Below are positions 1 to 64,000 of a stretch of 64,000 nt of DNA, piece by piece (position 1 is the first letter of the stretch; each line of letters begins with the position of its first letter). The translations under genes and the position numbers were made by a program. A model generated the notes under the pieces. It did not search any database. It worked only from the letters and a program-made list of their open reading frames with translations, and had not been told where the DNA came from. Source of the stretch: Roseicyclus mahoneyensis (lineage in GTDB: Bacteria > Pseudomonadota > Alphaproteobacteria > Rhodobacterales > Rhodobacteraceae); the NCBI RefSeq assembly GCF_003148775.1, contig NZ_QGGW01000009.1:62001-126000 (forward strand), given 5' to 3'.

Positions 1-1052
1 CGGGCCTTGCCGACCGTCTTGCGCGCAAGGGCCTGACGATCACCTCCGACCTGCCCGATACGGCGCTGCGCTGCGACGGCTTCGCCATCACGCGCCTGTT
101 CGAACGTCTCGCCCTTGACTGGACCGGCATCGGCGCGACAACCCTGACCCTGACGCTGGCCAGCCGGACCCCCGAGACCGCCATTCTCAGCCTCGAAGGT
201 GCCGCCGCCCGGCCCGACGCGGCGCTGGATTGGCTGGCCGCACCCTTGTCGCCCGGCATGGTCGGATTCACCGGGGCCGATGTGCTGCTCAGCCACGGCA
301 CCACCCTCACGGTCGAACCCGCAGGGCCCGGTCGCCACGCCCTGCGGCTTAGCCTGCCGCGCGCGAACCCCCGCGCCACCGGGCCGGCACGCGTGGTGAT
401 GTATGATTTCGACCTGCTGAACGCGGCCATTCCCGAAAACCTCGCGGCGACCGCACTGAAATCGCTCAGCTTCGTGATCTTCGACACCGAGACAACCGGG
501 CTGAACCCGCAGGTCGACGAGGTCTGCCAGATCGCGGCCGTGCGTGTGGTCAACGGCAAGATCGTCCCGGGCGAACGTTTCGACATGCTGGTCAATCCCG
601 GTCGCACGATCCCGGCCGGCTCCACCGCCGTCCACCACATCACAAACGAGATGGTGGCCGATGCCCCCCCGGTGGAACAGGCGCTGGACCGCTTCCATGC
701 CTTTGCCCAAGGTGCGGTGCTCGTCGCCCATAATGCGCCTTTCGACATGAGCTTTCTCAGGCGGCGCGAAATCCAGATCGGCAAACGCTTTGACCAGCCG
801 ATCCTCGACACGGTCCTGTGTTCTGCGATCCTCTACGGGCAGTCGGCGGAACACACGCTCGACGCGCTTTGCGCGCGGCTTCATATCGAGATCCCCGAGG
901 CCGACCGCCACACCGCAATCGGCGACGCGCTTGCTACAGCGCAGGCCTTTCGCAAGATGATCCCGATGCTCGAAGCGGCAGACCTGCCCAATCTGGGGGC
1001 ACTCATCAAGGCTTTCGACCGCCACAGCCGCCTGATCGAGCATCTGAATTGA
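1..1052 (+). CDS. DEDDh 3'-5' exonuclease fused to a degenerate histidine-kinase-like module (5' partial)
   Basis: The frame is open from base 3, so the gene starts upstream; 349 residues are visible. The C-terminal 190 or so residues are a DnaQ-like exonuclease: Exo I motif DTETTGL, Exo II around HNAPFDMSFL, and the H-x4-D Exo III motif HTAIGD, i.e. the DEDDh class that removes nucleotides from 3' ends using two metal ions. The preceding 120 residues are not exonuclease. They look like the tail of a worn histidine-kinase ATPase domain, with an LTRLFERLA helix and an ending resembling the last strands of HATPase_c (inference). Exonucleases with an N-terminal membrane or kinase-like part occur in Rhodobacterales, so this is probably one of those and not the replicative epsilon subunit. 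The stop is followed 52 bases later by a GntR gene on the same strand. Confidence 0.8.
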   Translation, partial: GLADRLARKGLTITSDLPDTALRCDGFAITRLFERLALDWTGIGATTLTLTLASRTPETAILSLEGAAARPDAALDWLAAPLSPGMVGFTGADVLLSHGTTLTVEPAGPGRHALRLSLPRANPRATGPARVVMYDFDLLNAAIPENLAATALKSLSFVIFDTETTGLNPQVDEVCQIAAVRVVNGKIVPGERFDMLVNPGRTIPAGSTAVHHITNEMVADAPPVEQALDRFHAFAQGAVLVAHNAPFDMSFLRRREIQIGKRFDQPILDTVLCSAILYGQSAEHTLDALCARLHIEIPEADRHTAIGDALATAQAFRKMIPMLEAADLPNLGALIKAFDRHSRLIEHLN

Positions 1053-1104
1053 CCAAGGTGGCCGCATCGGCCAACCCTGCGCCAAAAGGACATTTGTAAG
1101 CACC

Positions 1105-1788
1105 ATGGCCCGAACGCCGCTCTACAAGACCGCCGAGACCGAGATGATCCGCCGCATCCGTAGCGGAGATTGGGCCGTGGGCCTTCGCCTGCCCAATGAA
1201 TTCGTTCTGGCCGAAGAATTCGGCGTCAGCCAAGGCACCATGCGTCGTGCGCTCATGTCGCTCGAGGGCATGGGCTATCTCGACCGCAAACCGGGACGGG
1301 GCACGCTGGTCGCCGATCAAGACAGCGTGGCCGCACCGCCGGCCCCCGCGGCCTGCCTGCGCGACATCACCGGCGAGGTGCCGGCTTTCGAGGTGTTCCG
1401 CGCCCGTGCCCTGACCCGCGGAGCCGATCCGGCCGAGGCCGATCTGTTCGGCACCAACCGCCTGTCGGTGCTGGAGCGGACCCTGCGCCGGGACGGCGCT
1501 CGCGCCGGTCTGGACAGCGTCATCATGCCCGAGGCGATCTTGCCCGCGCTAGACGAGGATGCCGCCGTGCCGCTGGAAGACCTGCTTGCAGATTCCGGGC
1601 TGACCTCAGCCGCAATCGAGGATCAGCTCAGCGCCACCGTCACCAGCATGAGCGACAGCGTGGCGCTGTCATGTGACCGCTACACAGCACTGCTGGTCCT
1701 GACACGCACCGCCCGCGACAGAATGGGCAGGCCCCTCGCGCGCCAGACAATGCGCCTGATCGCAGACGGTCTGACCTACGGCCGTTAA
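1105..1788 (+). CDS. GntR-family transcriptional regulator
   Basis: 227 residues. The N-terminal 75 residues are a GntR winged helix: IRSGDWAVGLRLPNEFVLAEEFGVSQGTMRRAL, read as two pieces, has the usual L-P-sE-LA-x-x-fGVS-x-gTvRrAL pattern followed by a wing ending GRGTLVA. The C-terminal 150 residues fit a UTRA-like effector domain in length and position but the match is weak, so the ligand is unknown. The gene lies downstream of the exonuclease and upstream of a convergent aldehyde dehydrogenase, and no neighbour clearly shows its target. The stop codon lies inside a perfect inverted repeat at 1780-1810. Confidence 0.85.
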   Translation: MARTPLYKTAETEMIRRIRSGDWAVGLRLPNEFVLAEEFGVSQGTMRRALMSLEGMGYLDRKPGRGTLVADQDSVAAPPAPAACLRDITGEVPAFEVFRARALTRGADPAEADLFGTNRLSVLERTLRRDGARAGLDSVIMPEAILPALDEDAAVPLEDLLADSGLTSAAIEDQLSATVTSMSDSVALSCDRYTALLVLTRTARDRMGRPLARQTMRLIADGLTYGR

Positions 1789-1810
1789 CCCTGCATCAAG
1801 GTTAACGGCC
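1780..1810. terminator. Perfect 11-bp hairpin spanning the GntR stop codon
   Basis: GGCCGTTAACC (1780-1790) and GGTTAACGGCC (1800-1810) are perfect inverted copies separated by a 9-base loop. The TAA stop of the upstream gene lies in the left arm. No T-run follows on either strand, so it is an atypical intrinsic terminator; it may instead block or stabilise 3' ends of the two converging transcripts. Confidence 0.5.
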
Positions 1811-1903
1811 CGGCGCGCTCCCGTCCCAGCTTCTCTGTTTCGAAAATATCCCCGCCGGAGGCATCCACGCTCACCCACAAGCGCAGCGCATAATCGCTGC
1901 GCC

Positions 1904-3352
1904 TCAGATCCCGTCGATGCAGACGTATTTCGTGTCGAGGTAATCCTCGAGCCCCTGGCTTCCGCCTTCCTTGCCCATGCCGCTCTCCTTTACCCCGCCG
2001 AAGGGGGCCTCGACGGTCGTGATCAGGCCCGAGTTGATGCCGATCATCCCGTATTGCAGCGCATCGTTCATGCGGAAGGCCCGACCGAGGTCGCGGGTGT
2101 AGACATAGGACGCAAGGCCAAAGACGGTATCATTGGCCATGGCCACGGCCTCCGCCTCCGTCTCGAAGGCAAAGACCGGTGCCACCGGCCCAAAGATCTC
2201 TTCGGTCGCAAAGGCCATGTCCTGCGTCGCCCCGGTCAGCACCGTGGGCTGGAAGAAGGTCCCGCCCAGCTGGTGACGCGATCCGCCCAGCACAACGGTC
2301 GCGCCCTTGCCCTTGGCGTCATCGAGCAATTCCTCGACCTTGGCCACGGCGTCGAGATCGATCAGCGGCCCTTGGGCCACGCCCGCCTCGCGCCCGTCGC
2401 CCACCTTGAGCGCCTTGGTCTTTTCAACCAGTTTCTCGACAAAGGCATCATGGACCGAGGCCTGCACATAGATCCGGTTCGCACAAACGCAGGTCTGCCC
2501 CGAGTTGCGGTATTTCGACACGATGGCCCCGTCGGCCGCCGCGTCCAGATCGGCATCCTCGAAGACGATGAAGGGCGCGTTGCCGCCCAGTTCCATCGAC
2601 AGCTTCTTGACAGTATCGGCAGAGGCGCGGATCAGTTCCTTGCCGACCTCGGTCGAGCCGGTGAAGGTCACCTTGCGCACTTCGGACCGTTCCATCATCG
2701 CCCCCGCGATGGCGCGCGCCGATCCCGTGACCACGTTCACCACGCCGCTCGGATAGCCCACCTCTTCGGCCAGCGCCGCCCAGGCAAGGCCCGAATAGGG
2801 CGTCGCCGTCGCGGGCTTGGCCACAATGGGGCAACCCACCGCCAGCGCAGGTGCGATCTTGCGTGCCAGCATGGAGGAGGGGAAATTCCACGGCGTGATC
2901 ATCCCCACCACGCCGACCGGATGCCGCGTCACAAGGATGCGCCGTCCGTTCACGCCCGCGGGCACGATCTCGCCCTTGGCTCGGCGCGCCTCTTCGGCGA
3001 ACCAGCGGACGTATTGCGCGCCGATGGCGATCTCGCCCTTGGCCTCGGCCAGCGGCTTGCCCATCTCGATGGTCAGGAGTTCCGCCAAAGCGGTCTGATT
3101 GTCCATCAGCGCGTCATGCAGCTTCCAGAGCAGGCCCACGCGGCTCATCAAGTCCAGCGCCGCGAAGGCCGGGAAAGCGGCCGCGGCGGCGTCGATGGCG
3201 CGATGTGTCTCGGCCGCACCGCAGGCGGGCACGGTGCCGATCACCTCGCCCGTGGCAGGGTTCGTCACGTCGATCGTTTTGCCGCTATCGGCCTGCACCC
3301 AAGCCCCACCGACATGGTTCGCCTCACGCTTCCAACTCTGCCAATCGCTCAT
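1904..3352 (-). CDS. gabD: NAD(P)-dependent aldehyde dehydrogenase, succinate-semialdehyde dehydrogenase type
   Basis: 482 residues, the normal length for the aldehyde dehydrogenase superfamily. It oxidises an aldehyde, probably succinate semialdehyde, to the acid. The substrate-binding and cofactor motifs are in order: TPWNFPSSM, the FTGSTEVGK nucleotide-binding turn, ELGGNAPF with the general-base Glu, GQTCVCANR with the catalytic Cys, and EIFGPVAP. The double cysteine in GQTCVCANR is typical of GabD proteins. Start chosen at ATG 3352 because it overlaps the stop of the GAPDH-like gene as ATGA; an upstream in-frame start would bury the gene in that neighbour. Substrate specificity among GabD-like enzymes cannot be settled from sequence; the coupled GAPDH may point to another aldehyde. 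Confidence 0.85.
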   Translation of the reverse strand: MSDWQSWKREANHVGGAWVQADSGKTIDVTNPATGEVIGTVPACGAAETHRAIDAAAAAFPAFAALDLMSRVGLLWKLHDALMDNQTALAELLTIEMGKPLAEAKGEIAIGAQYVRWFAEEARRAKGEIVPAGVNGRRILVTRHPVGVVGMITPWNFPSSMLARKIAPALAVGCPIVAKPATATPYSGLAWAALAEEVGYPSGVVNVVTGSARAIAGAMMERSEVRKVTFTGSTEVGKELIRASADTVKKLSMELGGNAPFIVFEDADLDAAADGAIVSKYRNSGQTCVCANRIYVQASVHDAFVEKLVEKTKALKVGDGREAGVAQGPLIDLDAVAKVEELLDDAKGKGATVVLGGSRHQLGGTFFQPTVLTGATQDMAFATEEIFGPVAPVFAFETEAEAVAMANDTVFGLASYVYTRDLGRAFRMNDALQYGMIGINSGLITTVEAPFGGVKESGMGKEGGSQGLEDYLDTKYVCIDGI

Positions 3353-4341
3353 CGCATCTCTCCCATTCTCTCGGCCAAATCTAGCATCCGGCACGAAAAT
3401 CCCCATTCATTGTCATACCAGCCAAAGACCCGCAGCATGCCGCCCTTGGCGCGCTTGATCTCGGGACCCTGCACGATCAGCGACTCGGGCCGCGCCCGTA
3501 GGTCGGTCGAGACCAGCGTCTGATCCGTGAAGCCCACGATCGGCCCCGCCCGGTCGCGGAAGAAGGCCTGCGCCACCTCGGCTTGCGGCTTTTCGCGGGT
3601 GATGACGGCCAGATCGACACAAGACACGGAGGCCACAGGCACCCGCACCGCCGACCCGGTGATCCGCCCCGCCAGATGCGGCAGCACCGCGTCGACCAGC
3701 GTGGCCGCGCTTGTCGTTGTCGGCACCATCGACAGGGCGGCCGCGCGGGATCGGGCGAAATCCTCGCCCATCGGCTGATCCACTGTCGGTTGGCTGCCGG
3801 TGTAGCAATGCACCGTCGTCATCAGCGCAGACTCCAGCCCCCATTCCGCGTCGATCATCGCGGCCAAGGGCGCCACGGCATTGGTGGTGCATGACGCGTT
3901 CGACACGATCTTGTGCGCCGCCGTCAGCGCGCCATCATTGGCGCCGATCACCACGGTGATATCCGCTTGCGGCGAGGGCCCGGAAACCAGAACCCGCGCT
4001 GCCCCCGCATCCAGCCCCGCCTCGGCGAAGCTGCGGGTCCGCGCCAGCCCTGTGCATTCCATCACCACATCGATACCGCGCAGGTCCAAAAGCGCCAGAT
4101 CGGCCACCTGCGTGAAGGGCAACACCCGCCCGCCGACGCGCAAGACTCCCTCACCCACCGCGACTTCCTCGGGCCAGGGGCCGAAGACGCTGTCATACTG
4201 GAACAGGTAAGCGCAGGTTTTCAGCGGCGCGATGTCGTTCAGCGCCACGATCTCGATCCCGGGCCAGCCGCCCTTGAGCCAGGCCCTTAGAACAGACCGC
4301 CCGATACGCCCGAAGCCGTTGATGGCTACCTTGATGGTCAT
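3349..4341 (-). CDS. gap: Type I glyceraldehyde-3-phosphate dehydrogenase-like protein
   Basis: 330 residues. The Rossmann motif INGFGRIGR is at the N terminus and the catalytic Cys is in SNASCTTN, with the partner His in the TTVHCYTGSQ segment; the C terminus ends WYDNEWGFSCRM. These are diagnostic for type I GAPDH, which converts glyceraldehyde 3-phosphate, NAD and phosphate to 1,3-bisphosphoglycerate. The region after the first strand (ALNDIAPLKTCAYLFQYDS) is less canonical than in housekeeping GapA, so erythrose-4-phosphate dehydrogenase or another phosphorylated aldehyde is possible. Start at ATG 4341 directly precedes the Rossmann strand; an upstream extension to 4413 lacks similarity. 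The stop overlaps the aldehyde dehydrogenase start (ATGA), so the two are one operon. Confidence 0.85.
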   Translation of the reverse strand: MTIKVAINGFGRIGRSVLRAWLKGGWPGIEIVALNDIAPLKTCAYLFQYDSVFGPWPEEVAVGEGVLRVGGRVLPFTQVADLALLDLRGIDVVMECTGLARTRSFAEAGLDAGAARVLVSGPSPQADITVVIGANDGALTAAHKIVSNASCTTNAVAPLAAMIDAEWGLESALMTTVHCYTGSQPTVDQPMGEDFARSRAAALSMVPTTTSAATLVDAVLPHLAGRITGSAVRVPVASVSCVDLAVITREKPQAEVAQAFFRDRAGPIVGFTDQTLVSTDLRARPESLIVQGPEIKRAKGGMLRVFGWYDNEWGFSCRMLDLAERMGEMR

Positions 4342-4458
4342 CCGATCCCCCCTGCCTGCGCTCAGTGATGCCCCTGCCCGAGCCGGGGCGCAAGGCCCCC
4401 TCCCCCCCGGCACAAGGCTGGGCTATAAGCGCCGCAGGTGACAGAGCGGAGACGGATC

Positions 4459-6702
4459 ATGGACGGCGAGACCCGGCAAAGGCGCGTGACCTCAAGCCAT
4501 TGGGGGGCCTTCGAGGTGGTGACGGAGGGCTGTCGCATCATCGAGGCGCACCCATTCGGACCTGACCCGCATCCGCCGTCGATCCCCGCGATCCTGCCTG
4601 CCGCCGTGCATCATTCCAGCCGCGTCGCCCGCCCCTCCATCCGCCGCGCCTGGCTTACCACGCGGGACAGGACGGGTCGTGGCGACGGCGATTACGTGAC
4701 GCCGCCCTGGGACGAGGCGCTGGACATCGCCGCGCAGGAAATCGACCGCATCCGCAAGACCCATGGCAATGGCGCGATCTACGGCGGGTCCTACGGCTGG
4801 GCCTCGGCCGGGCGGTTCCACCATGCCCAAGGCCAGATCCACCGCTTCCTCAACTGCATCGGCGGCTATGTGGCCAGCTTCGGCAGCTATTCCACCGGCT
4901 GCGCGCAATCCATCATGCCCCATGTCTTCGGGGAGAATTTCCTCACCCTCACCTACGAGGCGCAGGACAGTTTCGCCACCATCGCGCGGCATACCGAAAC
5001 GCTGGTCATGTTCGGCGGCATCAATCCCAAGAACAGCCAGGTCTCGATGGGCGGCATCACCGAGCATCAGACGGCGGGCTGGTTCGACCGCTTCACCGAG
5101 ACGGGAATGACCCGCGTCAACATCGGGCCCCAGCGCACGGACGCGCCCGAGGGCTGCGACTGGCTGCCCTGCCGCCCCGGCTCCGACACCGCGCTGATGC
5201 TGGCCTTGGCGCATGTGCTGGAGACCGAGGGGCTGGCCGACCACGCCTTTCTCGACCGCTACACGGTGGGCTATGACAGGTTCCGCGCCTATCTGATGGG
5301 CGAGACGGACGGCACGCCGAAAAGCCCGGACTGGGCCGCGCCGCTGACGGGTGTCGCGCCCGCTACGATCCACGATCTTGCCCGCCGCATGGCCAGCACG
5401 CGCACGCTGATCACGGTCGCATGGTCGCTGCAGCGCCAAGAACACGGCGAACAGCCCTATTGGATGTCGGCCGTGCTTGCCGCGATGCTGGGGCAGATCG
5501 GCCTGCCCGGTGGCGGTGTGGGCTATGGCTACGGCGCCATCGGCGGCATCGGCAAGGATTTCAGGCCCTTGGGCGGTCTGACCCTGCCCCAAGGCACCAA
5601 CGCCGTGCCCGACGTGATCCCGGTCGCACGCGTGGCCGACATGCTGCTGCACCCCGGCCAGCCTTACGATTTCAACGGCCAGCGCCGGGCCTACCCCGAC
5701 ATCCGGCTGGTCTATTGGGCGGGCGGCAATCCGTTCCATCATCACCAGGATCTGAACCGCCTGCACGAGGCCTGGACCCGGCCCGAAACGATCATCGTGA
5801 ACGAGCCGTGGTGGACCGCCACCGCACAGCGCGCCGACATCGTCTTTCCCGCCACCACGCCTTACGAGCGTGAGGATATCGGGCGCAGCCCGCTCGACGA
5901 CTACCTGTTCCACATGCCTGCGCTGATCCCGCCCGTGGGTGAGGCGCGCGACGATTATGCCATCTTCGCAGGACTTGCCGAACGCCTTGGCCTTGGCGTG
6001 ACTTTCACCGAGGGGCGCGACCCTGCGCAATGGATCGGCCATCTCTACGACGGCTTCCAAGCCCGCGCGACCGCGGCAGGTGTCGAGGTTCCGACCCTCG
6101 ACGCCCTGCGCGCGCGCAACTGGATCAAGCTCGACATTGCGGCGGAGGAACAACCCAAGCCGATCCTCCGCGCCTTCCGCGCGGACCCCGATGGCGCGGC
6201 CCTCAAAACCCCCTCTGGCCGGATCGAGATCTTTTCCGCCACCATCGACAGTTTCGGCTACGACGATTGCCCCGGCCATCCGGTCTGGCTTCCCCCGAAA
6301 GAATGGCCTGGCACGGCAAGCACCGATGCGCCCCTGCATCTCGTCTCGCCGCAACCGGGCGACAAGCTGCACTCCCAACTCGAAGCGGCCTTGGCCGATA
6401 TCGAGGGGGCGCGGCCCGAGACTATTCTTATACATGAAACGGACGCTGCCGCGCGGGGCGTTGCCACGGGGGATCTGGTGCGGGCGTTTAACGCGCGCGG
6501 CGCGGTTCGGGCAAGGGCGCGGGTGACCTCCGACATCGTGCAAGGCGTTGTGGCGCTTCCTACCGGCGCATGGTTTGGCGCGCCGGGCGGCAACATGGAT
6601 GCCAATGGCAACCCCAACGTGCTCACGCGGGACGTCGGCACATCACGGCTGGGTCAGGGCACAAGCGCACATTCGGCCTTGGTGGAAGTGGAGCGGCTTT
6701 GA
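4459..6702 (+). CDS. Molybdopterin oxidoreductase of the BisC/TorA/DMSO-reductase type
   Basis: 747 residues. It has the layout of cytoplasmic biotin-sulfoxide or S/N-oxide reductases: no N-terminal CxxC iron-sulfur motif, and the YGGSYGWASAGRFHHAQ segment that carries the serine ligand to molybdenum in this subfamily. Other bis-MGD contacts are GGINPKNSQ, the GLPGGGVGYG loop, WAGGNPFHHHQDLN, and the C-terminal molydopterin-binding domain after residue 630 (LVSPQPGDKLHSQ, ending with TGAWFGAPG). Start taken as ATG 4459 with GGAGAC 7 bases upstream; a GTG at 4438 is also in frame. No twin-arginine signal is present, so it should be cytoplasmic like BisC. No electron-transfer subunit lies next to it. 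The oxide substrate is unknown. Confidence 0.85.
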   Translation: MDGETRQRRVTSSHWGAFEVVTEGCRIIEAHPFGPDPHPPSIPAILPAAVHHSSRVARPSIRRAWLTTRDRTGRGDGDYVTPPWDEALDIAAQEIDRIRKTHGNGAIYGGSYGWASAGRFHHAQGQIHRFLNCIGGYVASFGSYSTGCAQSIMPHVFGENFLTLTYEAQDSFATIARHTETLVMFGGINPKNSQVSMGGITEHQTAGWFDRFTETGMTRVNIGPQRTDAPEGCDWLPCRPGSDTALMLALAHVLETEGLADHAFLDRYTVGYDRFRAYLMGETDGTPKSPDWAAPLTGVAPATIHDLARRMASTRTLITVAWSLQRQEHGEQPYWMSAVLAAMLGQIGLPGGGVGYGYGAIGGIGKDFRPLGGLTLPQGTNAVPDVIPVARVADMLLHPGQPYDFNGQRRAYPDIRLVYWAGGNPFHHHQDLNRLHEAWTRPETIIVNEPWWTATAQRADIVFPATTPYEREDIGRSPLDDYLFHMPALIPPVGEARDDYAIFAGLAERLGLGVTFTEGRDPAQWIGHLYDGFQARATAAGVEVPTLDALRARNWIKLDIAAEEQPKPILRAFRADPDGAALKTPSGRIEIFSATIDSFGYDDCPGHPVWLPPKEWPGTASTDAPLHLVSPQPGDKLHSQLEAALADIEGARPETILIHETDAAARGVATGDLVRAFNARGAVRARARVTSDIVQGVVALPTGAWFGAPGGNMDANGNPNVLTRDVGTSRLGQGTSAHSALVEVERL

Positions 6703-6744
6703 CAGCCGCAAAACCGCAGTTCTACCTGCCGCACATCTCGAGAT

Positions 6745-6770
6745 TTCCGGCACATTTTCCTCCCGGAAAA
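6745..6770. terminator. Weak hairpin between convergent genes
   Basis: TTTCCGG (6745-6751) and CCGGAAA (6764-6770) form a 7-bp stem with a 12-base loop in the gap between the converging molybdoenzyme and aminotransferase genes. Position suits a shared terminator, but no clear T-run follows. Confidence 0.3.
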
Positions 6771-6772
6771 GG

Positions 6773-7699
6773 TTACCGCCGCTCCGCCACATACTCTGCC
6801 ACCGCCCTTTTGTAGAGCTCCCGGATGCGCGCCGTCACCGGCCGCGACCCATCGCCCACCGGCTTGCCGTCGATCGAGGCCACAGGCGTCTGCGCCCCGA
6901 ACGTGCCGGTCAAAAACGCTTCTTCCGCACCGGCAACTTCAAAGAGCGAATAGTTCTTCTCGAAGATCTGGATGCCATCCTTGCGGCACAGGTCGATGAC
7001 CTTTTGCCGCGTCACCCCATTCATGCAGTAATCGCCCGTCGAGGTCCAAACCTCGCCCTTGCGCACGATGAAGAAATTGCACGCATTGGTCGTGTTCACG
7101 AAGCCATGCGGGTCCAGCATCAACGCTTCATCCGCGCCCGCCTGTTCCGCCTGAAGGCAGGCCAGAACGCAGTTCAGCTTGGAATGGGAGTTGTATTTCG
7201 CATCCTGGCTCATCGGCAGGCCCCGCACCTGCGGGACCGTGGCCAGCCGGATGCCCGCCGAATGCAGTCGGTCCACGGGCTTCGAATGTTCCATGATGAT
7301 GACCAGCGTCGGCCCTGACCGTGACAGCGATGGGTGCTGGAAGGGCCGCACCTTGACCCCGCGCGTCAGCATCAGGCGGCAATGCACATCCGTGTGCATC
7401 CCGTTGGCTTTGCGCGTCATCTCCAGCGCGTCCATGATGCCCGTGCGGTCCATGCCCACATCAAGGCTCACCGCCTTGCAGCTGTCAAAAAAGCGATCCA
7501 TGTGCTCTTCGAAAAAGGCCCAGACGCCGTCGTAAAGACGCATCCCCTCCCACATGCCATCACCCAGCAAGAACCCGCTGTCATAGACCGAGACCGTCGC
7601 CTCGGGGCGGGGTTTCAGCGCGCCGTTGACGTAGATCACGATGTCGGCGTTGCGCGGGTCTTCCAGCGCGTCATGGGTGGTGGAATGGTCGGTCTGCAT
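6773..7699 (-). CDS. Class-IV (branched-chain / D-amino-acid type) aminotransferase
   Basis: 308 residues, PLP fold type IV. Landmarks: GFLLGDGMWEGMRLYDG near residue 40, the arginine-bearing RLMLTRG strand, the catalytic lysine in NSHSKLNC, and GADEALMLDPHGFVN leading into the PLP-phosphate region. In branched-chain and D-amino-acid transaminases this last region reads v-x-E-G/s-x-x-N-iF, with Glu contacting the pyridine nitrogen; here the aligned stretch is GFVNTTNACNFF, so the Glu is replaced, apparently by Thr. That makes both the amino donor and even the mechanism uncertain. Start at ATG 7699 has a GGAG 7 bases upstream. It stands alone, with no biosynthetic operon around it. Confidence 0.8.
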   Translation of the reverse strand: MQTDHSTTHDALEDPRNADIVIYVNGALKPRPEATVSVYDSGFLLGDGMWEGMRLYDGVWAFFEEHMDRFFDSCKAVSLDVGMDRTGIMDALEMTRKANGMHTDVHCRLMLTRGVKVRPFQHPSLSRSGPTLVIIMEHSKPVDRLHSAGIRLATVPQVRGLPMSQDAKYNSHSKLNCVLACLQAEQAGADEALMLDPHGFVNTTNACNFFIVRKGEVWTSTGDYCMNGVTRQKVIDLCRKDGIQIFEKNYSLFEVAGAEEAFLTGTFGAQTPVASIDGKPVGDGSRPVTARIRELYKRAVAEYVAERR

Positions 7700-7751
7700 C
7701 TTGCGTCTCCGTGGACTGTCCTGTCAGGGATGACGCGAGGCGCGCGGTGGG

Positions 7752-8450
7752 TCAATCCGGGGCGAGCATGTAGCCTTCGCCGCGCACGCTTCGGATCGGG
7801 TCATGGCCAAGAGCCGCGCGCATCCTGCGGCGGGTGCGGTTGAGCTTGACATCGATGGTGCGCAGCCCGTTCTGGGTCTGTGAGCCATAGGCGAGGCGCA
7901 ACAGTTCCTCGCGCGGCCACACCCGCCCCGGCATGTCGAACAGCGGCCCGAGCAGGCGGAAATCCTCGAGCGACAGGGTGGCCGAAGACCCTGCTACGCT
8001 CACCGTCATCGCCGCCTCGTCCAGCGTCAGGCCGCCCGCCCTGCACCGGCTGGCCAAGGCGACGGGACGGCAGCGCCGCATCAAGGCGCGCAGGCGAAGG
8101 GTAAAGGCGTCAGGACCATCGGCCGGGTCAAAGGTCTCGATCCCGAACTGCGGGCCAGGGGCGGGTGTGGCACCTTGCGGTCCGATCAGGACGATACCCA
8201 GTGTTGCCGTGTGCATCGCGGCGCGAAGGGCGGCAAGGTCGGCGTCTTCCGCCGCCGCGCCGAGGATCACGTAGTCCGGACGTCCGCGCGCCACGGCGTC
8301 CAGCAGCATCCTATGCGTGTTACAGCGCGCAAGGTTGGCCAGCCTGTCTCCCAGCCCGGTCAGGAACGTCCCTACCCCGACGCTCCCCGCATCGGCGACG
8401 CCGACGAGGGGCTCTGCTAGATGCACGATATCGCGATTGCACGGGTCCAC
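7752..8450 (-). CDS. Atypical PhoB/OmpR-like winged-helix protein with degenerate receiver
   Basis: About 232 residues from a GTG at 8450; an ATG at 8510 would overlap phoB by 50 bases, so the start is uncertain. The C-terminal 100 residues are a clear OmpR/PhoB winged helix (SLEDFRLLGPLF, GRVWPREELL, RTIDVKLNRTRRRM, IRSVRGEGYML). The N-terminal part has the strand pattern of a response-regulator receiver, but the phospho-acceptor Asp of the viLD strand is Gly (PDYVILGAA, near residue 64), the switch Ser/Thr strand reads GIVLIGP, and no K strand is evident. It should therefore bind DNA without canonical phosphorylation. It follows phoB by 10 bases, so it is probably the last gene of the pst-pho operon and may modulate PhoB sites. 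Confidence 0.7.
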   Translation of the reverse strand: MDPCNRDIVHLAEPLVGVADAGSVGVGTFLTGLGDRLANLARCNTHRMLLDAVARGRPDYVILGAAAEDADLAALRAAMHTATLGIVLIGPQGATPAPGPQFGIETFDPADGPDAFTLRLRALMRRCRPVALASRCRAGGLTLDEAAMTVSVAGSSATLSLEDFRLLGPLFDMPGRVWPREELLRLAYGSQTQNGLRTIDVKLNRTRRRMRAALGHDPIRSVRGEGYMLAPD

Positions 8451-8460
8451 GCCTGCCCGA

Positions 8461-9147
8461 TCAGCCCAGCGCGTAGCCGGCGCCGCGAACAGTGCGGATC
8501 GGGTCGCCATGATCCCCGGCTTTCAGCGCCTTGCGCAAGCGGCCCACATGCACGTCCACCGTACGGCTGTCGACATAGATGTCACGCCCCCAGACCCGGT
8601 CGAGCAGCTGCTCGCGGCTCCAGACGCGGCCGGGGCGCTCCATGAAGGCCGTCAGCAGGCGGAACTCGGTCGGTCCAAGGCTGAGCTGTTCCTTGTTGCG
8701 GTAGACCCGGTGTTCGGCCAGATCGACAAGGATGTCGTCATATTCCAGCCGCTCGCCCACGGTGGCGGGGCGGACGCGCCGCAACTGGGTGCGCAGGCGC
8801 GCAAGCAGTTCGGCCACGGAATAGGGCTTGGTGATGTAGTCATCCGCACCGGTTTCCAACCCGCGGATCTTGTCGACCTCTTCCGAGCGTGCCGACAACA
8901 TGATGATCGGGATGCGCGCGGTTTCAGCGCCCATCTTGAGCTGACGGCAGACCTCGATCCCAGAGACATGGGGCAACATCCAGTCCAGCACGATCACATC
9001 GGGCGGCGTCTCGCGCACCATGTCGAGCGCGATGTCGCCCGCTTCGGCGGTCATCACCTGAAACCCTTCGGCCTGGATGTTGTAGGCCAGAACCTCGCGC
9101 TGCGCGGGTTCATCCTCGACCACGAGCACCAGCGGTTCGCCAGCCAT
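8461..9147 (-). CDS. phoB: Phosphate regulon response regulator PhoB
   Basis: 228 residues. N-terminal receiver: acidic pair in LVVEDEP, phospho-acceptor Asp in VIVLDWMLP, switch Ser in IIMLSAR, and the K in YITKPYS. C-terminal winged helix: LSLGPTEFRLL, GRVWSREQLLDRVWG, VDVHVGRLRKAL, and the closing IRTVRGAGYAL. When phosphorylated, PhoB activates Pho-box promoters, two of which are visible in this window (14601-14640 and 60044-60083). It is the gene after phoU, with an AAGGA-type ribosome binding site. The sensor kinase PhoR is not between pst and phoB here; it could lie elsewhere. Confidence 0.95.
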   Translation of the reverse strand: MAGEPLVLVVEDEPAQREVLAYNIQAEGFQVMTAEAGDIALDMVRETPPDVIVLDWMLPHVSGIEVCRQLKMGAETARIPIIMLSARSEEVDKIRGLETGADDYITKPYSVAELLARLRTQLRRVRPATVGERLEYDDILVDLAEHRVYRNKEQLSLGPTEFRLLTAFMERPGRVWSREQLLDRVWGRDIYVDSRTVDVHVGRLRKALKAGDHGDPIRTVRGAGYALG

Positions 9148-9161
9148 CGGCCTGTTCCTTG

Positions 9162-9878
9162 TTACTTCGTCACGCCCGCGTCATGCGGCGTGCGGTCTTG
9201 CTTGGGGCGGTCCTCGTCGGGCATGTCGCCGGTCACAAGGTAGATCACCTGCTCGGCGATGGAGGTGACATGGTCGCCCATACGCTCGATGTTCTTGGCC
9301 ATGAAATGCAGGTGCATGCAGGTCGTGATGTTGCGCGGATCTTCCATCATGAAGGTCAGGTATTCGCGGAAGAGCGCCGAATACATCTGGTCCACGTCGA
9401 TATCGCGGGCGCGCACGTCGGCCGCCAGCGCCGCATCGCGCTGGATATAGGCGTCGAGCGCATCCTTGAGCATCAGTTCCACCTGCCGAGCCATCCGCCG
9501 CAGCGAGGCGCCGGTGCCGTTGACGGGCGGCTGGTCGATGATCGTTTCGGTCCGCTTGGCGATGTTCTTGGCGTAATCCCCGATGCGTTCCAGATTGGTG
9601 GAGACACGGAAGACCGTCAGCACCGTGCGCAGGTCGCTTGCGATGGGCTGGCGCTGCGCGATGATGCGCGCCGCCTCGTCATTGACCTGTTCCTCGAGCG
9701 CGTCGATGGCCGCGTCGTTCGCCCGAACCTCGCGTGCCAGTTCGACGTCGCGCAATTCAAGCGCTTGCGTGGCCTTGGCGATGGCATCCTCGACCAGCCC
9801 ACCCATGCGCATGATCTGCGCCTGTATACCTTCGAGGTCGCGGTCGAAACTTGCGACGATATGTTCGGAATGCGCCAT
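9162..9878 (-). CDS. phoU: Phosphate signalling protein PhoU
   Basis: 238 residues, two PhoU three-helix repeats. Each repeat has the metal-binding helix pattern: NLERIGDYAKNIAKR near residue 95 and NIERMGDHVTSIAEQ near residue 200. PhoU is a peripheral cytoplasmic protein that couples the PstSCAB importer to the PhoR sensor and keeps the Pho regulon off when phosphate is plentiful. It sits between pstB and phoB with gaps of 22 and 14 bases, the standard order. Confidence 0.95.
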   Translation of the reverse strand: MAHSEHIVASFDRDLEGIQAQIMRMGGLVEDAIAKATQALELRDVELAREVRANDAAIDALEEQVNDEAARIIAQRQPIASDLRTVLTVFRVSTNLERIGDYAKNIAKRTETIIDQPPVNGTGASLRRMARQVELMLKDALDAYIQRDAALAADVRARDIDVDQMYSALFREYLTFMMEDPRNITTCMHLHFMAKNIERMGDHVTSIAEQVIYLVTGDMPDEDRPKQDRTPHDAGVTK

Positions 9879-9900
9879 GGTACCTGCCTGCCCTTGTGCC

Positions 9901-10698
9901 TCAGCCGATCCGGCCGGTGATGTAGCTTTCGGTCCGGGGATCTTCGGGGTTGGTGAAGATCTTGGACGTTTCGCCGAATTCCACCAGCGTGCCGAGGTGG
10001 AAGAAGGCGGTCTTCTGACTGACGCGCGCGGCCTGCTGCATCGAGTGGGTCACGATGACGACCGAATAGCTTTGCCGCAATTCGTCGATCAGCTCCTCGA
10101 CCTGCGCGGTTGCGATGGGGTCAAGCGCCGAACAAGGCTCATCCATCAGCAAAACCTCGGGGCCGGTGGCCACCGCGCGCGCGATGCACAGGCGCTGCTG
10201 CTGACCACCCGACAGACCGGTGCCCGGCGCATCGAGACGGTCCTTTACCTCGTTCCAGATCGCCGCGCGCCGCAGCGATTTTTCGACGATCTCGTCCAGT
10301 TCGGCCTTGGTGCGGGCCAGCCCGTGGATCTTGGGGCCATAGGCGACATTGTCATAGATCGACTTGGGGAAAGGGTTGGGTTTCTGGAACACCATGCCCA
10401 CTTTGGCCCGCAACTGCACCGGGTCGATGCGCGGGTCGTAGATATCTTCGCCATCGAGATGGATGTCACCCGTCACACGGCAGATGTCGATGGTGTCGTT
10501 CATCCGGTTCAGGCAGCGCAGGAACGTCGACTTGCCGCAGCCCGACGGGCCGATGAAAGCCGTGACGGTATGGTCCTCGATATCCACATCCACCGATTTG
10601 ATGGCATGCGTGTCACCGTAAAACACCTCGACCCCACGGGCCTTCATCTTGATCTGTTTCGTTTCCACGCCACGCTCCGTCAGTCGCATATCGTTCAT
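9901..10698 (-). CDS. pstB: Phosphate ABC transporter ATP-binding protein PstB
   Basis: 265 residues. Walker [11 protein letters not shown]-loop VFQKPNPFP, signature LSGGQQQRL, Walker [13 protein letters not shown] and H-loop VTHSM are all intact. The RMND segment after Walker A and the PNPFP Q-loop are specific to PstB. Start at ATG 10698 (MNDMRLTER) is preceded by GGAGG 8 bases upstream; further upstream in-frame sequence belongs to pstA. It energises high-affinity phosphate uptake through PstC and PstA. Confidence 0.95.
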
Positions 10699-10718
10699 GT
10701 TGCTATCCTCCACGGCGG

Positions 10719-12014
10719 TCACCACCGGCGCTCGAATTTGTTTCTGAGGTAGATGGCCATTCCGTTCATCAACACAAGGAAGCCAAGCAACACCAGAATG
10801 GCCGCCGAGGTCCGGCTGACGAAGCCGCGTTCGGGGCTGTCGGCCCAAATGAAGATCTGGGTGGGCAGTGCGGTGGACGCGTCAAAGGGCGAGGATGCCG
10901 CCGAGGTGATGAAGGCGTTCATCCCGATCAGAAGCAGCGGCGCGGTTTCGCCCAGGGCCTGCGCCAGCCCGATGATCGTCCCGGTCAGGATGCCGGGCAT
11001 CGCCAGCGGTAGGACATGGCCGAATACCACCTGCTGTTTGGATGCGCCGACACCCAATGCGGCCTCGCGGATCGACGGCGGTACGGCCTTCAATGCTGCG
11101 CGGGTGGCAATGATGATCGTCGGCATCGTCATCAGCGCCAGCGTCAGGCCGCCGACGAAAGGCGCGGACCGCGGCAGGCCGAACCAGTTGAGGAACACCG
11201 CAAGCGCCAACAGACCGAACACGACCGATGGGACGGCGGCAAGGTTGTTGATGTTCACCTCGATGAAGTCAGACAGTTTGTTCTTGGGGGCGAATTCCTC
11301 AAGGTAGATCGCCGCACCGATCCCGATGGGGAAGGAGATCAGGAAACAGGTGAGCAGAGCCCAGAAGGTGCCGACCAGCGCGCCGCGCAGACCCGCAAGC
11401 TCGGGAAAGCGCGAATCCGCGTTGGTGATCAGTCCCCAGTTGAGCGGGGTCGCGATCATTCCGGCCGTGTCGAGCGCGTCGAACCAGCCGATTTCCCGAT
11501 CGTTCACGCGGCGCTGCGCCTCGGGCGTGGCGCGGTCCACGTTGCCCTTGTTGAGCTGGTCGAACGGGTCGGATACGGGAACCGTAATGCTGATGGTCTG
11601 GCCAATCAGCGACGGGTTGGCCACGATACGGTCGCGCAGGTAGAATTGCGCGCCGTTGGACAAGATGTTGCGCACGGCGCGGGCGTCGCTCTCGGGGTCA
11701 GCGTCAGGCAGGTTGGACAGCAGCGACGCGGTCAACACTTCCTGAAACCCGCCGCGCGGCAGACGCTCCTCGGCCACTTCGGCGGGATCGACGAAAACCT
11801 GCAGCGTCACATGGGTCTGCACGAAGGCGGTGTAGCCGGTGCTGACCAACGAGGCGACAAGGATGAAGAGCACCGTGAAAGCGGTCAGGATCGCGCCGAT
11901 GCCGAAGCCCTGCAGGATCAGGTCGGCGCGCTTGCGCTTGGCGATCTTGGCCGAGCTTTCGGTCAGCGAGCTCTTGCGGGGGCCACCGGTGCCCGAATTG
12001 GTGATGTCAGCCAT
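10719..12014 (-). CDS. pstA: Phosphate ABC transporter permease PstA
   Basis: 431 residues, longer than the 280-300 of E. coli PstA. A basic N terminus and one membrane segment near residues 35-60 precede a large periplasmic insert of about 150 residues (the DUF3333-type extension common in Rhodobacterales), then the typical permease domain with five further segments and the EAA loop around [13 protein letters not shown]. With PstC it forms the phosphate channel. It begins 12 bases after pstC ends, in the order pstS-C-A-B. Confidence 0.93.
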
Positions 12015-12026
12015 GGGTCCAGCGCC

Positions 12027-13403
12027 TCAATCGTAGATTTCGCGGTACTTGCGCACGATGCGCAGGGCCAAGATGTTGATCCCGAGCGTCAGGATGAACA
12101 GCATGAGGCCCAGCGCGAAGGCGGCAAGGGTTTTCGGGTTGTCAAAGGCCGTGTCGCCGATCAGCAGGGTGACGATCTGCACCGTGACGGTGGTCACACT
12201 GTCAAGCGGGTTGATGGTCATCCGCGCGATCAGGCCCGCGGCCATCACCACGATCATCGTTTCGCCGATCGCCCGGCTGACGGCGAGCAAGATGCCGCCA
12301 ACGATGCCCGGGATCGCAGCCGGGAACAGGACCTTGAGCATTGTCTCGCCCCGTGTCGCCCCCAGCGCGAGCGACCCGTCGCGCAGGCTGCGCGGCACGG
12401 CGGTCAACGCGTCATCGGCGAAAGAGGAGATGAAGGGGATCAGCATGATGCCCATGACACCGCCGGCGGCAAGCGCCGTGTTGGACGACACCGCGATACC
12501 CAGATCTGCCCCGGTGCCGCGCAAGGCGGGGGCGACGACGAGAATGGCGAAGAAGCCATAGACGACCGTTGGCACACCCGACAGGATTTCGAGCACGGGC
12601 TTGACCACTGCGCGAACGCTCTTGGGGGCAAATTCGTTGAGGTAGATCGCCGTCAGAAGCCCGATGGGCGTGGCGATCAGCATCGCCACAGTGCCGATCA
12701 CGACAGTGCCCAAGATCACCGGCAGCCAGCCGAAGGCCCCGACGGCGGCGACCTGGTCAGCGCGGATCGGGATCTGCGGCTCCCAGCGCGTGCCGAACAG
12801 GAAATCCATGACCGGCACCATCTCGAAAAAGCGATAGGCCTCGTAGACGAGCGCAAATACGATACCGACCGTGGTCAGGATCGCTACGAGGGAGCAGGCC
12901 ACCATGAGGCCATGGACGATCCGCTCTGCCGCTTGCCGGGCGCGAAACTCGGCTGCGACTTGGCGGCGCACGAAGAAAAGGATGACGGCCGAAAGGGCTG
13001 CGACGACCACAACCATCAAGAGGTCGGCGCCGGCATAGAGCGATGTCAGGCGCTCGGCGGCGGCCAGTTGCCAATCGGGAGGCGTGCCGAAGGTCTGCCC
13101 GCGCGTGATCGACTGGATGGTGGCAAGGACCAAGTCCACTTGGCCCGCACTCATGTCATCCAGAACCCCATCGGGCAAACCGCCTATGACCATGCCGTTG
13201 ATGACCGGTGTTTTCAGCACGAGGTAGACACAGATCACCACGAAGACGGGCACCAGCACGCTCAGCAGCGCGTAAAGACCGTGGAAGTACGCGAGGGAAT
13301 GGGTCCGCGTGCCGCCCGCCTGAATGGCAAGCGCAGCGCTGCGGTTGAGCAGGAAGCCCGAGACCGCAAGGGCCGCAAGGATCATAAACGCTAGGAGGGT
13401 CAT
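12027..13403 (-). CDS. pstC: Phosphate ABC transporter permease PstC
   Basis: 458 residues from ATG 13403; a GTG at 13412 (3 codons earlier) is equally possible since neither has a strong ribosome binding site. Like PstA here it is longer than the E. coli protein: two N-terminal membrane segments, a periplasmic loop of about 60 residues, a third and fourth segment, then the conserved permease domain with the EAA motif near DGSLALGATRGE and a C-terminal segment ending in basic residues. Membrane subunit of the phosphate importer. Confidence 0.92.
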   Translation of the reverse strand: MTLLAFMILAALAVSGFLLNRSAALAIQAGGTRTHSLAYFHGLYALLSVLVPVFVVICVYLVLKTPVINGMVIGGLPDGVLDDMSAGQVDLVLATIQSITRGQTFGTPPDWQLAAAERLTSLYAGADLLMVVVVAALSAVILFFVRRQVAAEFRARQAAERIVHGLMVACSLVAILTTVGIVFALVYEAYRFFEMVPVMDFLFGTRWEPQIPIRADQVAAVGAFGWLPVILGTVVIGTVAMLIATPIGLLTAIYLNEFAPKSVRAVVKPVLEILSGVPTVVYGFFAILVVAPALRGTGADLGIAVSSNTALAAGGVMGIMLIPFISSFADDALTAVPRSLRDGSLALGATRGETMLKVLFPAAIPGIVGGILLAVSRAIGETMIVVMAAGLIARMTINPLDSVTTVTVQIVTLLIGDTAFDNPKTLAAFALGLMLFILTLGINILALRIVRKYREIYD

Positions 13404-13447
13404 CGGGATCACGCCTGCTATGGTCGGGTCAATTCTGGCGGAAGAAA

Positions 13448-13473
13448 CCTGCCCGGCGCATCGACCGGGCAGG
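13448..13473 (-). terminator. Intercistronic hairpin between pstS and pstC
   Basis: CCTGCCCGG (13448-13456) and CCGGGCAGG (13465-13473) are perfect 9-bp arms with an 8-base loop. On the coding strand the stem is followed by TTTCTT. It probably acts as a partial terminator or 3'-end stabiliser that lets pstS be made in excess over the membrane subunits. Confidence 0.6.
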
Positions 13474-13494
13474 CTGTTTCAGGGCGGTCCTGAT

Positions 13495-14538
13495 TTACTC
13501 GGGACGTGCCATCGGGGTCAGTGCCAGCGTCGCCGCCTGTGCTGCAGCGCGGTCAGCATCCGGAAGCGGGACCATGCCGCGCTCGGACTGGTAGCCGCCC
13601 GGGCCGATCGATTCTTCGGAGATGAACTCTTCGATGAATTCCATCAGGTTCGGGATCACGCCGACATGTGCGTTCTTGATGTAGAAGAACAGCGGACGTG
13701 CAACGCCGTAGTCAAAGCTTGCGATCGTGTCGAAGCTGGGAGCGACACCGTTCAGCGCAACGCCTTGAATCGTGTCGAGGTTTTCGAACACGAAGGAATA
13801 GCCGAAGATGCCCAGAGCGTTCGGATCGGACTGCAGACGCTGGACGATCAGGTTGTCGTTTTCGCCGGCTTCGATGAACGGGCCATCGGTGCGCATGCGC
13901 GAGCAGTTCTCTTCAACCCAATCACCGTCGAAGCCGCCTGCCTGGACAAACTCAAGCTCTTCACAGCCGACATGCATTGCCAGTTCGACAAATGCGTCGC
14001 GGGTTCCGGATGTCGGCGGCGGGCCAAGCACGATGATTTCGATATCGGGCAGGGACGCGTCGATGTCGCTCCAGCGCTGGTAGGGATTGTCTGCCCAAAC
14101 GCCGTCGACCGGAACCTGAGCGGCCAGTGCGAGGTAGACCTGCTCGAGGGACAGATCCCAGCTGAACTCGCTTGCGCGGCTGATAGCCAACGACAGGCCG
14201 TCAAAGCCGATCAACGCTTCGGTGATCTCAGTGACGCCGTTCGAGGCGCAGAGGTCGAATTCCGACTGTGTCATGGCGCGCGACGCGCCGGTCAGGTCAG
14301 CGTGTGCAACGCCAACGCCGCCGCAGAAGATCTGCATGCCGCCGCCGGTGCCGGTCGATTCTACGATCGGCGAGGTGGCGCCGGTGTTGTTGCTGAACTG
14401 CTCGGCAGCGGCCTGGCTGTAGGGGAACACGGTGGACGAGCCGACAACGCGGATTTCTTCACGGCCCTGCGCGAAGGCGACGGTGGCCGAAGCGGCCAGA
14501 ACTGCGATCGCAGCCGTGGAAAGCTTGAGGTGAGACAT
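13495..14538 (-). CDS. pstS: Phosphate ABC transporter substrate-binding protein PstS
   Basis: 347 residues. Sec signal peptide at the N terminus (LSTAAIAVLAASATVAFA, cleaved after AFA). The mature protein starts with the PstS strand IRVVGSSTVFPYS, and carries the phosphate-binding segments TGTGGGMQIFC and PPTSGTRDAF. It captures phosphate in the periplasm. Start at ATG 14538 has CAGGAGAA upstream; a longer frame to 14559 adds seven unlikely residues. A PhoB box lies 63-102 bases upstream. Confidence 0.95.
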   Translation of the reverse strand: MSHLKLSTAAIAVLAASATVAFAQGREEIRVVGSSTVFPYSQAAAEQFSNNTGATSPIVESTGTGGGMQIFCGGVGVAHADLTGASRAMTQSEFDLCASNGVTEITEALIGFDGLSLAISRASEFSWDLSLEQVYLALAAQVPVDGVWADNPYQRWSDIDASLPDIEIIVLGPPPTSGTRDAFVELAMHVGCEELEFVQAGGFDGDWVEENCSRMRTDGPFIEAGENDNLIVQRLQSDPNALGIFGYSFVFENLDTIQGVALNGVAPSFDTIASFDYGVARPLFFYIKNAHVGVIPNLMEFIEEFISEESIGPGGYQSERGMVPLPDADRAAAQAATLALTPMARPE

Positions 14539-14600
14539 GACTTCTCCTGATATCTGCACGGGACGATTTACGTCCTCGACCCGCTGGCTATCGGCCTTTG

Positions 14601-14640
14601 ATGACGGTCATGTTTCAGAATTGTAACGGCTGTATGACAA
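14601..14640 (-). promoter_or_regulatory. PhoB box, four 11-bp units, upstream of pstS
   Basis: Read on the minus strand there are four 7-base half-sites at exact 11-base spacing: TTGTCAT, CCGTTAC, CTGAAAC, CCGTCAT (plus-strand starts 14634, 14623, 14612, 14601). The consensus unit is CTGTCAT/C followed by a 4-base spacer. The outer units match best. This is the expected architecture for PhoB activation of pstS and the genes behind it. Confidence 0.8.
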
Positions 14641-14697
14641 TGCGCGACGGACGTTGCATGAAAGACGGAAAATCAACCAAACTATTGACGTATATGC

Positions 14698-14732
14698 AAA
14701 AAAAGTTGCGCGCCCGGCAAAACCGGGCGCGC
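14698..14732 (-). terminator. Rho-independent terminator of the ABC/hydrolase operon
   Basis: GCGCGCCCGG (14708-14717) and CCGGGCGCGC (14723-14732) are perfect 10-bp arms with the loop CAAAA. On the minus strand the stem is followed by two bases and a run of seven T (complement of A at 14698-14704). It lies 66 bases beyond the stop of the downstream hydrolase and upstream of the pstS promoter. Confidence 0.85.
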
Positions 14733-14797
14733 ATACCGGGGCGAGGGGGCCCCAGCAAGGTATCCAGAAGCCAATGATGGTCCGGCAGTTCGCTGGT

Positions 14798-15478
14798 CTA
14801 AACGACCGTCACCATCAAATCGCCCACGCCGGACACATGGCCATGCATGACATCGCCGCGCAGGATCGGACCAACGCCCGCGGGCGTGCCTGTCATGATC
14901 ACGTCGCCCGGCATCAACTCGTCATAGCGCGACAGGATCGAGATCATTTCGGCCGTCTTCCAGATCATCTGGTTCAGATCGCCCTGCTGCTTGATCTCTC
15001 CGTTCACCTTGAGCCAGATCGCCCCTTCGGAGGGATGGCCGATGCGCGAGACGGGCACCAAAGGCGTGCAAGGGGCTGATTGATCGAAGGATTTCCCGAT
15101 CTCCCACGGACGGCCCAGTTTCTTCGCCTCGCCCTGCAGGTCGCGCCGCGTCATGTCCAGGCCCACGGCATAGCCGTAGACATGGTCGAGAGCGGTCTCC
15201 ACCGGGATATTCCGGCCCCCCTTCGACAAAGCCACGACCAGCTCGATCTCGAACTGCACGTCGCTGGATTCGGGCGGGTAGGGAAAGTCGCCGAAGATGA
15301 TGTTGTCGGGGCTTTTCTGAAAGAAGAAGGGCGGTTCCTTGTCGGGGTCATGCCCCATCTCGATGGCATGGGCGGCATAGTTGCGCCCGATGCAATAGAC
15401 GCGCCGCACCGGGAATGTCGCGGTAGATCCGTCGACGGGGAATCGGCTCACGGGCGCGGGCGGGAAAAGATCGGTCAT
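14798..15478 (-). CDS. Fumarylacetoacetate hydrolase family protein (fumarylpyruvate-hydrolase type)
   Basis: 226 residues, a single FAH domain. RVYCIGRNYAAHAIEMG near residue 27 is the lid-type motif of the small FAH enzymes; metal ligands are expected at the Glu pair of FEIELVVAL and the Asp in GYAVGLDMTRRDLQ; KSFDQSAPCTPLVP and TGTPAGVGP complete the family pattern. The short fumarylpyruvate hydrolase/acylpyruvase group is the closest type: cleavage of a C-C bond in a 2,4-diketo acid with a divalent metal. It is the last gene of the operon running from the binding protein at 18237, 67 bases after the permease, and ends at a strong terminator. The natural substrate is unknown. Confidence 0.85.
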   Translation of the reverse strand: MTDLFPPAPVSRFPVDGSTATFPVRRVYCIGRNYAAHAIEMGHDPDKEPPFFFQKSPDNIIFGDFPYPPESSDVQFEIELVVALSKGGRNIPVETALDHVYGYAVGLDMTRRDLQGEAKKLGRPWEIGKSFDQSAPCTPLVPVSRIGHPSEGAIWLKVNGEIKQQGDLNQMIWKTAEMISILSRYDELMPGDVIMTGTPAGVGPILRGDVMHGHVSGVGDLMVTVV

Positions 15479-15545
15479 GATTTTTGGTCCTTGATGGGCT
15501 GCGACGGTCCTGCGGTTGTCTGCGGGACCGTCGCACGCGATAGCA

Positions 15546-16406
15546 TCACGTTTCGGTCAGGGTCGAGGACTTGTGCCAGAACACGAACCGGCGCTGGGTC
15601 CAGACGACGGACATGAAAATCGCAAGGCCGATGAAGCTGAGATAGATGATCAGCGAGAAGACGCGCGCCGTATCGAGGTTGGTGGAGGCCACGCGGATCA
15701 GGTCGCCGAACCCGCGACCACCGCCCAGAAACTCGCCGGTGATTGCGCCCGCCATGACACCGACCGAGCCGATCTTGAGACCGGTGAAAAAGTGCGGCAT
15801 CCCTGTAGGCAGCTTCATCTTGATGAGCGTCTGCCACCGCGACGCGCCCATGGTTTTGAACAGCATGCGCGCGTTTTCATCGGCCGCATGCAGGCCCGCT
15901 GCGGTACCGACGATGATCGGGAAGGTGGCGATAAAGGTCGCCAGAGCCACCTTGCTCTCGATGCCAAAGCCAAGCCACGCGATGAAGAGCGGCGCGAATG
16001 CCACCTTGGGCATGGTGTCAATGGCGACGAGATAGGGCATCACGGCACGCTCGCCGAATGTCGTCTCACCGACCAGAACGCCGAGCGAAAAGCCAATCCC
16101 AGTGGCGAGGATGAAGGCCCACATGACAGTCTTGAGCGTGATCCACAGTGGCGTCAGCATATAGCCGCCGGTCAGCAGGTTGTGGCCCACGAAATAGAGC
16201 TCTTCCGCCGTGTCGCCCGGCGAGGGCAACAGGATCGGCGACACGAGACCGGTCATATGCGTGCCCTGCCAGATCGCCAGAAACAGCACGAAGATTGCGG
16301 TCATCGACACCCAGCGCGGCACCCGGTCGAACCAAGAGACATTCTCCACCCAGACCGTGCTGGGCGGCGGGGCTTCGCGGTCTGCCCCATCATAGGTCAT
16401 GGTCAT
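15546..16406 (-). CDS. ABC transporter permease, nitrate/taurine/sulfonate (SsuC/TauC) family
   Basis: 286 residues with about six membrane segments, starting near residue 35, and the EAA loop RMLFKTMGASRWQ near residue 185. It belongs to the BPD_transp_1 group that works with NMT1/THI5-like binding proteins and SsuB-like ATPases. The start ATG overlaps the ATPase stop (ATGA). Membrane component of the importer encoded between the two FAH-family genes; the substrate is probably an organic acid or aromatic compound (inference from neighbours). Confidence 0.85.
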   Translation of the reverse strand: MTMTYDGADREAPPPSTVWVENVSWFDRVPRWVSMTAIFVLFLAIWQGTHMTGLVSPILLPSPGDTAEELYFVGHNLLTGGYMLTPLWITLKTVMWAFILATGIGFSLGVLVGETTFGERAVMPYLVAIDTMPKVAFAPLFIAWLGFGIESKVALATFIATFPIIVGTAAGLHAADENARMLFKTMGASRWQTLIKMKLPTGMPHFFTGLKIGSVGVMAGAITGEFLGGGRGFGDLIRVASTNLDTARVFSLIIYLSFIGLAIFMSVVWTQRRFVFWHKSSTLTET

Positions 16407-17209
16407 GCCAGCGCTCCTTCATCCAGTTGCGAACGGATACGGTCCACCAGCGCCCCGAACCGGGGCGTTGTCATCATCTCGAGCGTTCGGGGGCGCGGCA
16501 GGTCGACCACCACCTCCTCGACGAAGCGGCCGGGACGGGGCGACATGACATAGACCACGTCCGACAAGATCACGGCCTCCTGGATCGAATGCGTCACAAG
16601 GAATGCGGTTGCATTGCGTTCCATGCAGATGCGCTGCAACTCCATGTTCATGAAATCGCGGGTCAGTTCGTCCAGCGCGCTGAAGGGTTCATCGAGCAGC
16701 AGGACCGAGGGTTGCGACACGAGCATCCGGCAGATCGCCGCGCGCTGCGCCATGCCGCCCGACAGTTCATTGGGGAACACATGTTCGAATCCGGTCAGGC
16801 CCGCCATCGCCAGCAATTCACGGGCGCGGCCATGCGCCTCTTTAGCGGCGCGCTTGCCATCCCGGATCTCAATCGGAAGGACGATGTTTTCCAGCACATT
16901 GCGCCACGGAAACAAGGTGGCCTGCTGGAACATCATGCCGATGTCCTCGCGCGTGCCAAGCACCGGCTTGCCTTCCAGCATGACGCTGCCCGACGAGGGC
17001 GGGGTCAGGCCCGCCATGATCTTGAGTAGAGTGGACTTGCCGCAGCCGCTTGCCCCGATCACCGATGAGAAACTCCCCTCGACGAGCGTCAGATTGACGT
17101 CATCGAGGGCGTGAATCCCGCGGCGGGCGTAGAACTTGTTCACCCCCCGCAGGACATAGACCGGCCGCGCGGTGTTCGCGGCCGGTTCCTGTTGGTGTGC
17201 GACGTTCAC
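16403..17209 (-). CDS. ABC transporter ATP-binding protein, SsuB/TauB family
   Basis: 268 residues from GTG 17209, which overlaps the binding-protein stop as GTGA; a GTG at 17224 would give 5 more residues and a longer overlap but lacks a ribosome binding site. Walker A GASGCGKST, Q-loop MMFQQATLFPW, signature LSGGMAQR, Walker B VLLLDEPFSALD and H-loop VTHS are intact. Drives the adjacent permease. Confidence 0.87.
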   Translation of the reverse strand: MNVAHQQEPAANTARPVYVLRGVNKFYARRGIHALDDVNLTLVEGSFSSVIGASGCGKSTLLKIMAGLTPPSSGSVMLEGKPVLGTREDIGMMFQQATLFPWRNVLENIVLPIEIRDGKRAAKEAHGRARELLAMAGLTGFEHVFPNELSGGMAQRAAICRMLVSQPSVLLLDEPFSALDELTRDFMNMELQRICMERNATAFLVTHSIQEAVILSDVVYVMSPRPGRFVEEVVVDLPRPRTLEMMTTPRFGALVDRIRSQLDEGALA

Positions 17210-18237
17210 GGCAGGGTGTTCCACGCGTCGACGAAGGCGTTGGTATAGACCACCGAAAGATCCGCGATCGGTGCGTCCAGTTCACCGCTGGCCACGAGGT
17301 TGTCATGCCATTCCTGCCAATGCTCGGGCGTGTTGTAGCCCCAGCCCAGCGAAGGATCATGCGGCAGACCCTTGAGCAGCACGGCATCGAGCAGCGCATT
17401 TGCAAAGGCGCGATCCTCGATCTCCTGCGGGTTGGCGGCAGCCAGATGATCGAGGACCACGTCACGGTTGGCCGGGTCGCGGGTGAAGATCGTGGCCCGC
17501 ACCAGCGCGCGGCCAAAGCCTTCGACGATCTCGGGGTTCTCGTTGACGTAGGAGGTCATCGCCGCGTAGCCGTTGCCGAACAGCGTGTCGAACTGCGCCG
17601 GCGTGACGTCCCGCATGGGCATGCCGCGATAGGTGATGATCGCCCGGTCGGCGAGTGAGCCGACATAGGCGACGATATCTCCGCGCTGCAGGCCTGCGGT
17701 AGCCGGTCCGCCATCGCCCACAGGGATGAAGGTGTAATCGGCAGGCTCACTCATCCCGTATGAATTCAGGATCGCACGCGCAAAGCCCACTTCGGCGCCA
17801 TCGGCGGTGCCGACGCCGATGGTCTGTCCGCGCAGGTCCTCGGGCGTCTGGTAGGGGGCATCTTCTTGCACAAGGATGCCGAACGAGCTGCGCGGCAACG
17901 AGTTGTACAGGAACGTTACCTCGACGCCGCGCGCATTGGCGACGATCACGGGGGCGGGACCCGGCCGGCCGAATTGGGCCTGACCCGAGGCCAGTGCCTG
18001 AAGGATCGCGGAGGATCCGTTCACTGCCTGCGCGTCGATCGCAATACCCTCGTCGGCGAAATAACCCTCGCCGATGGCGACGAATACCGGGAACGAGTTG
18101 ATGGCCGAGGGGCTGGGCGACACGTAGGTCACGGTCGTCATGTCCTGGGCCATTGCCGGAACGGCCAGCGCCACGGGCATGAGCCCGAGCGTCGCCGCGA
18201 TAACACCCCTGCGGGTGAGCTGTCCAAAGGTCGTCAT
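17206..18237 (-). CDS. ABC transporter substrate-binding protein (NMT1/SsuA-like)
   Basis: 343 residues. N terminus LTRRGVIAATLGLMPVALA then PAMAQ is a secretion signal; the paired arginines suggest Tat export is possible. The mature part follows the NMT1/THI5-like fold: SAINSFPVFVAIGEGYFADEG, a VNGSSAILQALASGQAQFG segment, and EDLRGQTIGVGTADGA. Start at ATG 18237 has GGGAGGA upstream; an extension to 18294 lacks a signal peptide. First gene of a four-gene operon with ATPase, permease and FAH hydrolase. Ligand unknown. Confidence 0.85.
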   Translation of the reverse strand: MTTFGQLTRRGVIAATLGLMPVALAVPAMAQDMTTVTYVSPSPSAINSFPVFVAIGEGYFADEGIAIDAQAVNGSSAILQALASGQAQFGRPGPAPVIVANARGVEVTFLYNSLPRSSFGILVQEDAPYQTPEDLRGQTIGVGTADGAEVGFARAILNSYGMSEPADYTFIPVGDGGPATAGLQRGDIVAYVGSLADRAIITYRGMPMRDVTPAQFDTLFGNGYAAMTSYVNENPEIVEGFGRALVRATIFTRDPANRDVVLDHLAAANPQEIEDRAFANALLDAVLLKGLPHDPSLGWGYNTPEHWQEWHDNLVASGELDAPIADLSVVYTNAFVDAWNTLP

Positions 18238-18342
18238 GGTGTCTGTCCTCCCTTTTTGTCCGATCAAACCGCATGCGACGTTGTCCCGCCGCATACGGGT
18301 CTTGCCAAGCGGGTCGATACGCGGATTTTGTCAGGCGGGCCG

Positions 18343-19284
18343 TCAGGCCTCGACCGCATCCTTTGCGTATTTTCCGCTGGTTTGCGGGGGCAGCGCGGGC
18401 AGCCCCTTCTGCGTCCGCTCCAGCCGCGTCTCACGCGGCCATGTGCGGTGCAGATCGTCCTTTACCGTGATGCGCAGCTGACCAAGCCCAGAGCATTCCA
18501 GTTCGATCGTGTCGCCGTTCTGGATGCTGCTGAGACCACGGTGGTTCGTGCCGGTTGCCAAGATGTCGCCGGGTTCGAGCGTATGGATCGAGCTTGCCCA
18601 GGAAATGCAGCGCGCGATGTTGTGAGCCATGTCGCTGGTGTTGAAATCCTGCTTCAGCACCCCGTTCACCCGCAACTGGATGGCCATGTCATAGGGGTCG
18701 GCAATCTCGTCGGCGGTCACGATCCAGGGGCCCGTGGGCGCAAAGGTCTCGCGCGATTTGCCTTGGAAGAACACGTTGCGTTCAGGCGGCAGACCACGGG
18801 CGGAGCCGTCCATGAAGTTCATGTAGCCGAAGATATGATCCATCGCTTCGGCCTCCGAGATGTTGGAGGCGCGCTTGCCGATCACCACCGCAACCTCTGC
18901 CTCGCATTCGAAGTTCGAGGCGGGCGCGTCGGGCAAGATCATGGTGTCGCCCGGGCCGATGATGGCGCCCATCACCTTGTGAAAGGCGTTGATCGGCGGC
19001 GGTTCGGGCAAGGTGCCGTCTTCCATGTAATTGGTCGCCATACACACGATGTTGCGCGGGCGCGGCAGGGGCGCCTGGATTTTGACCGAGGACAGGGGCA
19101 CGCCCGTCGCCGCCTTGACGAAGCTCTCGATCTGGGCGCGGTAGGCGTCGAATTGCGCAATCAGCGCGGCCATCAGATCCTCGCGCGACAGGTGCGGCAG
19201 GTCGGTCAACAGGCTGGTCACATCCACCGCCTCGTCGCCGCGCAGTACGAACACGGCGTGGTCGTTTCCGTAGAACAGACGCAT
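18343..19284 (-). CDS. Fumarylacetoacetate hydrolase family protein, long form
   Basis: 313 residues. N-terminal 100 residues form the regulatory domain found in the longer FAH proteins (MRLFYGNDHAVFVLRG onward), then the catalytic domain: RPRNIVCMATNYMEDG, the metal-binding ECEAEVAVVIGKRAS with its acidic residues, GYMNFMDGSARG, KSRETFAPTGPWIV and GDILATGTNHRG. Likely a 2-keto-acid or acylpyruvate hydrolase acting in aromatic or sugar-acid breakdown. Start at ATG 19284 has a GGGGGGA site; the longer frame to 19542 runs through the divergent promoter. It precedes the ABC operon by about 100 bases in the same direction, so the two probably share a substrate pathway. Confidence 0.85.
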   Translation of the reverse strand: MRLFYGNDHAVFVLRGDEAVDVTSLLTDLPHLSREDLMAALIAQFDAYRAQIESFVKAATGVPLSSVKIQAPLPRPRNIVCMATNYMEDGTLPEPPPINAFHKVMGAIIGPGDTMILPDAPASNFECEAEVAVVIGKRASNISEAEAMDHIFGYMNFMDGSARGLPPERNVFFQGKSRETFAPTGPWIVTADEIADPYDMAIQLRVNGVLKQDFNTSDMAHNIARCISWASSIHTLEPGDILATGTNHRGLSSIQNGDTIELECSGLGQLRITVKDDLHRTWPRETRLERTQKGLPALPPQTSGKYAKDAVEA

Positions 19285-19318
19285 CCCATCCCCCCTTTTC
19301 TGATTGGTCGCAACTTTA

Positions 19319-19340
19319 TCGACAATTTCAGGATTGTCGA
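19319..19340. promoter_or_regulatory. Palindromic operator between GntR gene and FAH/ABC operon
   Basis: TCGACAAT (19319-19326) and ATTGTCGA (19333-19340) are perfect inverted 8-bp arms with a 6-base spacer, 35 bases upstream of the FAH start and in the divergent gap with a GntR(FCD) gene. This is the place and symmetry expected of the regulator's binding site. Confidence 0.6.
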
Positions 19341-19500
19341 TTCTCTTGGATCTTGCAATACATTTTCGATGAAAGGTGTCGGGCCAGCCCGACGGATGCC
19401 GTGTAGGGGTATGCTCCGCCCGCTTGCCATGAGGGATCGAATGACTTACCTGCGGCCAGCCGTTGGCGCCCCGACCGCGTCGCCCCCCGGGAAAACCCTC

Positions 19501-20160
19501 ATGTCTGACAAGCTTCAGTCGCTTGGCATATCCGTTTACCATGAAATCCGGCAGGACATCTTGATGGCGCGACTGCCGCCGTCCCAGAAGCTCGGGCTCA
19601 AGTTCCTGTCCGAGCGCTACAATTGCGGTGCCTCACCGATCCGCGAGGCGCTGAACCAGCTGACGGTCGAAGGCTGGGTGGTGCGCATCGACAAGCGCGG
19701 GTTCTTCGTGGCGGACGCATCGCCCGAGGATTTCGCCGACATCTTGCACAACCGCTGTTTCATCGAGGGCGAGGCCCTGCGCAGGTCCATCGCACTGGGC
19801 GGTGCAGCGTGGGAGGAAGAGGTGCTGCTGACCCATTTCCGGATGAGCAATCTCGACCGCCGGGAAGGCGATCCGTCCAGTGCGGATGTCGCGGCATGGG
19901 AAACGGCGCACCGGAATTTTCACAAGGCGCTGATTTCGGCCTGTGGGTCGCGGCTGATGCTGGAAAACTGCGCGCGGCTTTACGACCTCAACATTCGTTA
20001 TCGCGTGCTGGCGCGGCGCAAGTCACACACAAGCCGCCGGGTCTCGGACGAACATGACGAGATCAAGACCCTGACCCTCAGACGCGATGCCGATGGCGCG
20101 GTCGATGCGCTGGTGCGGCATTACCTCGCGACGGGTGACTTCCTGTTTCCGAAAGACTGA
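19501..20160 (+). CDS. GntR-family regulator, FCD subgroup
   Basis: 219 residues. N-terminal winged helix: VYHEIRQDILMARLPPSQKL, then FLSERYNCGASPIREALNQL with the usual g-x-S-x-xREAL recognition helix, wing KRGFFVAD. The C-terminal helical FCD domain carries the conserved metal-binding pattern (AWETAHRNFHKALISACGS, then HDEIKTLTL and VRHYLATGDFLF). Start taken at ATG 19501; an ATG at 19441 with GAGGGA upstream would add 20 residues. It is divergent from the FAH/ABC operon, with a palindrome between, and probably represses it until the transported compound or a breakdown product binds. Confidence 0.87.
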   Translation: MSDKLQSLGISVYHEIRQDILMARLPPSQKLGLKFLSERYNCGASPIREALNQLTVEGWVVRIDKRGFFVADASPEDFADILHNRCFIEGEALRRSIALGGAAWEEEVLLTHFRMSNLDRREGDPSSADVAAWETAHRNFHKALISACGSRLMLENCARLYDLNIRYRVLARRKSHTSRRVSDEHDEIKTLTLRRDADGAVDALVRHYLATGDFLFPKD

Positions 20161-20167
20161 CCCGCGA

Positions 20168-20989
20168 TCAGCCCCGTGATGCGGCATCGCGCGCGGTCAT
20201 GCCTTTCATGATCGCACCCAGCACCCGCACGCGCCCCTGTCGTGGCAGCATCGCAAGCGACCATCCCAAGAGCTTTGCCAATCCGCCCGGCCGTACCGTG
20301 CCGCGTCGCCCCAATGCCGAAAGGGCCGCGCGCGCGACCGTGTCCGGGCTGGCCGACCGACCCATCTGCATGCCCGCGCGCGCGGCGAAACCTGTCCCGA
20401 CCGGACCGGGCGCGACCGACAGGACATCGACGCCGCGCTGGCGCAATTCGGGCGCGATCCCTTCGGCGAAACTCTGCACGAACCCCTTGGTGGCGGCATA
20501 TGTCGCCGACAGGGGCGCGCCGCTGAACCCCACGAGTGAGCTGAACACGATGATCCCGCCGCGCCCCCGATCCGCCATCCGACGCCCCGTGCCATGGACC
20601 AGTTCCACAACCGACCGGCAGTTGAGATCGACCATCCCCGCTTCTTGCGCGAGGTCTTGCTGCAAGAAGGTCCCGATCGACCCATAGCCCGCTGCCGCCA
20701 CCACCAGCCCGATCTGCGCGGTTTCGGGGCGCGTCAGCAGGTCGCTGACCGCACCCGCTTGCGACAGGTCCAGCGCCACCACCGTGACGCGGACGCCGAA
20801 GCGTTCGCCCAGATCCAGCGCCAGATCCTGCAAGGCAGCCTCTCGGCGCGCGACAAGGATCAGGTCGAACCCCTGTTCCGCAAGGCGGCCGGCAAAGGCC
20901 CGCCCGATGCCGTCGCTGGCCCCGGTGATCAGGGCGGCGGGGCCGAAACGGGCTTTCAGGGCGCTGTCCTGGCCGGGGGTCATGCTCAT
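20168..20989 (-). CDS. Short-chain dehydrogenase/reductase
   Basis: 273 residues, classical SDR. NAD(P) motif TGASDGIGRAFA (T-G-x3-G-x-G), AAAGYG as the NNAG equivalent, catalytic Ser in VFSSLVGF and the Y-x3-K pair in YAATKGFVQSFAEG. Start at ATG 20989 has an AGGA site 8 bases upstream. It follows the RND pump gene by 28 bases in the same direction, so it may be co-transcribed with the efflux operon; the substrate is not evident. Confidence 0.85.
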   Translation of the reverse strand: MSMTPGQDSALKARFGPAALITGASDGIGRAFAGRLAEQGFDLILVARREAALQDLALDLGERFGVRVTVVALDLSQAGAVSDLLTRPETAQIGLVVAAAGYGSIGTFLQQDLAQEAGMVDLNCRSVVELVHGTGRRMADRGRGGIIVFSSLVGFSGAPLSATYAATKGFVQSFAEGIAPELRQRGVDVLSVAPGPVGTGFAARAGMQMGRSASPDTVARAALSALGRRGTVRPGGLAKLLGWSLAMLPRQGRVRVLGAIMKGMTARDAASRG

Positions 20990-21017
20990 CTGGTCGTCCT
21001 TTTCATGGCGTTTCATC

Positions 21018-24000
21018 TCATGCCCCGGCCAACCGGGACGGCATCGCGTCGATATCTGATGCGTCAGCGCGAACGCTCGCCGGCCGTGGTCGCGACAGCG
21101 TCAGCGCGAACATCTGCGGGGTGAAGGCAAAGGCCAGCGTGACCGACAGCGCCACGCCACCCGCCACCGCCATCGCAAAGGGCGGCCAGAACCCGCCGCC
21201 GCCAAGGATCAGGGGCAGGAAGCCGCCAACCGTAGTGATGGTTGTCGAGGTGATGTGCCGGGCCGATCCCGCCACCACATCGACCATCGCCGCGCGGTCG
21301 CCCTTTGCCGCGCGCGCGTCCGCCTGAAGGCCGGACAGCACGATGAGCGCCGCGTTGATCGACACCCCGATGGAGCCGATCACGCCGATGATCGCGTTGA
21401 TCCCGAACGGATAGTCAAAGACCGCCAGAGCCAGCATCGACATCCCCGCCGAAAGGCCCGCGACGGCAAAGGCGATCCCCGTCAGGCGGAAGGAATTGAA
21501 GGTCATGACCACGACCGCGATCGACAGGGTTATGAGCAGGCCGAGTGGCGCGATCAGGGCCTGCACAGTGCTGTTGCGCGCATCGCTGTCGCCGCCGGTT
21601 TCCAACCTGATGCCTGCGGGCGGGCTGTAGCCCTCGGCGTCCAGCAGCGCCATCGCCTCGGCCAGCGCGACGGCGGGCAGGACGCCGGGCATGAGGAAGG
21701 CCTGAACTGTGTTGACCCGTTCGCCATTGCGACGCGTGATCGTGCTTTCCGAAGGTTCCAACCGCAAGCTGCCCAGCGTGGATAGCGGCACGGCGGGATA
21801 GCCGCCCGCAGCCGCTACCTGTGCGGCGCCGGGCGGCAGGATCGGCATGTCGCCGATGGCCACCGGGTCGCCGCGCAGGCCGGCACCCAGCCTGACACGC
21901 ACCGGCAATTCCTCGGTCCCTTCCAGCAGCGAACCGCCGGTGACGCCCTCAAGCCCGGCCTCCATCTGGCGGGCGATCTGGCCAAGGTCGAGACCCAGAA
22001 GCCGCGCGCGGGCCTCGTCGACCTGAAGCGTCAGCTTGGGCGTTCCGCCCGCGACGCCTGTGCGCACCATGGCCACGGTCGACACTTCGGCCAACCGCGC
22101 CCGCAGATCGTCGCCCGCCAGCCGCAGCGCGTCGATGTCCTGGCCCACCAGCCGCAATTCCACCGGCGCATTGACGGGCGGGCCTTGGGTCAGACCCCGG
22201 ATGACGAACCGCGCTTGTGGATAGGCAGCCGGCAGATCGGCCTGAAGCGTGCCCAGCAAGGCTTCCGTCGCGGCGGGCGATGCGGTGCGGATCAACGCCT
22301 GCGCGAAAGCCGGGGCCTGATCGCGGTCGCCAATCATGTTGTAGTAGAAGGCGGGGGCGGATCGCCCCACCACCCAGGCCACGTCGAGGATGTCGCCTTC
22401 GACCGCCAGCCGCGCATCGACGACGCGCACCACGCGCAGCGTCTCGGACAGGCCGGTGCCTTGGGGCAGGTCAAGCTCGATATGGAACTGGTCGCGGTCG
22501 ACCCCGGGAAAGAATTGCGGCGTCAGGCCGGGCAGCGCCAGGAAGCCGATCAAGGGCATCACCAGCGCCAGCGCCACCGTCCGCACGGGATTGCGCATGG
22601 ACAGGTCAAGCACGGCGCGGAAGCCGCGCAACAAGACGCCCTCGCGGGGCGGTGTGCCATCACCCGGGCGGAGCCAGCGACCGGCCAGCGCAGGCGTGAT
22701 CGTGACCGCGACAATCAGCGACCACGCCAGCATGACGATGACCGAGATGGCGATGGAGCCCACAAAATCCCCCGCCGGGCCCGGCAACAGCAGCAGTGGC
22801 AGGAAAGACAGGATCGTGGTGATGGTCGAGGCCACCAGCGGCATGGTCAGCCGTCGCACCGACCCCGCCACGGCCTCCAGCCGCGTCAGCCCCGCGCGCA
22901 GCCGCTTGCCGACCTCGTCGGTCATCACGATGGCCGCATCGACCAGCAGGCCCAGCGCCACGATCAGGCCGGTCACGCTCATCTGGTGGATCGGCACGGC
23001 CAGCACGTTGAGCGTGGCGACCGAGGCCAGCGTGACCACCGGCAGAACCATCGCCACGATCAGCGCCGACCGCGCGCCGAGCGTGACGAACAAAACCGCC
23101 ACCACCAGCGCGACGCCGATGGCCATGTTCAATCCCACCTCAGCCAACCGGTCGGACGTGTAGCGGCTCTGGTCAAAGACCGTCTCGACAGACAGGCCCC
23201 AGGGCAGCGCCTCGGACTGATCCGCCACCGCTGCGCGGATGTCGGCCATCCAGCGATCGACCTGCAACCCCTCGCTCAGCTTGGCGGAAATCAGGATCGC
23301 GGGTCGGCCCTGATGCAGCGCCGCCTCGGCCAGCGGCAGGCGCGGGCCGCGCGTGATCTGGGCGACATCGCCCAATAGCGTCACGCGGCCCGCCGCATCC
23401 TCGCGCAGCACGACGGCGCGCAGGCGGTCGAGCGAGGTGATCTCGCCGGTCAGATCCAGCACCAGATCGGTCTCGTCGCCCCGCAGCCGGCCCGCCTGCA
23501 CCTTGGCATCGGCCGCGCCGATGGCGGCCGAGGCCTCATCGGCGGTCAGGCCAAGGGCTGCGGCCGCGTCTGGGTCGAGCGTCACCAGAACCTCTTCGTC
23601 GGGAGCCCCGTGCAGATCGACAAGGCTGGTGCCGGGCACCCGGCGCAACCGGTCGGCCAGCGCCTCGGCCTCGCGGGCGGCGCGGGTCAGGCTGAAGCCA
23701 TCGGGCATCGCCAGAGCGAAGATCGCGGCATAGCCCCCTGCCCCGTCGCTGTCGAATTCGGGGGGCAGCACACCGGGCGGAAACTCGCTTTGGGCATCGG
23801 CCACCGCATCGCGGACCTGCGCCCAGATCTGTTCGATGGTGTCGGGGTCAATCGTCTCGATCAGTTCGACCGAAATGACCGAAATGCCGGTCGAGGAGGT
23901 GGACTCGACCGTGTCGATCTCGGGGATGGTGCGCAGTTCCGTCTCGATCTTGGCGGTCACCAGCGCCTCGACGCGGGCGGGATCGGCGCCGGGAAAGACG

Positions 24001-24149
24001 GTGGTGATCGTGGCGAAGATATTGGTGATGGTCGGATCTTCCTGCCGCCCGATCGACACCAAAGCCGAGACACCGGCCGACAAGATGACCAGAAGCGCCA
24101 GCATAACCAGACGCGGCTGGCGAAAGAACACGGTATCGAGGCCGGTCAT
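21018..24149 (-). CDS. RND-family efflux pump, inner-membrane transporter
   Basis: 1043 residues with the AcrB/MexB-type plan: one N-terminal membrane segment, a large periplasmic loop, a block of membrane segments from about residue 335, a second periplasmic loop and a final block. Early motif SIGRQEDPTI and the TM4 region GLLVDAAIVMTDEVGKRL (with the proton-relay acidic residues) are characteristic; INAALIVLSGLQ corresponds to the second half. It belongs to the single-permease group of HAE-1-like pumps that expel drugs, solvents or metabolites through a trimer. No outer-membrane factor is encoded beside it. The start overlaps the adaptor stop (ATGA). Confidence 0.9.
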   Translation of the reverse strand: MTGLDTVFFRQPRLVMLALLVILSAGVSALVSIGRQEDPTITNIFATITTVFPGADPARVEALVTAKIETELRTIPEIDTVESTSSTGISVISVELIETIDPDTIEQIWAQVRDAVADAQSEFPPGVLPPEFDSDGAGGYAAIFALAMPDGFSLTRAAREAEALADRLRRVPGTSLVDLHGAPDEEVLVTLDPDAAAALGLTADEASAAIGAADAKVQAGRLRGDETDLVLDLTGEITSLDRLRAVVLREDAAGRVTLLGDVAQITRGPRLPLAEAALHQGRPAILISAKLSEGLQVDRWMADIRAAVADQSEALPWGLSVETVFDQSRYTSDRLAEVGLNMAIGVALVVAVLFVTLGARSALIVAMVLPVVTLASVATLNVLAVPIHQMSVTGLIVALGLLVDAAIVMTDEVGKRLRAGLTRLEAVAGSVRRLTMPLVASTITTILSFLPLLLLPGPAGDFVGSIAISVIVMLAWSLIVAVTITPALAGRWLRPGDGTPPREGVLLRGFRAVLDLSMRNPVRTVALALVMPLIGFLALPGLTPQFFPGVDRDQFHIELDLPQGTGLSETLRVVRVVDARLAVEGDILDVAWVVGRSAPAFYYNMIGDRDQAPAFAQALIRTASPAATEALLGTLQADLPAAYPQARFVIRGLTQGPPVNAPVELRLVGQDIDALRLAGDDLRARLAEVSTVAMVRTGVAGGTPKLTLQVDEARARLLGLDLGQIARQMEAGLEGVTGGSLLEGTEELPVRVRLGAGLRGDPVAIGDMPILPPGAAQVAAAGGYPAVPLSTLGSLRLEPSESTITRRNGERVNTVQAFLMPGVLPAVALAEAMALLDAEGYSPPAGIRLETGGDSDARNSTVQALIAPLGLLITLSIAVVVMTFNSFRLTGIAFAVAGLSAGMSMLALAVFDYPFGINAIIGVIGSIGVSINAALIVLSGLQADARAAKGDRAAMVDVVAGSARHITSTTITTVGGFLPLILGGGGFWPPFAMAVAGGVALSVTLAFAFTPQMFALTLSRPRPASVRADASDIDAMPSRLAGA

Positions 24150-25291
24150 CGCGCCGCACCCACAGCCAGCGCGGCCAGAACCAGTTGGCCCGAGGCCACG
24201 CGATCGGGCGATTCGGCCACGATGCGCGCGCCGGGGGGCAACTGACCGCGCAGGTAGACGCGCGCGCCCTCGGTATGGATCACCTCGACGGCTGCGGGCA
24301 CCGTGCGGTCGCCCTGCGGCGTCTGCTCCAGCGCCATCACCGACCAGCTGCCCCGCACGCCTTCGCGCAGGCCCGAAAGCGGCGCCCAGAACCCCGGTTC
24401 TTCTACCCTTTGTTCGAGGATGAGGGCGACCGTGTTGCCCAGCACGGCTTCGGGTCTTGACGGCAAGGTCAGCACGACCGCCCGGCTACGGGTGGCGGGG
24501 TCCAGATCCGGGCGGATCTGGCGGATGGTGGCGGCCTGAACGCTTCCGCCCAGATCAACCATGACCGCATCGCCCACGGAAAGACCCGCCGCCAGATCGG
24601 GCGGCAACCCGATCCGCGCCCGCGCGGGCGCGGCATCAAACAGCACCAGCACCCTCTCGCCGGGGGCCACCGTCTGGCCAGGATCGGCCAGCCGCGCGCC
24701 CACGCGGGCGGCGAAGGGCGCGGTCAGGACCGACTGGTCGAGCCGCACATCCACGCCCGCGATACGCGCCCGGATCGCGGCCATGCCCGCCTCGGCCCGC
24801 TGAAGGGCAAGTCGCGCATCATCTTGCGCCGCGACCGACCGGACGCCGCGTTCGGTCAGGGCATCGCTCCGCGCAAGCGTCAGGCGGGCCAGTTCCGCAT
24901 CGGCGGCCAGCGCGGCAAGGTCCGCCTCCAGCGCCGCGCGTTCGGGGATCAGGATGCTGGTGTCGAGCAGCGCCAGAACCTGCCCTTCGGCGACCAGATC
25001 GCCCTCTTCTACCAAAACCTGCCTCACGCGACCGCCCGGCTCGAACCCAAGATCGGTCCGCGCCGCGGCTTCGATCTGGCCAGTGAAGCGGCGGGTGACG
25101 GTGTAGCCAGCCGACATCTCGACCGCCATCGCGGCGACAGGCACGGGCGCGGGGGCAACATGCGAGACCGGGGCGGCTGATCCCGCGATCAGACCTGCGC
25201 CACCCGCCACAGCCCCGACCGACACGGCCACAACGGCAAGCGTCGCCAGCCCCTGCCCCAGCTTGCGCAGCCCGGACACGCCCCGCGCCAT
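24146..25291 (-). CDS. RND efflux periplasmic adaptor (HlyD/AcrA family)
   Basis: 381 residues. One N-terminal hydrophobic segment (LATLAVVAVSVGAVAGGAGLI region) anchors or exports it; the mature part has the lipoyl halves (FTGQIEAAARTDLGFEPGG and VLTAPFAARVGARLADPGQ), a coiled-coil hairpin between residues 115 and 180, and a beta-barrel domain. It bridges the pump to an outer-membrane channel. Start at ATG 25291 overlaps the stop of the small upstream gene (ATGA), so the three are tightly coupled. Confidence 0.88.
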   Translation of the reverse strand: MARGVSGLRKLGQGLATLAVVAVSVGAVAGGAGLIAGSAAPVSHVAPAPVPVAAMAVEMSAGYTVTRRFTGQIEAAARTDLGFEPGGRVRQVLVEEGDLVAEGQVLALLDTSILIPERAALEADLAALAADAELARLTLARSDALTERGVRSVAAQDDARLALQRAEAGMAAIRARIAGVDVRLDQSVLTAPFAARVGARLADPGQTVAPGERVLVLFDAAPARARIGLPPDLAAGLSVGDAVMVDLGGSVQAATIRQIRPDLDPATRSRAVVLTLPSRPEAVLGNTVALILEQRVEEPGFWAPLSGLREGVRGSWSVMALEQTPQGDRTVPAAVEVIHTEGARVYLRGQLPPGARIVAESPDRVASGQLVLAALAVGAAR

Positions 25292-25641
25292 CAGACGGCC
25301 CGCCCCTTGGCCTGCAATATCGTGGGCACATTGTTCCAGTCCGGGGCCTGATCGGCCGCATAGCCCGCCACCCAACCGGTTGCGATGCGCCGAAACAGCC
25401 GCATGGCCCGCAGATGCGCCCCGGAACGCAGGTAGGCCAGCATCGCGTCGCGGTCGTGCCAGACCGAGACCGTGTGGTGCACCCCGGCGATGATGCGCGC
25501 CTGTGCCGAAAGGTTTCCTTCGGCCGCTCTGGCCTGCGCCATCGACCTGACGGCGTGCCACCAGAAGATCGGCGCAAGCCCCGGGTGACGCAGCCGCAGC
25601 CCGGTGATCGATACATGGAAACTGCCCGCTGGCATGGACAT
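25291..25641 (-). CDS. Small protein resembling DUF3291 / ABM-type dimeric alpha-beta barrels
   Basis: 116 residues, no signal peptide. SFHVSITGLRLRHPGLAPIFWWHAVRS, read in two parts, followed by GVHHTVSVWHDRDAMLAYLRSG and HLRAMR suggests the ferredoxin-like fold of antibiotic-monooxygenase or DUF3291 proteins (strand-helix with HTVSVW central strand). No catalytic residue can be assigned. First gene of the efflux operon, divergent from the TetR gene; possibly a sensor or modifier of the exported compound. GAGGAC precedes the ATG. Confidence 0.65.
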   Translation of the reverse strand: MSMPAGSFHVSITGLRLRHPGLAPIFWWHAVRSMAQARAAEGNLSAQARIIAGVHHTVSVWHDRDAMLAYLRSGAHLRAMRLFRRIATGWVAGYAADQAPDWNNVPTILQAKGRAV

Positions 25642-25751
25642 GTCCTCGTGGTTTCGACGCGGCATGGCACAGGCCATCGCCCGGGCGGGGCGTTGGCGGA
25701 TAGCTTGCCGTCCGCGGTCTTGTGGGGTTTCATCAGGCTTCTGGAGCTGAT

Positions 25752-25770
25752 AAGTAAGTGATGCTAACTT
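25752..25770. promoter_or_regulatory. TetR operator copy 1
   Basis: AAGTAAG-TGATG-CTAACTT is a 19-base imperfect palindrome in the divergent gap between the efflux operon and tetR. It shares AAGTAAGTG-xx-GCT-x-AC with a second copy 32 bases on. Confidence 0.6.
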
Positions 25771-25783
25771 CGAGTCAAGCAAA

Positions 25784-25802
25784 AAGTAAGTGCCGCTTAC
25801 AC
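25784..25802. promoter_or_regulatory. TetR operator copy 2
   Basis: AAGTAAG-TGCCG-CTTACAC contains inverted GTAAG and CTTAC arms around five bases. It is 32 bases (three helical turns) from copy 1 and 12 bases before the tetR start, suitable for autorepression and control of the pump operon. Confidence 0.6.
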
Positions 25803-25813
25803 TGGAGCATGAG

Positions 25814-26428
25814 ATGTCCAAGTCACCGCAGGCACAGACACGGCCCGGCTATCATCACGGCGACCTTCGCGCGCAATTGATCGCGGCGGTGCGCGATCTG
25901 GTGGAGACCCATGGCCCCGAAGGCTTTTCCGTGGCCGAGGCGGCGCGGCGGGCGGGTGTCAGTTCAGCCGCCCCCTACAAGCATTTCAAGGACCGCCCGG
26001 AACTGCTTCGTGCTGTCGTCAGCGAGGCGATGGACCGCCTGCACGCGGCCATGGCGCGCGGAGCGGCGGCGCATGCGCCCGGCTCGCTCGAGGCCATCGC
26101 GGCGATCGGCATGGCCTATGTCGATTTCGCACGCGGCGAACCCGGTGTCTTTCGGCTCGTGTTCGGCCTCACTGAAGGGCATGAAGAGGACGCCGAGTTG
26201 ATCGAAAAGGGCGAAAGCTGCCTTGGCGTCGTGGTGCAAGCGGTCGCGGTCCGGATGGGGCTTGCCCCCGATCACGCTACGGTCGCGCGCAAGGCCTACA
26301 TGCTGTGGGCCTTTGTCCATGGTCATTCCTTCCTGACCATCGACATGAAGAACAAGGACATGGGCACCGATACCGATGACTGGACCTATCTGCTGGAGAT
26401 CAGCCGCGCTGTTCTCGGGCCCGGCTGA
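25814..26428 (+). CDS. TetR/AcrR-family regulator of the efflux operon
   Basis: 204 residues. The N terminus carries the PGYHHGDLR motif followed by the TetR helix-turn-helix FSVAEAARRAGVSSAAPYKHF. The C-terminal half fits the WHG-type ligand-binding domain (AYVDFARGEPGVFRLVFG, ARKAYMLWAFVHGHSFLT). Start at ATG 25814 has GGAG 8 bases upstream. Divergent from the adaptor/pump operon with two operator-like palindromes between, so it most likely represses the pump and itself. Confidence 0.88.
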   Translation: MSKSPQAQTRPGYHHGDLRAQLIAAVRDLVETHGPEGFSVAEAARRAGVSSAAPYKHFKDRPELLRAVVSEAMDRLHAAMARGAAAHAPGSLEAIAAIGMAYVDFARGEPGVFRLVFGLTEGHEEDAELIEKGESCLGVVVQAVAVRMGLAPDHATVARKAYMLWAFVHGHSFLTIDMKNKDMGTDTDDWTYLLEISRAVLGPG

Positions 26429-26447
26429 CAGGTGCGGCGTGGCCGGG

Positions 26448-27350
26448 CTATTGTGCTTGCTTGGGAACCGGCGCGGGCGGTCGGCCGGCCGCGTCCAGAC
26501 GGCGCTGCAGCACGGTCAGAAAGGCTTGGGCGGGGCGGATCATCGGCACGCGCGCCGCGCGCAGGATGCAGAGCTGGACCTGACCGAGGGCCAAAGGCAA
26601 ACGACCGATCCCCTCGGGCAGGGTTGCAGGGTCAAAGACGGTTTCGGGAAAAATCGCGATCCGAGGCGCGGAGTACAGCATCTGCGCGACCTGCGCGGCG
26701 GGCAGGGCCGACACCGCACCGGCCGACAGGCGATTGCGGCGCAACAAGTGGCTGACCGCCACGCGCGAGCCCGTGCCCTCGGGCGGCAGCACCAGCCTTT
26801 GCGTCACCAGATCCCACAGACCCGCCGGAACCGTCACGGCACCCACCCCCTGCCACGCGACCAGCGCAACGGGCTGCGCATGCAAAACCTCGGTCGTCTC
26901 GTCCGTTTCGGGGTTCGTCAAGAGCGCCAGATCGGCTTCGCGCCGTTGCAGTACTGCGGGGCTGTCGGCTGTGGCGATCTCGACAGAAACACCGGGAAAG
27001 GCATCCTCGAACTCGCGCACCGCGGCCAGAATGACACCCGCGCCGATGTCAGACCCAAGGCTGAGCCGCAAGACACCGCTCAGCCCCTCGCGCAGGCTGG
27101 CCAGCTGGGTGCGGAAATCGTCGAACTCGGTCAGGTGCCGGTCGATCAGATCCAGAAACAACTCCCCTGCCGTAGTCAGCCGAACGCCACCGGGGATGCG
27201 GTCGAACAGCGGCAAGGTCATCTCATCCTCGAACGCTTGCACCGACCGGTTCAGAGCCGAGGGCGAAACCGCCAATAATTCCGCAGCCTTGCGGATCGAC
27301 CCCGTGCGCTGGATCAGCCTGATCGCCCGATAGATCCTGAGATGTCGCAT
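26448..27350 (-). CDS. LysR-family regulator divergent from urt operon
   Basis: 300 residues. N-terminal winged helix: RTGSIRKAAELLAVSPSALNRSVQAFEDE, read as two segments, then LPLFDRIPGGVRLTTAGELFL. The C-terminal 200 residues form the two-lobed periplasmic-binding-like effector domain. It shares a 127-base promoter region with urtA, in which a perfect palindrome lies 14 bases from its start. Likely role: regulation of urea import; the effector is not known. Confidence 0.85.
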   Translation of the reverse strand: MRHLRIYRAIRLIQRTGSIRKAAELLAVSPSALNRSVQAFEDEMTLPLFDRIPGGVRLTTAGELFLDLIDRHLTEFDDFRTQLASLREGLSGVLRLSLGSDIGAGVILAAVREFEDAFPGVSVEIATADSPAVLQRREADLALLTNPETDETTEVLHAQPVALVAWQGVGAVTVPAGLWDLVTQRLVLPPEGTGSRVAVSHLLRRNRLSAGAVSALPAAQVAQMLYSAPRIAIFPETVFDPATLPEGIGRLPLALGQVQLCILRAARVPMIRPAQAFLTVLQRRLDAAGRPPAPVPKQAQ

Positions 27351-27363
27351 GCCATTTCCAGGG

Positions 27364-27384
27364 GTGATGCAGAAATTGCATCAC
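27364..27384. promoter_or_regulatory. Palindrome in the lysR-urtA intergenic region
   Basis: GTGATGCA (27364-27371) and TGCATCAC (27377-27384) are perfect 8-bp arms around GAAAT. It is 14 bases before lysR and 93 bases upstream of urtA, the usual place for a LysR recognition site (T-N11-A type symmetry). Confidence 0.55.
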
Positions 27385-27477
27385 GGTGCCGTCAAAATAA
27401 CGGCAGACAAGACGGGGTCAATCCGTGTTGCCTATGCTGCGGTAGCGAAATGGCTGCCGTTTCCGGGGGACTCACCT

Positions 27478-28743
27478 ATGAAAAAAATTCTTCTGGCCAG
27501 CGCATTGTCGTTGGTCACGGCCCATGCTGCATCTGCAGAAATCCGCGTCGGCATCCTGCATTCGCTGACCGGCACCATGGCCATCTCTGAGACAACACTG
27601 CGCGATGTCATGCTGATGCTGATCGAACAGCAGAACGCGGCCGGTGGCCTTCTGGGCCAGCAGATCGTGCCCGTCGTGGTCGATCCGGCCTCCGACTGGC
27701 CGCTGTTCGCAGAGCGCGCGCGCGAATTGCTGACCGTGAACGAGGTCGATGTGATCTTCGGCGCCTGGACCTCCGTGAGCCGCAAATCGGTTCTTCCGGT
27801 GCTTGAGGAACTGAACGGCCTGATGTTCTACCCCGTGCAATACGAGGGCGAAGAATCGAGCCGCAACGTGTTCTACACCGGCGCAGCCCCGAACCAGCAG
27901 GCGATCCCGGCGGTCGACTACTACCTCAACGAACTGGGCGTCGAGGTCTTCGCGCTGTTGGGCACCGATTACGTCTATCCGCGCACCACCAACCGGATTC
28001 TCGAGCAATATCTGCTTGATGCGGGCATCCCGCAGGAAAACATCTTCGTCAACTATACGCCCTTCGGCCAGTCGGACTGGTCTTCCATCGTGGCTGATGT
28101 CGTGGCACTGGGCGCGGGCGGCCAGCAGGTTGGTGTGATCTCGACCATCAACGGCGACGCCAACGTAGGATTCTACGCCGAACTCGCCGCACAGGGCGTT
28201 TCGGCCGATGACATCCCCGTGGTCGCCTTCTCTGTCGGCGAAGAGGAACTGGCGGGCTTCGACACCGCTCCGCTGGCGGGCCACCTGGCCGCATGGAACT
28301 ACTTCATGAGCGCCGACACGCCGGAAAACGAGGCCTTCATCACCGCATGGCACGAATTCATCGGCGACACCAACCGCCCCACCAATGACCCGATGGAGGC
28401 CCATTACATCGGCTTCAACATGTGGGTTCAGGCGGTCGAAGCGGCTGGCACCACCGATGTCGATGCGGTCCGCGCGGCGATGTACGGCATCGAGGTTCCG
28501 AACCTGACCGGCGGCACGGCGGTGATGCTGCCCAACCACCACCTGACCAAGCCTGTCCTGATCGGCGAGATCCGCGCCGACGGCCAGTTCGACATCATCA
28601 GCCAGACCGAGCCCGTTGCCGGTGACGCATGGACCGACTTCTTGCCTGAATCGGCTGTGCTGGAAAGCGATTGGCCGGGTCTGGGCTGCGGGATGTACAA
28701 CACCGTCACGCAGACCTGCGTGCAGATCGAATCCAACTACTGA
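27478..28743 (+). CDS. urtA: Urea ABC transporter substrate-binding protein UrtA
   Basis: 421 residues. Signal peptide MKKILLASALSLVTAHAASA. The mature protein starts with IRVGILHSLTGTMAISET, the hallmark of UrtA/AmiC-like branched-chain-type receptors, followed by FYPVQYEGEESSRNVFYTGA and GTDYVYPRTTNRI. UrtA binds urea in the periplasm. Start at ATG 27478 has GGGGGA upstream; the open frame to 27349 overlaps the promoter palindrome. First gene of urtABCDE. Confidence 0.93.
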   Translation: MKKILLASALSLVTAHAASAEIRVGILHSLTGTMAISETTLRDVMLMLIEQQNAAGGLLGQQIVPVVVDPASDWPLFAERARELLTVNEVDVIFGAWTSVSRKSVLPVLEELNGLMFYPVQYEGEESSRNVFYTGAAPNQQAIPAVDYYLNELGVEVFALLGTDYVYPRTTNRILEQYLLDAGIPQENIFVNYTPFGQSDWSSIVADVVALGAGGQQVGVISTINGDANVGFYAELAAQGVSADDIPVVAFSVGEEELAGFDTAPLAGHLAAWNYFMSADTPENEAFITAWHEFIGDTNRPTNDPMEAHYIGFNMWVQAVEAAGTTDVDAVRAAMYGIEVPNLTGGTAVMLPNHHLTKPVLIGEIRADGQFDIISQTEPVAGDAWTDFLPESAVLESDWPGLGCGMYNTVTQTCVQIESNY

Positions 28744-28758
28744 GCCTTGCGTTCGAAC

Positions 28759-28783
28759 GGGCGGCCCCGGTGCGGGGTCGCCC
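28759..28783 (+). terminator. Intercistronic hairpin between urtA and urtB
   Basis: GGGCGGCCCC (28759-28768) pairs with GGGGTCGCCC (28774-28783), ten pairs including one G-U, loop GGTGC, followed by ATCCTTTT. Partial terminator or RNA-stabilising structure that favours urtA expression. Confidence 0.6.
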
Positions 28784-28812
28784 ATCCTTTTCCTGCCGGG
28801 CAGTCCAAAATC

Positions 28813-30783
28813 ATGATCCGACCTCTTTTCGCCGCCATGCTGGGGCTGCTCCTGCTGATCGCACCTGCGTCGCGCACGCAGGCGCAGGACACCGCAGCGG
28901 GGCCGCTTCAGACGCTTTTGCAAGCGCAGGCCGATCTGGTGGCCAATGCCTCGCGCGGGACCGTGCAGCAGGTGCTTGATGCCCTGATCGCAAGCGACCT
29001 TGACGGCGTGCCGACCCTTCTGACCCGATGGCAGGCGCGCGCGTTGTACCAGCGCAGCAGCGACGGCCTGTTCGTCTATGTCGAAACCGAGGGCGCCAAC
29101 CCGCTGACCCTGATCGACATCGACACCGGCGCCGAAGTCGGCACCGCGTCCAGCCGCGAGGTTGCCCAGTTGCGCCCCAATCGCGGCGTGCAGACGGTGA
29201 TCGCCAGCGCTCTGGTCGAATTCCAACTGTCCTCGGAAGACCCAGCCGACCGGCTGGCGGCCTTGGCCGCGATTTCCCGCGCGCCCGAGGATTTTCACCT
29301 GCCGATCTTGCAAGATCTGATGGCGACCGAGACCGATGACGATGTGCTTGAGGTGGCCGAAGTGCTGCTGCCGCGCCTGATCATCGCCTTTGATCGCGAT
29401 GACGCGGACCGGGTCGCCGCAATCGAAAGCCTTGCGGGCAATGTTTCGATCGCCGCCCGCGCGGCGCTGAACCCGCTGCTGGTCACGACGACGGAAGTGG
29501 CGGCCTCCCTGCCCGATGGGGCCAACATCGCCCGTGTTCTGGAACCGGGCGCCGGCCTGTCGCGCGAAGCTGCCTATGCCATGTTGGTTGCGGCCGAGCT
29601 TGCGCCACCCCTCATCCCCCGCGCGCAGATCCGCGAAACGTTGGCCGCACAGGTGGTCGACGGGCGCGTCGGTGGCCTACCCGTGGCGCAACTGAATACC
29701 GAAGACGCCCGCGACCGTGCCTATGCCGCGCTGGTGGCCGAGGGTCTGGCGCCCCCCGCGCCCACCGACGCCGAGATCGACGCCGCGGTATCGTCCCATG
29801 TGTTCTACGAGGTCTACCGCGAGCCGTCACAGGCCGTGACCACTGCCGCGCGCGCCACGCTCGACGGGATCGAGACGCGCGTGGGGCTGTTCCGTGTGCT
29901 CGACCTGTCGCTCGATGGGCTGTCGCTGGCCTCGATCTACTTCCTGGCGGCCATCGGCCTTGCCATCACCTTTGGCGTCATGGGCGTTATCAACATGGCC
30001 CATGGCGAGTTCATCATGATCGGCGCCTATACCGGCTATGTCGTGCAGACCCTCGTGCCCGACTACACGCTGTCCATCGCCATCGCGATCCCGCTGGCCT
30101 TCATGGTCACGTTCGCAGGCGGCGTGGCGATGGAGCGGCTGGTGATCCGCTGGCTGTATCACCGCCCGCTGGAAACGCTGCTGGCGACTTTCGGTATCTC
30201 CATCGCGCTGCAACAGATCGTGCGCCAGATCTTCGGCACACAGGCCCGCCCGCTGACGCCGCCCGAATGGCTGGCAGGATCCGTTTCGCTCAACGACGTC
30301 GTCTCGATCAGTTCGATCCGCATCGCCATCTTCTTGCTCGGCGTGGTCTTCTTCGTAGCATTGTGGCTGACCCTCAATCGCACTCGATTGGGGCTGGAGG
30401 TGCGGGCCGTCACGCAAAACCCGCGGATGGCGGCATCGATGGGCATCAACCCCGACCGCATCAACATGCTGACCTTTGGCCTTGGGTCCGGCATCGCGGG
30501 GATCGCGGGCGTTGCCATCGGCCTGTTTGCGCAAGTCGTGCCCGACCTTGGGTCGAACTACATCGTGCAGAGCTTCATGACCGTGGTCGTGGGTGGCGTC
30601 GGCAACATCTTCGGCACGCTGATCGGCGCGGGGATGATCGGCGGCTTGCAGAAATACATCGAATGGCTGAACCCGACGAACACGCTGGCGGCCCAGACCT
30701 ACATGATCCTCTTCGTCATCTTGTTCATCCAGTTCCGCCCGCGCGGCATCATCGCCTTGCGCGGCCGTGCGGCGGGGGATTGA
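28813..30783 (+). CDS. urtB: Urea ABC transporter permease UrtB
   Basis: 656 residues. Signal-like N terminus, then a periplasmic region of about 340 residues, then a LivH-type permease domain from about residue 360 (YFLAAIGLAITFGVMGVINMAHGEF). The long N-terminal extension with HEAT-like helices is known for UrtB. EAA-like segment around AVTQNPRMAASMGI. Start at ATG 28813 follows AAAATC with no strong ribosome site, but earlier in-frame starts lack a signal. Confidence 0.92.
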   Translation: MIRPLFAAMLGLLLLIAPASRTQAQDTAAGPLQTLLQAQADLVANASRGTVQQVLDALIASDLDGVPTLLTRWQARALYQRSSDGLFVYVETEGANPLTLIDIDTGAEVGTASSREVAQLRPNRGVQTVIASALVEFQLSSEDPADRLAALAAISRAPEDFHLPILQDLMATETDDDVLEVAEVLLPRLIIAFDRDDADRVAAIESLAGNVSIAARAALNPLLVTTTEVAASLPDGANIARVLEPGAGLSREAAYAMLVAAELAPPLIPRAQIRETLAAQVVDGRVGGLPVAQLNTEDARDRAYAALVAEGLAPPAPTDAEIDAAVSSHVFYEVYREPSQAVTTAARATLDGIETRVGLFRVLDLSLDGLSLASIYFLAAIGLAITFGVMGVINMAHGEFIMIGAYTGYVVQTLVPDYTLSIAIAIPLAFMVTFAGGVAMERLVIRWLYHRPLETLLATFGISIALQQIVRQIFGTQARPLTPPEWLAGSVSLNDVVSISSIRIAIFLLGVVFFVALWLTLNRTRLGLEVRAVTQNPRMAASMGINPDRINMLTFGLGSGIAGIAGVAIGLFAQVVPDLGSNYIVQSFMTVVVGGVGNIFGTLIGAGMIGGLQKYIEWLNPTNTLAAQTYMILFVILFIQFRPRGIIALRGRAAGD

Positions 30784-30784
30784 G

Positions 30785-31954
30785 ATGGAGAATTCGATCT
30801 TTGTCCGCAACCGGTCGGTTCCGATCTTCATCGGTGTGCTGACGCTTCTGGCCATCGCCGTCACCGTCCTGTCCGAAGGCTATGGCACCGGCGCCTTGTC
30901 CGTCAGCTTCACCAAGGTTCTGGGCATGACGCTGTGCCTGTGTCTGGCCGCGCTCGCCATGGATCTGGTCTGGGGCTATTGCGGCATCCTCAGCCTCGGG
31001 CATTTCGCCTTTTTCGGGCTGGGCGGCTACATGATCGGCATGTGGCTGATGACAGCCCGCACCGAACAGGTGGTGCGCGCCAACCTGCAAAATGCGGTGA
31101 TCCCGCCCACCGAGGCCGAAATCAGCGCCGCCACCGCGTCGCAGATCTTTTCGGTCGTGGGCGCGACGGATTGGCCATGGATGTGGGCGGCCTCGGACAG
31201 CCTGATCCTGAGCCTGTTGCTGGTTGTGCTGGTGCCGGGACTGCTGGCGCTGGTTTTCGGCTGGCTGGCGTTTCGCAGCCGGGTCACGGGCGTCTACCTG
31301 TCGATCCTGACGCAGGCGATGACGCTCGCGCTGTCGCTTTACCTGTTCCAGAACGACACGGGCCTACGTGGAAACAATGGCCTGTCTGGCCTGCAGAATA
31401 TCCCCGGTTTGGAAACAGTGGGTCAGGATCGCATCTCGATCTGGTTCTTCTGGGGCTCCGCCCTTGCGCTTGGTCTGGCCTATATCGGTGCTGCCTGGAT
31501 GGTGTCGGGCAAGTTCGGCAGCATCGTCCGCGGCATCCGCGACGATGAGCAGCGCGTGCGGTTCCTGGGCTACCGGGTCGAGGTCTACAAACTGTTCATC
31601 TTCACCTTCACCGGCATGCTCTGCGGCATCGCAGGCGCGCTCTACTATCCGCAGGCGGGGATCATCAACCCTGATGAAATTGCCCCCATCGCCTCGATCT
31701 ATCTGGCGGTCTGGGTCGCCATCGGCGGGCGCGGGCGACTTTACGGGGCGGTCATCGGGGCGGCGGTCGTGTCGCTTCTGTCGACCTATTTCACCGGCGG
31801 GCGCGCGCCCAACCTGAACCTTGGCCTCTTCACCATCGACTGGGTCGATTGGTGGCCCGTGCTCTTGGGTCTGGGCTTCGTCTTGGTCACGCTCTTCGCA
31901 CCCAAAGGTCTTGGCGGGCTGGTCGACGTCATTGTGCGAAAGGACCGCAGATGA
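30785..31954 (+). CDS. urtC: Urea ABC transporter permease UrtC
   Basis: 389 residues, LivM-type permease with about nine membrane segments. LVWGYCGILSLGHFAFFGLGGY and GNNGLSGLQNIPG are typical of UrtC; the coupling loop is around GIRDDEQRVRFLGYRVE. Begins 1 base after the urtB stop. Pairs with UrtB to form the urea channel. Confidence 0.92.
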   Translation: MENSIFVRNRSVPIFIGVLTLLAIAVTVLSEGYGTGALSVSFTKVLGMTLCLCLAALAMDLVWGYCGILSLGHFAFFGLGGYMIGMWLMTARTEQVVRANLQNAVIPPTEAEISAATASQIFSVVGATDWPWMWAASDSLILSLLLVVLVPGLLALVFGWLAFRSRVTGVYLSILTQAMTLALSLYLFQNDTGLRGNNGLSGLQNIPGLETVGQDRISIWFFWGSALALGLAYIGAAWMVSGKFGSIVRGIRDDEQRVRFLGYRVEVYKLFIFTFTGMLCGIAGALYYPQAGIINPDEIAPIASIYLAVWVAIGGRGRLYGAVIGAAVVSLLSTYFTGGRAPNLNLGLFTIDWVDWWPVLLGLGFVLVTLFAPKGLGGLVDVIVRKDRR

Positions 31955-32691
31955 GCACGCTTCTGGAGGTGCAGGGTATCTCTGTCAGTTTCGACGGGTT
32001 TCGGGCCATCAACAATCTGAGCTTCGTGATCGGACTGCCCGAGATGCGCGCCGTGATCGGACCCAATGGCGCGGGCAAGACGACCTTCATGGATATCGTG
32101 ACCGGCAAAACCCGGCCCGACAGCGGCACCGTGCGCTGGGGCGAGACGGGCACATCGCTGCTGTCCATGTCCGAGGCGCAGATTGCGCAGGCGGGCGTGG
32201 GCCGCAAATTCCAGCGCCCGACAGTGTTCGAGGATCAGACCGTCTGGGACAACCTGCGCCTGTCGCTGAAAAAACCGCGCGGGCCGATCGCCGCGCTGAT
32301 GGACCGCGTGACCGAAGCCGACCGCACCCGCATCAGTGAGGTCGCTGCCGAGATCGGGCTTGCCGACCACCTTGACCGCCCGGCGGGCATCCTGAGCCAC
32401 GGGCAGAAGCAATGGCTGGAAATCGGCATGCTGCTGGCGCAGGACCCCAAGCTCTTGTTGGTCGATGAACCCGCCGCCGGCATGACGACCGAGGAACGCG
32501 AACACACCACGGCGCTCTTGAAACGGCTGGCGCAAAACCATGCCGTCGTCGTGGTCGAACACGACATGGAGTTTGTCCGCCGGCTGGAGTGTCGTGTCAC
32601 CGTGTTGCACGAGGGATCGGTCTTGGCCGAAGGATCGCTCGATCATGTGATGGCCGATCAACGCGTCATCGAAGTCTATCTGGGGCGCTGA
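31951..32691 (+). CDS. urtD: Urea ABC transporter ATP-binding protein UrtD
   Basis: 246 residues. Walker A GPNGAGKTT, Q-loop KFQRPTVFEDQ, signature LSHGQKQWLEIG (UrtD-specific), Walker B LLLVDEPAAGMT. The start ATG overlaps the urtC stop (ATGA). One of two ATPases of the importer. Confidence 0.93.
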   Translation: MSTLLEVQGISVSFDGFRAINNLSFVIGLPEMRAVIGPNGAGKTTFMDIVTGKTRPDSGTVRWGETGTSLLSMSEAQIAQAGVGRKFQRPTVFEDQTVWDNLRLSLKKPRGPIAALMDRVTEADRTRISEVAAEIGLADHLDRPAGILSHGQKQWLEIGMLLAQDPKLLLVDEPAAGMTTEEREHTTALLKRLAQNHAVVVVEHDMEFVRRLECRVTVLHEGSVLAEGSLDHVMADQRVIEVYLGR

Positions 32692-32695
32692 GATC

Positions 32696-33397
32696 ATGCT
32701 GGAAACCCGCGACCTCACGCTCCACTACAGCGGCAGTCAGATCCTGAACGGCGTGTCCCTGACAGCCGAAAAGGGGCAGGTGACCTGCGTCATGGGCACC
32801 AATGGCGTCGGCAAGACATCCCTGATGAAGGCTATTTCCGGCACGCATCAACGCTCCGGCGGGGAGATCCTGTTCGAGGGGAAGGCCCTGCCCAAACTGC
32901 CCTCGCACAAGCTGGCGCAGATGGGCGTGGGCTATGTGCCGCAAGGCCGGATGATATTTCCGCTGCTCACCGTGCGCGAGAATCTGGAAACCGGTCTCGC
33001 CTGCCTGCCGCGCGGGGGCCGCGTGGTGCCCGAGCGCATCTACGAGATGTTCCCGGTCCTGAAAGAGATGCAGAACCGGCGCGGCGGCGACCTGTCAGGG
33101 GGCCAGCAGCAGCAATTGGCGATCGGCCGCGCGCTGGTCACGCGGCCAAAGCTCTTGCTGATGGACGAGCCGACCGAGGGCATCCAGCCCAACATCATCC
33201 AGCTGATCGGGCGCGTGATCGAACAGCTGCGCGCCGAGGGCGAGATGGCGATCGTTCTGGTCGAACAGTATTTCGATTTCGCCTTCGATCTCGCCGACCG
33301 CTTCTATGTGCTGAGCCGGGGCGAGACCGTGTTTTCCGCGCGCAAGGCCGAAACCACGCGGGATGCCGTGCAGGCGGCGTTCAACCCGCACGGCTGA
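32696..33397 (+). CDS. urtE: Urea ABC transporter ATP-binding protein UrtE
   Basis: 233 residues, LivF-like. Walker A GTNGVGKTS, VPQGRMIFPLLTV Q-loop, signature LSGGQQQQLAIG, Walker B LLLMDEPTEGIQPN. The final gene of the urt operon, four bases after urtD; it converges on coxG with an 8-base gap. No urease gene is present in this window. Confidence 0.93.
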   Translation: MLETRDLTLHYSGSQILNGVSLTAEKGQVTCVMGTNGVGKTSLMKAISGTHQRSGGEILFEGKALPKLPSHKLAQMGVGYVPQGRMIFPLLTVRENLETGLACLPRGGRVVPERIYEMFPVLKEMQNRRGGDLSGGQQQQLAIGRALVTRPKLLLMDEPTEGIQPNIIQLIGRVIEQLRAEGEMAIVLVEQYFDFAFDLADRFYVLSRGETVFSARKAETTRDAVQAAFNPHG

Positions 33398-33405
33398 TGC
33401 GGGGA

Positions 33406-33861
33406 TCAGGCCGCCGCTTCGTTCTCGAAGGTCGCGGCGAATTTCTCGAAGAACGACGCCGACAGCTTCTTGGCCGTGCCCTGGATCAGACGGCTGCCAA
33501 GCTGCGCCAGCTTGCCGCCGATCTCGGCCTTGGCGGTGTAGCTCAAGGTCGTCACGCCCGGCTCCGCCTCTACCAGCGTCACATCGGCCCCGCCGCGCGC
33601 AAAGCCCGCGGGCCCACCGCTGCCCTCGCCGGTCAGCGAAAAACCACCCGGTGCGTTGGTGGTGTCGAGCGTCACCTTGCCGGTGAAGCGTGCCTTTACC
33701 GGGCCGACCTTGAGCACCACCTTGGCTTCCAATTCGGTCGGCGAATGCATGATCAGCTCTTCGCAGCCCGGGATGCATTGTTTGAGAATCTCTGGGTCGT
33801 TCAGCGCGGCATAGACGCGGTCGCGGGGCGCGTTGATGACGATCTCGTCGGCCAATTCCAT
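33406..33861 (-). CDS. coxG: Carbon monoxide dehydrogenase accessory protein CoxG (SRPBCC)
   Basis: 151 residues, the SRPBCC fold: MELADEIVINAPRDRVYAALNDP at the start (split here by the hydrophobic strand), IPGCEELI, a KVVLKVGPVKARFTGKV strand and GSRLIQGTAKKL helix. CoxG proteins help anchor CO dehydrogenase to the membrane or deliver quinone to it. Last gene of the cox operon. Start at ATG 33861, 13 bases after the small coupled frame upstream. Confidence 0.87.
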   Translation of the reverse strand: MELADEIVINAPRDRVYAALNDPEILKQCIPGCEELIMHSPTELEAKVVLKVGPVKARFTGKVTLDTTNAPGGFSLTGEGSGGPAGFARGGADVTLVEAEPGVTTLSYTAKAEIGGKLAQLGSRLIQGTAKKLSASFFEKFAATFENEAAA

Positions 33862-33874
33862 GGGGTCAGTCCTT

Positions 33875-34006
33875 TCAGCAACAGGGAAACTTGATCCGCG
33901 CCAGCACATCGGCCTGCGCAGGTGTCAGGGGCGGAAACAGACGGGCGAGCAGGCCGCCGGGGCGGGCAACGACCGGGGCGGGTGCGGGCAGAATATCTTG
34001 CATCAT
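33875..34006 (-). CDS. Small coupled reading frame between coxF and coxG (43 residues)
   Basis: The frame begins with ATG 34006, which overlaps the TGA of the XdhC/CoxF gene as ATGA, and ends 13 bases before coxG, so it fills the gap between them. It encodes MMQDILPAPAPVVARPGG, then LLARLFPPLTPAQADVLARI and KFPCC. Proline-rich N terminus, a short amphipathic helix and a C-terminal Cys-Cys. It is not a family I recognise. Position and stop/start coupling argue that it is translated; a role in CO dehydrogenase maturation or metal handling through the Cys pair would be speculation. Confidence 0.55.
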   Translation of the reverse strand: MMQDILPAPAPVVARPGGLLARLFPPLTPAQADVLARIKFPCC

Positions 34007-34773
34007 GCCACCGCGCCTGCGCGGCGGACCTGCACGATCTGGGCGAGGATCGACAGGGCTATCTCCTCGGGGGTCGTGGCGCCGATATGCAGGCCCGCAG
34101 GCGCGACCAGCTGGGCCAGCGCCTCTGGATCGGCACCCTTGGTGGCAAGGCTTTCCTTGAGCGTCGCGGATTTGCGCGCGCTACCGACAAAGGCGGTGAA
34201 GCGTGCGCGGCAGGCCAGCGCGCGGCTCAGCGCTGCGGCGTCGCCCCTGCCTTGTGTGGCCACGACCACGAAGATGTCGCGCGGGCTGTCCCCTTCGGGC
34301 AGATCACCGGCGACGCGGAAATCGAAGCTGCGCGCGAGCGTCGACAAGGCGCGGGCGACAGGACCATCGCCCAAGATCACAAGGTCGGGCGAGGGCACGA
34401 AAGGTTCCACATAGATGTCGAGCGATCCCTTGCTGGCGCAGCCGTTGCGCTCATAAACCATACCGTCGCGGATCTCGCAGGGCTCCACCCCTTCGGCGGC
34501 CAGCCGGTCATCGGGGCGCAGCGCGACCAGCACCGGCTCATTGCGCTCGATGGCCTTTTTCGCCGCCCGACCGATCGCGCCCCGTGCACAGCCGCCGCCG
34601 ACCCAGCCTTCGAGGATCTCGCCCTCGGCCGAGACGATGGCCTTGGCGCCCGCCTTGGCCGATGTGGCATCAACCGTGCGCACGACGGTCGCAAAGGCAT
34701 GGGGCGTGCCCGCGTCGCGCAACCGGCGGCGGGTGTCATCGAGCGCGTCCATGTCGGGGGGGGCCAGCTTCAT
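34003..34773 (-). CDS. coxF: XdhC/CoxI-family molybdenum cofactor insertion protein (CoxF position)
   Basis: 256 residues with the two XdhC parts: N-terminal segment including GGGCARGAIGRAAKKAI around residue 60 and a C-terminal Rossmann-like domain (LVILGDGPVARALSTLARSFDF). XdhC proteins hold and sulfurate or insert the molybdenum cofactor into xanthine-dehydrogenase-type enzymes, here the Mo-Cu site of CoxL. Start overlaps coxE (ATGA); stop overlaps the small frame downstream. Confidence 0.87.
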   Translation of the reverse strand: MKLAPPDMDALDDTRRRLRDAGTPHAFATVVRTVDATSAKAGAKAIVSAEGEILEGWVGGGCARGAIGRAAKKAIERNEPVLVALRPDDRLAAEGVEPCEIRDGMVYERNGCASKGSLDIYVEPFVPSPDLVILGDGPVARALSTLARSFDFRVAGDLPEGDSPRDIFVVVATQGRGDAAALSRALACRARFTAFVGSARKSATLKESLATKGADPEALAQLVAPAGLHIGATTPEEIALSILAQIVQVRRAGAVA

Positions 34774-35951
34774 ATCCGGTCAAGCTCCTGCGCAAGCGCC
34801 GCGATGCGGTCGAGCGTGTTGGCGGGGTGAAAGGCGTCGAGATGCGGAAGGGCCGCGGCCATGCCCTGCGCGACCGGGGCGTAATCGGCCCAGCCGGCCA
34901 AGGGGTTCAGCCAGACGATGCGGCACCCCCGGCGCTTGAGTTCGACCAGCGCGTCGCCGATTTCGGCACCCTCGCCGGTGTCGTAACCATCAGACAAGAT
35001 GAACACGATTGTCCGCCCATCGACGAAACGGCGGGCATAGGTCCGGGCAAAACGCGTCAGGTTTTCCCCGATCCTCGAGCCGCCGCCAAACCCATCGGAC
35101 AGCAGCGTCAGCTTGTTCAGCGTGCGCATCGGATCGGGGTCGCGCATCGCCTCGGTGATCCGCACAAGGCGGGTGTGGAACAGGTAGGCATCGGCGGTGG
35201 CGTCGTGGCGCATCAGGCCGACCAAAAAGGCAAGGAAGGGCCGCGCATAGGCCACCATCGAGCCCGACACATCGCACAGCGCCGCAATCTTGACGGGGCG
35301 GTCCGGCCTTGTGCGGCGTGGCAGGTGCAGCGGCTCGCCCCCGGTGGCAAGGCTTTGGCGCAGCGCGCGGCGCAGGTCGATCTGCGCGCCCTTGCGTGCC
35401 GCGCGACGGCGGCGGGACCGGCGGTCGCGCAAGGCACGGCCAAGGGCTTGGGCCACGCGTTCTGCTTGTGCGATATCCTCGCGGCTGACGATGTCGCGCA
35501 GGTCTTTCTTCATCAGGCTGTCGACACCCGTGGCCACCAGCCGCCCCTCGCCGCCGCCCTCGGCCTGCCCTTCGTCACTGCCATCCGGCGCGTGGCGCTC
35601 GCCTGCCCCCGCAGCCTCGGGACCTTCGGCGGTGGCGGTGCTGCGGGTGTGGGACAGGTTCGCGTCGCCGCCGGGCGCCATGCGGGTCGCCACCCGCCCG
35701 CCGTTCAGCCAAAAAGCATCAAACATCGCGTCGAACGCCCGCGCCTCATCCGCCGATCCGGTGCAAACGGCGCGCAAAGCCATCCGCGCCTCGGCGGGAT
35801 TGCTCGCCTGCACCTGCGCAAGGGCGGCCAGCGCGGTCTCGGCCTCGCCCACGCCCAGCCGCAAACCATTGCCACGCAGATGCGCCATGAAGCCCGCCAC
35901 CCGCGCGGCGGGGCCCGCATCGCGCGTGGCGAATTTCGTGACGCGGGTCAT
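34770..35951 (-). CDS. coxE: CoxE, VWA-domain protein for CO dehydrogenase maturation
   Basis: 393 residues. N-terminal helical part, an acidic and glycine-rich linker near residues 95-140, and a C-terminal VWA domain with the metal-ion-dependent adhesion motif DVSGSM and the second loop FILSDGYDTG. CoxE works with the MoxR ATPase CoxD to assemble the Cu-S-Mo active site. Start overlaps the coxD stop (ATGA). Confidence 0.9.
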   Translation of the reverse strand: MTRVTKFATRDAGPAARVAGFMAHLRGNGLRLGVGEAETALAALAQVQASNPAEARMALRAVCTGSADEARAFDAMFDAFWLNGGRVATRMAPGGDANLSHTRSTATAEGPEAAGAGERHAPDGSDEGQAEGGGEGRLVATGVDSLMKKDLRDIVSREDIAQAERVAQALGRALRDRRSRRRRAARKGAQIDLRRALRQSLATGGEPLHLPRRTRPDRPVKIAALCDVSGSMVAYARPFLAFLVGLMRHDATADAYLFHTRLVRITEAMRDPDPMRTLNKLTLLSDGFGGGSRIGENLTRFARTYARRFVDGRTIVFILSDGYDTGEGAEIGDALVELKRRGCRIVWLNPLAGWADYAPVAQGMAAALPHLDAFHPANTLDRIAALAQELDRI

Positions 35952-36826
35952 GCCGCGACACCCGCCAGCCGCTGCGCGACCTCGGTGGTGAAATTGGCGC
36001 GGTCGCGCTGCGTCTTGAGCAGCGTCGCAAGGCTCGCCTGCAAGATCACCGGATCATCGGTCAGGTCATTGACGCCAAGCCCCGCAAGCGCGGCGGCGAA
36101 ATCCAGCATCTCGGCGATGCCGGGCTTTTTCTCGAGTTCTTCCTTCCGCACCGATTGCACGAAGCCCACGATCTGCGCAGCCAGATGGGCTTCGATCTGG
36201 GGGCAGCGGCTGGCGATGATGGCGATTTCCGTCGCGCGGTCTGGATAGTCGACATAGGCGTAAAGGCAGCGACGGCGCAAAGCGTCCGACAGGTCGCGTG
36301 TGCCGTTCGCGGTCAGGATCACGATGGGCCGGGCGGTCGCGGTGATGGTGCCCAATTCGGGAATGGTGATCTGGAAATCCGACAGAACTTCCAACAGATA
36401 GGCCTCGAATTCCTCATCCGCGCGGTCGATCTCGTCGATCAGCAGGACGGGCGGCATCTCCTGCGTGATCGCTTCGAGAAGTGGGCGCTTCAGCAGGTAA
36501 TCCTCGGAAAAGATCCGTTCCTCGACGGCCTTGCCGGTCTCGCCCGCCTCGGCGCTGGCGCGGATCGCCAGCAACTGCCGCTGGTAGTTCCATTCGTAGA
36601 TGGCGTGGCTGGCGTCCAACCCCTCGTAGCATTGCAGCCGGATCAAACGCGCCTCGCGGGCTGCGGCCAGCGCGCGCGCCACCTCGGTCTTGCCGACGCC
36701 CGCCGCCCCTTCGAGCAGCAGGGGTCGGCCCAAGGCCACGGCCAAGGCAAGCGCCATCGCCAGATCGGGCGCGGCGACATAGCCCTGCCGGGCGAGGTCA
36801 TCGGTGAGGGTTTGCCAATCTGCCAT
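35948..36826 (-). CDS. coxD: CoxD, MoxR-type AAA+ ATPase
   Basis: 292 residues. Walker A GAAGVGKTE near residue 40, Walker B VLLIDEIDRADEEFEAYLLE, sensor 1 ILTANGTRDLS, and the arginine finger region RRRCLYAYVDYP. In Oligotropha, CoxD is needed to build the Mo-Cu cluster of CoxL. It starts 41 bases after coxL, in the order L-D-E-F-G. Confidence 0.9.
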   Translation of the reverse strand: MADWQTLTDDLARQGYVAAPDLAMALALAVALGRPLLLEGAAGVGKTEVARALAAAREARLIRLQCYEGLDASHAIYEWNYQRQLLAIRASAEAGETGKAVEERIFSEDYLLKRPLLEAITQEMPPVLLIDEIDRADEEFEAYLLEVLSDFQITIPELGTITATARPIVILTANGTRDLSDALRRRCLYAYVDYPDRATEIAIIASRCPQIEAHLAAQIVGFVQSVRKEELEKKPGIAEMLDFAAALAGLGVNDLTDDPVILQASLATLLKTQRDRANFTTEVAQRLAGVAA

Positions 36827-36867
36827 AAGTCAGTGGCGGGGACGCGATACGCCCCCGCCCTCCTGTT

Positions 36868-39291
36868 TCAGCCGTGCAGGCCAAGACCGTTGGCGATCTT
36901 CCAGATCCGCCAATGGTCGTGCGGCATATGGCTCTGGCGCAAGCCAAAGGCCCGGAACGCGTCATGCACCGCATTCGAGAAGGCCGGCACACCGCCCACG
37001 TTCGGGCTTTCGCCCACGCCCTTGGCCCCGATCGGGTGATGCGGGCTGGGGGTCGTCGTGTGGTCGGTCGTGTAATGCGGCGTTTCCCACGCGGTCGGCA
37101 CGAAGAAATCCATCAGCGTGCCGGTCTTGCAGTTGCCCATCTCGTCATAGGCAATCTCTTGCCCCATCGCGATCGCCAGTGCCTCGGTCAGACCGCCATG
37201 CACCTGCCCCTCGATGATCATCGGGTTGATGCGGGTGCCGCAATCGTCCAGCGCGTAGAACTGCCGGATCTCGTGCACACCGGTATCCACGTCGATTTCC
37301 ATCACGCAGATATAGGCCCCGAACGGGTAGGTCATGTTCGGCGGGTCGTAATAGCTGACCGCCTCAAGCCCCGGTTCCAGACCCGGAATGGCCTGATTGT
37401 AGGAGGCGAAGGCGATTTCCTTCATCGTCTTGAAGCGCTCGGGCGCGCCCTTGACCACGAAACGGTCCACGTCCCATTCCAGATCGTTGTCGTGGACCTC
37501 GAGCAGATAGGCCGCGATCATCTGCGCCTTGGCGCGGATCTTGCGGCCCGCCATCGCCGTTGCGGCACCGGCCACGGGGGTGGAGCGGGAGCCGTAAGTG
37601 CCGAGGCCATAGGGGGCAGTATCGGTATCGCCTTCCTCGACGGTGATGCTGTCGGCAGGCAGGCCGATTTCCGACGCAAGGATTTGGGCAAAGGTCGTCG
37701 CATGCCCCTGCCCTTGCGAAATCGTGCCCAGCCGCGCGATGGCCGATCCGGTGGGGTGGATGCGGATCTCGCAGCTGTCGAACATGCCAAGCCCAAGAAT
37801 GTCGCAGTTCTTGACCGGCCCCGCCCCCACGATTTCCGTGAAATGCGTCAGGCCTATGCCCAGCAGTTTCCGCGTCTCGCCCCGCTTGAAGGCTTCGACC
37901 CGCTCGGCCTGTTCCTTTCGCAGCCCCTCGTAATCGACCGCCGCCAGCGCCTTGTCCCACGCGGTGTGATAGTCGCCACTGTCGTATTCCCAGCCCAAGG
38001 CCGAGTGATACGGGAACTGATCCGCCTTGATGAAGTTGATACGCCGCAGTTCTGCCGCGTCCATCCCCAGCTCGATGGCAAGGATTTCAACCATCCGCTC
38101 GATGAAATAGGCCGCTTCCGTCACGCGGAAGGAACACCGGTAAGCCACGCCACCAGGTGCCTTGTTGGTGTAGACGCCATCGACGGCCAGATAGGCTACG
38201 GGGATGTCATAGGACCCGGTGCAGATGTTGAAGAAGCCCGCCGGGAATTTGGTCGGGTCGGCGCAGGCGTCGAACCCGCCATGGTCGGCGGTGACATGGC
38301 ACCAGAGGCCGGTGATCTTGCCTTCCTTGGTGGCCGCGATCTTGCCCTTCATCCAGTAGTCGCGGGCGAAGGCCGTGGTCATCAGGTTGTCCATCCGGTC
38401 CTCGACCCATTTCACCGGCTTGCCGGTGACGATGGAGGCGACGACCGAACAGACATAGCCCGGATAGGCGCCGACCTTGTTGCCAAAACCGCCGCCGATA
38501 TCGGGCGAGATCACGCGGATGTTGTGTTCCTCGATGCCGGAAATCAGCGACACAACGGTGCGGATCGCATGGGGCGCCTGGAACGTTCCATAAAGCGTCA
38601 GCTTACCGTTCACCTTGTCCATGCTGGCCACGCAGCCGCAGGGTTCCAGCGGGCAAGGATGGGTGCGGTGGTAGTAGACCATTTCCTCGGCCACCACATC
38701 GGCCCCCGCCAGAACAGCCTCGGTTGCGTCCTTGTCGCCCTGTTCCCAGGTGAAGATGTGGTTGTGGTGTTTGCGGGGGCCATGCGCGCCCACCATCTTG
38801 CCTTCGAGGTCTTCGCGCAGCACCGGCGCATCGGGTAGCAGCGCCTTGAACGGGTCCACGACGACGGGCAGCTCAGAATATTCGACTTCGACGGCCTCGA
38901 TCCCGTCGGCGGCGGCGTAGCGGTCGGTCGCCACGACGAAGGCCACCTCCTGCCCCTGATAGAGCACCTTGCCATCGGCCAGCACCATCTGCTTGTCGCC
39001 CGCGAGCGTCGGCATCCAGTGCAGGCCAAGCGGCGCCAGATCGGCGGCCGTCAGCACGGCCAGAACGCCCGGAACCTTCAGCGCTGCCTCGGTGTTGATC
39101 GACACGACGCGGGCATGGGCGTAGGGGCTGCGGACGAAGTCGCCAAAGAGCATGCCGGGCATCTTGATGTCGTCAACGTAGTTGCCCTTGCCTTGTGTAA
39201 AGCGCGCATCCTCGACGCGCTTACGCTGGGAACCCACGCCCTTGAGCTTCTCGACGCGGTCCTCGCGGCTGATCGGGGTCTGATCGGTCAT
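36868..39291 (-). CDS. coxL: Aerobic CO dehydrogenase large (molybdenum-copper) subunit, form I
   Basis: 807 residues. The active-site loop A383-Y-R-C386-S-F-R is the AYxCSFR signature of form I, true CO-oxidising enzymes; Cys386 carries the copper bridge. The molybdopterin contacts include [24 protein letters not shown] and the C-terminal [10 protein letters not shown] with the catalytic Glu. It oxidises CO with water to CO2 and feeds electrons via CoxS and CoxM to the respiratory chain. Start at ATG 39291 overlaps the coxS stop (ATGA). Confidence 0.96.
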
Positions 39292-39779
39292 TCCGCGGCC
39301 TCCTGGCTGGCATTCATCACCGCGGCGGCGGCGAGAATGGATTTCACGATGTTCTGGTAGCCCGTGCAGCGGCAGAGGTTGCCGGCGATGCCGAAGCGGA
39401 CCTCTTCCTCGGTCGGGTTCGGGATTTCCTGCAGCAACCGGTGCGCGCGGGTGATCATGCCCGGCGTGCAATAGCCGCACTGAAGCCCGTGATGTTCCTT
39501 GAACATCTCTTGCAGGATATGAAGCTTGCCGGGTTCGCCCAAGCCTTCGACGGTGGTGATCTCCTTGCCCGCGACCTGCGCAGTGAAGACGGTGCAGGCC
39601 TTGATCGACCGCCCGTCGATATCGACGGTGCACGCACCGCAATGGCTGGTTTCACAGCCCACATGCGGGCCGGTGATGTTGAGCTGCTCGCGCAGGGTGT
39701 GGATCAACAATTCGCGCGGTTCGGCCAGAATGTCCTTGGCCTCGCCGTTCACGGTGATCTGGTAATGCTGCTTGCCCAT
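39288..39779 (-). CDS. coxS: CO dehydrogenase small (2Fe-2S) subunit
   Basis: 163 residues. Plant-type ferredoxin cluster Cys42, 47, 50 and 62 ([19 protein letters not shown]) and the second cluster Cys101, 104, 136 and 138 ([17 protein letters not shown]). Start at ATG 39779 has a GAGGAGG site; the open frame upstream to 40031 lies in coxM. Electron link between CoxL and CoxM. Confidence 0.95.
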
Positions 39780-39793
39780 GGCTGGCGTCCTCC

Positions 39794-40648
39794 TCAGGCG
39801 CGGCTGACGGCGCGCAGGATGGCGCGGCGGATGATGATGCCGGCCACGTGCATCTTGAACGCAACGGGGCCACGGTTGTCCTCGGTCGGGTCGATGGCGG
39901 CAGTCGCTGCGGCCACGGCCGCGTCGATGGCGGCGGTATCGCAAGCCGTTCCCACTAGCGCCGCGCCTGCCTCCTCCGACCAAATCGGGGTATCGGCAAG
40001 GTTGGTCATGGCGATCGAGGCGGCGGTGCAAGTGCCGCCTTCCATCGTCACCAGCGCGCCGCAGGCTGCGGTGGCATAGTCACCGATCTTGCGCTTCTGC
40101 TTCTCATAGGCGTAGCCGCCCGTGTTCACGTCGAAGGAGATCGCGGTCAGGATCTCATCATCGGCGCGCGCGGTCATGTAAGCGGCCTCGTAATAGTCGC
40201 GCGCGGCGACCTCGCGGCTGCCGTCCGGTCCCACCAGATGCAGCGTCGCATCAAGGCATTGCATCAACCCCGGCATGTCGTTGCCTGGATCGCCATTGGC
40301 GACATTGCCGCCGACGGTGCCCATGTAGCGCACCTGCGGGTCGGCGATCTGGAGCGCCGCTTCGCGCAAGATCGGCGCGGCCTGCGCCAGCCCGTCATGC
40401 ACAATAAGATCGTGCTGCGTGGTCATCGCGCCGATGGTGACGCGGCCGCCCTCGATGCGGATGCCCGACAGGTCCGCAATGTCCTGAAGATCGACCAGAT
40501 GCGAAACCGCCGCCATGCGGAGTTTCATCATCGGAATGAGGCTGTGGCCGCCGGCCAGAACGCGCGCCTCGTCGCCATGCTCCGACAGGAGCGCGATCGC
40601 GGACGCCACGTCTGCCGGTCGATGGTACTCGAACCGTGCAGGTATCAT
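39794..40648 (-). CDS. coxM: CO dehydrogenase medium (FAD) subunit
   Basis: 284 residues. FAD-binding motifs [13 protein letters not shown] near residue 32 and [14 protein letters not shown] near residue 110, with [10 protein letters not shown] between; C-terminal CO dehydrogenase flavoprotein domain. Start ATG 40648 has GGGAGGAA upstream. First structural gene after the regulator coxC; a direct repeat that fits a LytTR-protein site lies about 100 bases upstream. Confidence 0.94.
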
Positions 40649-40747
40649 GTCTTCCTCCCTTGTGCGCGCTATTGACGCACTCGCCCCATCTGTATGCGGC
40701 GGTGTGCGCAGGGCGAGGCGGAAATGAACGACGCGAGACGGACGCTT

Positions 40748-40779
40748 CACGAACTGCGAAATGGCTGCACGAGTTGCGA
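40748..40779 (-). promoter_or_regulatory. Direct repeat upstream of coxM, candidate LytTR-protein binding site
   Basis: CACGAACTGCGA (40748-40759) and CACGAGTTGCGA (40768-40779) are 12-base copies with two differences, start-to-start 20 bases apart, in the gap between coxC and coxM. LytTR domains bind pairs of direct repeats about two helical turns apart, and the adjacent coxC encodes such a domain. Confidence 0.55.
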
Positions 40780-40781
40780 GG

Positions 40782-41906
40782 TCACAGTCCCAGCAGGTCC
40801 CGCACCTCGCTCAGGCGCGAGCGGCTGACCGGAACCTTGCCAAGAGACGGGACACCTTCGAAATAGATCACGCCGCTGTCCTTGAGACGTTCAAAGCTGG
40901 TCACATGGGCGGGATTGACCAGATAACTGCGGTGAACCCTGACGAAATCAGTACCGTCCAGCCGCTTTTCCGCCTCGGATATCGACCAGGGGCAAAACAC
41001 CCGCTCGGCCCCACGATAGAGAATCGTGTAATGCCCCTCGGCCCGGAATGCGGCGATGGAGGCAGGCTCAGCGAACAGGGTCCGCCCGTCGCGTTCATAG
41101 GGCACAGGCTGAAGGCGGCGGGCAGGCTCAGGTGGTTCGGGCGCGATGGGGGTCGGCGCGGGCACCATTCCAACATCGACGACCGCCTCTCCTTCCGCCG
41201 CTTCGGGAAAGAAAGTGGCACCTGCCAGCAAGAAGGCACCGCAGATCACAAAGGCCGCAAGCGTCACCACGATGGCCAGCGTTTCGTTGCCGAGGATCAG
41301 GTCGAACTCTGGCAGCGGCGCCTCGAGGAAACTGGTGTTCCAGATGGCGATATAATGCAACGCGACCACCGCAAGCGCGAAACACAGCGTACCCAGAAGG
41401 ACATTGCGACGCGTCCGATCCCAATAGGCGATCCAGACCGCCAAGGTGGCCAGCACCAGCGAAATGGTGACCGAGATGACAATACCGCCAAGCGTGTATT
41501 CAGCAACACAGGCCTGCATCCCCGCCATGCCGGTGTAATGCATGCCGAGGATACCCGTGCCCACGACCAGACCCGCAACGGTGATGCGCACGGGCGTGCG
41601 TTTGCGAAAATGCAGAATGATCAGGCCCAGCCCCACCACAAGGATACCAAGCAGCGCCGAGATCAACGTCACCAGCGGATCGTAGAAGAACAGGATCGGC
41701 AGTTGCAGGCCCAGCATGGCGACGAAATGCATCGACCAGATGCCGCCGCCCAGAACGAGCGCGGAGAGCGCGACCCGCAGCTTGCGTTCGCCCGCAGGCA
41801 CGCGGGACAGGCCACGCGCCATGGACAGACCCGTAAAGCCCGCCATCAGCGCAATCGCGAAGGACGCGAGCACCAGCCATGCATTGTGTGAAAAGTCCAA
41901 TGGCAC
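40782..41906 (-). CDS. coxC: CoxC-type membrane sensor-regulator, MHYT plus LytTR domains
   Basis: 374 residues from a GTG at 41906 with GGGGAGGGGCGAGG upstream; a frame to 42005 adds a poorly hydrophobic tail. Seven or so membrane segments include three MHYT-type motifs (SMHFVAMLG, GMHYTGMAG, ALHYIAIWN) thought to bind a metal and sense CO or oxygen. The C-terminal 100 residues are a LytTR DNA-binding domain (AFRAEGHYTILYRG, FVRVHRSYLVNPAHV). This is the CoxC/CoxH architecture. It probably controls coxMSL in response to CO (inference). Confidence 0.85.
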   Translation of the reverse strand: MPLDFSHNAWLVLASFAIALMAGFTGLSMARGLSRVPAGERKLRVALSALVLGGGIWSMHFVAMLGLQLPILFFYDPLVTLISALLGILVVGLGLIILHFRKRTPVRITVAGLVVGTGILGMHYTGMAGMQACVAEYTLGGIVISVTISLVLATLAVWIAYWDRTRRNVLLGTLCFALAVVALHYIAIWNTSFLEAPLPEFDLILGNETLAIVVTLAAFVICGAFLLAGATFFPEAAEGEAVVDVGMVPAPTPIAPEPPEPARRLQPVPYERDGRTLFAEPASIAAFRAEGHYTILYRGAERVFCPWSISEAEKRLDGTDFVRVHRSYLVNPAHVTSFERLKDSGVIYFEGVPSLGKVPVSRSRLSEVRDLLGL

Positions 41907-42070
41907 GACCTCGCCCCTCCCCTGGCTTGCCCGTGTCTGCCAGTGGCGCGATGCGCGATGCGCCCCCAGCCCGCCAACTGTGTCCGAGCGTCGGGCTACG
42001 CGCAAGAAGGCGATTGGGCAAAGGACCGGCTCTAGGGGCGGACAACGATCTTGCAGGGAGAAACGTGGTC

Positions 42071-42721
42071 CTAGGTTCCGCAGGCGTCACGCAACTGGCG
42101 CACGGCGGCCTGCGTACCGTCGATGATGGGGATCGGGCAGCGATCCTGCAGTCGATGGGCCAATCCGGCAAGGGGTCCGCCGCCCAGAACCACGCTTTGC
42201 GCCCCATCGACGGCGCAAGCCCGGCACAGGTCCAGGATCGCCAGACCAAGAGTATCGGCCACGTCAGCGGGATCATGCCGCAACGGGCCGGGGGGGCTCA
42301 CGATCCCGACAAGTTGATCGAGCACGCCATGCTCATGCGACTTGTGATGCAAGGGCGCAGCGACCTCGGGGGCGAAGGTGACGATGGCAAAGGGGCCACC
42401 CCGGCGCCGAACCTCGGCAAAGGCGGCCTCGGCGATGCCGATAACCGGCAGATGCGCATGCGCCGCCCGGACCTCGGGCGCGCCAGTGTCCCCGAAGGAG
42501 GCAAGCACGATCCCGTCGAAATCACCCTCCTGCTGCGCAATGGCCGCCAGCACCCCGGCCACAGCCGCCCGCCCGTCTTCCTCGGTCACGATCAAGGATG
42601 GCCCGAAGGCCGCAGGAACGGTGGTAAAGCGGTCCCCCGGGTGCGCCACGGCCTGCGCGGCGGCATTGATGCGCGCCGTCACACCGGGCGACGTGTTGGG
42701 GTTCACGATCAACAGCCGCAT
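42071..42721 (-). CDS. Asp/Glu/hydantoin-racemase-like protein lacking both catalytic cysteines
   Basis: 216 residues. The MRLLIVNPNTSPGVTARI start and overall strand pattern are those of the Asp/Glu/hydantoin racemase family. In active members the first cysteine is in a CFGDPG-like motif and the second in LGCAG; here the segments read ASFGDTGAPE and VVLGGGPLAG, so both positions are Ser/Gly. It is unlikely to be a two-base racemase; ligand binding, or a chemistry not using the cysteines, is possible. The start overlaps the dctM stop (ATGA), so it is part of the TRAP operon and should act on its substrate. Confidence 0.8.
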   Translation of the reverse strand: MRLLIVNPNTSPGVTARINAAAQAVAHPGDRFTTVPAAFGPSLIVTEEDGRAAVAGVLAAIAQQEGDFDGIVLASFGDTGAPEVRAAHAHLPVIGIAEAAFAEVRRRGGPFAIVTFAPEVAAPLHHKSHEHGVLDQLVGIVSPPGPLRHDPADVADTLGLAILDLCRACAVDGAQSVVLGGGPLAGLAHRLQDRCPIPIIDGTQAAVRQLRDACGT

Positions 42722-44007
42722 CACAAGATGACCGATGGTAGCCACAAGACGATGGCGGGGAAGAGATTGACGAGGATCAACGCCACCAGCATCGCGCCGA
42801 TGAAGGCCATGAGTGATGGAATGATCTTGGCGATGGAGATCTTGGCGATGGCGCATGTGATCAGCACGACCGAGGCCACCGGTGGCGTCTGCTGCCCGAT
42901 GCCGAGGTTGATGGTCAGGATCAGGCCAAAATGCACCCGGTCGATGCCCAGTTGATCGGCCAGCGGCAGGAAGATCGGGACCAGCATCAAGATCGCGGGC
43001 GTCCCGTGGATGATCGTGCCCGCCAACAGGAAGAACACGTTGATCGCCAGCAGCACGACCCAGTAGTTGTCCGACAGGCCCAAGATCGCCTGCGCGATGG
43101 TCTGGGGGATCTGCTGGTTGGTCATGTACCAGCCCAGAAGCGTCGAGGTGGCCACGATGAACATCAGCATTGCGCTGCGCTTGCCCGCGATGCGGAAGGT
43201 ATCGAGAAGATTGCCCAGCCGGATCGTGCGGTAAAGGAAGGCCGCCAGAACGATGGACCAGAAGGCCGCGATGGCGCCCGCCTCGGTCGCGGTGAAAATG
43301 CCGCCCAGAATGCCCACAAGAATCAAGATCGGCAGAGTCAGGGGAATGGCGGCATCCTTGCCGGTTTCCAGCACGCGCTTGAGGCGGAACTCGCCCTCGG
43401 TCGGATAGCCTTTGCGGACGGAGATGATGTAGGCCGTCGCCATCAAGAGCCCGCAGACAAGGATGCCGGGCAAGATACCGGCGGCGAACAGCTCGGCGAT
43501 CGAGGCGTTGGCCACATAGGCATAGAGGATCAGGTTCAGCGACGGCGGCACGATGATCGCCATCGTGGCCGAGGTCGATGTTACGGCGGCGGCAAAGGCG
43601 GCCGGGTAGCCGCGTTTCTTCATCTGCGGGATCATCACCGAGCCGATGGCGGCAGCATCCGAGGTGGCGGTGCCCGAAATCTCGGAAAAGAACAGCGATG
43701 TCAAGATGTTGACATGCGCCAACCCGCCCCGGATATGCCCGACCAGACTGGAGGCGAAGGCGATCAGCTTTTCCGCGATGCGCCCCTGATTCATCACTTC
43801 GCCCGCGATCATGAACAACAGCGCCGCGACAAGCAGGTAGTTGTTGGCGCCGCCAAACGGGATCAGGCCGATGATTTGCGGCACGACGGCGGGATCGATG
43901 ATGATGAGCGTGGCCGCCGTGACGCCCAGCACGAAGGCGATGGGCAGGCCCGCGATCAGCAAGACGACAAGAAGGATCAGGATGATCCAGCCGGGATCGA
44001 GAAACAT
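42721..44007 (-). CDS. dctM: TRAP transporter large permease (DctM)
   Basis: 428 residues, about 12 membrane segments. FFSEISGTATSDAAAIGSVMIPQM and the VPPSLNLILYAYVANASIAELFAAG segment are DctM landmarks. The start ATG 44007 shares a base with the dctQ stop (TGATG); a GTG at 44010 is possible. Forms the sodium-coupled channel of a secondary importer. Confidence 0.9.
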   Translation of the reverse strand: MFLDPGWIILILLVVLLIAGLPIAFVLGVTAATLIIIDPAVVPQIIGLIPFGGANNYLLVAALLFMIAGEVMNQGRIAEKLIAFASSLVGHIRGGLAHVNILTSLFFSEISGTATSDAAAIGSVMIPQMKKRGYPAAFAAAVTSTSATMAIIVPPSLNLILYAYVANASIAELFAAGILPGILVCGLLMATAYIISVRKGYPTEGEFRLKRVLETGKDAAIPLTLPILILVGILGGIFTATEAGAIAAFWSIVLAAFLYRTIRLGNLLDTFRIAGKRSAMLMFIVATSTLLGWYMTNQQIPQTIAQAILGLSDNYWVVLLAINVFFLLAGTIIHGTPAILMLVPIFLPLADQLGIDRVHFGLILTINLGIGQQTPPVASVVLITCAIAKISIAKIIPSLMAFIGAMLVALILVNLFPAIVLWLPSVIL

Positions 44008-44528
44008 CACGCGTCGCTTTCGGGCAAGAGGTCGTCAGGATGAACCTGCCCGGTCAGCAGACCGGCCAGACGGGTGACACTGATGAGCGCGATCAAGGCT
44101 CCGCCGACGGGCATCGTGTAGCGAAACAGCGCCATCGGCAGGTCGACCGAGATCATCATGCGGCTGCCGAAACTGGCCGCCGCGATACCGCCATACCAGG
44201 CAAGCAGCACACCGAACCCGGCGATCAGGATCAGGTTGCCCGCCATCACCGCGCGCTTGACGCCCGGCGGCAGGATGCGAACCACCGCATCGAACCCCAG
44301 ATGTTCCGAGGTGCGGGTCAGGTAAGCGGCGCCGATGAAGGTCAGCGCGGCGAGGATATGGGCAGGCAACTCTTCCGACCAGGAGACGGAATTGTTGAAC
44401 ACGAAGCGGCTGACCACCGCGATGTTGAGCAGCACGAAGAGCAACCCGGCCAAGCCGATCACCGCCGCGTCCAACGCGCGCGTCAGCCAGAGATCGAGGC
44501 GGGCGATAAGGGTGGTAAGGCTGGCCAT
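44007..44528 (-). CDS. dctQ: TRAP transporter small permease (DctQ)
   Basis: 173 residues, four membrane segments, with the DctQ pattern FNNSVSWSEELPAHILAALTFIGAAYL and HLGFDAVV. Start at ATG 44528 has AGGAG ten bases upstream; an earlier start at 44552 would overlap dctP. Small membrane partner of DctM. Confidence 0.87.
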   Translation of the reverse strand: MASLTTLIARLDLWLTRALDAAVIGLAGLLFVLLNIAVVSRFVFNNSVSWSEELPAHILAALTFIGAAYLTRTSEHLGFDAVVRILPPGVKRAVMAGNLILIAGFGVLLAWYGGIAAASFGSRMMISVDLPMALFRYTMPVGGALIALISVTRLAGLLTGQVHPDDLLPESDA

Positions 44529-44548
44529 GGCCGGGTGCTCCTGTCGCA

Positions 44549-45529
44549 TCACTCGATGCCAAGCGCCGCGCGGGTCGCTGCGATCATGTCGGCACCGATC
44601 ACGTCAACGAAGGTCGGGCTTTCGTAAAGCGGTGCTGCAGCAGCCTGAAACGCGGCGAAATCGACCTCATTGATGGCGATACGGTCACCCAGCTCGGCGA
44701 TCACGCGGGCATCGGTTTCCGTGCCCCAGTCAAAGGTCCAGGGCGCAAGCTCGGCCGCGACGGTCATGACGGTTTCCCGCAGGGCAGGGTCGAGCCCGTT
44801 CAAGTAGGGTTCACCGAAAACCAGAAAGGTCGGCAGGTAGACATGGTTGGACAGCGACATGTAATCCTGCACCTCGTAGAGGCGCGCGCTTTCCACGATC
44901 TCGGCCGGATTTTCCTGCCCGTCGATCACACCCTGATCAAGCGCGGAATAGACCTCGCCAAAGGACAGCGGTGTGGCGTTCGCGCCCAACGTGTTGAACA
45001 TCTCGACGCGCTGGCGGCTGGTGGGGGTGCGGATCTTGAGACCCACCAGATCGGCGGGCACCACGATGGGGCGCACGTCATTGGTGATCTGGCGGAACCC
45101 GTTGTCCCACATCGCGGCCAGCATCATGCCGGTGCCATCGAAACCCGCGGCCATCATCTCGCCCGCAGGGCTGGCCGCAAAGGTCTGGACCGCGGCGCGG
45201 TCCTCGAACAGGTAGGGAAGGTCGAAGATCGCAGTGCGCGCATTGATCTGCGCGATGGCCGAGGCCGAGAGCGAGGCGTGATGCGTACCAAGGCCAAGGC
45301 CCTGCAGCACGTCTTCCTCGGAGCCGAGCGTGTTCGACATGAAGATCTGCACGTCGATGGCGCCTTCGGTGGCTGCCTCGAGGCGGGATTCGTATTCGAG
45401 CAAGAAGACATGCGCGAACGACCCATCCGGCAGTGAGGAATTGATCTGAAGGACGGTTTGCGCCGAAGCGACGCCCGGCAGGGCGAGGCTCGCGGCCGCG
45501 ATGAAAAGCGAATTTCTCAGGAGCGTCAT
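44549..45529 (-). CDS. dctP: TRAP transporter substrate-binding protein (DctP)
   Basis: 326 residues. Signal peptide MTLLRNSLFIAAASLALPGVASA. Mature part is DctP-like: GSFAHVFLLEYESRLEAAT, LGSEEDVLQGLGLGTH, the ligand-carboxylate arginine segment GLKIRTPTSRQRVEMFN, and EVYSALDQGVIDGQENPAEI. Substrate probably a small organic acid. First gene of the operon, with an RpiR regulator upstream on the same strand. Confidence 0.9.
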   Translation of the reverse strand: MTLLRNSLFIAAASLALPGVASAQTVLQINSSLPDGSFAHVFLLEYESRLEAATEGAIDVQIFMSNTLGSEEDVLQGLGLGTHHASLSASAIAQINARTAIFDLPYLFEDRAAVQTFAASPAGEMMAAGFDGTGMMLAAMWDNGFRQITNDVRPIVVPADLVGLKIRTPTSRQRVEMFNTLGANATPLSFGEVYSALDQGVIDGQENPAEIVESARLYEVQDYMSLSNHVYLPTFLVFGEPYLNGLDPALRETVMTVAAELAPWTFDWGTETDARVIAELGDRIAINEVDFAAFQAAAAPLYESPTFVDVIGADMIAATRAALGIE

Positions 45530-45578
45530 GTCTCGATCCTTTCGAGGGGAGGCGGGGAAAAACAATGCCCACCCATGC

Positions 45579-45624
45579 AAAAATATTTTCCGTTGCCCGC
45601 CATGATAAAAATGCATTTTCATGG
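45579..45624. promoter_or_regulatory. AT-rich inverted-repeat region upstream of dctP, candidate RpiR site
   Basis: Contains AAAAATATTTTC (45579-45590) and, 10 bases on, CCATGA (45600-45605) and TCATGG (45619-45624) as perfect 6-bp arms around an AT-rich centre. GAAAATAT also occurs just upstream of the RpiR gene at 46561. AT-rich islands are rare in this GC-rich DNA. Confidence 0.35.
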
Positions 45625-45708
45625 CCAGCCGGCGCCAAGGATTCTCCGACGCTCAAGAAACGGGCAACAATCGGGGGGGTCTGACCAAGCAATCCGCTCT
45701 GGACCGGG

Positions 45709-46554
45709 TCAGATCTCGTCAAGCGAATCATGGATGGCTTCGATGGCGCTCAGCCTTTCGCGTCCAGCCGGACCCGATCTTTCGATCGCGGCGGCCGCCA
45801 GCAGACCGCAGATCGCCATGACGCCGACATGATCGAACAGGGCCCCCGCGCCGGTGGTGCTGCACGGCAGGGTCCACCTGACTGGCCCCGCACCAAGCTC
45901 GGTCAGGTCGCCGATCAGGGCCACATCCGCGCCGCAGCCCGTCACATGCCGCAGCACCTGATCGAGCTGGCGTGGCGGCCTGCGCAGGGCGAACACGATC
46001 ACGCAATCGCCCGGACCGATCCCGGCAAGGCTTTCAGCCAGTGTCTCCCCGTCGCGCGGCAGGGTCGCCACGTCGGACCGGACCTGCATCACCTGCCATG
46101 CAAGGTAGCGGGCAAAGCCCTGACCGGCCCGAAAGCCGACCACCCACAACCGGCGCGCCGCGACCATGGCCGTCACGAGGCCCGCGATCTCGGCCTCGTC
46201 CAGCGCCGCAAGGCTTTGCTCAAGGTTGCCGTGGCACTGTGCGAGGTGACGGGCCACCAGCCCTTGCGAGGGGGTTCCATCCCCCCCGACCCGGAACAGC
46301 GCAGTTCCCGCCACCTGTTCGGCCCGCACGGCTTGCCGCGCCTCTTCAAAGGACGCGTAGCCGATCTTGCGGACAAAACGGGTCACCGTGGCGTTGGACA
46401 CGCCAGCAAGCTTGGCGATTTCCGTGGCGGTATATCCTGCCAACTGGCCGGGGAAATGCACGATGGCATCGGCAAGGCGCTTTTCGCTGGGATGAAATTC
46501 CGGCGTCGCCTTGCGGATGCGGGTCAGAAACGAGGTCTTTGGCGCTGGCGACAT
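45709..46554 (-). CDS. MurR/RpiR-family transcriptional regulator
   Basis: 281 residues. N-terminal RpiR helix-turn-helix (RLADAIVHFPGQLAGYTATEIAKLAGVSNATVTRFVRKIGY, read in parts) and C-terminal SIS domain (LWVVGFRAGQGFARYLAWQ, then FALRRPPRQLDQVL, where the usual S-x-S-G-x-T nucleotide/sugar-phosphate loop is altered). RpiR proteins sense phosphosugars or organic acids. Same strand and upstream of the TRAP operon, which it probably controls. Confidence 0.85.
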   Translation of the reverse strand: MSPAPKTSFLTRIRKATPEFHPSEKRLADAIVHFPGQLAGYTATEIAKLAGVSNATVTRFVRKIGYASFEEARQAVRAEQVAGTALFRVGGDGTPSQGLVARHLAQCHGNLEQSLAALDEAEIAGLVTAMVAARRLWVVGFRAGQGFARYLAWQVMQVRSDVATLPRDGETLAESLAGIGPGDCVIVFALRRPPRQLDQVLRHVTGCGADVALIGDLTELGAGPVRWTLPCSTTGAGALFDHVGVMAICGLLAAAAIERSGPAGRERLSAIEAIHDSLDEI

Positions 46555-46802
46555 GGCGATGAAAATATCCTTTCGCGGCGCGAACCCGCAAGCTCTTATG
46601 CGCGTCGCGATCGGGCAGAATCGTCCCGCCGGGCCCTCCGATCATGGTCGGGCTGCCCGCTGCAGGCAGCGCTCTGTCCCCGCAGCGCTCAATTTCCAAG
46701 CACCCGATCGCGTGCAAGCCCACAAAGCCGACGATTTCCAACATCGGCCCGGCCGACATCCAAACGCTTTTGACCCATCCCCAAGCGCCATGCAGCCTGT
46801 TG
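46555..46802. other. Intergenic region between RpiR gene and guanidine riboswitch
   Basis: No convincing gene. Together with the riboswitch and leader the gap to the next gene is 441 bases. A TTGACC hexamer at 46770-46775 could be a -35 element for the guanidine operon, but no good -10 follows. Confidence 0.4.
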
Positions 46803-46920
46803 GTGCGCAGAGCATTTAGGGTTCCGCCCGGGTTCGGGGTCTGGTCCGAGAAATGCGGCCGCGTCGGCAAATTCCGGCACGGTACACGGCGGGCCAAAAT
46901 CCCGGGAGAGCACTGCGCAT
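46803..46920 (+). promoter_or_regulatory. Guanidine-I (ykkC-yxkD) riboswitch aptamer
   Basis: The conserved aptamer blocks occur in order: TTTAGGGTTCCG (46815-46826), CTGGTCCGAGA (46841-46851), ACACGGCGGGCCAAAATCC (46884-46902) and CCGGGAGAGCA (46902-46912). The flanks TGCGCAG (46804-46810) and CTGCGCA (46913-46919) form a perfect P1 stem. Guanidine-I riboswitches turn genes on when guanidinium binds. The sequence lies 76 bases upstream of the first gene of the transporter/hydrolase operon. The expression platform is uncertain; TCCT-GTCGG-AGGA near the ribosome binding site (46977-46988) could sequester it. Confidence 0.92.
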
Positions 46921-46995
46921 CTTGTTCGGCCGCTCCCCTCGAACGTCGCTGTCTTCGGTCGGACGTCTGCCATCATCCTGTCGGAGGACCCGAAG

Positions 46996-48060
46996 TTGAC
47001 GAAAACAACCCTCGCCGCGACCACCGCCCTTGCCCTGACCCTGTCCACAGGCCTTGCCACTGCGCAGGAGCGCACGGAGTTTTCCGTCGCATGGTCGATC
47101 TATGTCGGCTGGATGCCCTGGGGCTATCTGGACGAAAGCGGCATCATGGATGCTTGGGCGGAACGCTACGGCATCACCGTCGATATCGTGCAGATCAACG
47201 ATTATGTGGAATCGATCAACCTTTACACAGCGGGCGAATTCGACGGGGTGTCGGCCACCAACATGGACACGCTGTCGATCCCGGCAGGATCGGGCGTGGA
47301 CACCACGGCACTCATCGTCGGCGATTTCTCCAACGGCAACGACGCGGTGATCCTCAAGGGCGAGGGGACACTGGAAAGCCTTGCGGGCATGCCCGTCAAC
47401 CTCGTGGAACTGTCGGTATCTCACTACCTGCTCGCCCGTGCGCTCGACAGCGTGGGACTTGAGGAACGCGACCTTGCGGGTGTCATCAACACCTCCGACG
47501 CCGACATGATCGCGGCCTTCGCCACCGATGACGTGCAGGCGGTCGTCACCTGGAACCCGCTGGTCTCCACCATCGCCGAGGACCCTGCCGCCAATATCCT
47601 TTTCACCTCCGCCGACATCCCCGGCGAGATCATCGACATGATGGTGGTCAACACGGAAACGCTCGCCGCCAACCCCGATTTCGGGCGCGCCTTGGTGGGG
47701 GCGTGGTATGAGTTGATGACGATCATGTCGTCGGACACGCCCGAAGGCGTCGCGGCGCGCACCGCCATGGCCGAGGCCTCGGGCACGGACCTTGCGGGCT
47801 ATGACGCGCAACTGGCCTCCACCCAGATGTTCTGGAACCCCGCCGATGCGGTCGCCTTCGTGCAAAGTCCGGCGCTGCCGGAGACCATGGTGAGCGTGGC
47901 CGAGTTCCTGTTCGAGCGTGGCATTCTTGGCGAAGGGGCACCGAGCGCCGATTTCGTCGGTGTCGAATACCCCGGCGATGTGGTCACGGGTGATCCCGCC
48001 AATATCCGCCTGCGCTTCGATCCCAGCTTCATGCAGATGGCGGCCGACGGGGCGCTGTAA
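46996..48060 (+). CDS. Guanidine ABC transporter substrate-binding protein (urea-carboxylase-region type)
   Basis: 354 residues starting at a TTG with GGAGG nine bases upstream. Signal peptide MTKTTLAATTALALTLSTG ending LATA-QE. The mature part (FSVAWSIYVGWMPWGYLDESG, ATNMDTLSIPAGSGVDTTALI) has the features of the NMT1-like receptors first noted beside urea carboxylase/guanidine genes. Following a guanidine-I riboswitch, it is best read as a guanidinium-binding protein; the aromatic-rich WSIYVGWMPW segment may give a cation-binding cage (inference). Confidence 0.87.
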   Translation: MTKTTLAATTALALTLSTGLATAQERTEFSVAWSIYVGWMPWGYLDESGIMDAWAERYGITVDIVQINDYVESINLYTAGEFDGVSATNMDTLSIPAGSGVDTTALIVGDFSNGNDAVILKGEGTLESLAGMPVNLVELSVSHYLLARALDSVGLEERDLAGVINTSDADMIAAFATDDVQAVVTWNPLVSTIAEDPAANILFTSADIPGEIIDMMVVNTETLAANPDFGRALVGAWYELMTIMSSDTPEGVAARTAMAEASGTDLAGYDAQLASTQMFWNPADAVAFVQSPALPETMVSVAEFLFERGILGEGAPSADFVGVEYPGDVVTGDPANIRLRFDPSFMQMAADGAL

Positions 48061-48084
48061 CGGCAAGCGGACGGGGTCCGGGTC

Positions 48085-48897
48085 ATGCGGCTGATCAACC
48101 GATATCCCGGCCCCGTGGGCCGCGTGGCACTGGCCGCCCTGCCCTTCGTGCTGGTGGGACTTGTCTATGCGCAAGCCTCGGCCGCGCGGCTGGCCGAGAA
48201 CCCGCAGGACCGCATCCTGCCCTCCTTCGCCACCTTGGGCGGAACCGCGTGGCGGCTCTTGACCGAGGAAGACCGGCGGTCGGGCGAGATCCTGTTCTGG
48301 GGCGATACCCTGTCCAGCCTGTCGCTTCTGGCGGCGGGCGTTGGCATCGCCGCGCTTTTGGGGCTGGTGCTGGGGGTAGCCATAGGGCTGATCCCGCTGA
48401 TCCGGTCCAGCCTGCAGGGTTTCGTCGCCGTCGTCTCGATGATCCCGCCGCTGGCGGTGCTGCCGATCCTCTTTATCACGCTGGGCGTGGGCGATACCGC
48501 CAAAATTGCGCTGATCGCCATCGGCATAACGCCGTTCCTGATCCGCGACCTCACGGCGCGCACGCTGGAATTGCCGCAAGAACAAGTGGTAAAGGCGCAG
48601 ACGCTGGGCGCTTCGACGCTGGGCATAGCCCTCTCGGTCGCGCTGCCGCAGATCCTGCCGCGCCTGATCTCGGCGATACGCCTGTCGCTTGGCCCCGCAT
48701 GGCTGTTCCTGATCGCCGCCGAAGCGGTCGCTTCAGACAGCGGGCTTGGCTACCGCGTGTTCCTTGTCCGCCGCTTTCTGGCGATGGACGTGATCCTGAC
48801 CTATGTGGCGTGGATCACGCTGCTGGCCTTCCTGATTGACTGGGGGCTGGCGCGCCTGTCGCGCTGGCTGTTCCCGTGGGCGGAGGCGCGGGGATGA
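48085..48897 (+). CDS. Guanidine ABC transporter permease
   Basis: 270 residues, BPD_transp_1 permease with six membrane segments. EAA loop near EQVVKAQTLGASTLG; family is that of nitrate/taurine/urea-carboxylase-linked permeases. Starts 24 bases after the binding-protein gene; stop overlaps the ATPase start (ATGA). Confidence 0.87.
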   Translation: MRLINRYPGPVGRVALAALPFVLVGLVYAQASAARLAENPQDRILPSFATLGGTAWRLLTEEDRRSGEILFWGDTLSSLSLLAAGVGIAALLGLVLGVAIGLIPLIRSSLQGFVAVVSMIPPLAVLPILFITLGVGDTAKIALIAIGITPFLIRDLTARTLELPQEQVVKAQTLGASTLGIALSVALPQILPRLISAIRLSLGPAWLFLIAAEAVASDSGLGYRVFLVRRFLAMDVILTYVAWITLLAFLIDWGLARLSRWLFPWAEARG

Positions 48898-49676
48898 CGC
48901 TGGTTCAGGTCGACGGCATCTTTCAAAGCTACGGCCCGCGCCCAATCTTGGAGCGGGTGTCGCTGTCGGTGGGTGAAGGCGAATTCATCTCGATCGTGGG
49001 CGCGTCCGGCTGCGGGAAATCCACCTTCCTGCGGCTGCTCTTGGATCAGGAACGCCCCACGCGCGGCCAGATCACGGTCGACGGCCAGCCGTTGAAGGGA
49101 GAGCCAGACCGCACGCGCGGCATCGTGTTCCAGCGTTATTCAGTGTTCCCCCACCTGACCGTCCGCGACAATATCGTGGCCGCCGAAGGCTTGTCGCGCC
49201 CGCTGGGCCGCTTGTTCGGCCCCGCCCGCCGCGCCGCGCGCGCCCGCGCCGATGCCACGCTCGACCGGATCGGGCTGGCGCATGTGGCCCACCAATATCC
49301 CGCCGCGCTGTCAGGCGGCATGCAACAGCGCCTTGCCATCGCACAGGCGCTGGCGGCCAAGCCCCGTATCTTGCTGCTCGATGAACCCTTCGGCGCGCTC
49401 GACCCCGGCACGCGCGAGCAGATGCACGCTTTTCTGACCGATCTGCGCCAGGAAACCCCCATGACCGTCTTCATGGTCACCCACGACCTGCGCGAGGCGT
49501 TCAAGCTGGGCGACCGGGTCATCGTCTTCGACAAGACCCGCTGGGACCCCCATGACCCCGCCGCCTATGGCGCGACGATCACCTATGATTTTGACGCCCG
49601 CAACGGCGGCATCCCCTATCAACTGAAAGAGGACCAAGATGGATCATCTCACCCCGCGGCGCAGCCGGCCGCATAG
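48894..49676 (+). CDS. Guanidine ABC transporter ATP-binding protein
   Basis: 260 residues. Walker A GASGCGKST, Q-loop IVFQRYSVFPH, signature LSGGMQQRL, Walker B ILLLDEPFGALD, H-loop VTHDL. The C terminus after residue 205 carries an extra stretch (TRWDPHDPAAYGATITYDFD) typical of this urea-carboxylase-linked ATPase group. The last 38 bases overlap the hydrolase gene, which starts at its own ribosome binding site. Confidence 0.88.
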   Translation: MTLVQVDGIFQSYGPRPILERVSLSVGEGEFISIVGASGCGKSTFLRLLLDQERPTRGQITVDGQPLKGEPDRTRGIVFQRYSVFPHLTVRDNIVAAEGLSRPLGRLFGPARRAARARADATLDRIGLAHVAHQYPAALSGGMQQRLAIAQALAAKPRILLLDEPFGALDPGTREQMHAFLTDLRQETPMTVFMVTHDLREAFKLGDRVIVFDKTRWDPHDPAAYGATITYDFDARNGGIPYQLKEDQDGSSHPAAQPAA

Positions 49677-50883
49677 CCCGCGCCTTGCGCCGCGCGACGA
49701 CCGGCGCGCGCATCACCCCGACCTGACGAAGCTGCGCGGCTGGCGCGCGATGCAGGCTGAGGCCGACATTCCCGGTGACCGCTGGGACGAAGAACGCCGC
49801 TGGGCGCTGCGCATGGGGCTGACCGGCGCCGACAGCATCGAGGACAAGTCGATCCCCACCTTCGCGCGCGGCGAGCTGCCCCATTACGCGGGCATCAACA
49901 CCTTCCTCAAGGCGCCCTACGCCGAGGATGTGACCGAGGTGAAGCATTACGACGCCACCGTCCTTGGCATCCCCTTTGACGGCGGCACCACCTACCGCCC
50001 TGGAACGCGCTTTGGCCCGCAAGGCTTGCGCAAGATCAGCGCGCTTTACACGCCCTACAACTATGAGCTGGCCGTCGACCTGCGCGAACAGATGACGCTC
50101 TGCGATGCGGGCGATGTGTTCACCATCCCCGCGAACCTCGAAAAGAGCTTCGACCAGATCAGCCGTGCAGTCAGCCACGTGTTCAGCTCCGGCAGCTTCC
50201 CGATCATGATCGGGGGCGATCATTCGATCGGGTTCCCTTGCGTGCGCGGCATCGCGGAATGCACCTCCAAGAAAATCGGGATCGTGCATTTCGACCGCCA
50301 CGCCGACATTCAGGAAAAAGACCTCGACGAGCGGATGCACACGACGCCGTGGTTCCACTCTACCCTCCTGCCCAATGTGCCGGCCAAGAACCTCGTGCAG
50401 GTGGGCATCGGCGGCTGGCAGGTCCCGCGCGAGGCGGTGAAGGTCGCGCGCGAGCGGGAAACCAACATCATCACCATGTCCGACATGGAGAAGATGGGCA
50501 TCGACAAGACCGCCGAGATGGCGCTGGAAATGGCATGGGATGGCGTCGACATGGTCTACATGTCCTTTGACATCGACAGCATCGATTGCGGCTTTGTCCC
50601 CGGCACCGGCTGGCCCGAACCCGGCGGCTTCCTGCCGCGCGAGGCGTTGGCGCTGGCGTCCAAAGTGGCCGCCGAAGGGCTCTGCGGCATGGAACTGGTC
50701 GAGGTCAGCCCGCCCTATGACACCTCCGACATCACGGCGCTGATGGGCACGCGGGTGATCGTGGATGTGCTGGGCTCGATGGTGGCGGCAGGCAAGATGG
50801 GCGCGCACAAGCGCCATATCGACAAGCCCGTGACCATCCCGCATGGCGAGTTCACCGGGCGGAGGTGGTCCAATGCCCCATGA
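49639..50883 (+). CDS. gdmH: Arginase/agmatinase-family enzyme, probable nickel-dependent guanidine hydrolase (GdmH-like)
   Basis: 414 residues; a long N-terminal part (about 100 residues before the ureohydrolase core) exceeds the 300-320 of agmatinases. Metal ligands of the ureohydrolase site are visible: His195 (GGDH), Asp219, His221 and Asp223 (HFDRHAD), Asp311 and Asp313 (SFDID). Differences from agmatinases: FDRHAD in place of FDAHxD, and PGTGWPEPGG in place of PGTGTPEPGG, i.e. changes beside the metal and substrate. With the guanidine riboswitch and importer upstream, hydrolysis of guanidinium to urea and ammonium is the best reading; GdmH enzymes use nickel. Start at ATG 49639 has AGAGGA. 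Cytoplasmic. Confidence 0.85.
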   Translation: MDHLTPRRSRPHSPRLAPRDDRRAHHPDLTKLRGWRAMQAEADIPGDRWDEERRWALRMGLTGADSIEDKSIPTFARGELPHYAGINTFLKAPYAEDVTEVKHYDATVLGIPFDGGTTYRPGTRFGPQGLRKISALYTPYNYELAVDLREQMTLCDAGDVFTIPANLEKSFDQISRAVSHVFSSGSFPIMIGGDHSIGFPCVRGIAECTSKKIGIVHFDRHADIQEKDLDERMHTTPWFHSTLLPNVPAKNLVQVGIGGWQVPREAVKVARERETNIITMSDMEKMGIDKTAEMALEMAWDGVDMVYMSFDIDSIDCGFVPGTGWPEPGGFLPREALALASKVAAEGLCGMELVEVSPPYDTSDITALMGTRVIVDVLGSMVAAGKMGAHKRHIDKPVTIPHGEFTGRRWSNAP

Positions 50884-51316
50884 TCACCACCACCACGGGC
50901 ACGGGCACCACCATCACCCGCATGATCACAACCATGCACACGGTCCCGCCGATCACCTCCATTCGCACCTGACGCCCGAGGATAGCGCCGCCGATCTGCA
51001 GATCCTGACCGCGCAATTCATCGACGGTTTCGTGACCGCCGCCGACAAGGCCGCCTATCTGCAGCTCGCGGGCGTTCCGCTGGAACGGCCGGGCAAGGCC
51101 GGGGCCAGCACGCTGAAACTGGTGGATGTGGAGTTGAAAACCGAATGGCAGGTCGGCACTGCTTCGCCGTCCTTTGGCACGCGGGAACTCAGCTACCTGC
51201 CCTTTCCGGGGTCGATGATCCGGGAACGCACCAACATGGCATTGGTCTACGTCTCGATGGACGAAAAGGACAGGCTCGACATCCGCGATTTTCTGGCGAC
51301 GCGCGACCTGCCCTGA
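50873..51316 (+). CDS. Histidine-rich protein, candidate nickel donor for the guanidine hydrolase
   Basis: 147 residues. Residues 3-32 hold 17 histidines (MPHDHHHHGHGHHHHPHD followed by HNHAHGPADHLHSH), like the His tails of HypB, UreE and CooJ that store nickel. The remaining 110 residues (DLQILTAQFIDGFVTAADKAAYLQLAG, STLKLVDVELKTEWQVGT) are not from a family I recognise. No signal peptide. Overlaps the hydrolase gene by 11 bases with GGAGG upstream. In Synechocystis, GdmH needs HypA/HypB-like partners for nickel; no such gene is here, so this protein may do that job. Metal, and role, are inferred. Confidence 0.7.
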   Translation: MPHDHHHHGHGHHHHPHDHNHAHGPADHLHSHLTPEDSAADLQILTAQFIDGFVTAADKAAYLQLAGVPLERPGKAGASTLKLVDVELKTEWQVGTASPSFGTRELSYLPFPGSMIRERTNMALVYVSMDEKDRLDIRDFLATRDLP

Positions 51317-51335
51317 TGACCCGGTCGGTTTGCCC

Positions 51336-52145
51336 CTAGCGCTGCGGCTGGGGCAGACCCTCGGGATACTGGCGCGTCACGATGGCCAGCAGATCGTCCC
51401 AGACACCGGGTGCCGCCCCCAGCGTCAGGCCAAGCGTGGCATCGGCCGGATAGGCGAATGTGACCCCGCCAGCCTCGCGGATCATCAACAGGCCCGCCAG
51501 ACTGTCCCACGGGTTCATCGCCGGCTCCACATAGGCGGCAAGCCTGCCCGCCGCGACATTGGCCAGCATGTTGGCACCCGATCCGTTGCGGTAGAACATT
51601 CCGCCCGCCTGCATCAACCCTTGGATGATGCCCACGATCGGTTCGGGTTCGGACCGGTTCGAGGCACCTACTGCCACAAGGCCCTGCGTGATCGCCCGCG
51701 TCGGATCAAGCGTCAGGCGTTTGCCGTCAAGGGTAACCCCCCGCCCCGCGCGCGCCGCGAAATGTTCGCCCGCCATCGGCACGTCGATCACGCCCAGATG
51801 GGTTTCCGTCCCTTCGATCAGCGCGATCACCACGCACCAATGCGGCAGGCCCATGAGGAAGGGCACGGTGCCGTCGATGGGGTCGATGACCCATGTCAGG
51901 CCGGACCGCCCGGCCATGGCGCCACCTTCCTCGCCCAGAATTGCGTCATCGGGAAAGGCCGCTGCGATCTCGGCCCGGATCATGTCCTCGACCGCGCGAT
52001 CTGCGATCGACACGAGATCGAGCGCGCCGGTCTTGGTCTCGATCTCAAGACTGTCGCGGCGGCGATAATAGTCGAGCGCAATATGCCCGGCCCTTTGCGC
52101 AAGGTCAGAGGCAAGGGCCGCACGAGCGGCGATAGGGTCGGTCAT
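51336..52145 (-). CDS. Inositol-monophosphatase-family phosphatase
   Basis: 269 residues, FIG/IMPase fold. Metal motifs: GEEGG near residue 73, IDPIDGT (D-x-x-D-G-T) near residue 88, and NPWDSLAG near residue 215. GSGANMLANVAAGRLAAYVE is typical. Hydrolyses a small phosphate monoester. It sits directly downstream of an ABC importer ATPase (12 bases) in the same direction, suggesting it dephosphorylates an imported organophosphate or intermediate. The TV in DGTVPF replaces the TN of canonical IMPases. Confidence 0.85.
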   Translation of the reverse strand: MTDPIAARAALASDLAQRAGHIALDYYRRRDSLEIETKTGALDLVSIADRAVEDMIRAEIAAAFPDDAILGEEGGAMAGRSGLTWVIDPIDGTVPFLMGLPHWCVVIALIEGTETHLGVIDVPMAGEHFAARAGRGVTLDGKRLTLDPTRAITQGLVAVGASNRSEPEPIVGIIQGLMQAGGMFYRNGSGANMLANVAAGRLAAYVEPAMNPWDSLAGLLMIREAGGVTFAYPADATLGLTLGAAPGVWDDLLAIVTRQYPEGLPQPQR

Positions 52146-52157
52146 GGAAAGGGTCTT

Positions 52158-53171
52158 TCAGCGGACAAGGACAAGGTCTGCGGGATCGATCTGCAGGTCG
52201 ACGCTATCGCCTGCGGTCAGGCGCGGCTCGGAAATCGGGCGCGAGACGAGGAACTCAAGGTTTTCGTCCTGCACGACATATTCCATCCGGCTGCCCAGAT
52301 AGCTGGCAGACCGGATCGTGGCGATGCCACCCTTTGCCAGCCGGATGCGTTCTGGCCGGATCGTGGCGGTGACGATGCCATCCGCGGCCCTGACCGGCAG
52401 GGCCAGATGGGCGGCATGGAAGGTTCCAGAGGAAACCTTTCCCTCGATCAGGTTCGCATCGCCGATGAAATCGGCAACAAAGGACGATGCAGGCTGTTCA
52501 TAAAGCTCCGCCGGCGTGCCGATCTGGGCGATCTGGCCCATCTTCATCACCACGATGCGGTCGGAGACAGCCAGCGCTTCCTCCTGATCATGGGTGACAT
52601 AGACGGCGGTCAGGCCGAAGCGCTGCTGCAACTCGCGGATCTCCGCCCGGACCTTGCGGCGCAGTTTGGCATCGACGTTGGAGAGCGGCTCGTCGAACAG
52701 AAGAACATCGGGCTGCTGCACGATGGCACGCGCGACCGCGACCCGCTGCTGCTGGCCGCCCGACAATTCCGAGGGCAAGCGCGCCTCGTAGCCCGCCAGC
52801 CCCACCTGATCGAGGATGGCGCGCGCGCGGTCGCGCGCCTCGGCCTTGGGAACGCCACGGATCGTGGGGCCGTAGGACACGTTGTCGAGCACACTCATAT
52901 GCGGAAACAGCGCGTAGGATTGGAACACCATGCCGACGTTGCGTTCCGACGCAGGGTCGCGGCTGACGTCGCGGCCTGCGATCTTGACCTGCCCCTCGGT
53001 CGGCAGCTCCAACCCCGCGATCAGGCGCAGCGACGTAGTCTTGCCGCAGCCCGAGGGACCAAGAAAGGTCACAAGCTCCCCCTTGGCGATAGAAAAGCTC
53101 ATCTTGTCGACCGCCACGGCACTGCCGTAGCGCTTGAGCACATTCACGAATTCGATCGCCGTTTCCGTCAT
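52158..53171 (-). CDS. ABC transporter ATP-binding protein, FbpC/PotA (possibly 2-aminoethylphosphonate) type
   Basis: 337 residues. Walker A GPSGCGKTT, Q-loop MVFQSYALFPH, signature [14 protein letters not shown], Walker B VLLFDEPLSNVDAK, H-loop VTHDQ, plus a C-terminal TOBE-like regulatory domain. Partner of the fused permease 10 bases upstream. The nearby PhnCDE genes and phosphatase suggest an AepXVW-like 2-aminoethylphosphonate importer; iron(III) or another anion cannot be excluded. Confidence 0.85.
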   Translation of the reverse strand: MTETAIEFVNVLKRYGSAVAVDKMSFSIAKGELVTFLGPSGCGKTTSLRLIAGLELPTEGQVKIAGRDVSRDPASERNVGMVFQSYALFPHMSVLDNVSYGPTIRGVPKAEARDRARAILDQVGLAGYEARLPSELSGGQQQRVAVARAIVQQPDVLLFDEPLSNVDAKLRRKVRAEIRELQQRFGLTAVYVTHDQEEALAVSDRIVVMKMGQIAQIGTPAELYEQPASSFVADFIGDANLIEGKVSSGTFHAAHLALPVRAADGIVTATIRPERIRLAKGGIATIRSASYLGSRMEYVVQDENLEFLVSRPISEPRLTAGDSVDLQIDPADLVLVR

Positions 53172-53181
53172 GCCCTGTCCC

Positions 53182-55368
53182 TTATTCCGCGGGGTCCGCC
53201 GCCGGGCGGCCCTGCAATTCCTGTCTGCGCCCCAGCCTGCGCGTGCCCACCGCCAACTGGATCAGCGCGACGCAGCCGATCATCACGATCATCAGCACCG
53301 CCGAATAGGCGATGGCGAGCGCGTATTCCCCCGCCTCGACCCTGCCCATGATATAGGCCGTCGCCATGTTGTGCCGCGCCGAGACAAGGAAGATCACGGC
53401 AGAGACCGCCGTCATCGCCGTGACGAAGGAATAGACCAGCGCCGTGAAAACCGCAGGCCGGATCAGGGGCAGGACCACGCGGCGCAGCGTCGTGGCCCCG
53501 CCCGCGCCCATGGTCTGCGACGCCTCCTCCATCGACTTGTCGATCTGGGCCAGCGCCGCCAGTCCCGCCCGCATGCCCACCGGCATGTTGCGAAAGACAA
53601 AACAGATGATGAGGATGGCCGCCGTCCCGGTGATGTCGACCGGCGGCACGTTGAAAGCCGCGACATAGGACACACCCACCACGGTGCCGGGAACCGCAAA
53701 GGACAACATCGTGCCGAATTCAAAGGCACGGCGACCGGCAAAATCCTGCCGCGCGACCAGCCATGCGGTCAGGATGCCCACCAGCGTCGTCAAGGGCGCA
53801 GCCAGCCCTGCGACCCAGAGCGTGGTAATCATCGAATCCCAAGCCGAGCCATAAAGCTGAAGGCCGTTCTCGGCGATCTCGAAACGGAAGGCGGTGACCA
53901 GATGGCTCAGCGTCGGCGTCAGGTCCCAGCGCCCGATATCGGTGACGAAGCCGCCTGCCGCGATGATGATGTAGACCGCCAGCGTGAACAGGACCCAAGG
54001 CAGCACCACCGCAAACACCGCGATCTTGAGGATTGGCGGCAGCGGTGCGGTCAGGCCAGCGTCGGATTTGCCGGTGACCGTGACGTAGCTTTTCTTGCCC
54101 ATCCAGCGCATCTGCAGCCAGAACGCGATCAGCGTCAGCGCCAGCAGGATCATCGCAAGTGTCGCAGCGTTGCCCAGATCGTAGCGCGCGCCGACCACGG
54201 CGAAGAAGATCTTGACCGACAGCACCTCGTAGCCACCACCCAGCACGATCGGGTTGCCAAAATCCGCAAGGCTTTCGATGAAGGCCAGCAGAAAGGCCGC
54301 CGCTAGACCAGGACGCAACAGTGGCCATGTGATCTTGCGGAAGGTGGTCATCGACCGCGCGCCAAGAGTGCGCGAAGCTTCCTCAAGCGTGGGATTGATC
54401 GCCTCGAGCGTGGACAGCAGCACAAGAAAGGTCACCGGCGCAAAGGCCAGAACCTGCGCGATCAAGATGCCGGGAAGGCCGTAGATCCAGCGGGTTGGCC
54501 GCACGTCCATCAGGTCGGCGACGAAGCTGGTGACCAGCCCGGTACGCCCGAAGAGCAAGATGATGGCGACGCCCACGACGAAGGGCGGGGTGATGATCGG
54601 CAGGATGGAAATGGCGCGAAGCGCCCGCTTCATCCGGAAATCGGTGCGGTTGACCAAAAGTGCCAGCGCAAGGCCCAGCGCGGTCGCAAACGAGGCCGAC
54701 AGCACGCCCAGAACCACGGTGTTCACGACCACGCCACAGCGCCCCGCGCCTGCGAAACAGGCCACACCCCAAAGATCAGGCGCCGAGATCCGCGCCCAGA
54801 AGGTGCCCAGCGCCAGCGCGCCCGTCGGATCAACAAAAGCAGCAATGCCAAGGCGCAGGATGGGGAAAAAGACAAACAGCGTCAGCAACGCGACGATGGC
54901 CGTGATGCAGAAAGCCGGGAAGCGCTCACCCCGGCAGAAGCCGCGCGCGGCGAAAAGGTCGGACAACAGGCCCGTCAGCGCGATCCCGGCCAGAAACCCG
55001 CCCCAGCCTAGACCAGTCTGCCCGTCGGCCGCGCGTGGGAAGGCGGACCCGACCCAATCGGCGGAGGGGCCGCGCAAGCCAACGGCAAAACCTTGCCAGA
55101 TCAGCAGCGCAAACGCCCCCAGCGTCAGGCCCAGCGCAAGATTGGACCTTTGCCAGCCGCGCGTCAGCGCGGCGATGGACAGGGCCGATGTCACCGCGAT
55201 CATCGGCCAGAGCCAGCCGCGTCCAGCCAGCGCCTCGGTCAGGGCCGAAGCGGCAGGGCCGGCAAAAAGGTTGTTACCCTTGTACCAAGGCACAAGACCC
55301 AGCGCTGCGGCCAAAAGACCGAGCCAGGCAAGCCCGGCTCGGTCCGATGTCAGGGAAAAGCGACCCAC
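53182..55368 (-). CDS. Fused two-domain ABC permease (FbpB/AepW-like)
   Basis: 728 residues with two permease halves: about six membrane segments with EAA loop LEEASRTLGARSMTTF, and a second set with MEEASQTMGAGGATTL. Such fusions occur in Fbp-type iron and in 2-aminoethylphosphonate importers. It begins with four additional N-terminal membrane segments. Start taken at GTG 55368, 16 bases after the binding-protein stop; no better start is visible and the ribosome site is weak. Confidence 0.82.
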   Translation of the reverse strand: MGRFSLTSDRAGLAWLGLLAAALGLVPWYKGNNLFAGPAASALTEALAGRGWLWPMIAVTSALSIAALTRGWQRSNLALGLTLGAFALLIWQGFAVGLRGPSADWVGSAFPRAADGQTGLGWGGFLAGIALTGLLSDLFAARGFCRGERFPAFCITAIVALLTLFVFFPILRLGIAAFVDPTGALALGTFWARISAPDLWGVACFAGAGRCGVVVNTVVLGVLSASFATALGLALALLVNRTDFRMKRALRAISILPIITPPFVVGVAIILLFGRTGLVTSFVADLMDVRPTRWIYGLPGILIAQVLAFAPVTFLVLLSTLEAINPTLEEASRTLGARSMTTFRKITWPLLRPGLAAAFLLAFIESLADFGNPIVLGGGYEVLSVKIFFAVVGARYDLGNAATLAMILLALTLIAFWLQMRWMGKKSYVTVTGKSDAGLTAPLPPILKIAVFAVVLPWVLFTLAVYIIIAAGGFVTDIGRWDLTPTLSHLVTAFRFEIAENGLQLYGSAWDSMITTLWVAGLAAPLTTLVGILTAWLVARQDFAGRRAFEFGTMLSFAVPGTVVGVSYVAAFNVPPVDITGTAAILIICFVFRNMPVGMRAGLAALAQIDKSMEEASQTMGAGGATTLRRVVLPLIRPAVFTALVYSFVTAMTAVSAVIFLVSARHNMATAYIMGRVEAGEYALAIAYSAVLMIVMIGCVALIQLAVGTRRLGRRQELQGRPAADPAE

Positions 55369-55384
55369 GGGGATGCGCTGCCGG

Positions 55385-56404
55385 TTACTGCGGCAGCGAC
55401 CCGATCTCGGCATCCCAGCGCTGCAGCAGGCGGGTGCGTTCCTCGCTCGACCCGTAGAGGGCAAAGTCGTAGTCGATCAGGTTAACATCCTCCAGCCGCG
55501 GGGCGGCATCGGGCGTGACCGAATTGACGTTCGACGGGATCTGGAAGCTGTTCGCCGTTGCGCCCAGTTCCTGCGCCGCAGGCGTCAGCGCCCAGTCGTA
55601 GAAAGCGCGCGCGGCATCCGGGTTCGGACCGCCCGCAATGATCGACATGGACCCCACCTCGTAGCCCGTGCCCTCGCAGGGGGCGACGGTCACGATGGGC
55701 GCGCCGGTCACGGTCTGGGCTACGGCGTCATGCATGAACACGATGCCGATGGCCGTTTCGCCGGTCGCCGCCGCCCGGATCGGGGCGGAGCCCGACTGGG
55801 TATACTGGCTGATGTTGCCATGAAGCTGGGTCAGATATTCGAAAGCCTCTTCCTCACCCATCAGCTGCACCAGCGTGGCCAGCATGGTGTAGGAGGTGCC
55901 CGAGGAGTTCGGGTTCGCTACCTGCACGTCATCCTCGAACCGCGCGTCCAGCAGGTCGGCCCAGCAGGCGGGCGGGTTCTCGGTCACGAGATCGGTGTTG
56001 TAGCCAAAGCCAAGGCCACCGGCGTAGATGCCGACGGTGCGGTAGCCCGAGGTTTCCGCCTGCTGCAGCGCCCAAGGCTGCAGTTCGGCCAGCATGTCCG
56101 AGCGGTATTCCTCGGTCAGCCCCTCTTGCGCAGCCTGCAGATGGGGGTCGCCGGTGCCGCCCCACCACACGTCGCCGCGCGGCTGGCCGCTTTCGGCAGC
56201 GATCTGGGCATAGGTCTCGCCCGAGGACCGGCGGGTCATCAGGACGTTGATCCCGGTTTCGCGCTGGAACGCCTCGGACATGGCACGGCACCATTCCTCC
56301 TGCACCGAGCAGTAGAGCACAAGCTCGTTGCCCTGCGCGCTGGCCGGAACGGCCGGTGCCAGCATGATGGCCGCCGCTGCCAGCAAAACGGATCTTTTGG
56401 TCAT
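55385..56404 (-). CDS. ABC transporter substrate-binding protein (FbpA/AepX-like)
   Basis: 339 residues. Signal peptide MTKRSVLLAAAAIMLAPAVPASA. Mature: LVLYCSVQEEWCRAMSEAFQRETG, GDVWWGGTGDPHLQAAQEGL, the SSGTSYTMLATLVQLMGEEEAF segment, which fits extracellular solute-binding family 1 receptors for Fe3+ or phosphonates. The tandem tyrosines that bind iron in FbpA are not evident, which favours an organic anion such as 2-aminoethylphosphonate (inference). Confidence 0.82.
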   Translation of the reverse strand: MTKRSVLLAAAAIMLAPAVPASAQGNELVLYCSVQEEWCRAMSEAFQRETGINVLMTRRSSGETYAQIAAESGQPRGDVWWGGTGDPHLQAAQEGLTEEYRSDMLAELQPWALQQAETSGYRTVGIYAGGLGFGYNTDLVTENPPACWADLLDARFEDDVQVANPNSSGTSYTMLATLVQLMGEEEAFEYLTQLHGNISQYTQSGSAPIRAAATGETAIGIVFMHDAVAQTVTGAPIVTVAPCEGTGYEVGSMSIIAGGPNPDAARAFYDWALTPAAQELGATANSFQIPSNVNSVTPDAAPRLEDVNLIDYDFALYGSSEERTRLLQRWDAEIGSLPQ

Positions 56405-56499
56405 CTTTGTCTCTCTCCCTTTGGGTGTGTGGCGGTGCGTTGACCGTCCGGTGCAGGTTCGCCCGCATCCCGGCAGACGTTTGCCGATCCTTGGGCGGT

Positions 56500-56515
56500 C
56501 GTAAAGATATTTACG
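56500..56515. promoter_or_regulatory. Palindrome upstream of the FbpA/AepX-like gene
   Basis: CGTAAA (56500-56505) and TTTACG (56510-56515) are perfect inverted arms around GATA in the gap after phnE2 and about 100 bases before the binding-protein start. Possible operator; there is no T-run, so it is not a terminator. Confidence 0.35.
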
Positions 56516-56536
56516 CAGCGAAGGGCCCTTGCTGCC

Positions 56537-57349
56537 TCAGATGATGGCATGGCGTACCCTCGCCGAGACCCATTCGCTCAGCACGACAGTGGCAAGGATC
56601 AGCAACAAGATCACTGAGACCTGGCTCCAGGCCAGCGTGTTGAGCGAGGCCTCCAGCTTGAGCCCGATGCCCCCCGCGCCCACAAGCCCCAAGATCGCGC
56701 TTTCGCGGATGTTGATGTCCCATCGAAACACGGTGATGCCCCAGAAGGCCGGCATGATCTGCGGTACGATCCCGTAAGACAGCACCTGCGCGCCGCTGGC
56801 CCCGGTGGCCTCGATCGCCTCGATCTGACTGGCGTCCGTCTCCTCGATCGCCTCGTAGAGCAGCTTGCCGATGAACCCGATGGAGCGCAGCGCGATGGCC
56901 ACGATCCCCGCCAGCAGGCCCGGCCCGATGATCGCAACCAGCAAAAGCGCCCAGATCAGCGAGTTGATCGACCGCGAGGCGACGATGATGAAAAGCGCGA
57001 CGGGCCGCAGGAAAAGGGCTGATGGCGTCGTGTTGCGCGCAGCAAGAAAGGCCACCGGCACCGCCATGATGACCCCGCCCAGCGTGCCCAGCGTCGCCAT
57101 GTTGAGCGTGTCCCACAGCGGCACCCACAACTCGTTCAGGTAGGACCAGCGCGGCGGCACCATGCGTCCGCCGATATCGGCGGCTTGCCGGGGCGCATCG
57201 TAGACGAAGGCCCAAATGGTGCGCTCTGTCATGATCTGCCAGCACCAGACGAACAGCGCCACCAGAGCCAGCCAGCCGCCCCAGAGCAACAGGCGCCCGC
57301 GCGTCGTGCGGTAGGACCAGACCTGGCTGTAATGCGTGATCTCGGTCAT
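56537..57349 (-). CDS. phnE: Phosphonate ABC transporter permease PhnE (second copy)
   Basis: 270 residues, PhnE-type permease: AASRSINSLIWALLLVAIIGPG-like segment, EAA loop QIEAIEATGASGAQVLSYGIVPQIMP, and FRWDINIRESAILGLVGAGGIG. Overlaps phnE1 by four bases (ATGA). The two permeases form a heterodimer for import of phosphonate or phosphite. Confidence 0.9.
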   Translation of the reverse strand: MTEITHYSQVWSYRTTRGRLLLWGGWLALVALFVWCWQIMTERTIWAFVYDAPRQAADIGGRMVPPRWSYLNELWVPLWDTLNMATLGTLGGVIMAVPVAFLAARNTTPSALFLRPVALFIIVASRSINSLIWALLLVAIIGPGLLAGIVAIALRSIGFIGKLLYEAIEETDASQIEAIEATGASGAQVLSYGIVPQIMPAFWGITVFRWDINIRESAILGLVGAGGIGLKLEASLNTLAWSQVSVILLLILATVVLSEWVSARVRHAII

Positions 57350-58152
57350 TGCAGGAACTTCCGCAGGTAGCTGGAACTGTATTCGGCGACCATCACGATG
57401 GCGATGATGATGAGCAGGATCGCCCCCGCACTGTCATATTCGTAGCGGTCGATGGCGGTATTGAGCGTCGCCCCGATCCCGCCCGCGCCGACGATACCGA
57501 TCACGGCGCTTTCGCGGAAATTGATGTCGAGCCGATAGAGCGACAGGCCGATCAGGCGCGGCATCACTTGCGGCTGCACGGCGTAATTCAGCAATTGCCC
57601 CCAAGATGCGCCGGTGGCGCGCACCGCCTCGGCCTGCGCCTCGTCGATTTCCTCGATGTCGTCGGCCAGCAGTTTGGCGATGAAGCCGATGGTGGCGAAG
57701 GACAGCGTCAGGAAACCGGCGAATGTGCCGAAGCCGAACATCGCCACGAAGAAGATCGCAATGATGACTTCTTGCAATGCCCGGCTGACGGCGATGATCC
57801 CGCGGCAGATGTAGTAGATCCAGCGCGGTGCGATATTGCGCGCGGCCCCGATGCCGATCGGGATGGAGATGGCCACGCCCACCACCGTCGAGGTCAGCGT
57901 CATGGTCAGGCTTTCGATCAGCCCGCGACTGATGTCACGCCAGCGCGTATCGAAATCAGGCTGCAGGAAGCCCAAGACGAAGCGCTGCCCGCGCTCCAGC
58001 CCGGTATAGACACGCGCCCAGTTCACCTCGACCGATCCGATGGCGAGGATCAGGTAGACCACGATGCCGATCTGGAACGCGATGCGCCAGCGCCGATCCC
58101 TGATGATCTGCGGTGGGCGGCGCCAGGTCGTGGGATAGTCGGGCGCGCTCAT
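57346..58152 (-). CDS. phnE: Phosphonate ABC transporter permease PhnE (first copy)
   Basis: 268 residues. [45 protein letters not shown], and [22 protein letters not shown] are conserved PhnE sequence. Its start overlaps the phnC stop (ATGA). Confidence 0.92.
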
Positions 58153-58970
58153 CTGGCCAGCGCCGCCATGCGGTCACGGGCGTCGGCTTCGGCGCGGGTC
58201 TGTTCCTCGTCGCCACGGCGCATCTCGTTCCAGTCTTCCGCGCCGTAGATCGCGGTCAGCGCCTCATGCGTCAGCTGTTCGGGCGTGCCGTCGAAGACCA
58301 CGCGGCCCGCCCGCAACCCCACGATGCGCTGCATGAATTGCTGCGCCAAAGGCACGTCATGGATGTTGACGATGGCGGGGAGGCCGCGCTCGGCGCAGAT
58401 TTCGGTCAGCAGGCGCATGATCTGGCGGCTGGTCTTGGGGTCGAGGCTGGCGGTCGGTTCATCGACCAGCAGCAGTTCGGGGTCCTGCGCAAGCGCGCGC
58501 GCGATGCCGACCCGCTGGCGCTGCCCGCCCGACAGCGCGTCGGCGCGCTTGTCGGCCTGTTCCATCAGCCCCACCCGGTCCAGAAGCTGATAGGCGCGCT
58601 GGATGTCGGCGGGGGGGTATTTACGCAGGAAACTGCGCCAGAAGGGCACGTAGCCCAGCCGGCCGGACAGGACGTTTTCCATCACGGTCAGCCGTTCGAC
58701 CAGCGCATATTCCTGAAAGATCATCCCGATGCGGCGGCGCTGGCGGCGCAGGTCGGCCTTGCCCAGCCCCACGAGATCCACGTCTCCCAGAAGCACCTTG
58801 CCCCCGCTTGGCTCCACCAGCCGGTTGATGCAACGGATCAGCGTCGACTTGCCCGCGCCCGACGGCCCGATCAAGCCCATGATCTGCCCCTTGGGAACTG
58901 TCAGCGACACGTCGCGCAGCGCAGCGTCGCCGGTCTTGTAGGTCTTTGTCAGGCCTTCGAGAAAAAGCAT
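58149..58970 (-). CDS. phnC: Phosphonate ABC transporter ATP-binding protein PhnC
   Basis: 273 residues. Walker [11 protein letters not shown]-loop [11 protein letters not shown] (PhnC-specific), signature [15 protein letters not shown], Walker [13 protein letters not shown]. Start ATG 58970 precedes [11 protein letters not shown]; a longer frame to 59000 is in the hairpin after phnD. Confidence 0.93.
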
Positions 58971-58990
58971 CCGGGGGCACCCTCTCGTGC

Positions 58991-59022
58991 AAAAACCCAC
59001 GGGCGGCGCGGGGCCGCCCGTG
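58991..59022 (-). terminator. Hairpin with T-run between phnD and phnC
   Basis: CACGGGCGGC (58998-59007) and GCCGCCCGTG (59013-59022) are perfect 10-bp arms with a 5-base loop; on the minus strand the stem is followed by GGTTTTT. It is an intrinsic terminator or attenuator that would favour phnD over phnC and phnE. Confidence 0.75.
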
Positions 59023-59045
59023 ACGTCATCGTGAAAGATAAGGGC

Positions 59046-59996
59046 TCAATTGCACTCGTAGACGACGCCGGTCAGCTCGTCGATCGTGCGGATCACGGCC
59101 CAGTCTTCCTGGAAGGTGATGGGGATGAACTGCGCCTCGCCGGAGTTGGCAAATTCCGCCTCGAGCGCGCTGCCTTCCCACTCGAAGCTGAAGAAAGCTT
59201 CGCGGATCTGTTCTTGCAGTTCCGGGGTCAGGTTGTGCGCCGTGCCGTAGCCCGTGGTCGGGAAGGTCTGCGAGGTGTAGATCGTCACGACCTGATCGGA
59301 CGTGATCACCTCGCGCTCGATCATGCGGGCCATGACGGAATTGGCGATGGCAGCCGCAGGGTAGTCGCGGTTGGCCACACCGAGGATGGAGGCGTCATGC
59401 GCGCCCGAGAACACCGGTTCGAAATCCGTGCCCGCGACCATGCCGAATTCGCCCTCGAGCAGGGCGGAGGGTGCCTTGAAGCCCGAGTTCGAGGTCTCGG
59501 AGGTGAAAGCCAGCTGGCTGCCACGCAGGTCTTCCACGGCAGCGATGCCGCTGTCGGGGAAGGTGATGATTTCCATCTCATAGCCGAACGACCCGTCCTC
59601 AGCCGCCATCATGGCGAAAGGACGGAAGCCTGCACAGGCCACGGCGAGCGGGTTCGACCCTGTGTTGAAGCCCGCGATGTGCAGCCGGCCTGCGCGCATG
59701 GCCTCGATCTGGGCGGCATTGGACTGGACCGGGAAGAACTGCACCTCGCGGCCGGTCACTTCGGCCATGTGATCAAGGAAACCCTGCCAGACCTCGGCGT
59801 AGACGGCGGGGTCTTCGACGGGGGTGTAGGCGAAGATCAGCGTGTCGGGATCGGCCAGCTGGGCCGGATCGGTCGGGATGTCGGCGATCAGGTCGCCATC
59901 GGCATCCGTGAAGCGCGTATCGAGCGCGAACTCGGCAAAGGCGGGCCCGGCCAGCAGCAGGGCGGCAACGGACGTGAGGGTCGTGAGCGTTTTCAT
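59046..59996 (-). CDS. phnD: Phosphonate ABC transporter substrate-binding protein PhnD
   Basis: 316 residues. Signal peptide MKTLTTLTSVAALLLAGPAF then A-E. Mature: DTLIFAYTPVEDPAVYAEVW and FFPVQSNAAQIEAMRAGRLHIAGFNTG are the PhnD pattern for binding phosphonates. Start ATG 59996 follows CGGGGA. Preceded by a strong PhoB box, so expression should follow phosphate starvation. Confidence 0.93.
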   Translation of the reverse strand: MKTLTTLTSVAALLLAGPAFAEFALDTRFTDADGDLIADIPTDPAQLADPDTLIFAYTPVEDPAVYAEVWQGFLDHMAEVTGREVQFFPVQSNAAQIEAMRAGRLHIAGFNTGSNPLAVACAGFRPFAMMAAEDGSFGYEMEIITFPDSGIAAVEDLRGSQLAFTSETSNSGFKAPSALLEGEFGMVAGTDFEPVFSGAHDASILGVANRDYPAAAIANSVMARMIEREVITSDQVVTIYTSQTFPTTGYGTAHNLTPELQEQIREAFFSFEWEGSALEAEFANSGEAQFIPITFQEDWAVIRTIDELTGVVYECN

Positions 59997-60043
59997 GATG
60001 ATCCCCGGAGTTGATATGTTCCGGAGCGCGATATGTTCCGTGC

Positions 60044-60083
60044 GTGACAGGTGCGTGACAGATGGATGAAAGACCCATGACAG
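60044..60083 (-). promoter_or_regulatory. PhoB box, four 11-bp units, upstream of phnD
   Basis: On the minus strand the half-sites are CTGTCAT, CTTTCAT, CTGTCAC, CTGTCAC, each followed by four bases and exactly 11 bases apart (plus-strand starts 60077, 60066, 60055, 60044). Nearly perfect agreement with the Pho-box consensus. Ends 48 bases before phnD. Confidence 0.9.
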
Positions 60084-60171
60084 TTTGGGCCGCGCACTCA
60101 TTCGCGGGCCGCGATGACCACGCTGCGGCGGGCGTCATGCCCCTTGAACAGATTTCAGTCGGCCCGACGCC

Positions 60172-61068
60172 TCAGACCAGCCAGTCACGCACCGACGGGC
60201 GCGAGACAAGTTCGCGCATCCGCGCCTCGGCATCGGGAACGCGGGACGCAAGCGGCGCGCGGGTCGGGCCGCAGTCGATCCCGCAGGCGCGCAGCGCGGC
60301 CTTCATGCCGGGCAGCACGCCGACGTCGAGCAGGCCGGTGACGAACTCGGCCGACACGTCTTGCAACGCGCGGGCGCGGTCGAGGTCGCGCGCGCCCACC
60401 GCCTCGTGAAGGGCGGCATAAAGCCGGCCGAGGATGTTGTAGGTCGTGCCGATCCCGCCATCAGTGCCCAAAGCGGCGGCGGACAGGTAGATTTCGTCGA
60501 AGCCAAAGAAATAGGTGCTGTCCGGCCGCTTGACGCGCAGCATTGTCAGCTTGAACAGGTCGGTCGAGGTGAACTTGATCCCCGCCACATTGGGCAGGTC
60601 CAAAACATCGATCAGCAGCTCCAGCGGCAAGGGACGGCCGGTGCGGATCGGCACCTCGTAGACGATCAGGGGCAGGTCGGTCTCGGCGGCAAGACCCTTG
60701 TAGTAGCCAAGGATCTCACCGTCGCTGAACGGATAGGAATGGGGCGGCAGGGCCGAAAGCCCGTCGTACCCCAGAGACTTGGCGTTCCGCGCCAGCTTGC
60801 GCGCATCGGCCAGCGCGGGCACGCCCACATGGGCGATCAGCGTCGCGCCCGAGCCCTTGGCATCGCGGGCGACCACCGCCTGCTGCTCCAGAAGCGCCTC
60901 GGTTTCCATGAGGCCCGATTCCGCGCTGCTGCCGCCGACATAAAGCCCCGTCAGCCCCTGCCGCAGCACATAGGCGTTCAAGGCAGACTGCCGTTCAGGA
61001 CTGAACGCGCCGTCATCGTCGAAGGCGGACATCAGAGCGGCATACATTCCGGACAGGGGTTTCGACAT
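60172..61068 (-). CDS. DapA/NanA-family aldolase, N-acetylneuraminate-lyase-like
   Basis: 298 residues, class I aldolase barrel. Active-site residues fall at the positions known for NanA: Ser47 and Ser48 (GGSSAES), Tyr137 (IVYEVP) and Schiff-base Lys165 (GIKFTST). The GIKFTS and GFDEI segments favour N-acetylneuraminate lyase over dihydrodipicolinate synthase. Divergent from a GntR gene and a SiaPQM-like TRAP operon, which supports a role in sialic-acid or related sugar-acid breakdown; NanK/NanE genes are not in view. Confidence 0.83.
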   Translation of the reverse strand: MSKPLSGMYAALMSAFDDDGAFSPERQSALNAYVLRQGLTGLYVGGSSAESGLMETEALLEQQAVVARDAKGSGATLIAHVGVPALADARKLARNAKSLGYDGLSALPPHSYPFSDGEILGYYKGLAAETDLPLIVYEVPIRTGRPLPLELLIDVLDLPNVAGIKFTSTDLFKLTMLRVKRPDSTYFFGFDEIYLSAAALGTDGGIGTTYNILGRLYAALHEAVGARDLDRARALQDVSAEFVTGLLDVGVLPGMKAALRACGIDCGPTRAPLASRVPDAEARMRELVSRPSVRDWLV

Positions 61069-61084
61069 CGGCGCGGCCTTTGGG

Positions 61085-61106
61085 TTGGTCAGGGTTGTTT
61101 GACCAA
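61085..61106. promoter_or_regulatory. Palindromic operator between aldolase and GntR genes
   Basis: TTGGTCA (61085-61091) and TGACCAA (61100-61106) are perfect 7-bp arms with an 8-base spacer, 17 bases from the aldolase start and 52 from the GntR start. Candidate binding site of the GntR(FCD) protein. Confidence 0.55.
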
Positions 61107-61157
61107 ATTCGTAATATGGCAGTTATTGTTTGTCCATCTGCTTAATCAGGTTTGACA

Positions 61158-61961
61158 ATGGTCGATTCTGGTAATACCAAAAATTGGAAACCAAAGCTGT
61201 GGCCATTGGGGGGCCTTGTCTTGCGGGAAACGGATGTCATCGACGCGCCACGCAGCAGCAGCGACGCCATCGCCGAGGTGCTGATTGCCGACATCAAGGC
61301 GGGCCGTCAGCCCAAGGGAGAGCCGCTGCCGACCGAGCGCGAGTTGAGCGAACGCTTCGACGCCTCGCGCCCCACCGTGCGCGCTGCCTTGTCGCAGATG
61401 CAGATGCGCGGCTATCTTGAGGCGCAGCCCGGCCACCGCCCCCGCGCCAGCAGCCCTTCGCTTGACAGCATCCTGCGCGGGGCCGCCGACCATATCCGCG
61501 ACATCCTTGGCGATGCCGAGGCGGGCGCGCATCTGGAACAGATGCGCCAGTTCATCGAGACTGGCGCGGCCCGCGCGGCCACCATGCGCGCCGATACCGT
61601 GCATCTGGCCAAGCTGAACGAGGCGCTGACCCGCAACGCAGAGGCCATCGGCACCCCTGATTTCGCGCAGACCGACATCGCCTTTCACCGCGCGCTGGTG
61701 TCGGTCGTGGGCAACCCCATCTTGCTGACTCTGCACGACATGTTTGTCAGCCGCTTGTTTGCCGACCGCCCGCCGGTCGCCGACCCCATCGCCAATGACC
61801 GCATCTCCCACGAGGAACACCGCGCGATCTATACCGCGATCCTCGATGGAGACGTTGCCGCGGCGACCGACGTGATGGAGGCGCATCTTGCCCGGTCACT
61901 GCGCCGACGACTCAAGGCCGCGGCGCTTGGGTCACAGGCCCCCGCTGCCCCACAGGCGTGA
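61158..61961 (+). CDS. GntR-family regulator, FCD subgroup (NanR-like position)
   Basis: 267 residues from ATG 61158; a TTG at 61152 is also possible. Winged helix: AIAEVLIADIKAGRQPKG, PTERELSERFDASRPTVRAAL, then an FCD effector domain with QTDIAFHRALVSVVGN and EEHRAIYTAILDGD carrying the metal ligands. Divergent from the NanA-like aldolase and upstream of the TRAP genes on its own strand, so it most likely controls both. Confidence 0.86.
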   Translation: MVDSGNTKNWKPKLWPLGGLVLRETDVIDAPRSSSDAIAEVLIADIKAGRQPKGEPLPTERELSERFDASRPTVRAALSQMQMRGYLEAQPGHRPRASSPSLDSILRGAADHIRDILGDAEAGAHLEQMRQFIETGAARAATMRADTVHLAKLNEALTRNAEAIGTPDFAQTDIAFHRALVSVVGNPILLTLHDMFVSRLFADRPPVADPIANDRISHEEHRAIYTAILDGDVAAATDVMEAHLARSLRRRLKAAALGSQAPAAPQA

Positions 61962-62007
61962 GGCCGGACCGGGCCGACCCGGACACATCATCAGGAGGAG
62001 GACCAAG

Positions 62008-62976
62008 ATGAGACCCTTTACGACAACGATCCTTGCCGGAGGTCTGGCGCTGGCCATGGCCGCCCCGGCGCTGGCCGAACGCGAAGTGACGCTGGGCATG
62101 CAGGACAACGAGGTATCGAACCTCTTTGCCGGTGCGCAGGCGATGGCCGAAACACTGGCCGAGGTGTCGGGCGGCGAGATGACGCTGACGATCTTCCCGT
62201 CGTCACAGTTGGGCGATTTCCGCGCGATGGTTGCACAGGTGCAGGCGGGCGAGTTGGACATGGTCACCGTCGGCTACCCCGACATGAGCTATGTCATTCC
62301 CGAACTGAACCTGATCGGCGCGCCTTATGTGGCCGATGATTTCGCCCATCTGCAGGAAATCGTGGCGGGCGACTGGGGGCAGGAGATGTCGGCCCGGTTC
62401 GAGGAACAGGGCATCCGCATGCTCGACCTGTGGTATTATGGCACGCGCCAGACCACGTCGAACCGCCCCATCGAAAGCATGGCAGACATGGCTGGCCTCA
62501 GGATGCGCACCCCCAACGTGCCCTTCCTGATCGCCTATGCCGAAAACACCGGTGCAACCCCCGCGCCTGTCGCCTTCGCAGAGGTCTATCTGGCGCTCCA
62601 GACCAATCAGGTCGATGCGCAGGAAAACCCGCTGCCCACCATCGAGGCGATGCGCTTTTACGAGGTGCAGAGCCATGTGGCCATCACCAACCACTTCATC
62701 GCCTCCATCGCGATGATGATCTCGGACGAATTGTGGGGCAGCCTGTCGGAGGAAGAACAGGGCTGGATCGCCGCCGCCGTCGCCGCCGGCGGTGAGGAGA
62801 ACAACAGCCGCACCAATGCCGCCGAAGCCGAACTGCTGTCGACCTTCGAGGGGCGCGGCCTGACCGTCACCCGGCCCGATCTCGCGCCCTTCCGCGCGGC
62901 GATGCAGCCCTATTACGACACGCTCGAGGCCGAATTCGGCGCAGGCGCCATCGCGCGCGTCCGTGGCGACAACTGA
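62008..62976 (+). CDS. TRAP transporter substrate-binding protein (DctP/SiaP-like)
   Basis: 322 residues. Signal peptide MRPFTTTILAGGLALAMAAP ending ALA. Mature: VTLGMQDNEVSNLFAGAQ, FPSSQLGDFRAMVAQVQAG, the arginine segment GLRMRTPNVPFLIAYAENTG and QTNQVDAQENPLPTIEAM. AGGAGGAGG precedes the ATG. Probably a sialic acid or other sugar acid by context. Confidence 0.9.
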   Translation: MRPFTTTILAGGLALAMAAPALAEREVTLGMQDNEVSNLFAGAQAMAETLAEVSGGEMTLTIFPSSQLGDFRAMVAQVQAGELDMVTVGYPDMSYVIPELNLIGAPYVADDFAHLQEIVAGDWGQEMSARFEEQGIRMLDLWYYGTRQTTSNRPIESMADMAGLRMRTPNVPFLIAYAENTGATPAPVAFAEVYLALQTNQVDAQENPLPTIEAMRFYEVQSHVAITNHFIASIAMMISDELWGSLSEEEQGWIAAAVAAGGEENNSRTNAAEAELLSTFEGRGLTVTRPDLAPFRAAMQPYYDTLEAEFGAGAIARVRGDN

Positions 62977-62988
62977 GCCCACACCCCG

Positions 62989-63016
62989 CGCGCGCCCGGC
63001 ATGGTCCGGGCGCGCG
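62989..63016 (+). terminator. Intercistronic hairpin after the TRAP binding-protein gene
   Basis: CGCGCGCCCGG (62989-62999) and CCGGGCGCGCG (63006-63016) are perfect 11-bp arms with a 6-base loop, then TTTCCC. Likely a partial terminator or mRNA stabiliser. Confidence 0.6.
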
Positions 63017-63042
63017 TTTCCCAAGACCCAAGGACGGACCCC

Positions 63043-63522
63043 ATGAGACCGAGCCGCAAGTACAGTCTCGAAGGGACCATCGCCGCGATCCTGTTCCTGA
63101 TCCTGATCGCCATCGTCGCTGTGCAGATCCTCGGGCGCACGCCCGTGATGCGCGGCCCGGTCTGGACCGAAGAGGCCGCGCGCTGGGTCTGGGTCTGGAT
63201 GGCCTTCATCGGCATCGCCGAAGTCGAACGCCAGAACCGCCACCTGCGCATGGGGTTCATAGGGGCGATGCTGCCGCGCCGTATCCGCACCGTCGTGTTC
63301 ACAATCGTCGATCTCGCCTATCTCGGCGTCATGGCGCAGCTGTGCTGGATCGGCTGGAAAACGGTCGACCGCACATTGGCCGCGAGCTCGGTCACCCTGC
63401 CCTTTCCGACGGCGGCGCTTTATGCCTCGGCCTTCCTCTGTTCGATCCTCGTGATCCACCGCATCCTGCGCCGCATCCTTTCGGGGCGCAGCGGTGACAT
63501 CGAAGGGACCGAGGCCCCATGA
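63043..63522 (+). CDS. TRAP transporter small permease (DctQ/SiaQ-like)
   Basis: 159 residues, four membrane segments; [31 protein letters not shown] is the DctQ signature (read in parts). Stop overlaps the large permease start (ATGA). Confidence 0.87.
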
Positions 63523-64000
63523 CCCTCATCATCATCGGCGGCCTGTGGCTGCTTCTGGTTCTGGTCGGCGTGCCGATCGGGATCGCCATGATCTTCGTCT
63601 CGGTCGGCTATTTCTGGTATATGGATCGGGGCATGTTCCTCGCCGTGCAGCGCATGGTCGACGGGCTCGACAGCTTTCCGCTGCTGGCCGTGCCACTGTT
63701 CATCCTCGCCGCCGCGATCCTGAATTCCGCGGGCATCACGCATCACCTGTTCGGCTTTGCCCGCGCCCTTGTGGGCCATGTGCGCGGCGGGCTGGGTCAT
63801 GTGAACGTGCTGGCCTCGCTCTTCTTCTCGGGCATGTCCGGATCGGCGCTGGCCGACGCCGGGGGCCTTGGCAAGATGGAGATCGAGGCCATGCGCGAGG
63901 CAGGCTATGACGATGATTTCTCGGGCGCCATCACCGCCGCCTCCTCGCTGATCGGGCCGCTGGTGCCGCCCTCGATCACCATGGTGCTCTACGGCGTCAT
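63519..64000 (+). CDS. TRAP transporter large permease (DctM), 3' partial
   Basis: 160 residues visible before the window ends. [46 protein letters not shown] and [15 protein letters not shown] match DctM/SiaM. Start at ATG 63519 overlaps the dctQ stop. Confidence 0.9.

Follow-up and report, generated by a model that had tools for sequence, protein, structure and literature searches.

A predicted GdmH-type guanidinase operon in an alphaproteobacterium, with a histidine-rich protein as candidate nickel-loading factor

Background

The guanidine-I riboswitches form an established class of RNA elements in which the binding of guanidinium allows expression of the downstream genes. In Synechocystis PCC 6803 the sll1077 (gdmH) operon is described with a guanidine-I riboswitch, a nickel guanidinase and homologues of hypA and hypB (PMC8390497; this and the other papers cited are represented by excerpts), and a picocyanobacterial version of the operon is likewise described (PMC10119275). 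hypA/hypB are named as partners of both GdmH and metformin hydrolase (PMC8390497, PMC12186494, PMC11399263). For the comammox bacterium Nitrospira inopinata, the excerpted account places no nickel chaperone genes near the guanidinase, presents the Nitrospira enzyme as working with partial nickel occupancy and no known chaperone, and calls the route of nickel to the guanidinase of comammox Nitrospira unclear (PMC11410670).

The alphaproteobacterial locus analysed here adds a further member to the GdmH system already known. It resembles the Synechocystis gdmH operon in its guanidine-I riboswitch, a guanidinase of the same group and an SsuA/TauABC-like ABC importer (PMC8390497), but differs from it in that operon and genome are without HypA/HypB and a histidine-rich protein is encoded beside the enzyme instead. 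With the N. inopinata locus it shares the guanidine-I riboswitch and a guanidinase with the same Thr/Trp residues, whereas that locus has an APC-family permease in place of an ABC importer and, in the excerpt, no accessory protein is reported (PMC11410670). Guanidine riboswitches and ABC importers are also found in the guanidine carboxylase operons of Pseudomonas and enterobacteria (PMC12186494); those operons, however, encode an ATP-dependent carboxylase, a deiminase and an allophanate hydrolase, and the genome studied here misses TIGR02712. MefH and DmgH, the metformin and dimethylguanidine hydrolases, are likewise nickel-dependent members of the arginase family with nickel helpers alongside, yet they are heteromeric and occur with hypA/hypB (PMC11399263), and solved metformin-hydrolase chains scored 129.6-132.7 bits against the enzyme, far under the score of GdmH (545 bits).

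The unusual part of the operon is its last gene, which encodes the histidine-rich protein. It provides a specific candidate for guanidinase nickel supply in a lineage beyond Synechocystis and comammox Nitrospira: its link with the enzyme is tight, and the libraries searched contain no described relative.

Organization of the locus

The following features were assigned on the window, i.e. the whole stretch of 64 kb that was analysed:

46805-46910, + strand: guanidine-I riboswitch aptamer, RF00442 (cmscan score 74.9 bits vs gathering score 63, with E 1.7e-11)
46805-46810, + strand: outer stem closing the aptamer, 5' arm GCGCAG, pairing with 46913-46918
46913-46918, + strand: outer stem, 3' arm CTGCGC, pairing with 46805-46810
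46919-46995, + strand: leader from aptamer to first gene, presumed expression platform
46996-48060, + strand: binding protein of the ABC importer (TTG start; TIGR03427 match)
48085-48897, + strand: ABC permease (PF00528, 60.5 bits vs cut-off 26.4)
48894-49676, + strand: ABC ATPase (PF00005, 124.3 bits vs cut-off 25)
49639-50883, + strand: predicted GdmH-type guanidinase, 414 aa (PDB chain scores, tree, specificity and metal-site residues)
50873-51316, + strand: small histidine-rich protein, 147 aa, without known family (co-occurrence with the enzyme, conservation, predicted fold)

An earlier note on this DNA had claimed five overlapping genes behind a riboswitch. All five are present on the + strand in the order claimed; overlaps exist at three of the four junctions, namely permease/ATPase (4 nt), ATPase/enzyme (38 nt) and enzyme/histidine-rich gene (11 nt), but not between the binding protein and permease genes. 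For comparison the best 80 loci were kept, with enzymes 86-94% identical and one contig each. The five genes are arranged as in the window in 77 of them, and the three exceptions (L027, L037 and L053) are each truncated at a contig end; because the order recurs to this extent and the exceptions are contig-end cuts, the arrangement is not one of chance.

Riboswitch and leader

The covariance-model search proposed in the earlier note recovered the guanidine-I aptamer above the gathering score, aligned over the full length of the model (1-107 of 107), and the outer stem pairs perfectly in the window. No other Rfam family or copy passes its gathering threshold anywhere in the 64 kb, and a search of the 4.03 Mb genome found this single copy. 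Among related leaders, of which 78 of 87 (86 loci plus the window) were used for alignment, the inner four pairs of the outer stem are formed in 72-74 of 77-78; being nearly invariant, they attest conservation and not covariation.

The riboswitch is present in 78 of the 80 nearest loci, and 20 of these 78 belong to the model-building set: model R1 was built from 24 leaders, most of them found with a strict pattern, and the R1 matches of these leaders hold by construction. In the two loci without it (L027 and L053), the sequence starts at the permease gene or within it. More distantly, no riboswitch was detectable in L105 and L114, each with all five genes, and that of L106 scored below the Rfam threshold. 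No terminator-like site was found in the leader at 46919-46995, and an intrinsic terminator was rejected as its expression platform. Related leaders contain at least two types of hairpin (24 and 18 of 84).

Importer and enzyme

The binding protein matches the equivalog model TIGR03427 (ABC_peri_uca) with 521.1 bits against a cut-off of 333.9. The model is named 'putative urea ABC transporter substrate-binding protein', the kind of automated label that had been foreseen for this importer. No solved relative of the binding protein was found at E 1e-5, and its ligand is presumed to be guanidinium.

The enzyme scored 545.4 bits against the Synechocystis guanidinase chains 7esr/7oi1 and 536.2 bits against the Nitrospira guanidinase chain 9fek, compared with 172 bits for the next-best family. 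In the compared region it shares 69.6% identity with Synechocystis GdmH and 66.2% with the guanidinase of Nitrospira, two proven enzymes that are 70.3% identical to each other; identity to the two other arginase-family proteins of the genome is 32.1% and 29.7%. A phylogenetic tree, the check suggested earlier, groups the enzyme with the proven guanidinases, apart from agmatinases. Guanidine specificity is set by a threonine and a tryptophan, Thr97 and Trp305 in Synechocystis numbering (PMC11410670). Their counterparts in the enzyme are T118 and W325, and H234 and E355 are also present; residue numbers in the PDB chains differ by two from those published, a shift picked because it brings all four published residues into agreement. 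The presumed metal ligands of the arginase family, H195, D219, H221, D223, D311 and D313, are shared by all 27 sequences compared. From its clade, its specificity residues and its metal site, we infer that the protein is a nickel-dependent guanidinase of the GdmH type.

The other reading of the enzyme, as an agmatinase or a hydrolase of a different guanidino compound such as methylguanidine or guanidinobutyrate, is considered highly improbable. It would agree with the arginase-family domain and with the label 'agmatinase family protein' seen in four annotated plasmid records, much as the earlier note had expected, and the enzyme misses the cut-off of the agmatinase model TIGR01230 by a mere 6 bits (168 vs 174.3). 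Moreover, the metal motif reads DRH[A/I/V]DIQ in alphaproteobacterial enzymes vs DRHVDTQ in the two proven guanidinases; DRHADIQ occurs in 78/78 enzymes of the nearest loci and the stretch SFDIDSIDCGFVPGTGWP in 77/78, counted over 78 of 80 enzymes without L037 (cut off) and L006 (no start found). Against this reading, the second agmatinase cut-off is missed as well (NF002564, 205.3 vs 302 bits), no other family reaches the score of GdmH, and the position of Trp325 is occupied by threonine in L001, L002 and proclavaminate amidinohydrolase. In addition, the operon carries a guanidine-I riboswitch, and a separate agmatinase, L001, is encoded elsewhere in the genome (TIGR01230, 226.7 bits vs cut-off 174.3). 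Score, residues, tree and the separate agmatinase led us to discard the agmatinase assignment in favour of a guanidinase.

Guanidine as nitrogen source

We assign a probability of roughly 0.9 to the reading of the locus as a guanidine-inducible nitrogen-scavenging operon, and the earlier proposal of such a cassette in an alphaproteobacterium is supported by the riboswitch score and the grouping of the enzyme with proven guanidinases. Binding of guanidinium to the aptamer of the nascent leader transcript would permit expression of the downstream genes; the ABC importer, judged by its family and the riboswitch, would bring guanidinium into the cell, and the enzyme, judged by its sequence, would use nickel to hydrolyse guanidine to ammonium and urea. 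The urea would then be split by urease, the genes for which are present on another contig of the same genome. With urease on another contig, the established chemistry of guanidine hydrolysis would let the cassette by itself release one of the three nitrogens; 'self-contained', as the cassette had been called, is thus too strong. The accompanying claim that guanidine carboxylase is missing was upheld, as no protein of the genome reached the TIGR02712 cut-off (best match 548.9 vs 1303.85 bits, covering positions 1-441 of 1201).

Alternatively, the operon might serve to destroy guanidine as a poison; in cyanobacteria that do not have the enzyme, the compound is toxic (PMC8390497). This appears unlikely: the transporter with its binding protein is an importer, not an exporter, and urease alpha was found above cut-off in 16 of 16 genomes with both enzyme and histidine-rich protein.

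The histidine-rich protein

The last open reading frame is longest from 50843, but the start common to the homologues is 50873: among 77 homologues extracted from 79 matches (without L017, no start found, and L053, cut off), 76 begin with MPHD and one with MAHD. The protein consists of a histidine-rich tail and a conserved core of ~110 residues. In alignment A1, comprising 53 of 78 histidine-rich proteins (that of the window and 77 homologues), tails recur in most members; the tail is at the C-terminus in L112, and L011 has a second, C-terminal one. In L109, L110 and L111 the tail holds only one to four histidines, and L114 has little tail and an uncertain start, while the core is conserved in all four.

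The window protein matched no NCBIfam family at E 0.01 and no Pfam family at E 0.1, the 53 aligned members gave only weak Pfam matches (at most 4 members per family), and the best match among PDB sequences had E 0.099. Two predicted models of the core retrieved no PDB fold at E <= 0.001; among the 50 matches listed per search the best E was 0.34 and the top probability 0.28, and none was used for assigning a fold. COMM domains were among the top, insignificant fold matches listed. Known nickel chaperones such as HypA, HypB, UreE and SlyD showed no significant match to the protein in sequence or fold. Apparent fusions to other domains were dismissed, as the open frames of 484 (G107), 639 (G316) and 333 aa (G365) run from stop to stop. 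The G107 frame contains a plausible short histidine-rich gene, and the start in G316 is uncertain. In L112, from G365, a fragment of a binding protein directly adjoins the core, an arrangement suggestive of an internal deletion or of a chimera made in assembly. In the titles and beginnings of abstracts among the literature matches listed, nothing was found on the histidine-rich protein, which earlier gene-neighbourhood figures could still show, or on a guanidinase in Rhodobacterales.

In 79 of the 80 nearest loci the gene follows that of the enzyme at a distance of no more than 439 nt, the sole miss being a contig end, and the 11-nt overlap is found in 48 of 76 loci. It accompanied the enzyme in every sampled genome with a long enzyme match, 11 of 11 in a sample of 385 and 7 of 7 in one of 398, giving 16 distinct genomes across both samples. 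A histidine-rich relative without the enzyme occurs in two genomes (G125 and G365). Of eleven plasmids bearing the enzyme, the seven alphaproteobacterial ones carry the gene beside it; four actinobacterial relatives are without it. In the Sinorhizobium fredii NGR234 record NC_012586.1 the two genes are likewise neighbours. Together with the chaperone-free Nitrospira guanidinase, the actinobacterial absences mean that some enzymes of this kind do without the protein.

Nickel supply to the guanidinase

Family searches revealed no hypA/hypB homologues among the five operon genes. Genome-wide, HypA gave no match at E 0.001 and HypB none above cut-off (best TIGR00073, 68.7 vs 121.2 bits). HypA/HypB encoded elsewhere in the genome was rejected as a source, the three PF02492 matches being a ZigA-like GTPase, UreG and MeaB. 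Among the 16 genomes with enzyme and histidine-rich protein, HypB was above cut-off in four and HypA in three, the fourth HypB-bearing genome having a HypA match below cut-off; where present, HypA/HypB are on a contig other than that of the operon every time.

The association of the histidine-rich protein with the enzyme is observed; its activity is putative, and on balance we lean slightly towards a nickel-loading factor of the guanidinase. The tail would bind nickel and the conserved core would deliver it to the enzyme, replacing the work of the HypA/HypB homologues of Synechocystis. The wider proposal, to which we give even odds, is that the protein founds a new family of nickel metallochaperones with a fold of its own, dedicated to guanidinase and substituting for HypA/HypB in Alphaproteobacteria, in which the core docks on the enzyme and the tail, placed at either end or lost, collects nickel. 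Since the tail is nearly absent from L109-L111 and L114, the protein must do more than bind nickel with its tail.

The operon may also be read correctly while its last protein stores or buffers metal, helps to assemble or stabilise the guanidinase, or regulates it as a partner, an account with a smaller though substantial chance of being right. The conserved core of those nearly tail-less members fits such a role, as do the lack of a significant match between the predicted core and solved structures, nickel chaperones included, and the guanidinases that are described, in the excerpt, without a known chaperone (PMC11410670). On the other hand, recurring tails, C-terminal in one member and doubled in another, are expected if metal binding matters, and the gene stands at the position of hypA/hypB in similar operons (PMC8390497, PMC12186494, PMC11399263), which favours the nickel-loading role.

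Distribution

The 80 closest loci kept and the 16 genomes suggest that Alphaproteobacteria commonly scavenge guanidine by hydrolysing it. Among the enzyme-bearing plasmids, 4 of 11 records label the enzyme 'agmatinase family protein' and the others leave it unlabelled; with labels of this kind, the trait is easily overlooked.

Organization of the operon and its leader

The window covers positions 62001-126000 of contig 9 of the 4.03 Mb genome (32 contigs). The following features were assigned around the guanidine operon.

Features of the operon and its flank (window coordinates; "same", on the strand of the riboswitch)
42071-42856, opposite, further ORF, racemase-like by eye
42721-44010, opposite, TRAP transporter gene
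44007-44552, opposite, TRAP transporter gene
44549-45622, opposite, TRAP transporter gene
45709-46554, opposite, RpiR-type regulator
46805-46910, +, guanidine-I riboswitch aptamer
46996-48060, same, binding protein (TIGR03427, above cut-off)
48085-48897, same, permease
48894-49676, same, ATPase
49639-50883, same, arginase-family enzyme
50873-51316, same, His-rich protein

A riboswitch followed by five genes on one strand had been described in an earlier note, and this arrangement was confirmed by the gene coordinates and by the Rfam match of the leader (74.9 bits, where the gathering score is 63); only the start of the last gene had to be corrected, to position 50873, which is common to 77/77 extracted homologues. 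The aptamer is the sole Rfam element at gathering threshold across the whole window and is present as a single copy genome-wide. The RpiR-type regulator and the TRAP transporter are divergent from the operon on its other side; within the stretches examined, such a regulator was seen in only one of the 80 nearest loci (L007). Downstream of the operon, an inositol-monophosphatase-family gene and an ABC transporter (52158-56404) lie on the opposite strand. The best NCBIfam models for the permease and binding protein of the latter were of the 2-aminoethylphosphonate type, both scoring well under cut-off.

A riboswitch model built from 24 leaders matched 78 of the 80 nearest loci, 20 of these being model-building leaders, and the other two loci are cut off upstream. 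Among 12 distant loci 8 were matched (3 from the model). Of the four others, L110 is truncated 55 bases ahead of its binding-protein gene, L108 lacks the operon, and both L105 and L114 carry all five genes with no aptamer detectable by the model or Rfam. The riboswitch of distant locus L106 reached only 42 bits, under the Rfam threshold. By Rfam, a riboswitch is present in L149 (S. fredii) and L145 (Rubrobacter) and was not found in L130, L131, L146, L147 and L148. Two hairpin types were seen between aptamer and start codon, in 24 and 18 of the 84 leaders having the 3′ aptamer anchor and never together, and the window leader fits neither. It is possible that the expression platform changed more than once.

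Identity of the enzyme and proposed pathway

The closest solved relatives of the enzyme are the guanidinases of Synechocystis (7esr/7oi1, 545.4 bits) and Nitrospira inopinata (9fek, 536.2 bits), as these structures are assigned in PMC11410670, and the next family scores 172. Two agmatinase models stayed under their cut-offs, TIGR01230 by 6 bits. The alphaproteobacterial enzymes came out as a single group (support 100) in a tree of 27 sequences. This group adjoins the two proven guanidinases and lies far from the other arginase-family proteins of the genome, in agreement with the GdmH-type enzyme proposed earlier; the order of the deeper branches is less secure, with support of 78-95 at most of those nodes. 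Over the compared region, the enzyme is 69.6% identical to the Synechocystis and 66.2% to the Nitrospira guanidinase, which are 70.3% identical to each other.

The specificity residues Thr97 and Trp305 (PMC11410670, section 5) correspond to T118 and W325 of the window enzyme, and the two further residues named there to H234 and E355, with the PDB chain numbering being two off from the published one and the shift chosen so that all four residues match. The specificity position holds Trp in 22/27 compared sequences and Thr in five, namely the two other arginase-family proteins of this genome, proclavaminate amidinohydrolase, L130 and L148. The alphaproteobacterial metal motif is DRH[A/I/V]DIQ (DRHADIQ in 78/78 of the nearest set), whereas the two proven guanidinases carry DRHVDTQ.

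Judged by homology at every chemical step, guanidine would be imported and converted to ammonium and urea, the latter being passed to urease. This flow is suggested by the TIGR03427 binding protein, the presence of urease and, as the earlier note had held, the lack of a guanidine/urea carboxylase, for which no match in the genome reached its cut-off. Urease alpha and UreG are encoded on contig 1, ~4 kb from each other. Urease alpha was above cut-off in 16/16 genomes having the enzyme and the His-rich protein, and in 3/14 control genomes, all of unrelated organisms; in G096 and G327 the urease match shares a contig with the operon, at distances of ~6 and ~10 kb to the enzyme.

Linkage of the His-rich gene to the enzyme

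In 79 of the 80 nearest loci the His-rich gene lies behind the enzyme, no more than 439 nt away, and the contig of the one exception (L037) stops at the enzyme. Where these loci bear a recognisable genus name they are assigned to Rhodobacterales; the others are labelled as uncultured Alphaproteobacteria, Rhodobacteraceae or Paracoccaceae. In 48/76 loci the end of the enzyme gene and the start of the His-rich gene share 11 nt. In the class sample, 14/385 genomes had an enzyme match at E 1e-60. Eleven of these matches were long (at least 678 bits), and the His-rich gene was present in all eleven, after binding protein, permease, ATPase and enzyme in order (window and 10 fetched loci). The remaining three (G007, G064, G079) were partial (55-58% identity, 219-282 bits) and without His-rich gene; the one examined throughout (L130, from G079) is a member of a sister family in which Thr replaces the key Trp. 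Two more genomes carry the His-rich gene, G125 as a fragment with no operon and G365. In the latter (L112:7013-8032), a guanidine riboswitch is followed by an N-terminal binding-protein part directly abutting the His-rich core, and permease, ATPase and enzyme were not found at this locus; the arrangement is an internal deletion or an assembly chimera.

In the phylum sample, the enzyme was found in 7/398 genomes (at least 666 bits) with the His-rich gene close behind in the same seven; for the five genomes new there, the scoring covered the enzyme and the His-rich gene. A 33-position match to the His-rich gene in G594 (E 3.8e-4) was taken as chance. Fisher tests of co-occurrence with long enzyme matches gave 1e-19 and 3e-14 for the two samples, values to be read as indicative only, as related genomes are not independent; the samples have at least G000 and G107 in common. 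Among 72,556 plasmid records, 11 had the enzyme at E 1e-60. All seven alphaproteobacterial plasmids (enzyme identity 74-91%) carry the His-rich gene beside it; it was not found in the four Actinomycetota plasmids (53-62%), nor by profile in their fetched stretches, nor in any other plasmid record (two queries, E 1e-3).

Architecture and putative role of the His-rich protein

No Pfam or NCBIfam match was obtained for the window protein; among 53 members Pfam matches were weak (at most 4 members per family), and the closest solved relative obtained with the profile of these members had E 0.099. According to the alignments, the protein consists of a histidine-rich tail of highly variable length and a constant core of ~110 residues. 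The tail is almost gone in L109, L110 and L111, short in L114, located at the C-terminus in L112 and supplemented by a second, C-terminal one in L011, which suggests that the essential part is the core and speaks against the tail as sole function. The AlphaFold2 models of the window protein and of the L107 homologue (mean pLDDT 72.1 and 81.1, respectively) both have a tail of low confidence. The L107 core is predicted confidently (residues 41 to 150, block means 85-97) as two helices, beta-strands and a final helix, and the window core is weaker around residues 91-120. With Foldseek, neither model had a PDB match at E <= 0.001.

The combination of riboswitch, guanidinase and importer is already known from Synechocystis, and the window locus is a new member. 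Homologues of HypA and HypB are encoded alongside Synechocystis GdmH (PMC8390497, section 11) and are described as required for its activity (PMC12186494, section 6), whereas the window operon has no such gene and carries the His-rich protein. A related metformin hydrolase likewise depends on co-expressed HypA/HypB (PMC11399263). HypA had no match in the genome at E 0.001, and the three PF02492 matches considered as HypB were a ZigA-like GTPase, UreG and MeaB. Of the 16 genomes in which the enzyme and the His-rich gene occur together, four (G148, G327, G460, G691) reached the hypB cut-off; hypA was at cut-off in three of these and just under it in the fourth, all on a contig other than that of the operon. 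G124 had an additional weak hypA match (34.9 against 88.1 bits). Since the His-rich protein occupies the place of the nickel helpers and is tied to a presumed nickel enzyme, it is best read as a putative nickel-loading factor of the guanidinase. A storage, assembly or regulatory role is also possible; the Nitrospira guanidinase is active without any known chaperone, if only partly loaded (PMC11410670, section 7). What is new is the hypAB-free version with a tightly linked, undescribed protein, "undescribed" being limited to the literature searched, which held nothing on it, since the GdmH discovery paper was outside that search.

Other guanidinase-like loci

Sister arginase-family proteins were seen at L130:7983-9425 (G079) and L131:1-534 (G007, cut off by the contig end), both with a gene nearby that looks LysR-type by eye. 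The L130 enzyme (63.8% identity over the compared region, Thr where guanidinases have Trp) itself contains a short His-rich insertion, HHDHSHMHD. On the Rubrobacter indicoceani plasmid (L145), where no His-rich protein was found, a guanidine-I riboswitch precedes a guanidinase-like gene and a sodium:solute symporter, likely a different importer, followed by formamidase (opposite strand) and urease genes. The guanidinase-like protein of an Embleya plasmid (L148:6001-7071; 57.7% identity over the compared region), with Thr replacing Trp at the specificity position, possibly acts on another substrate.
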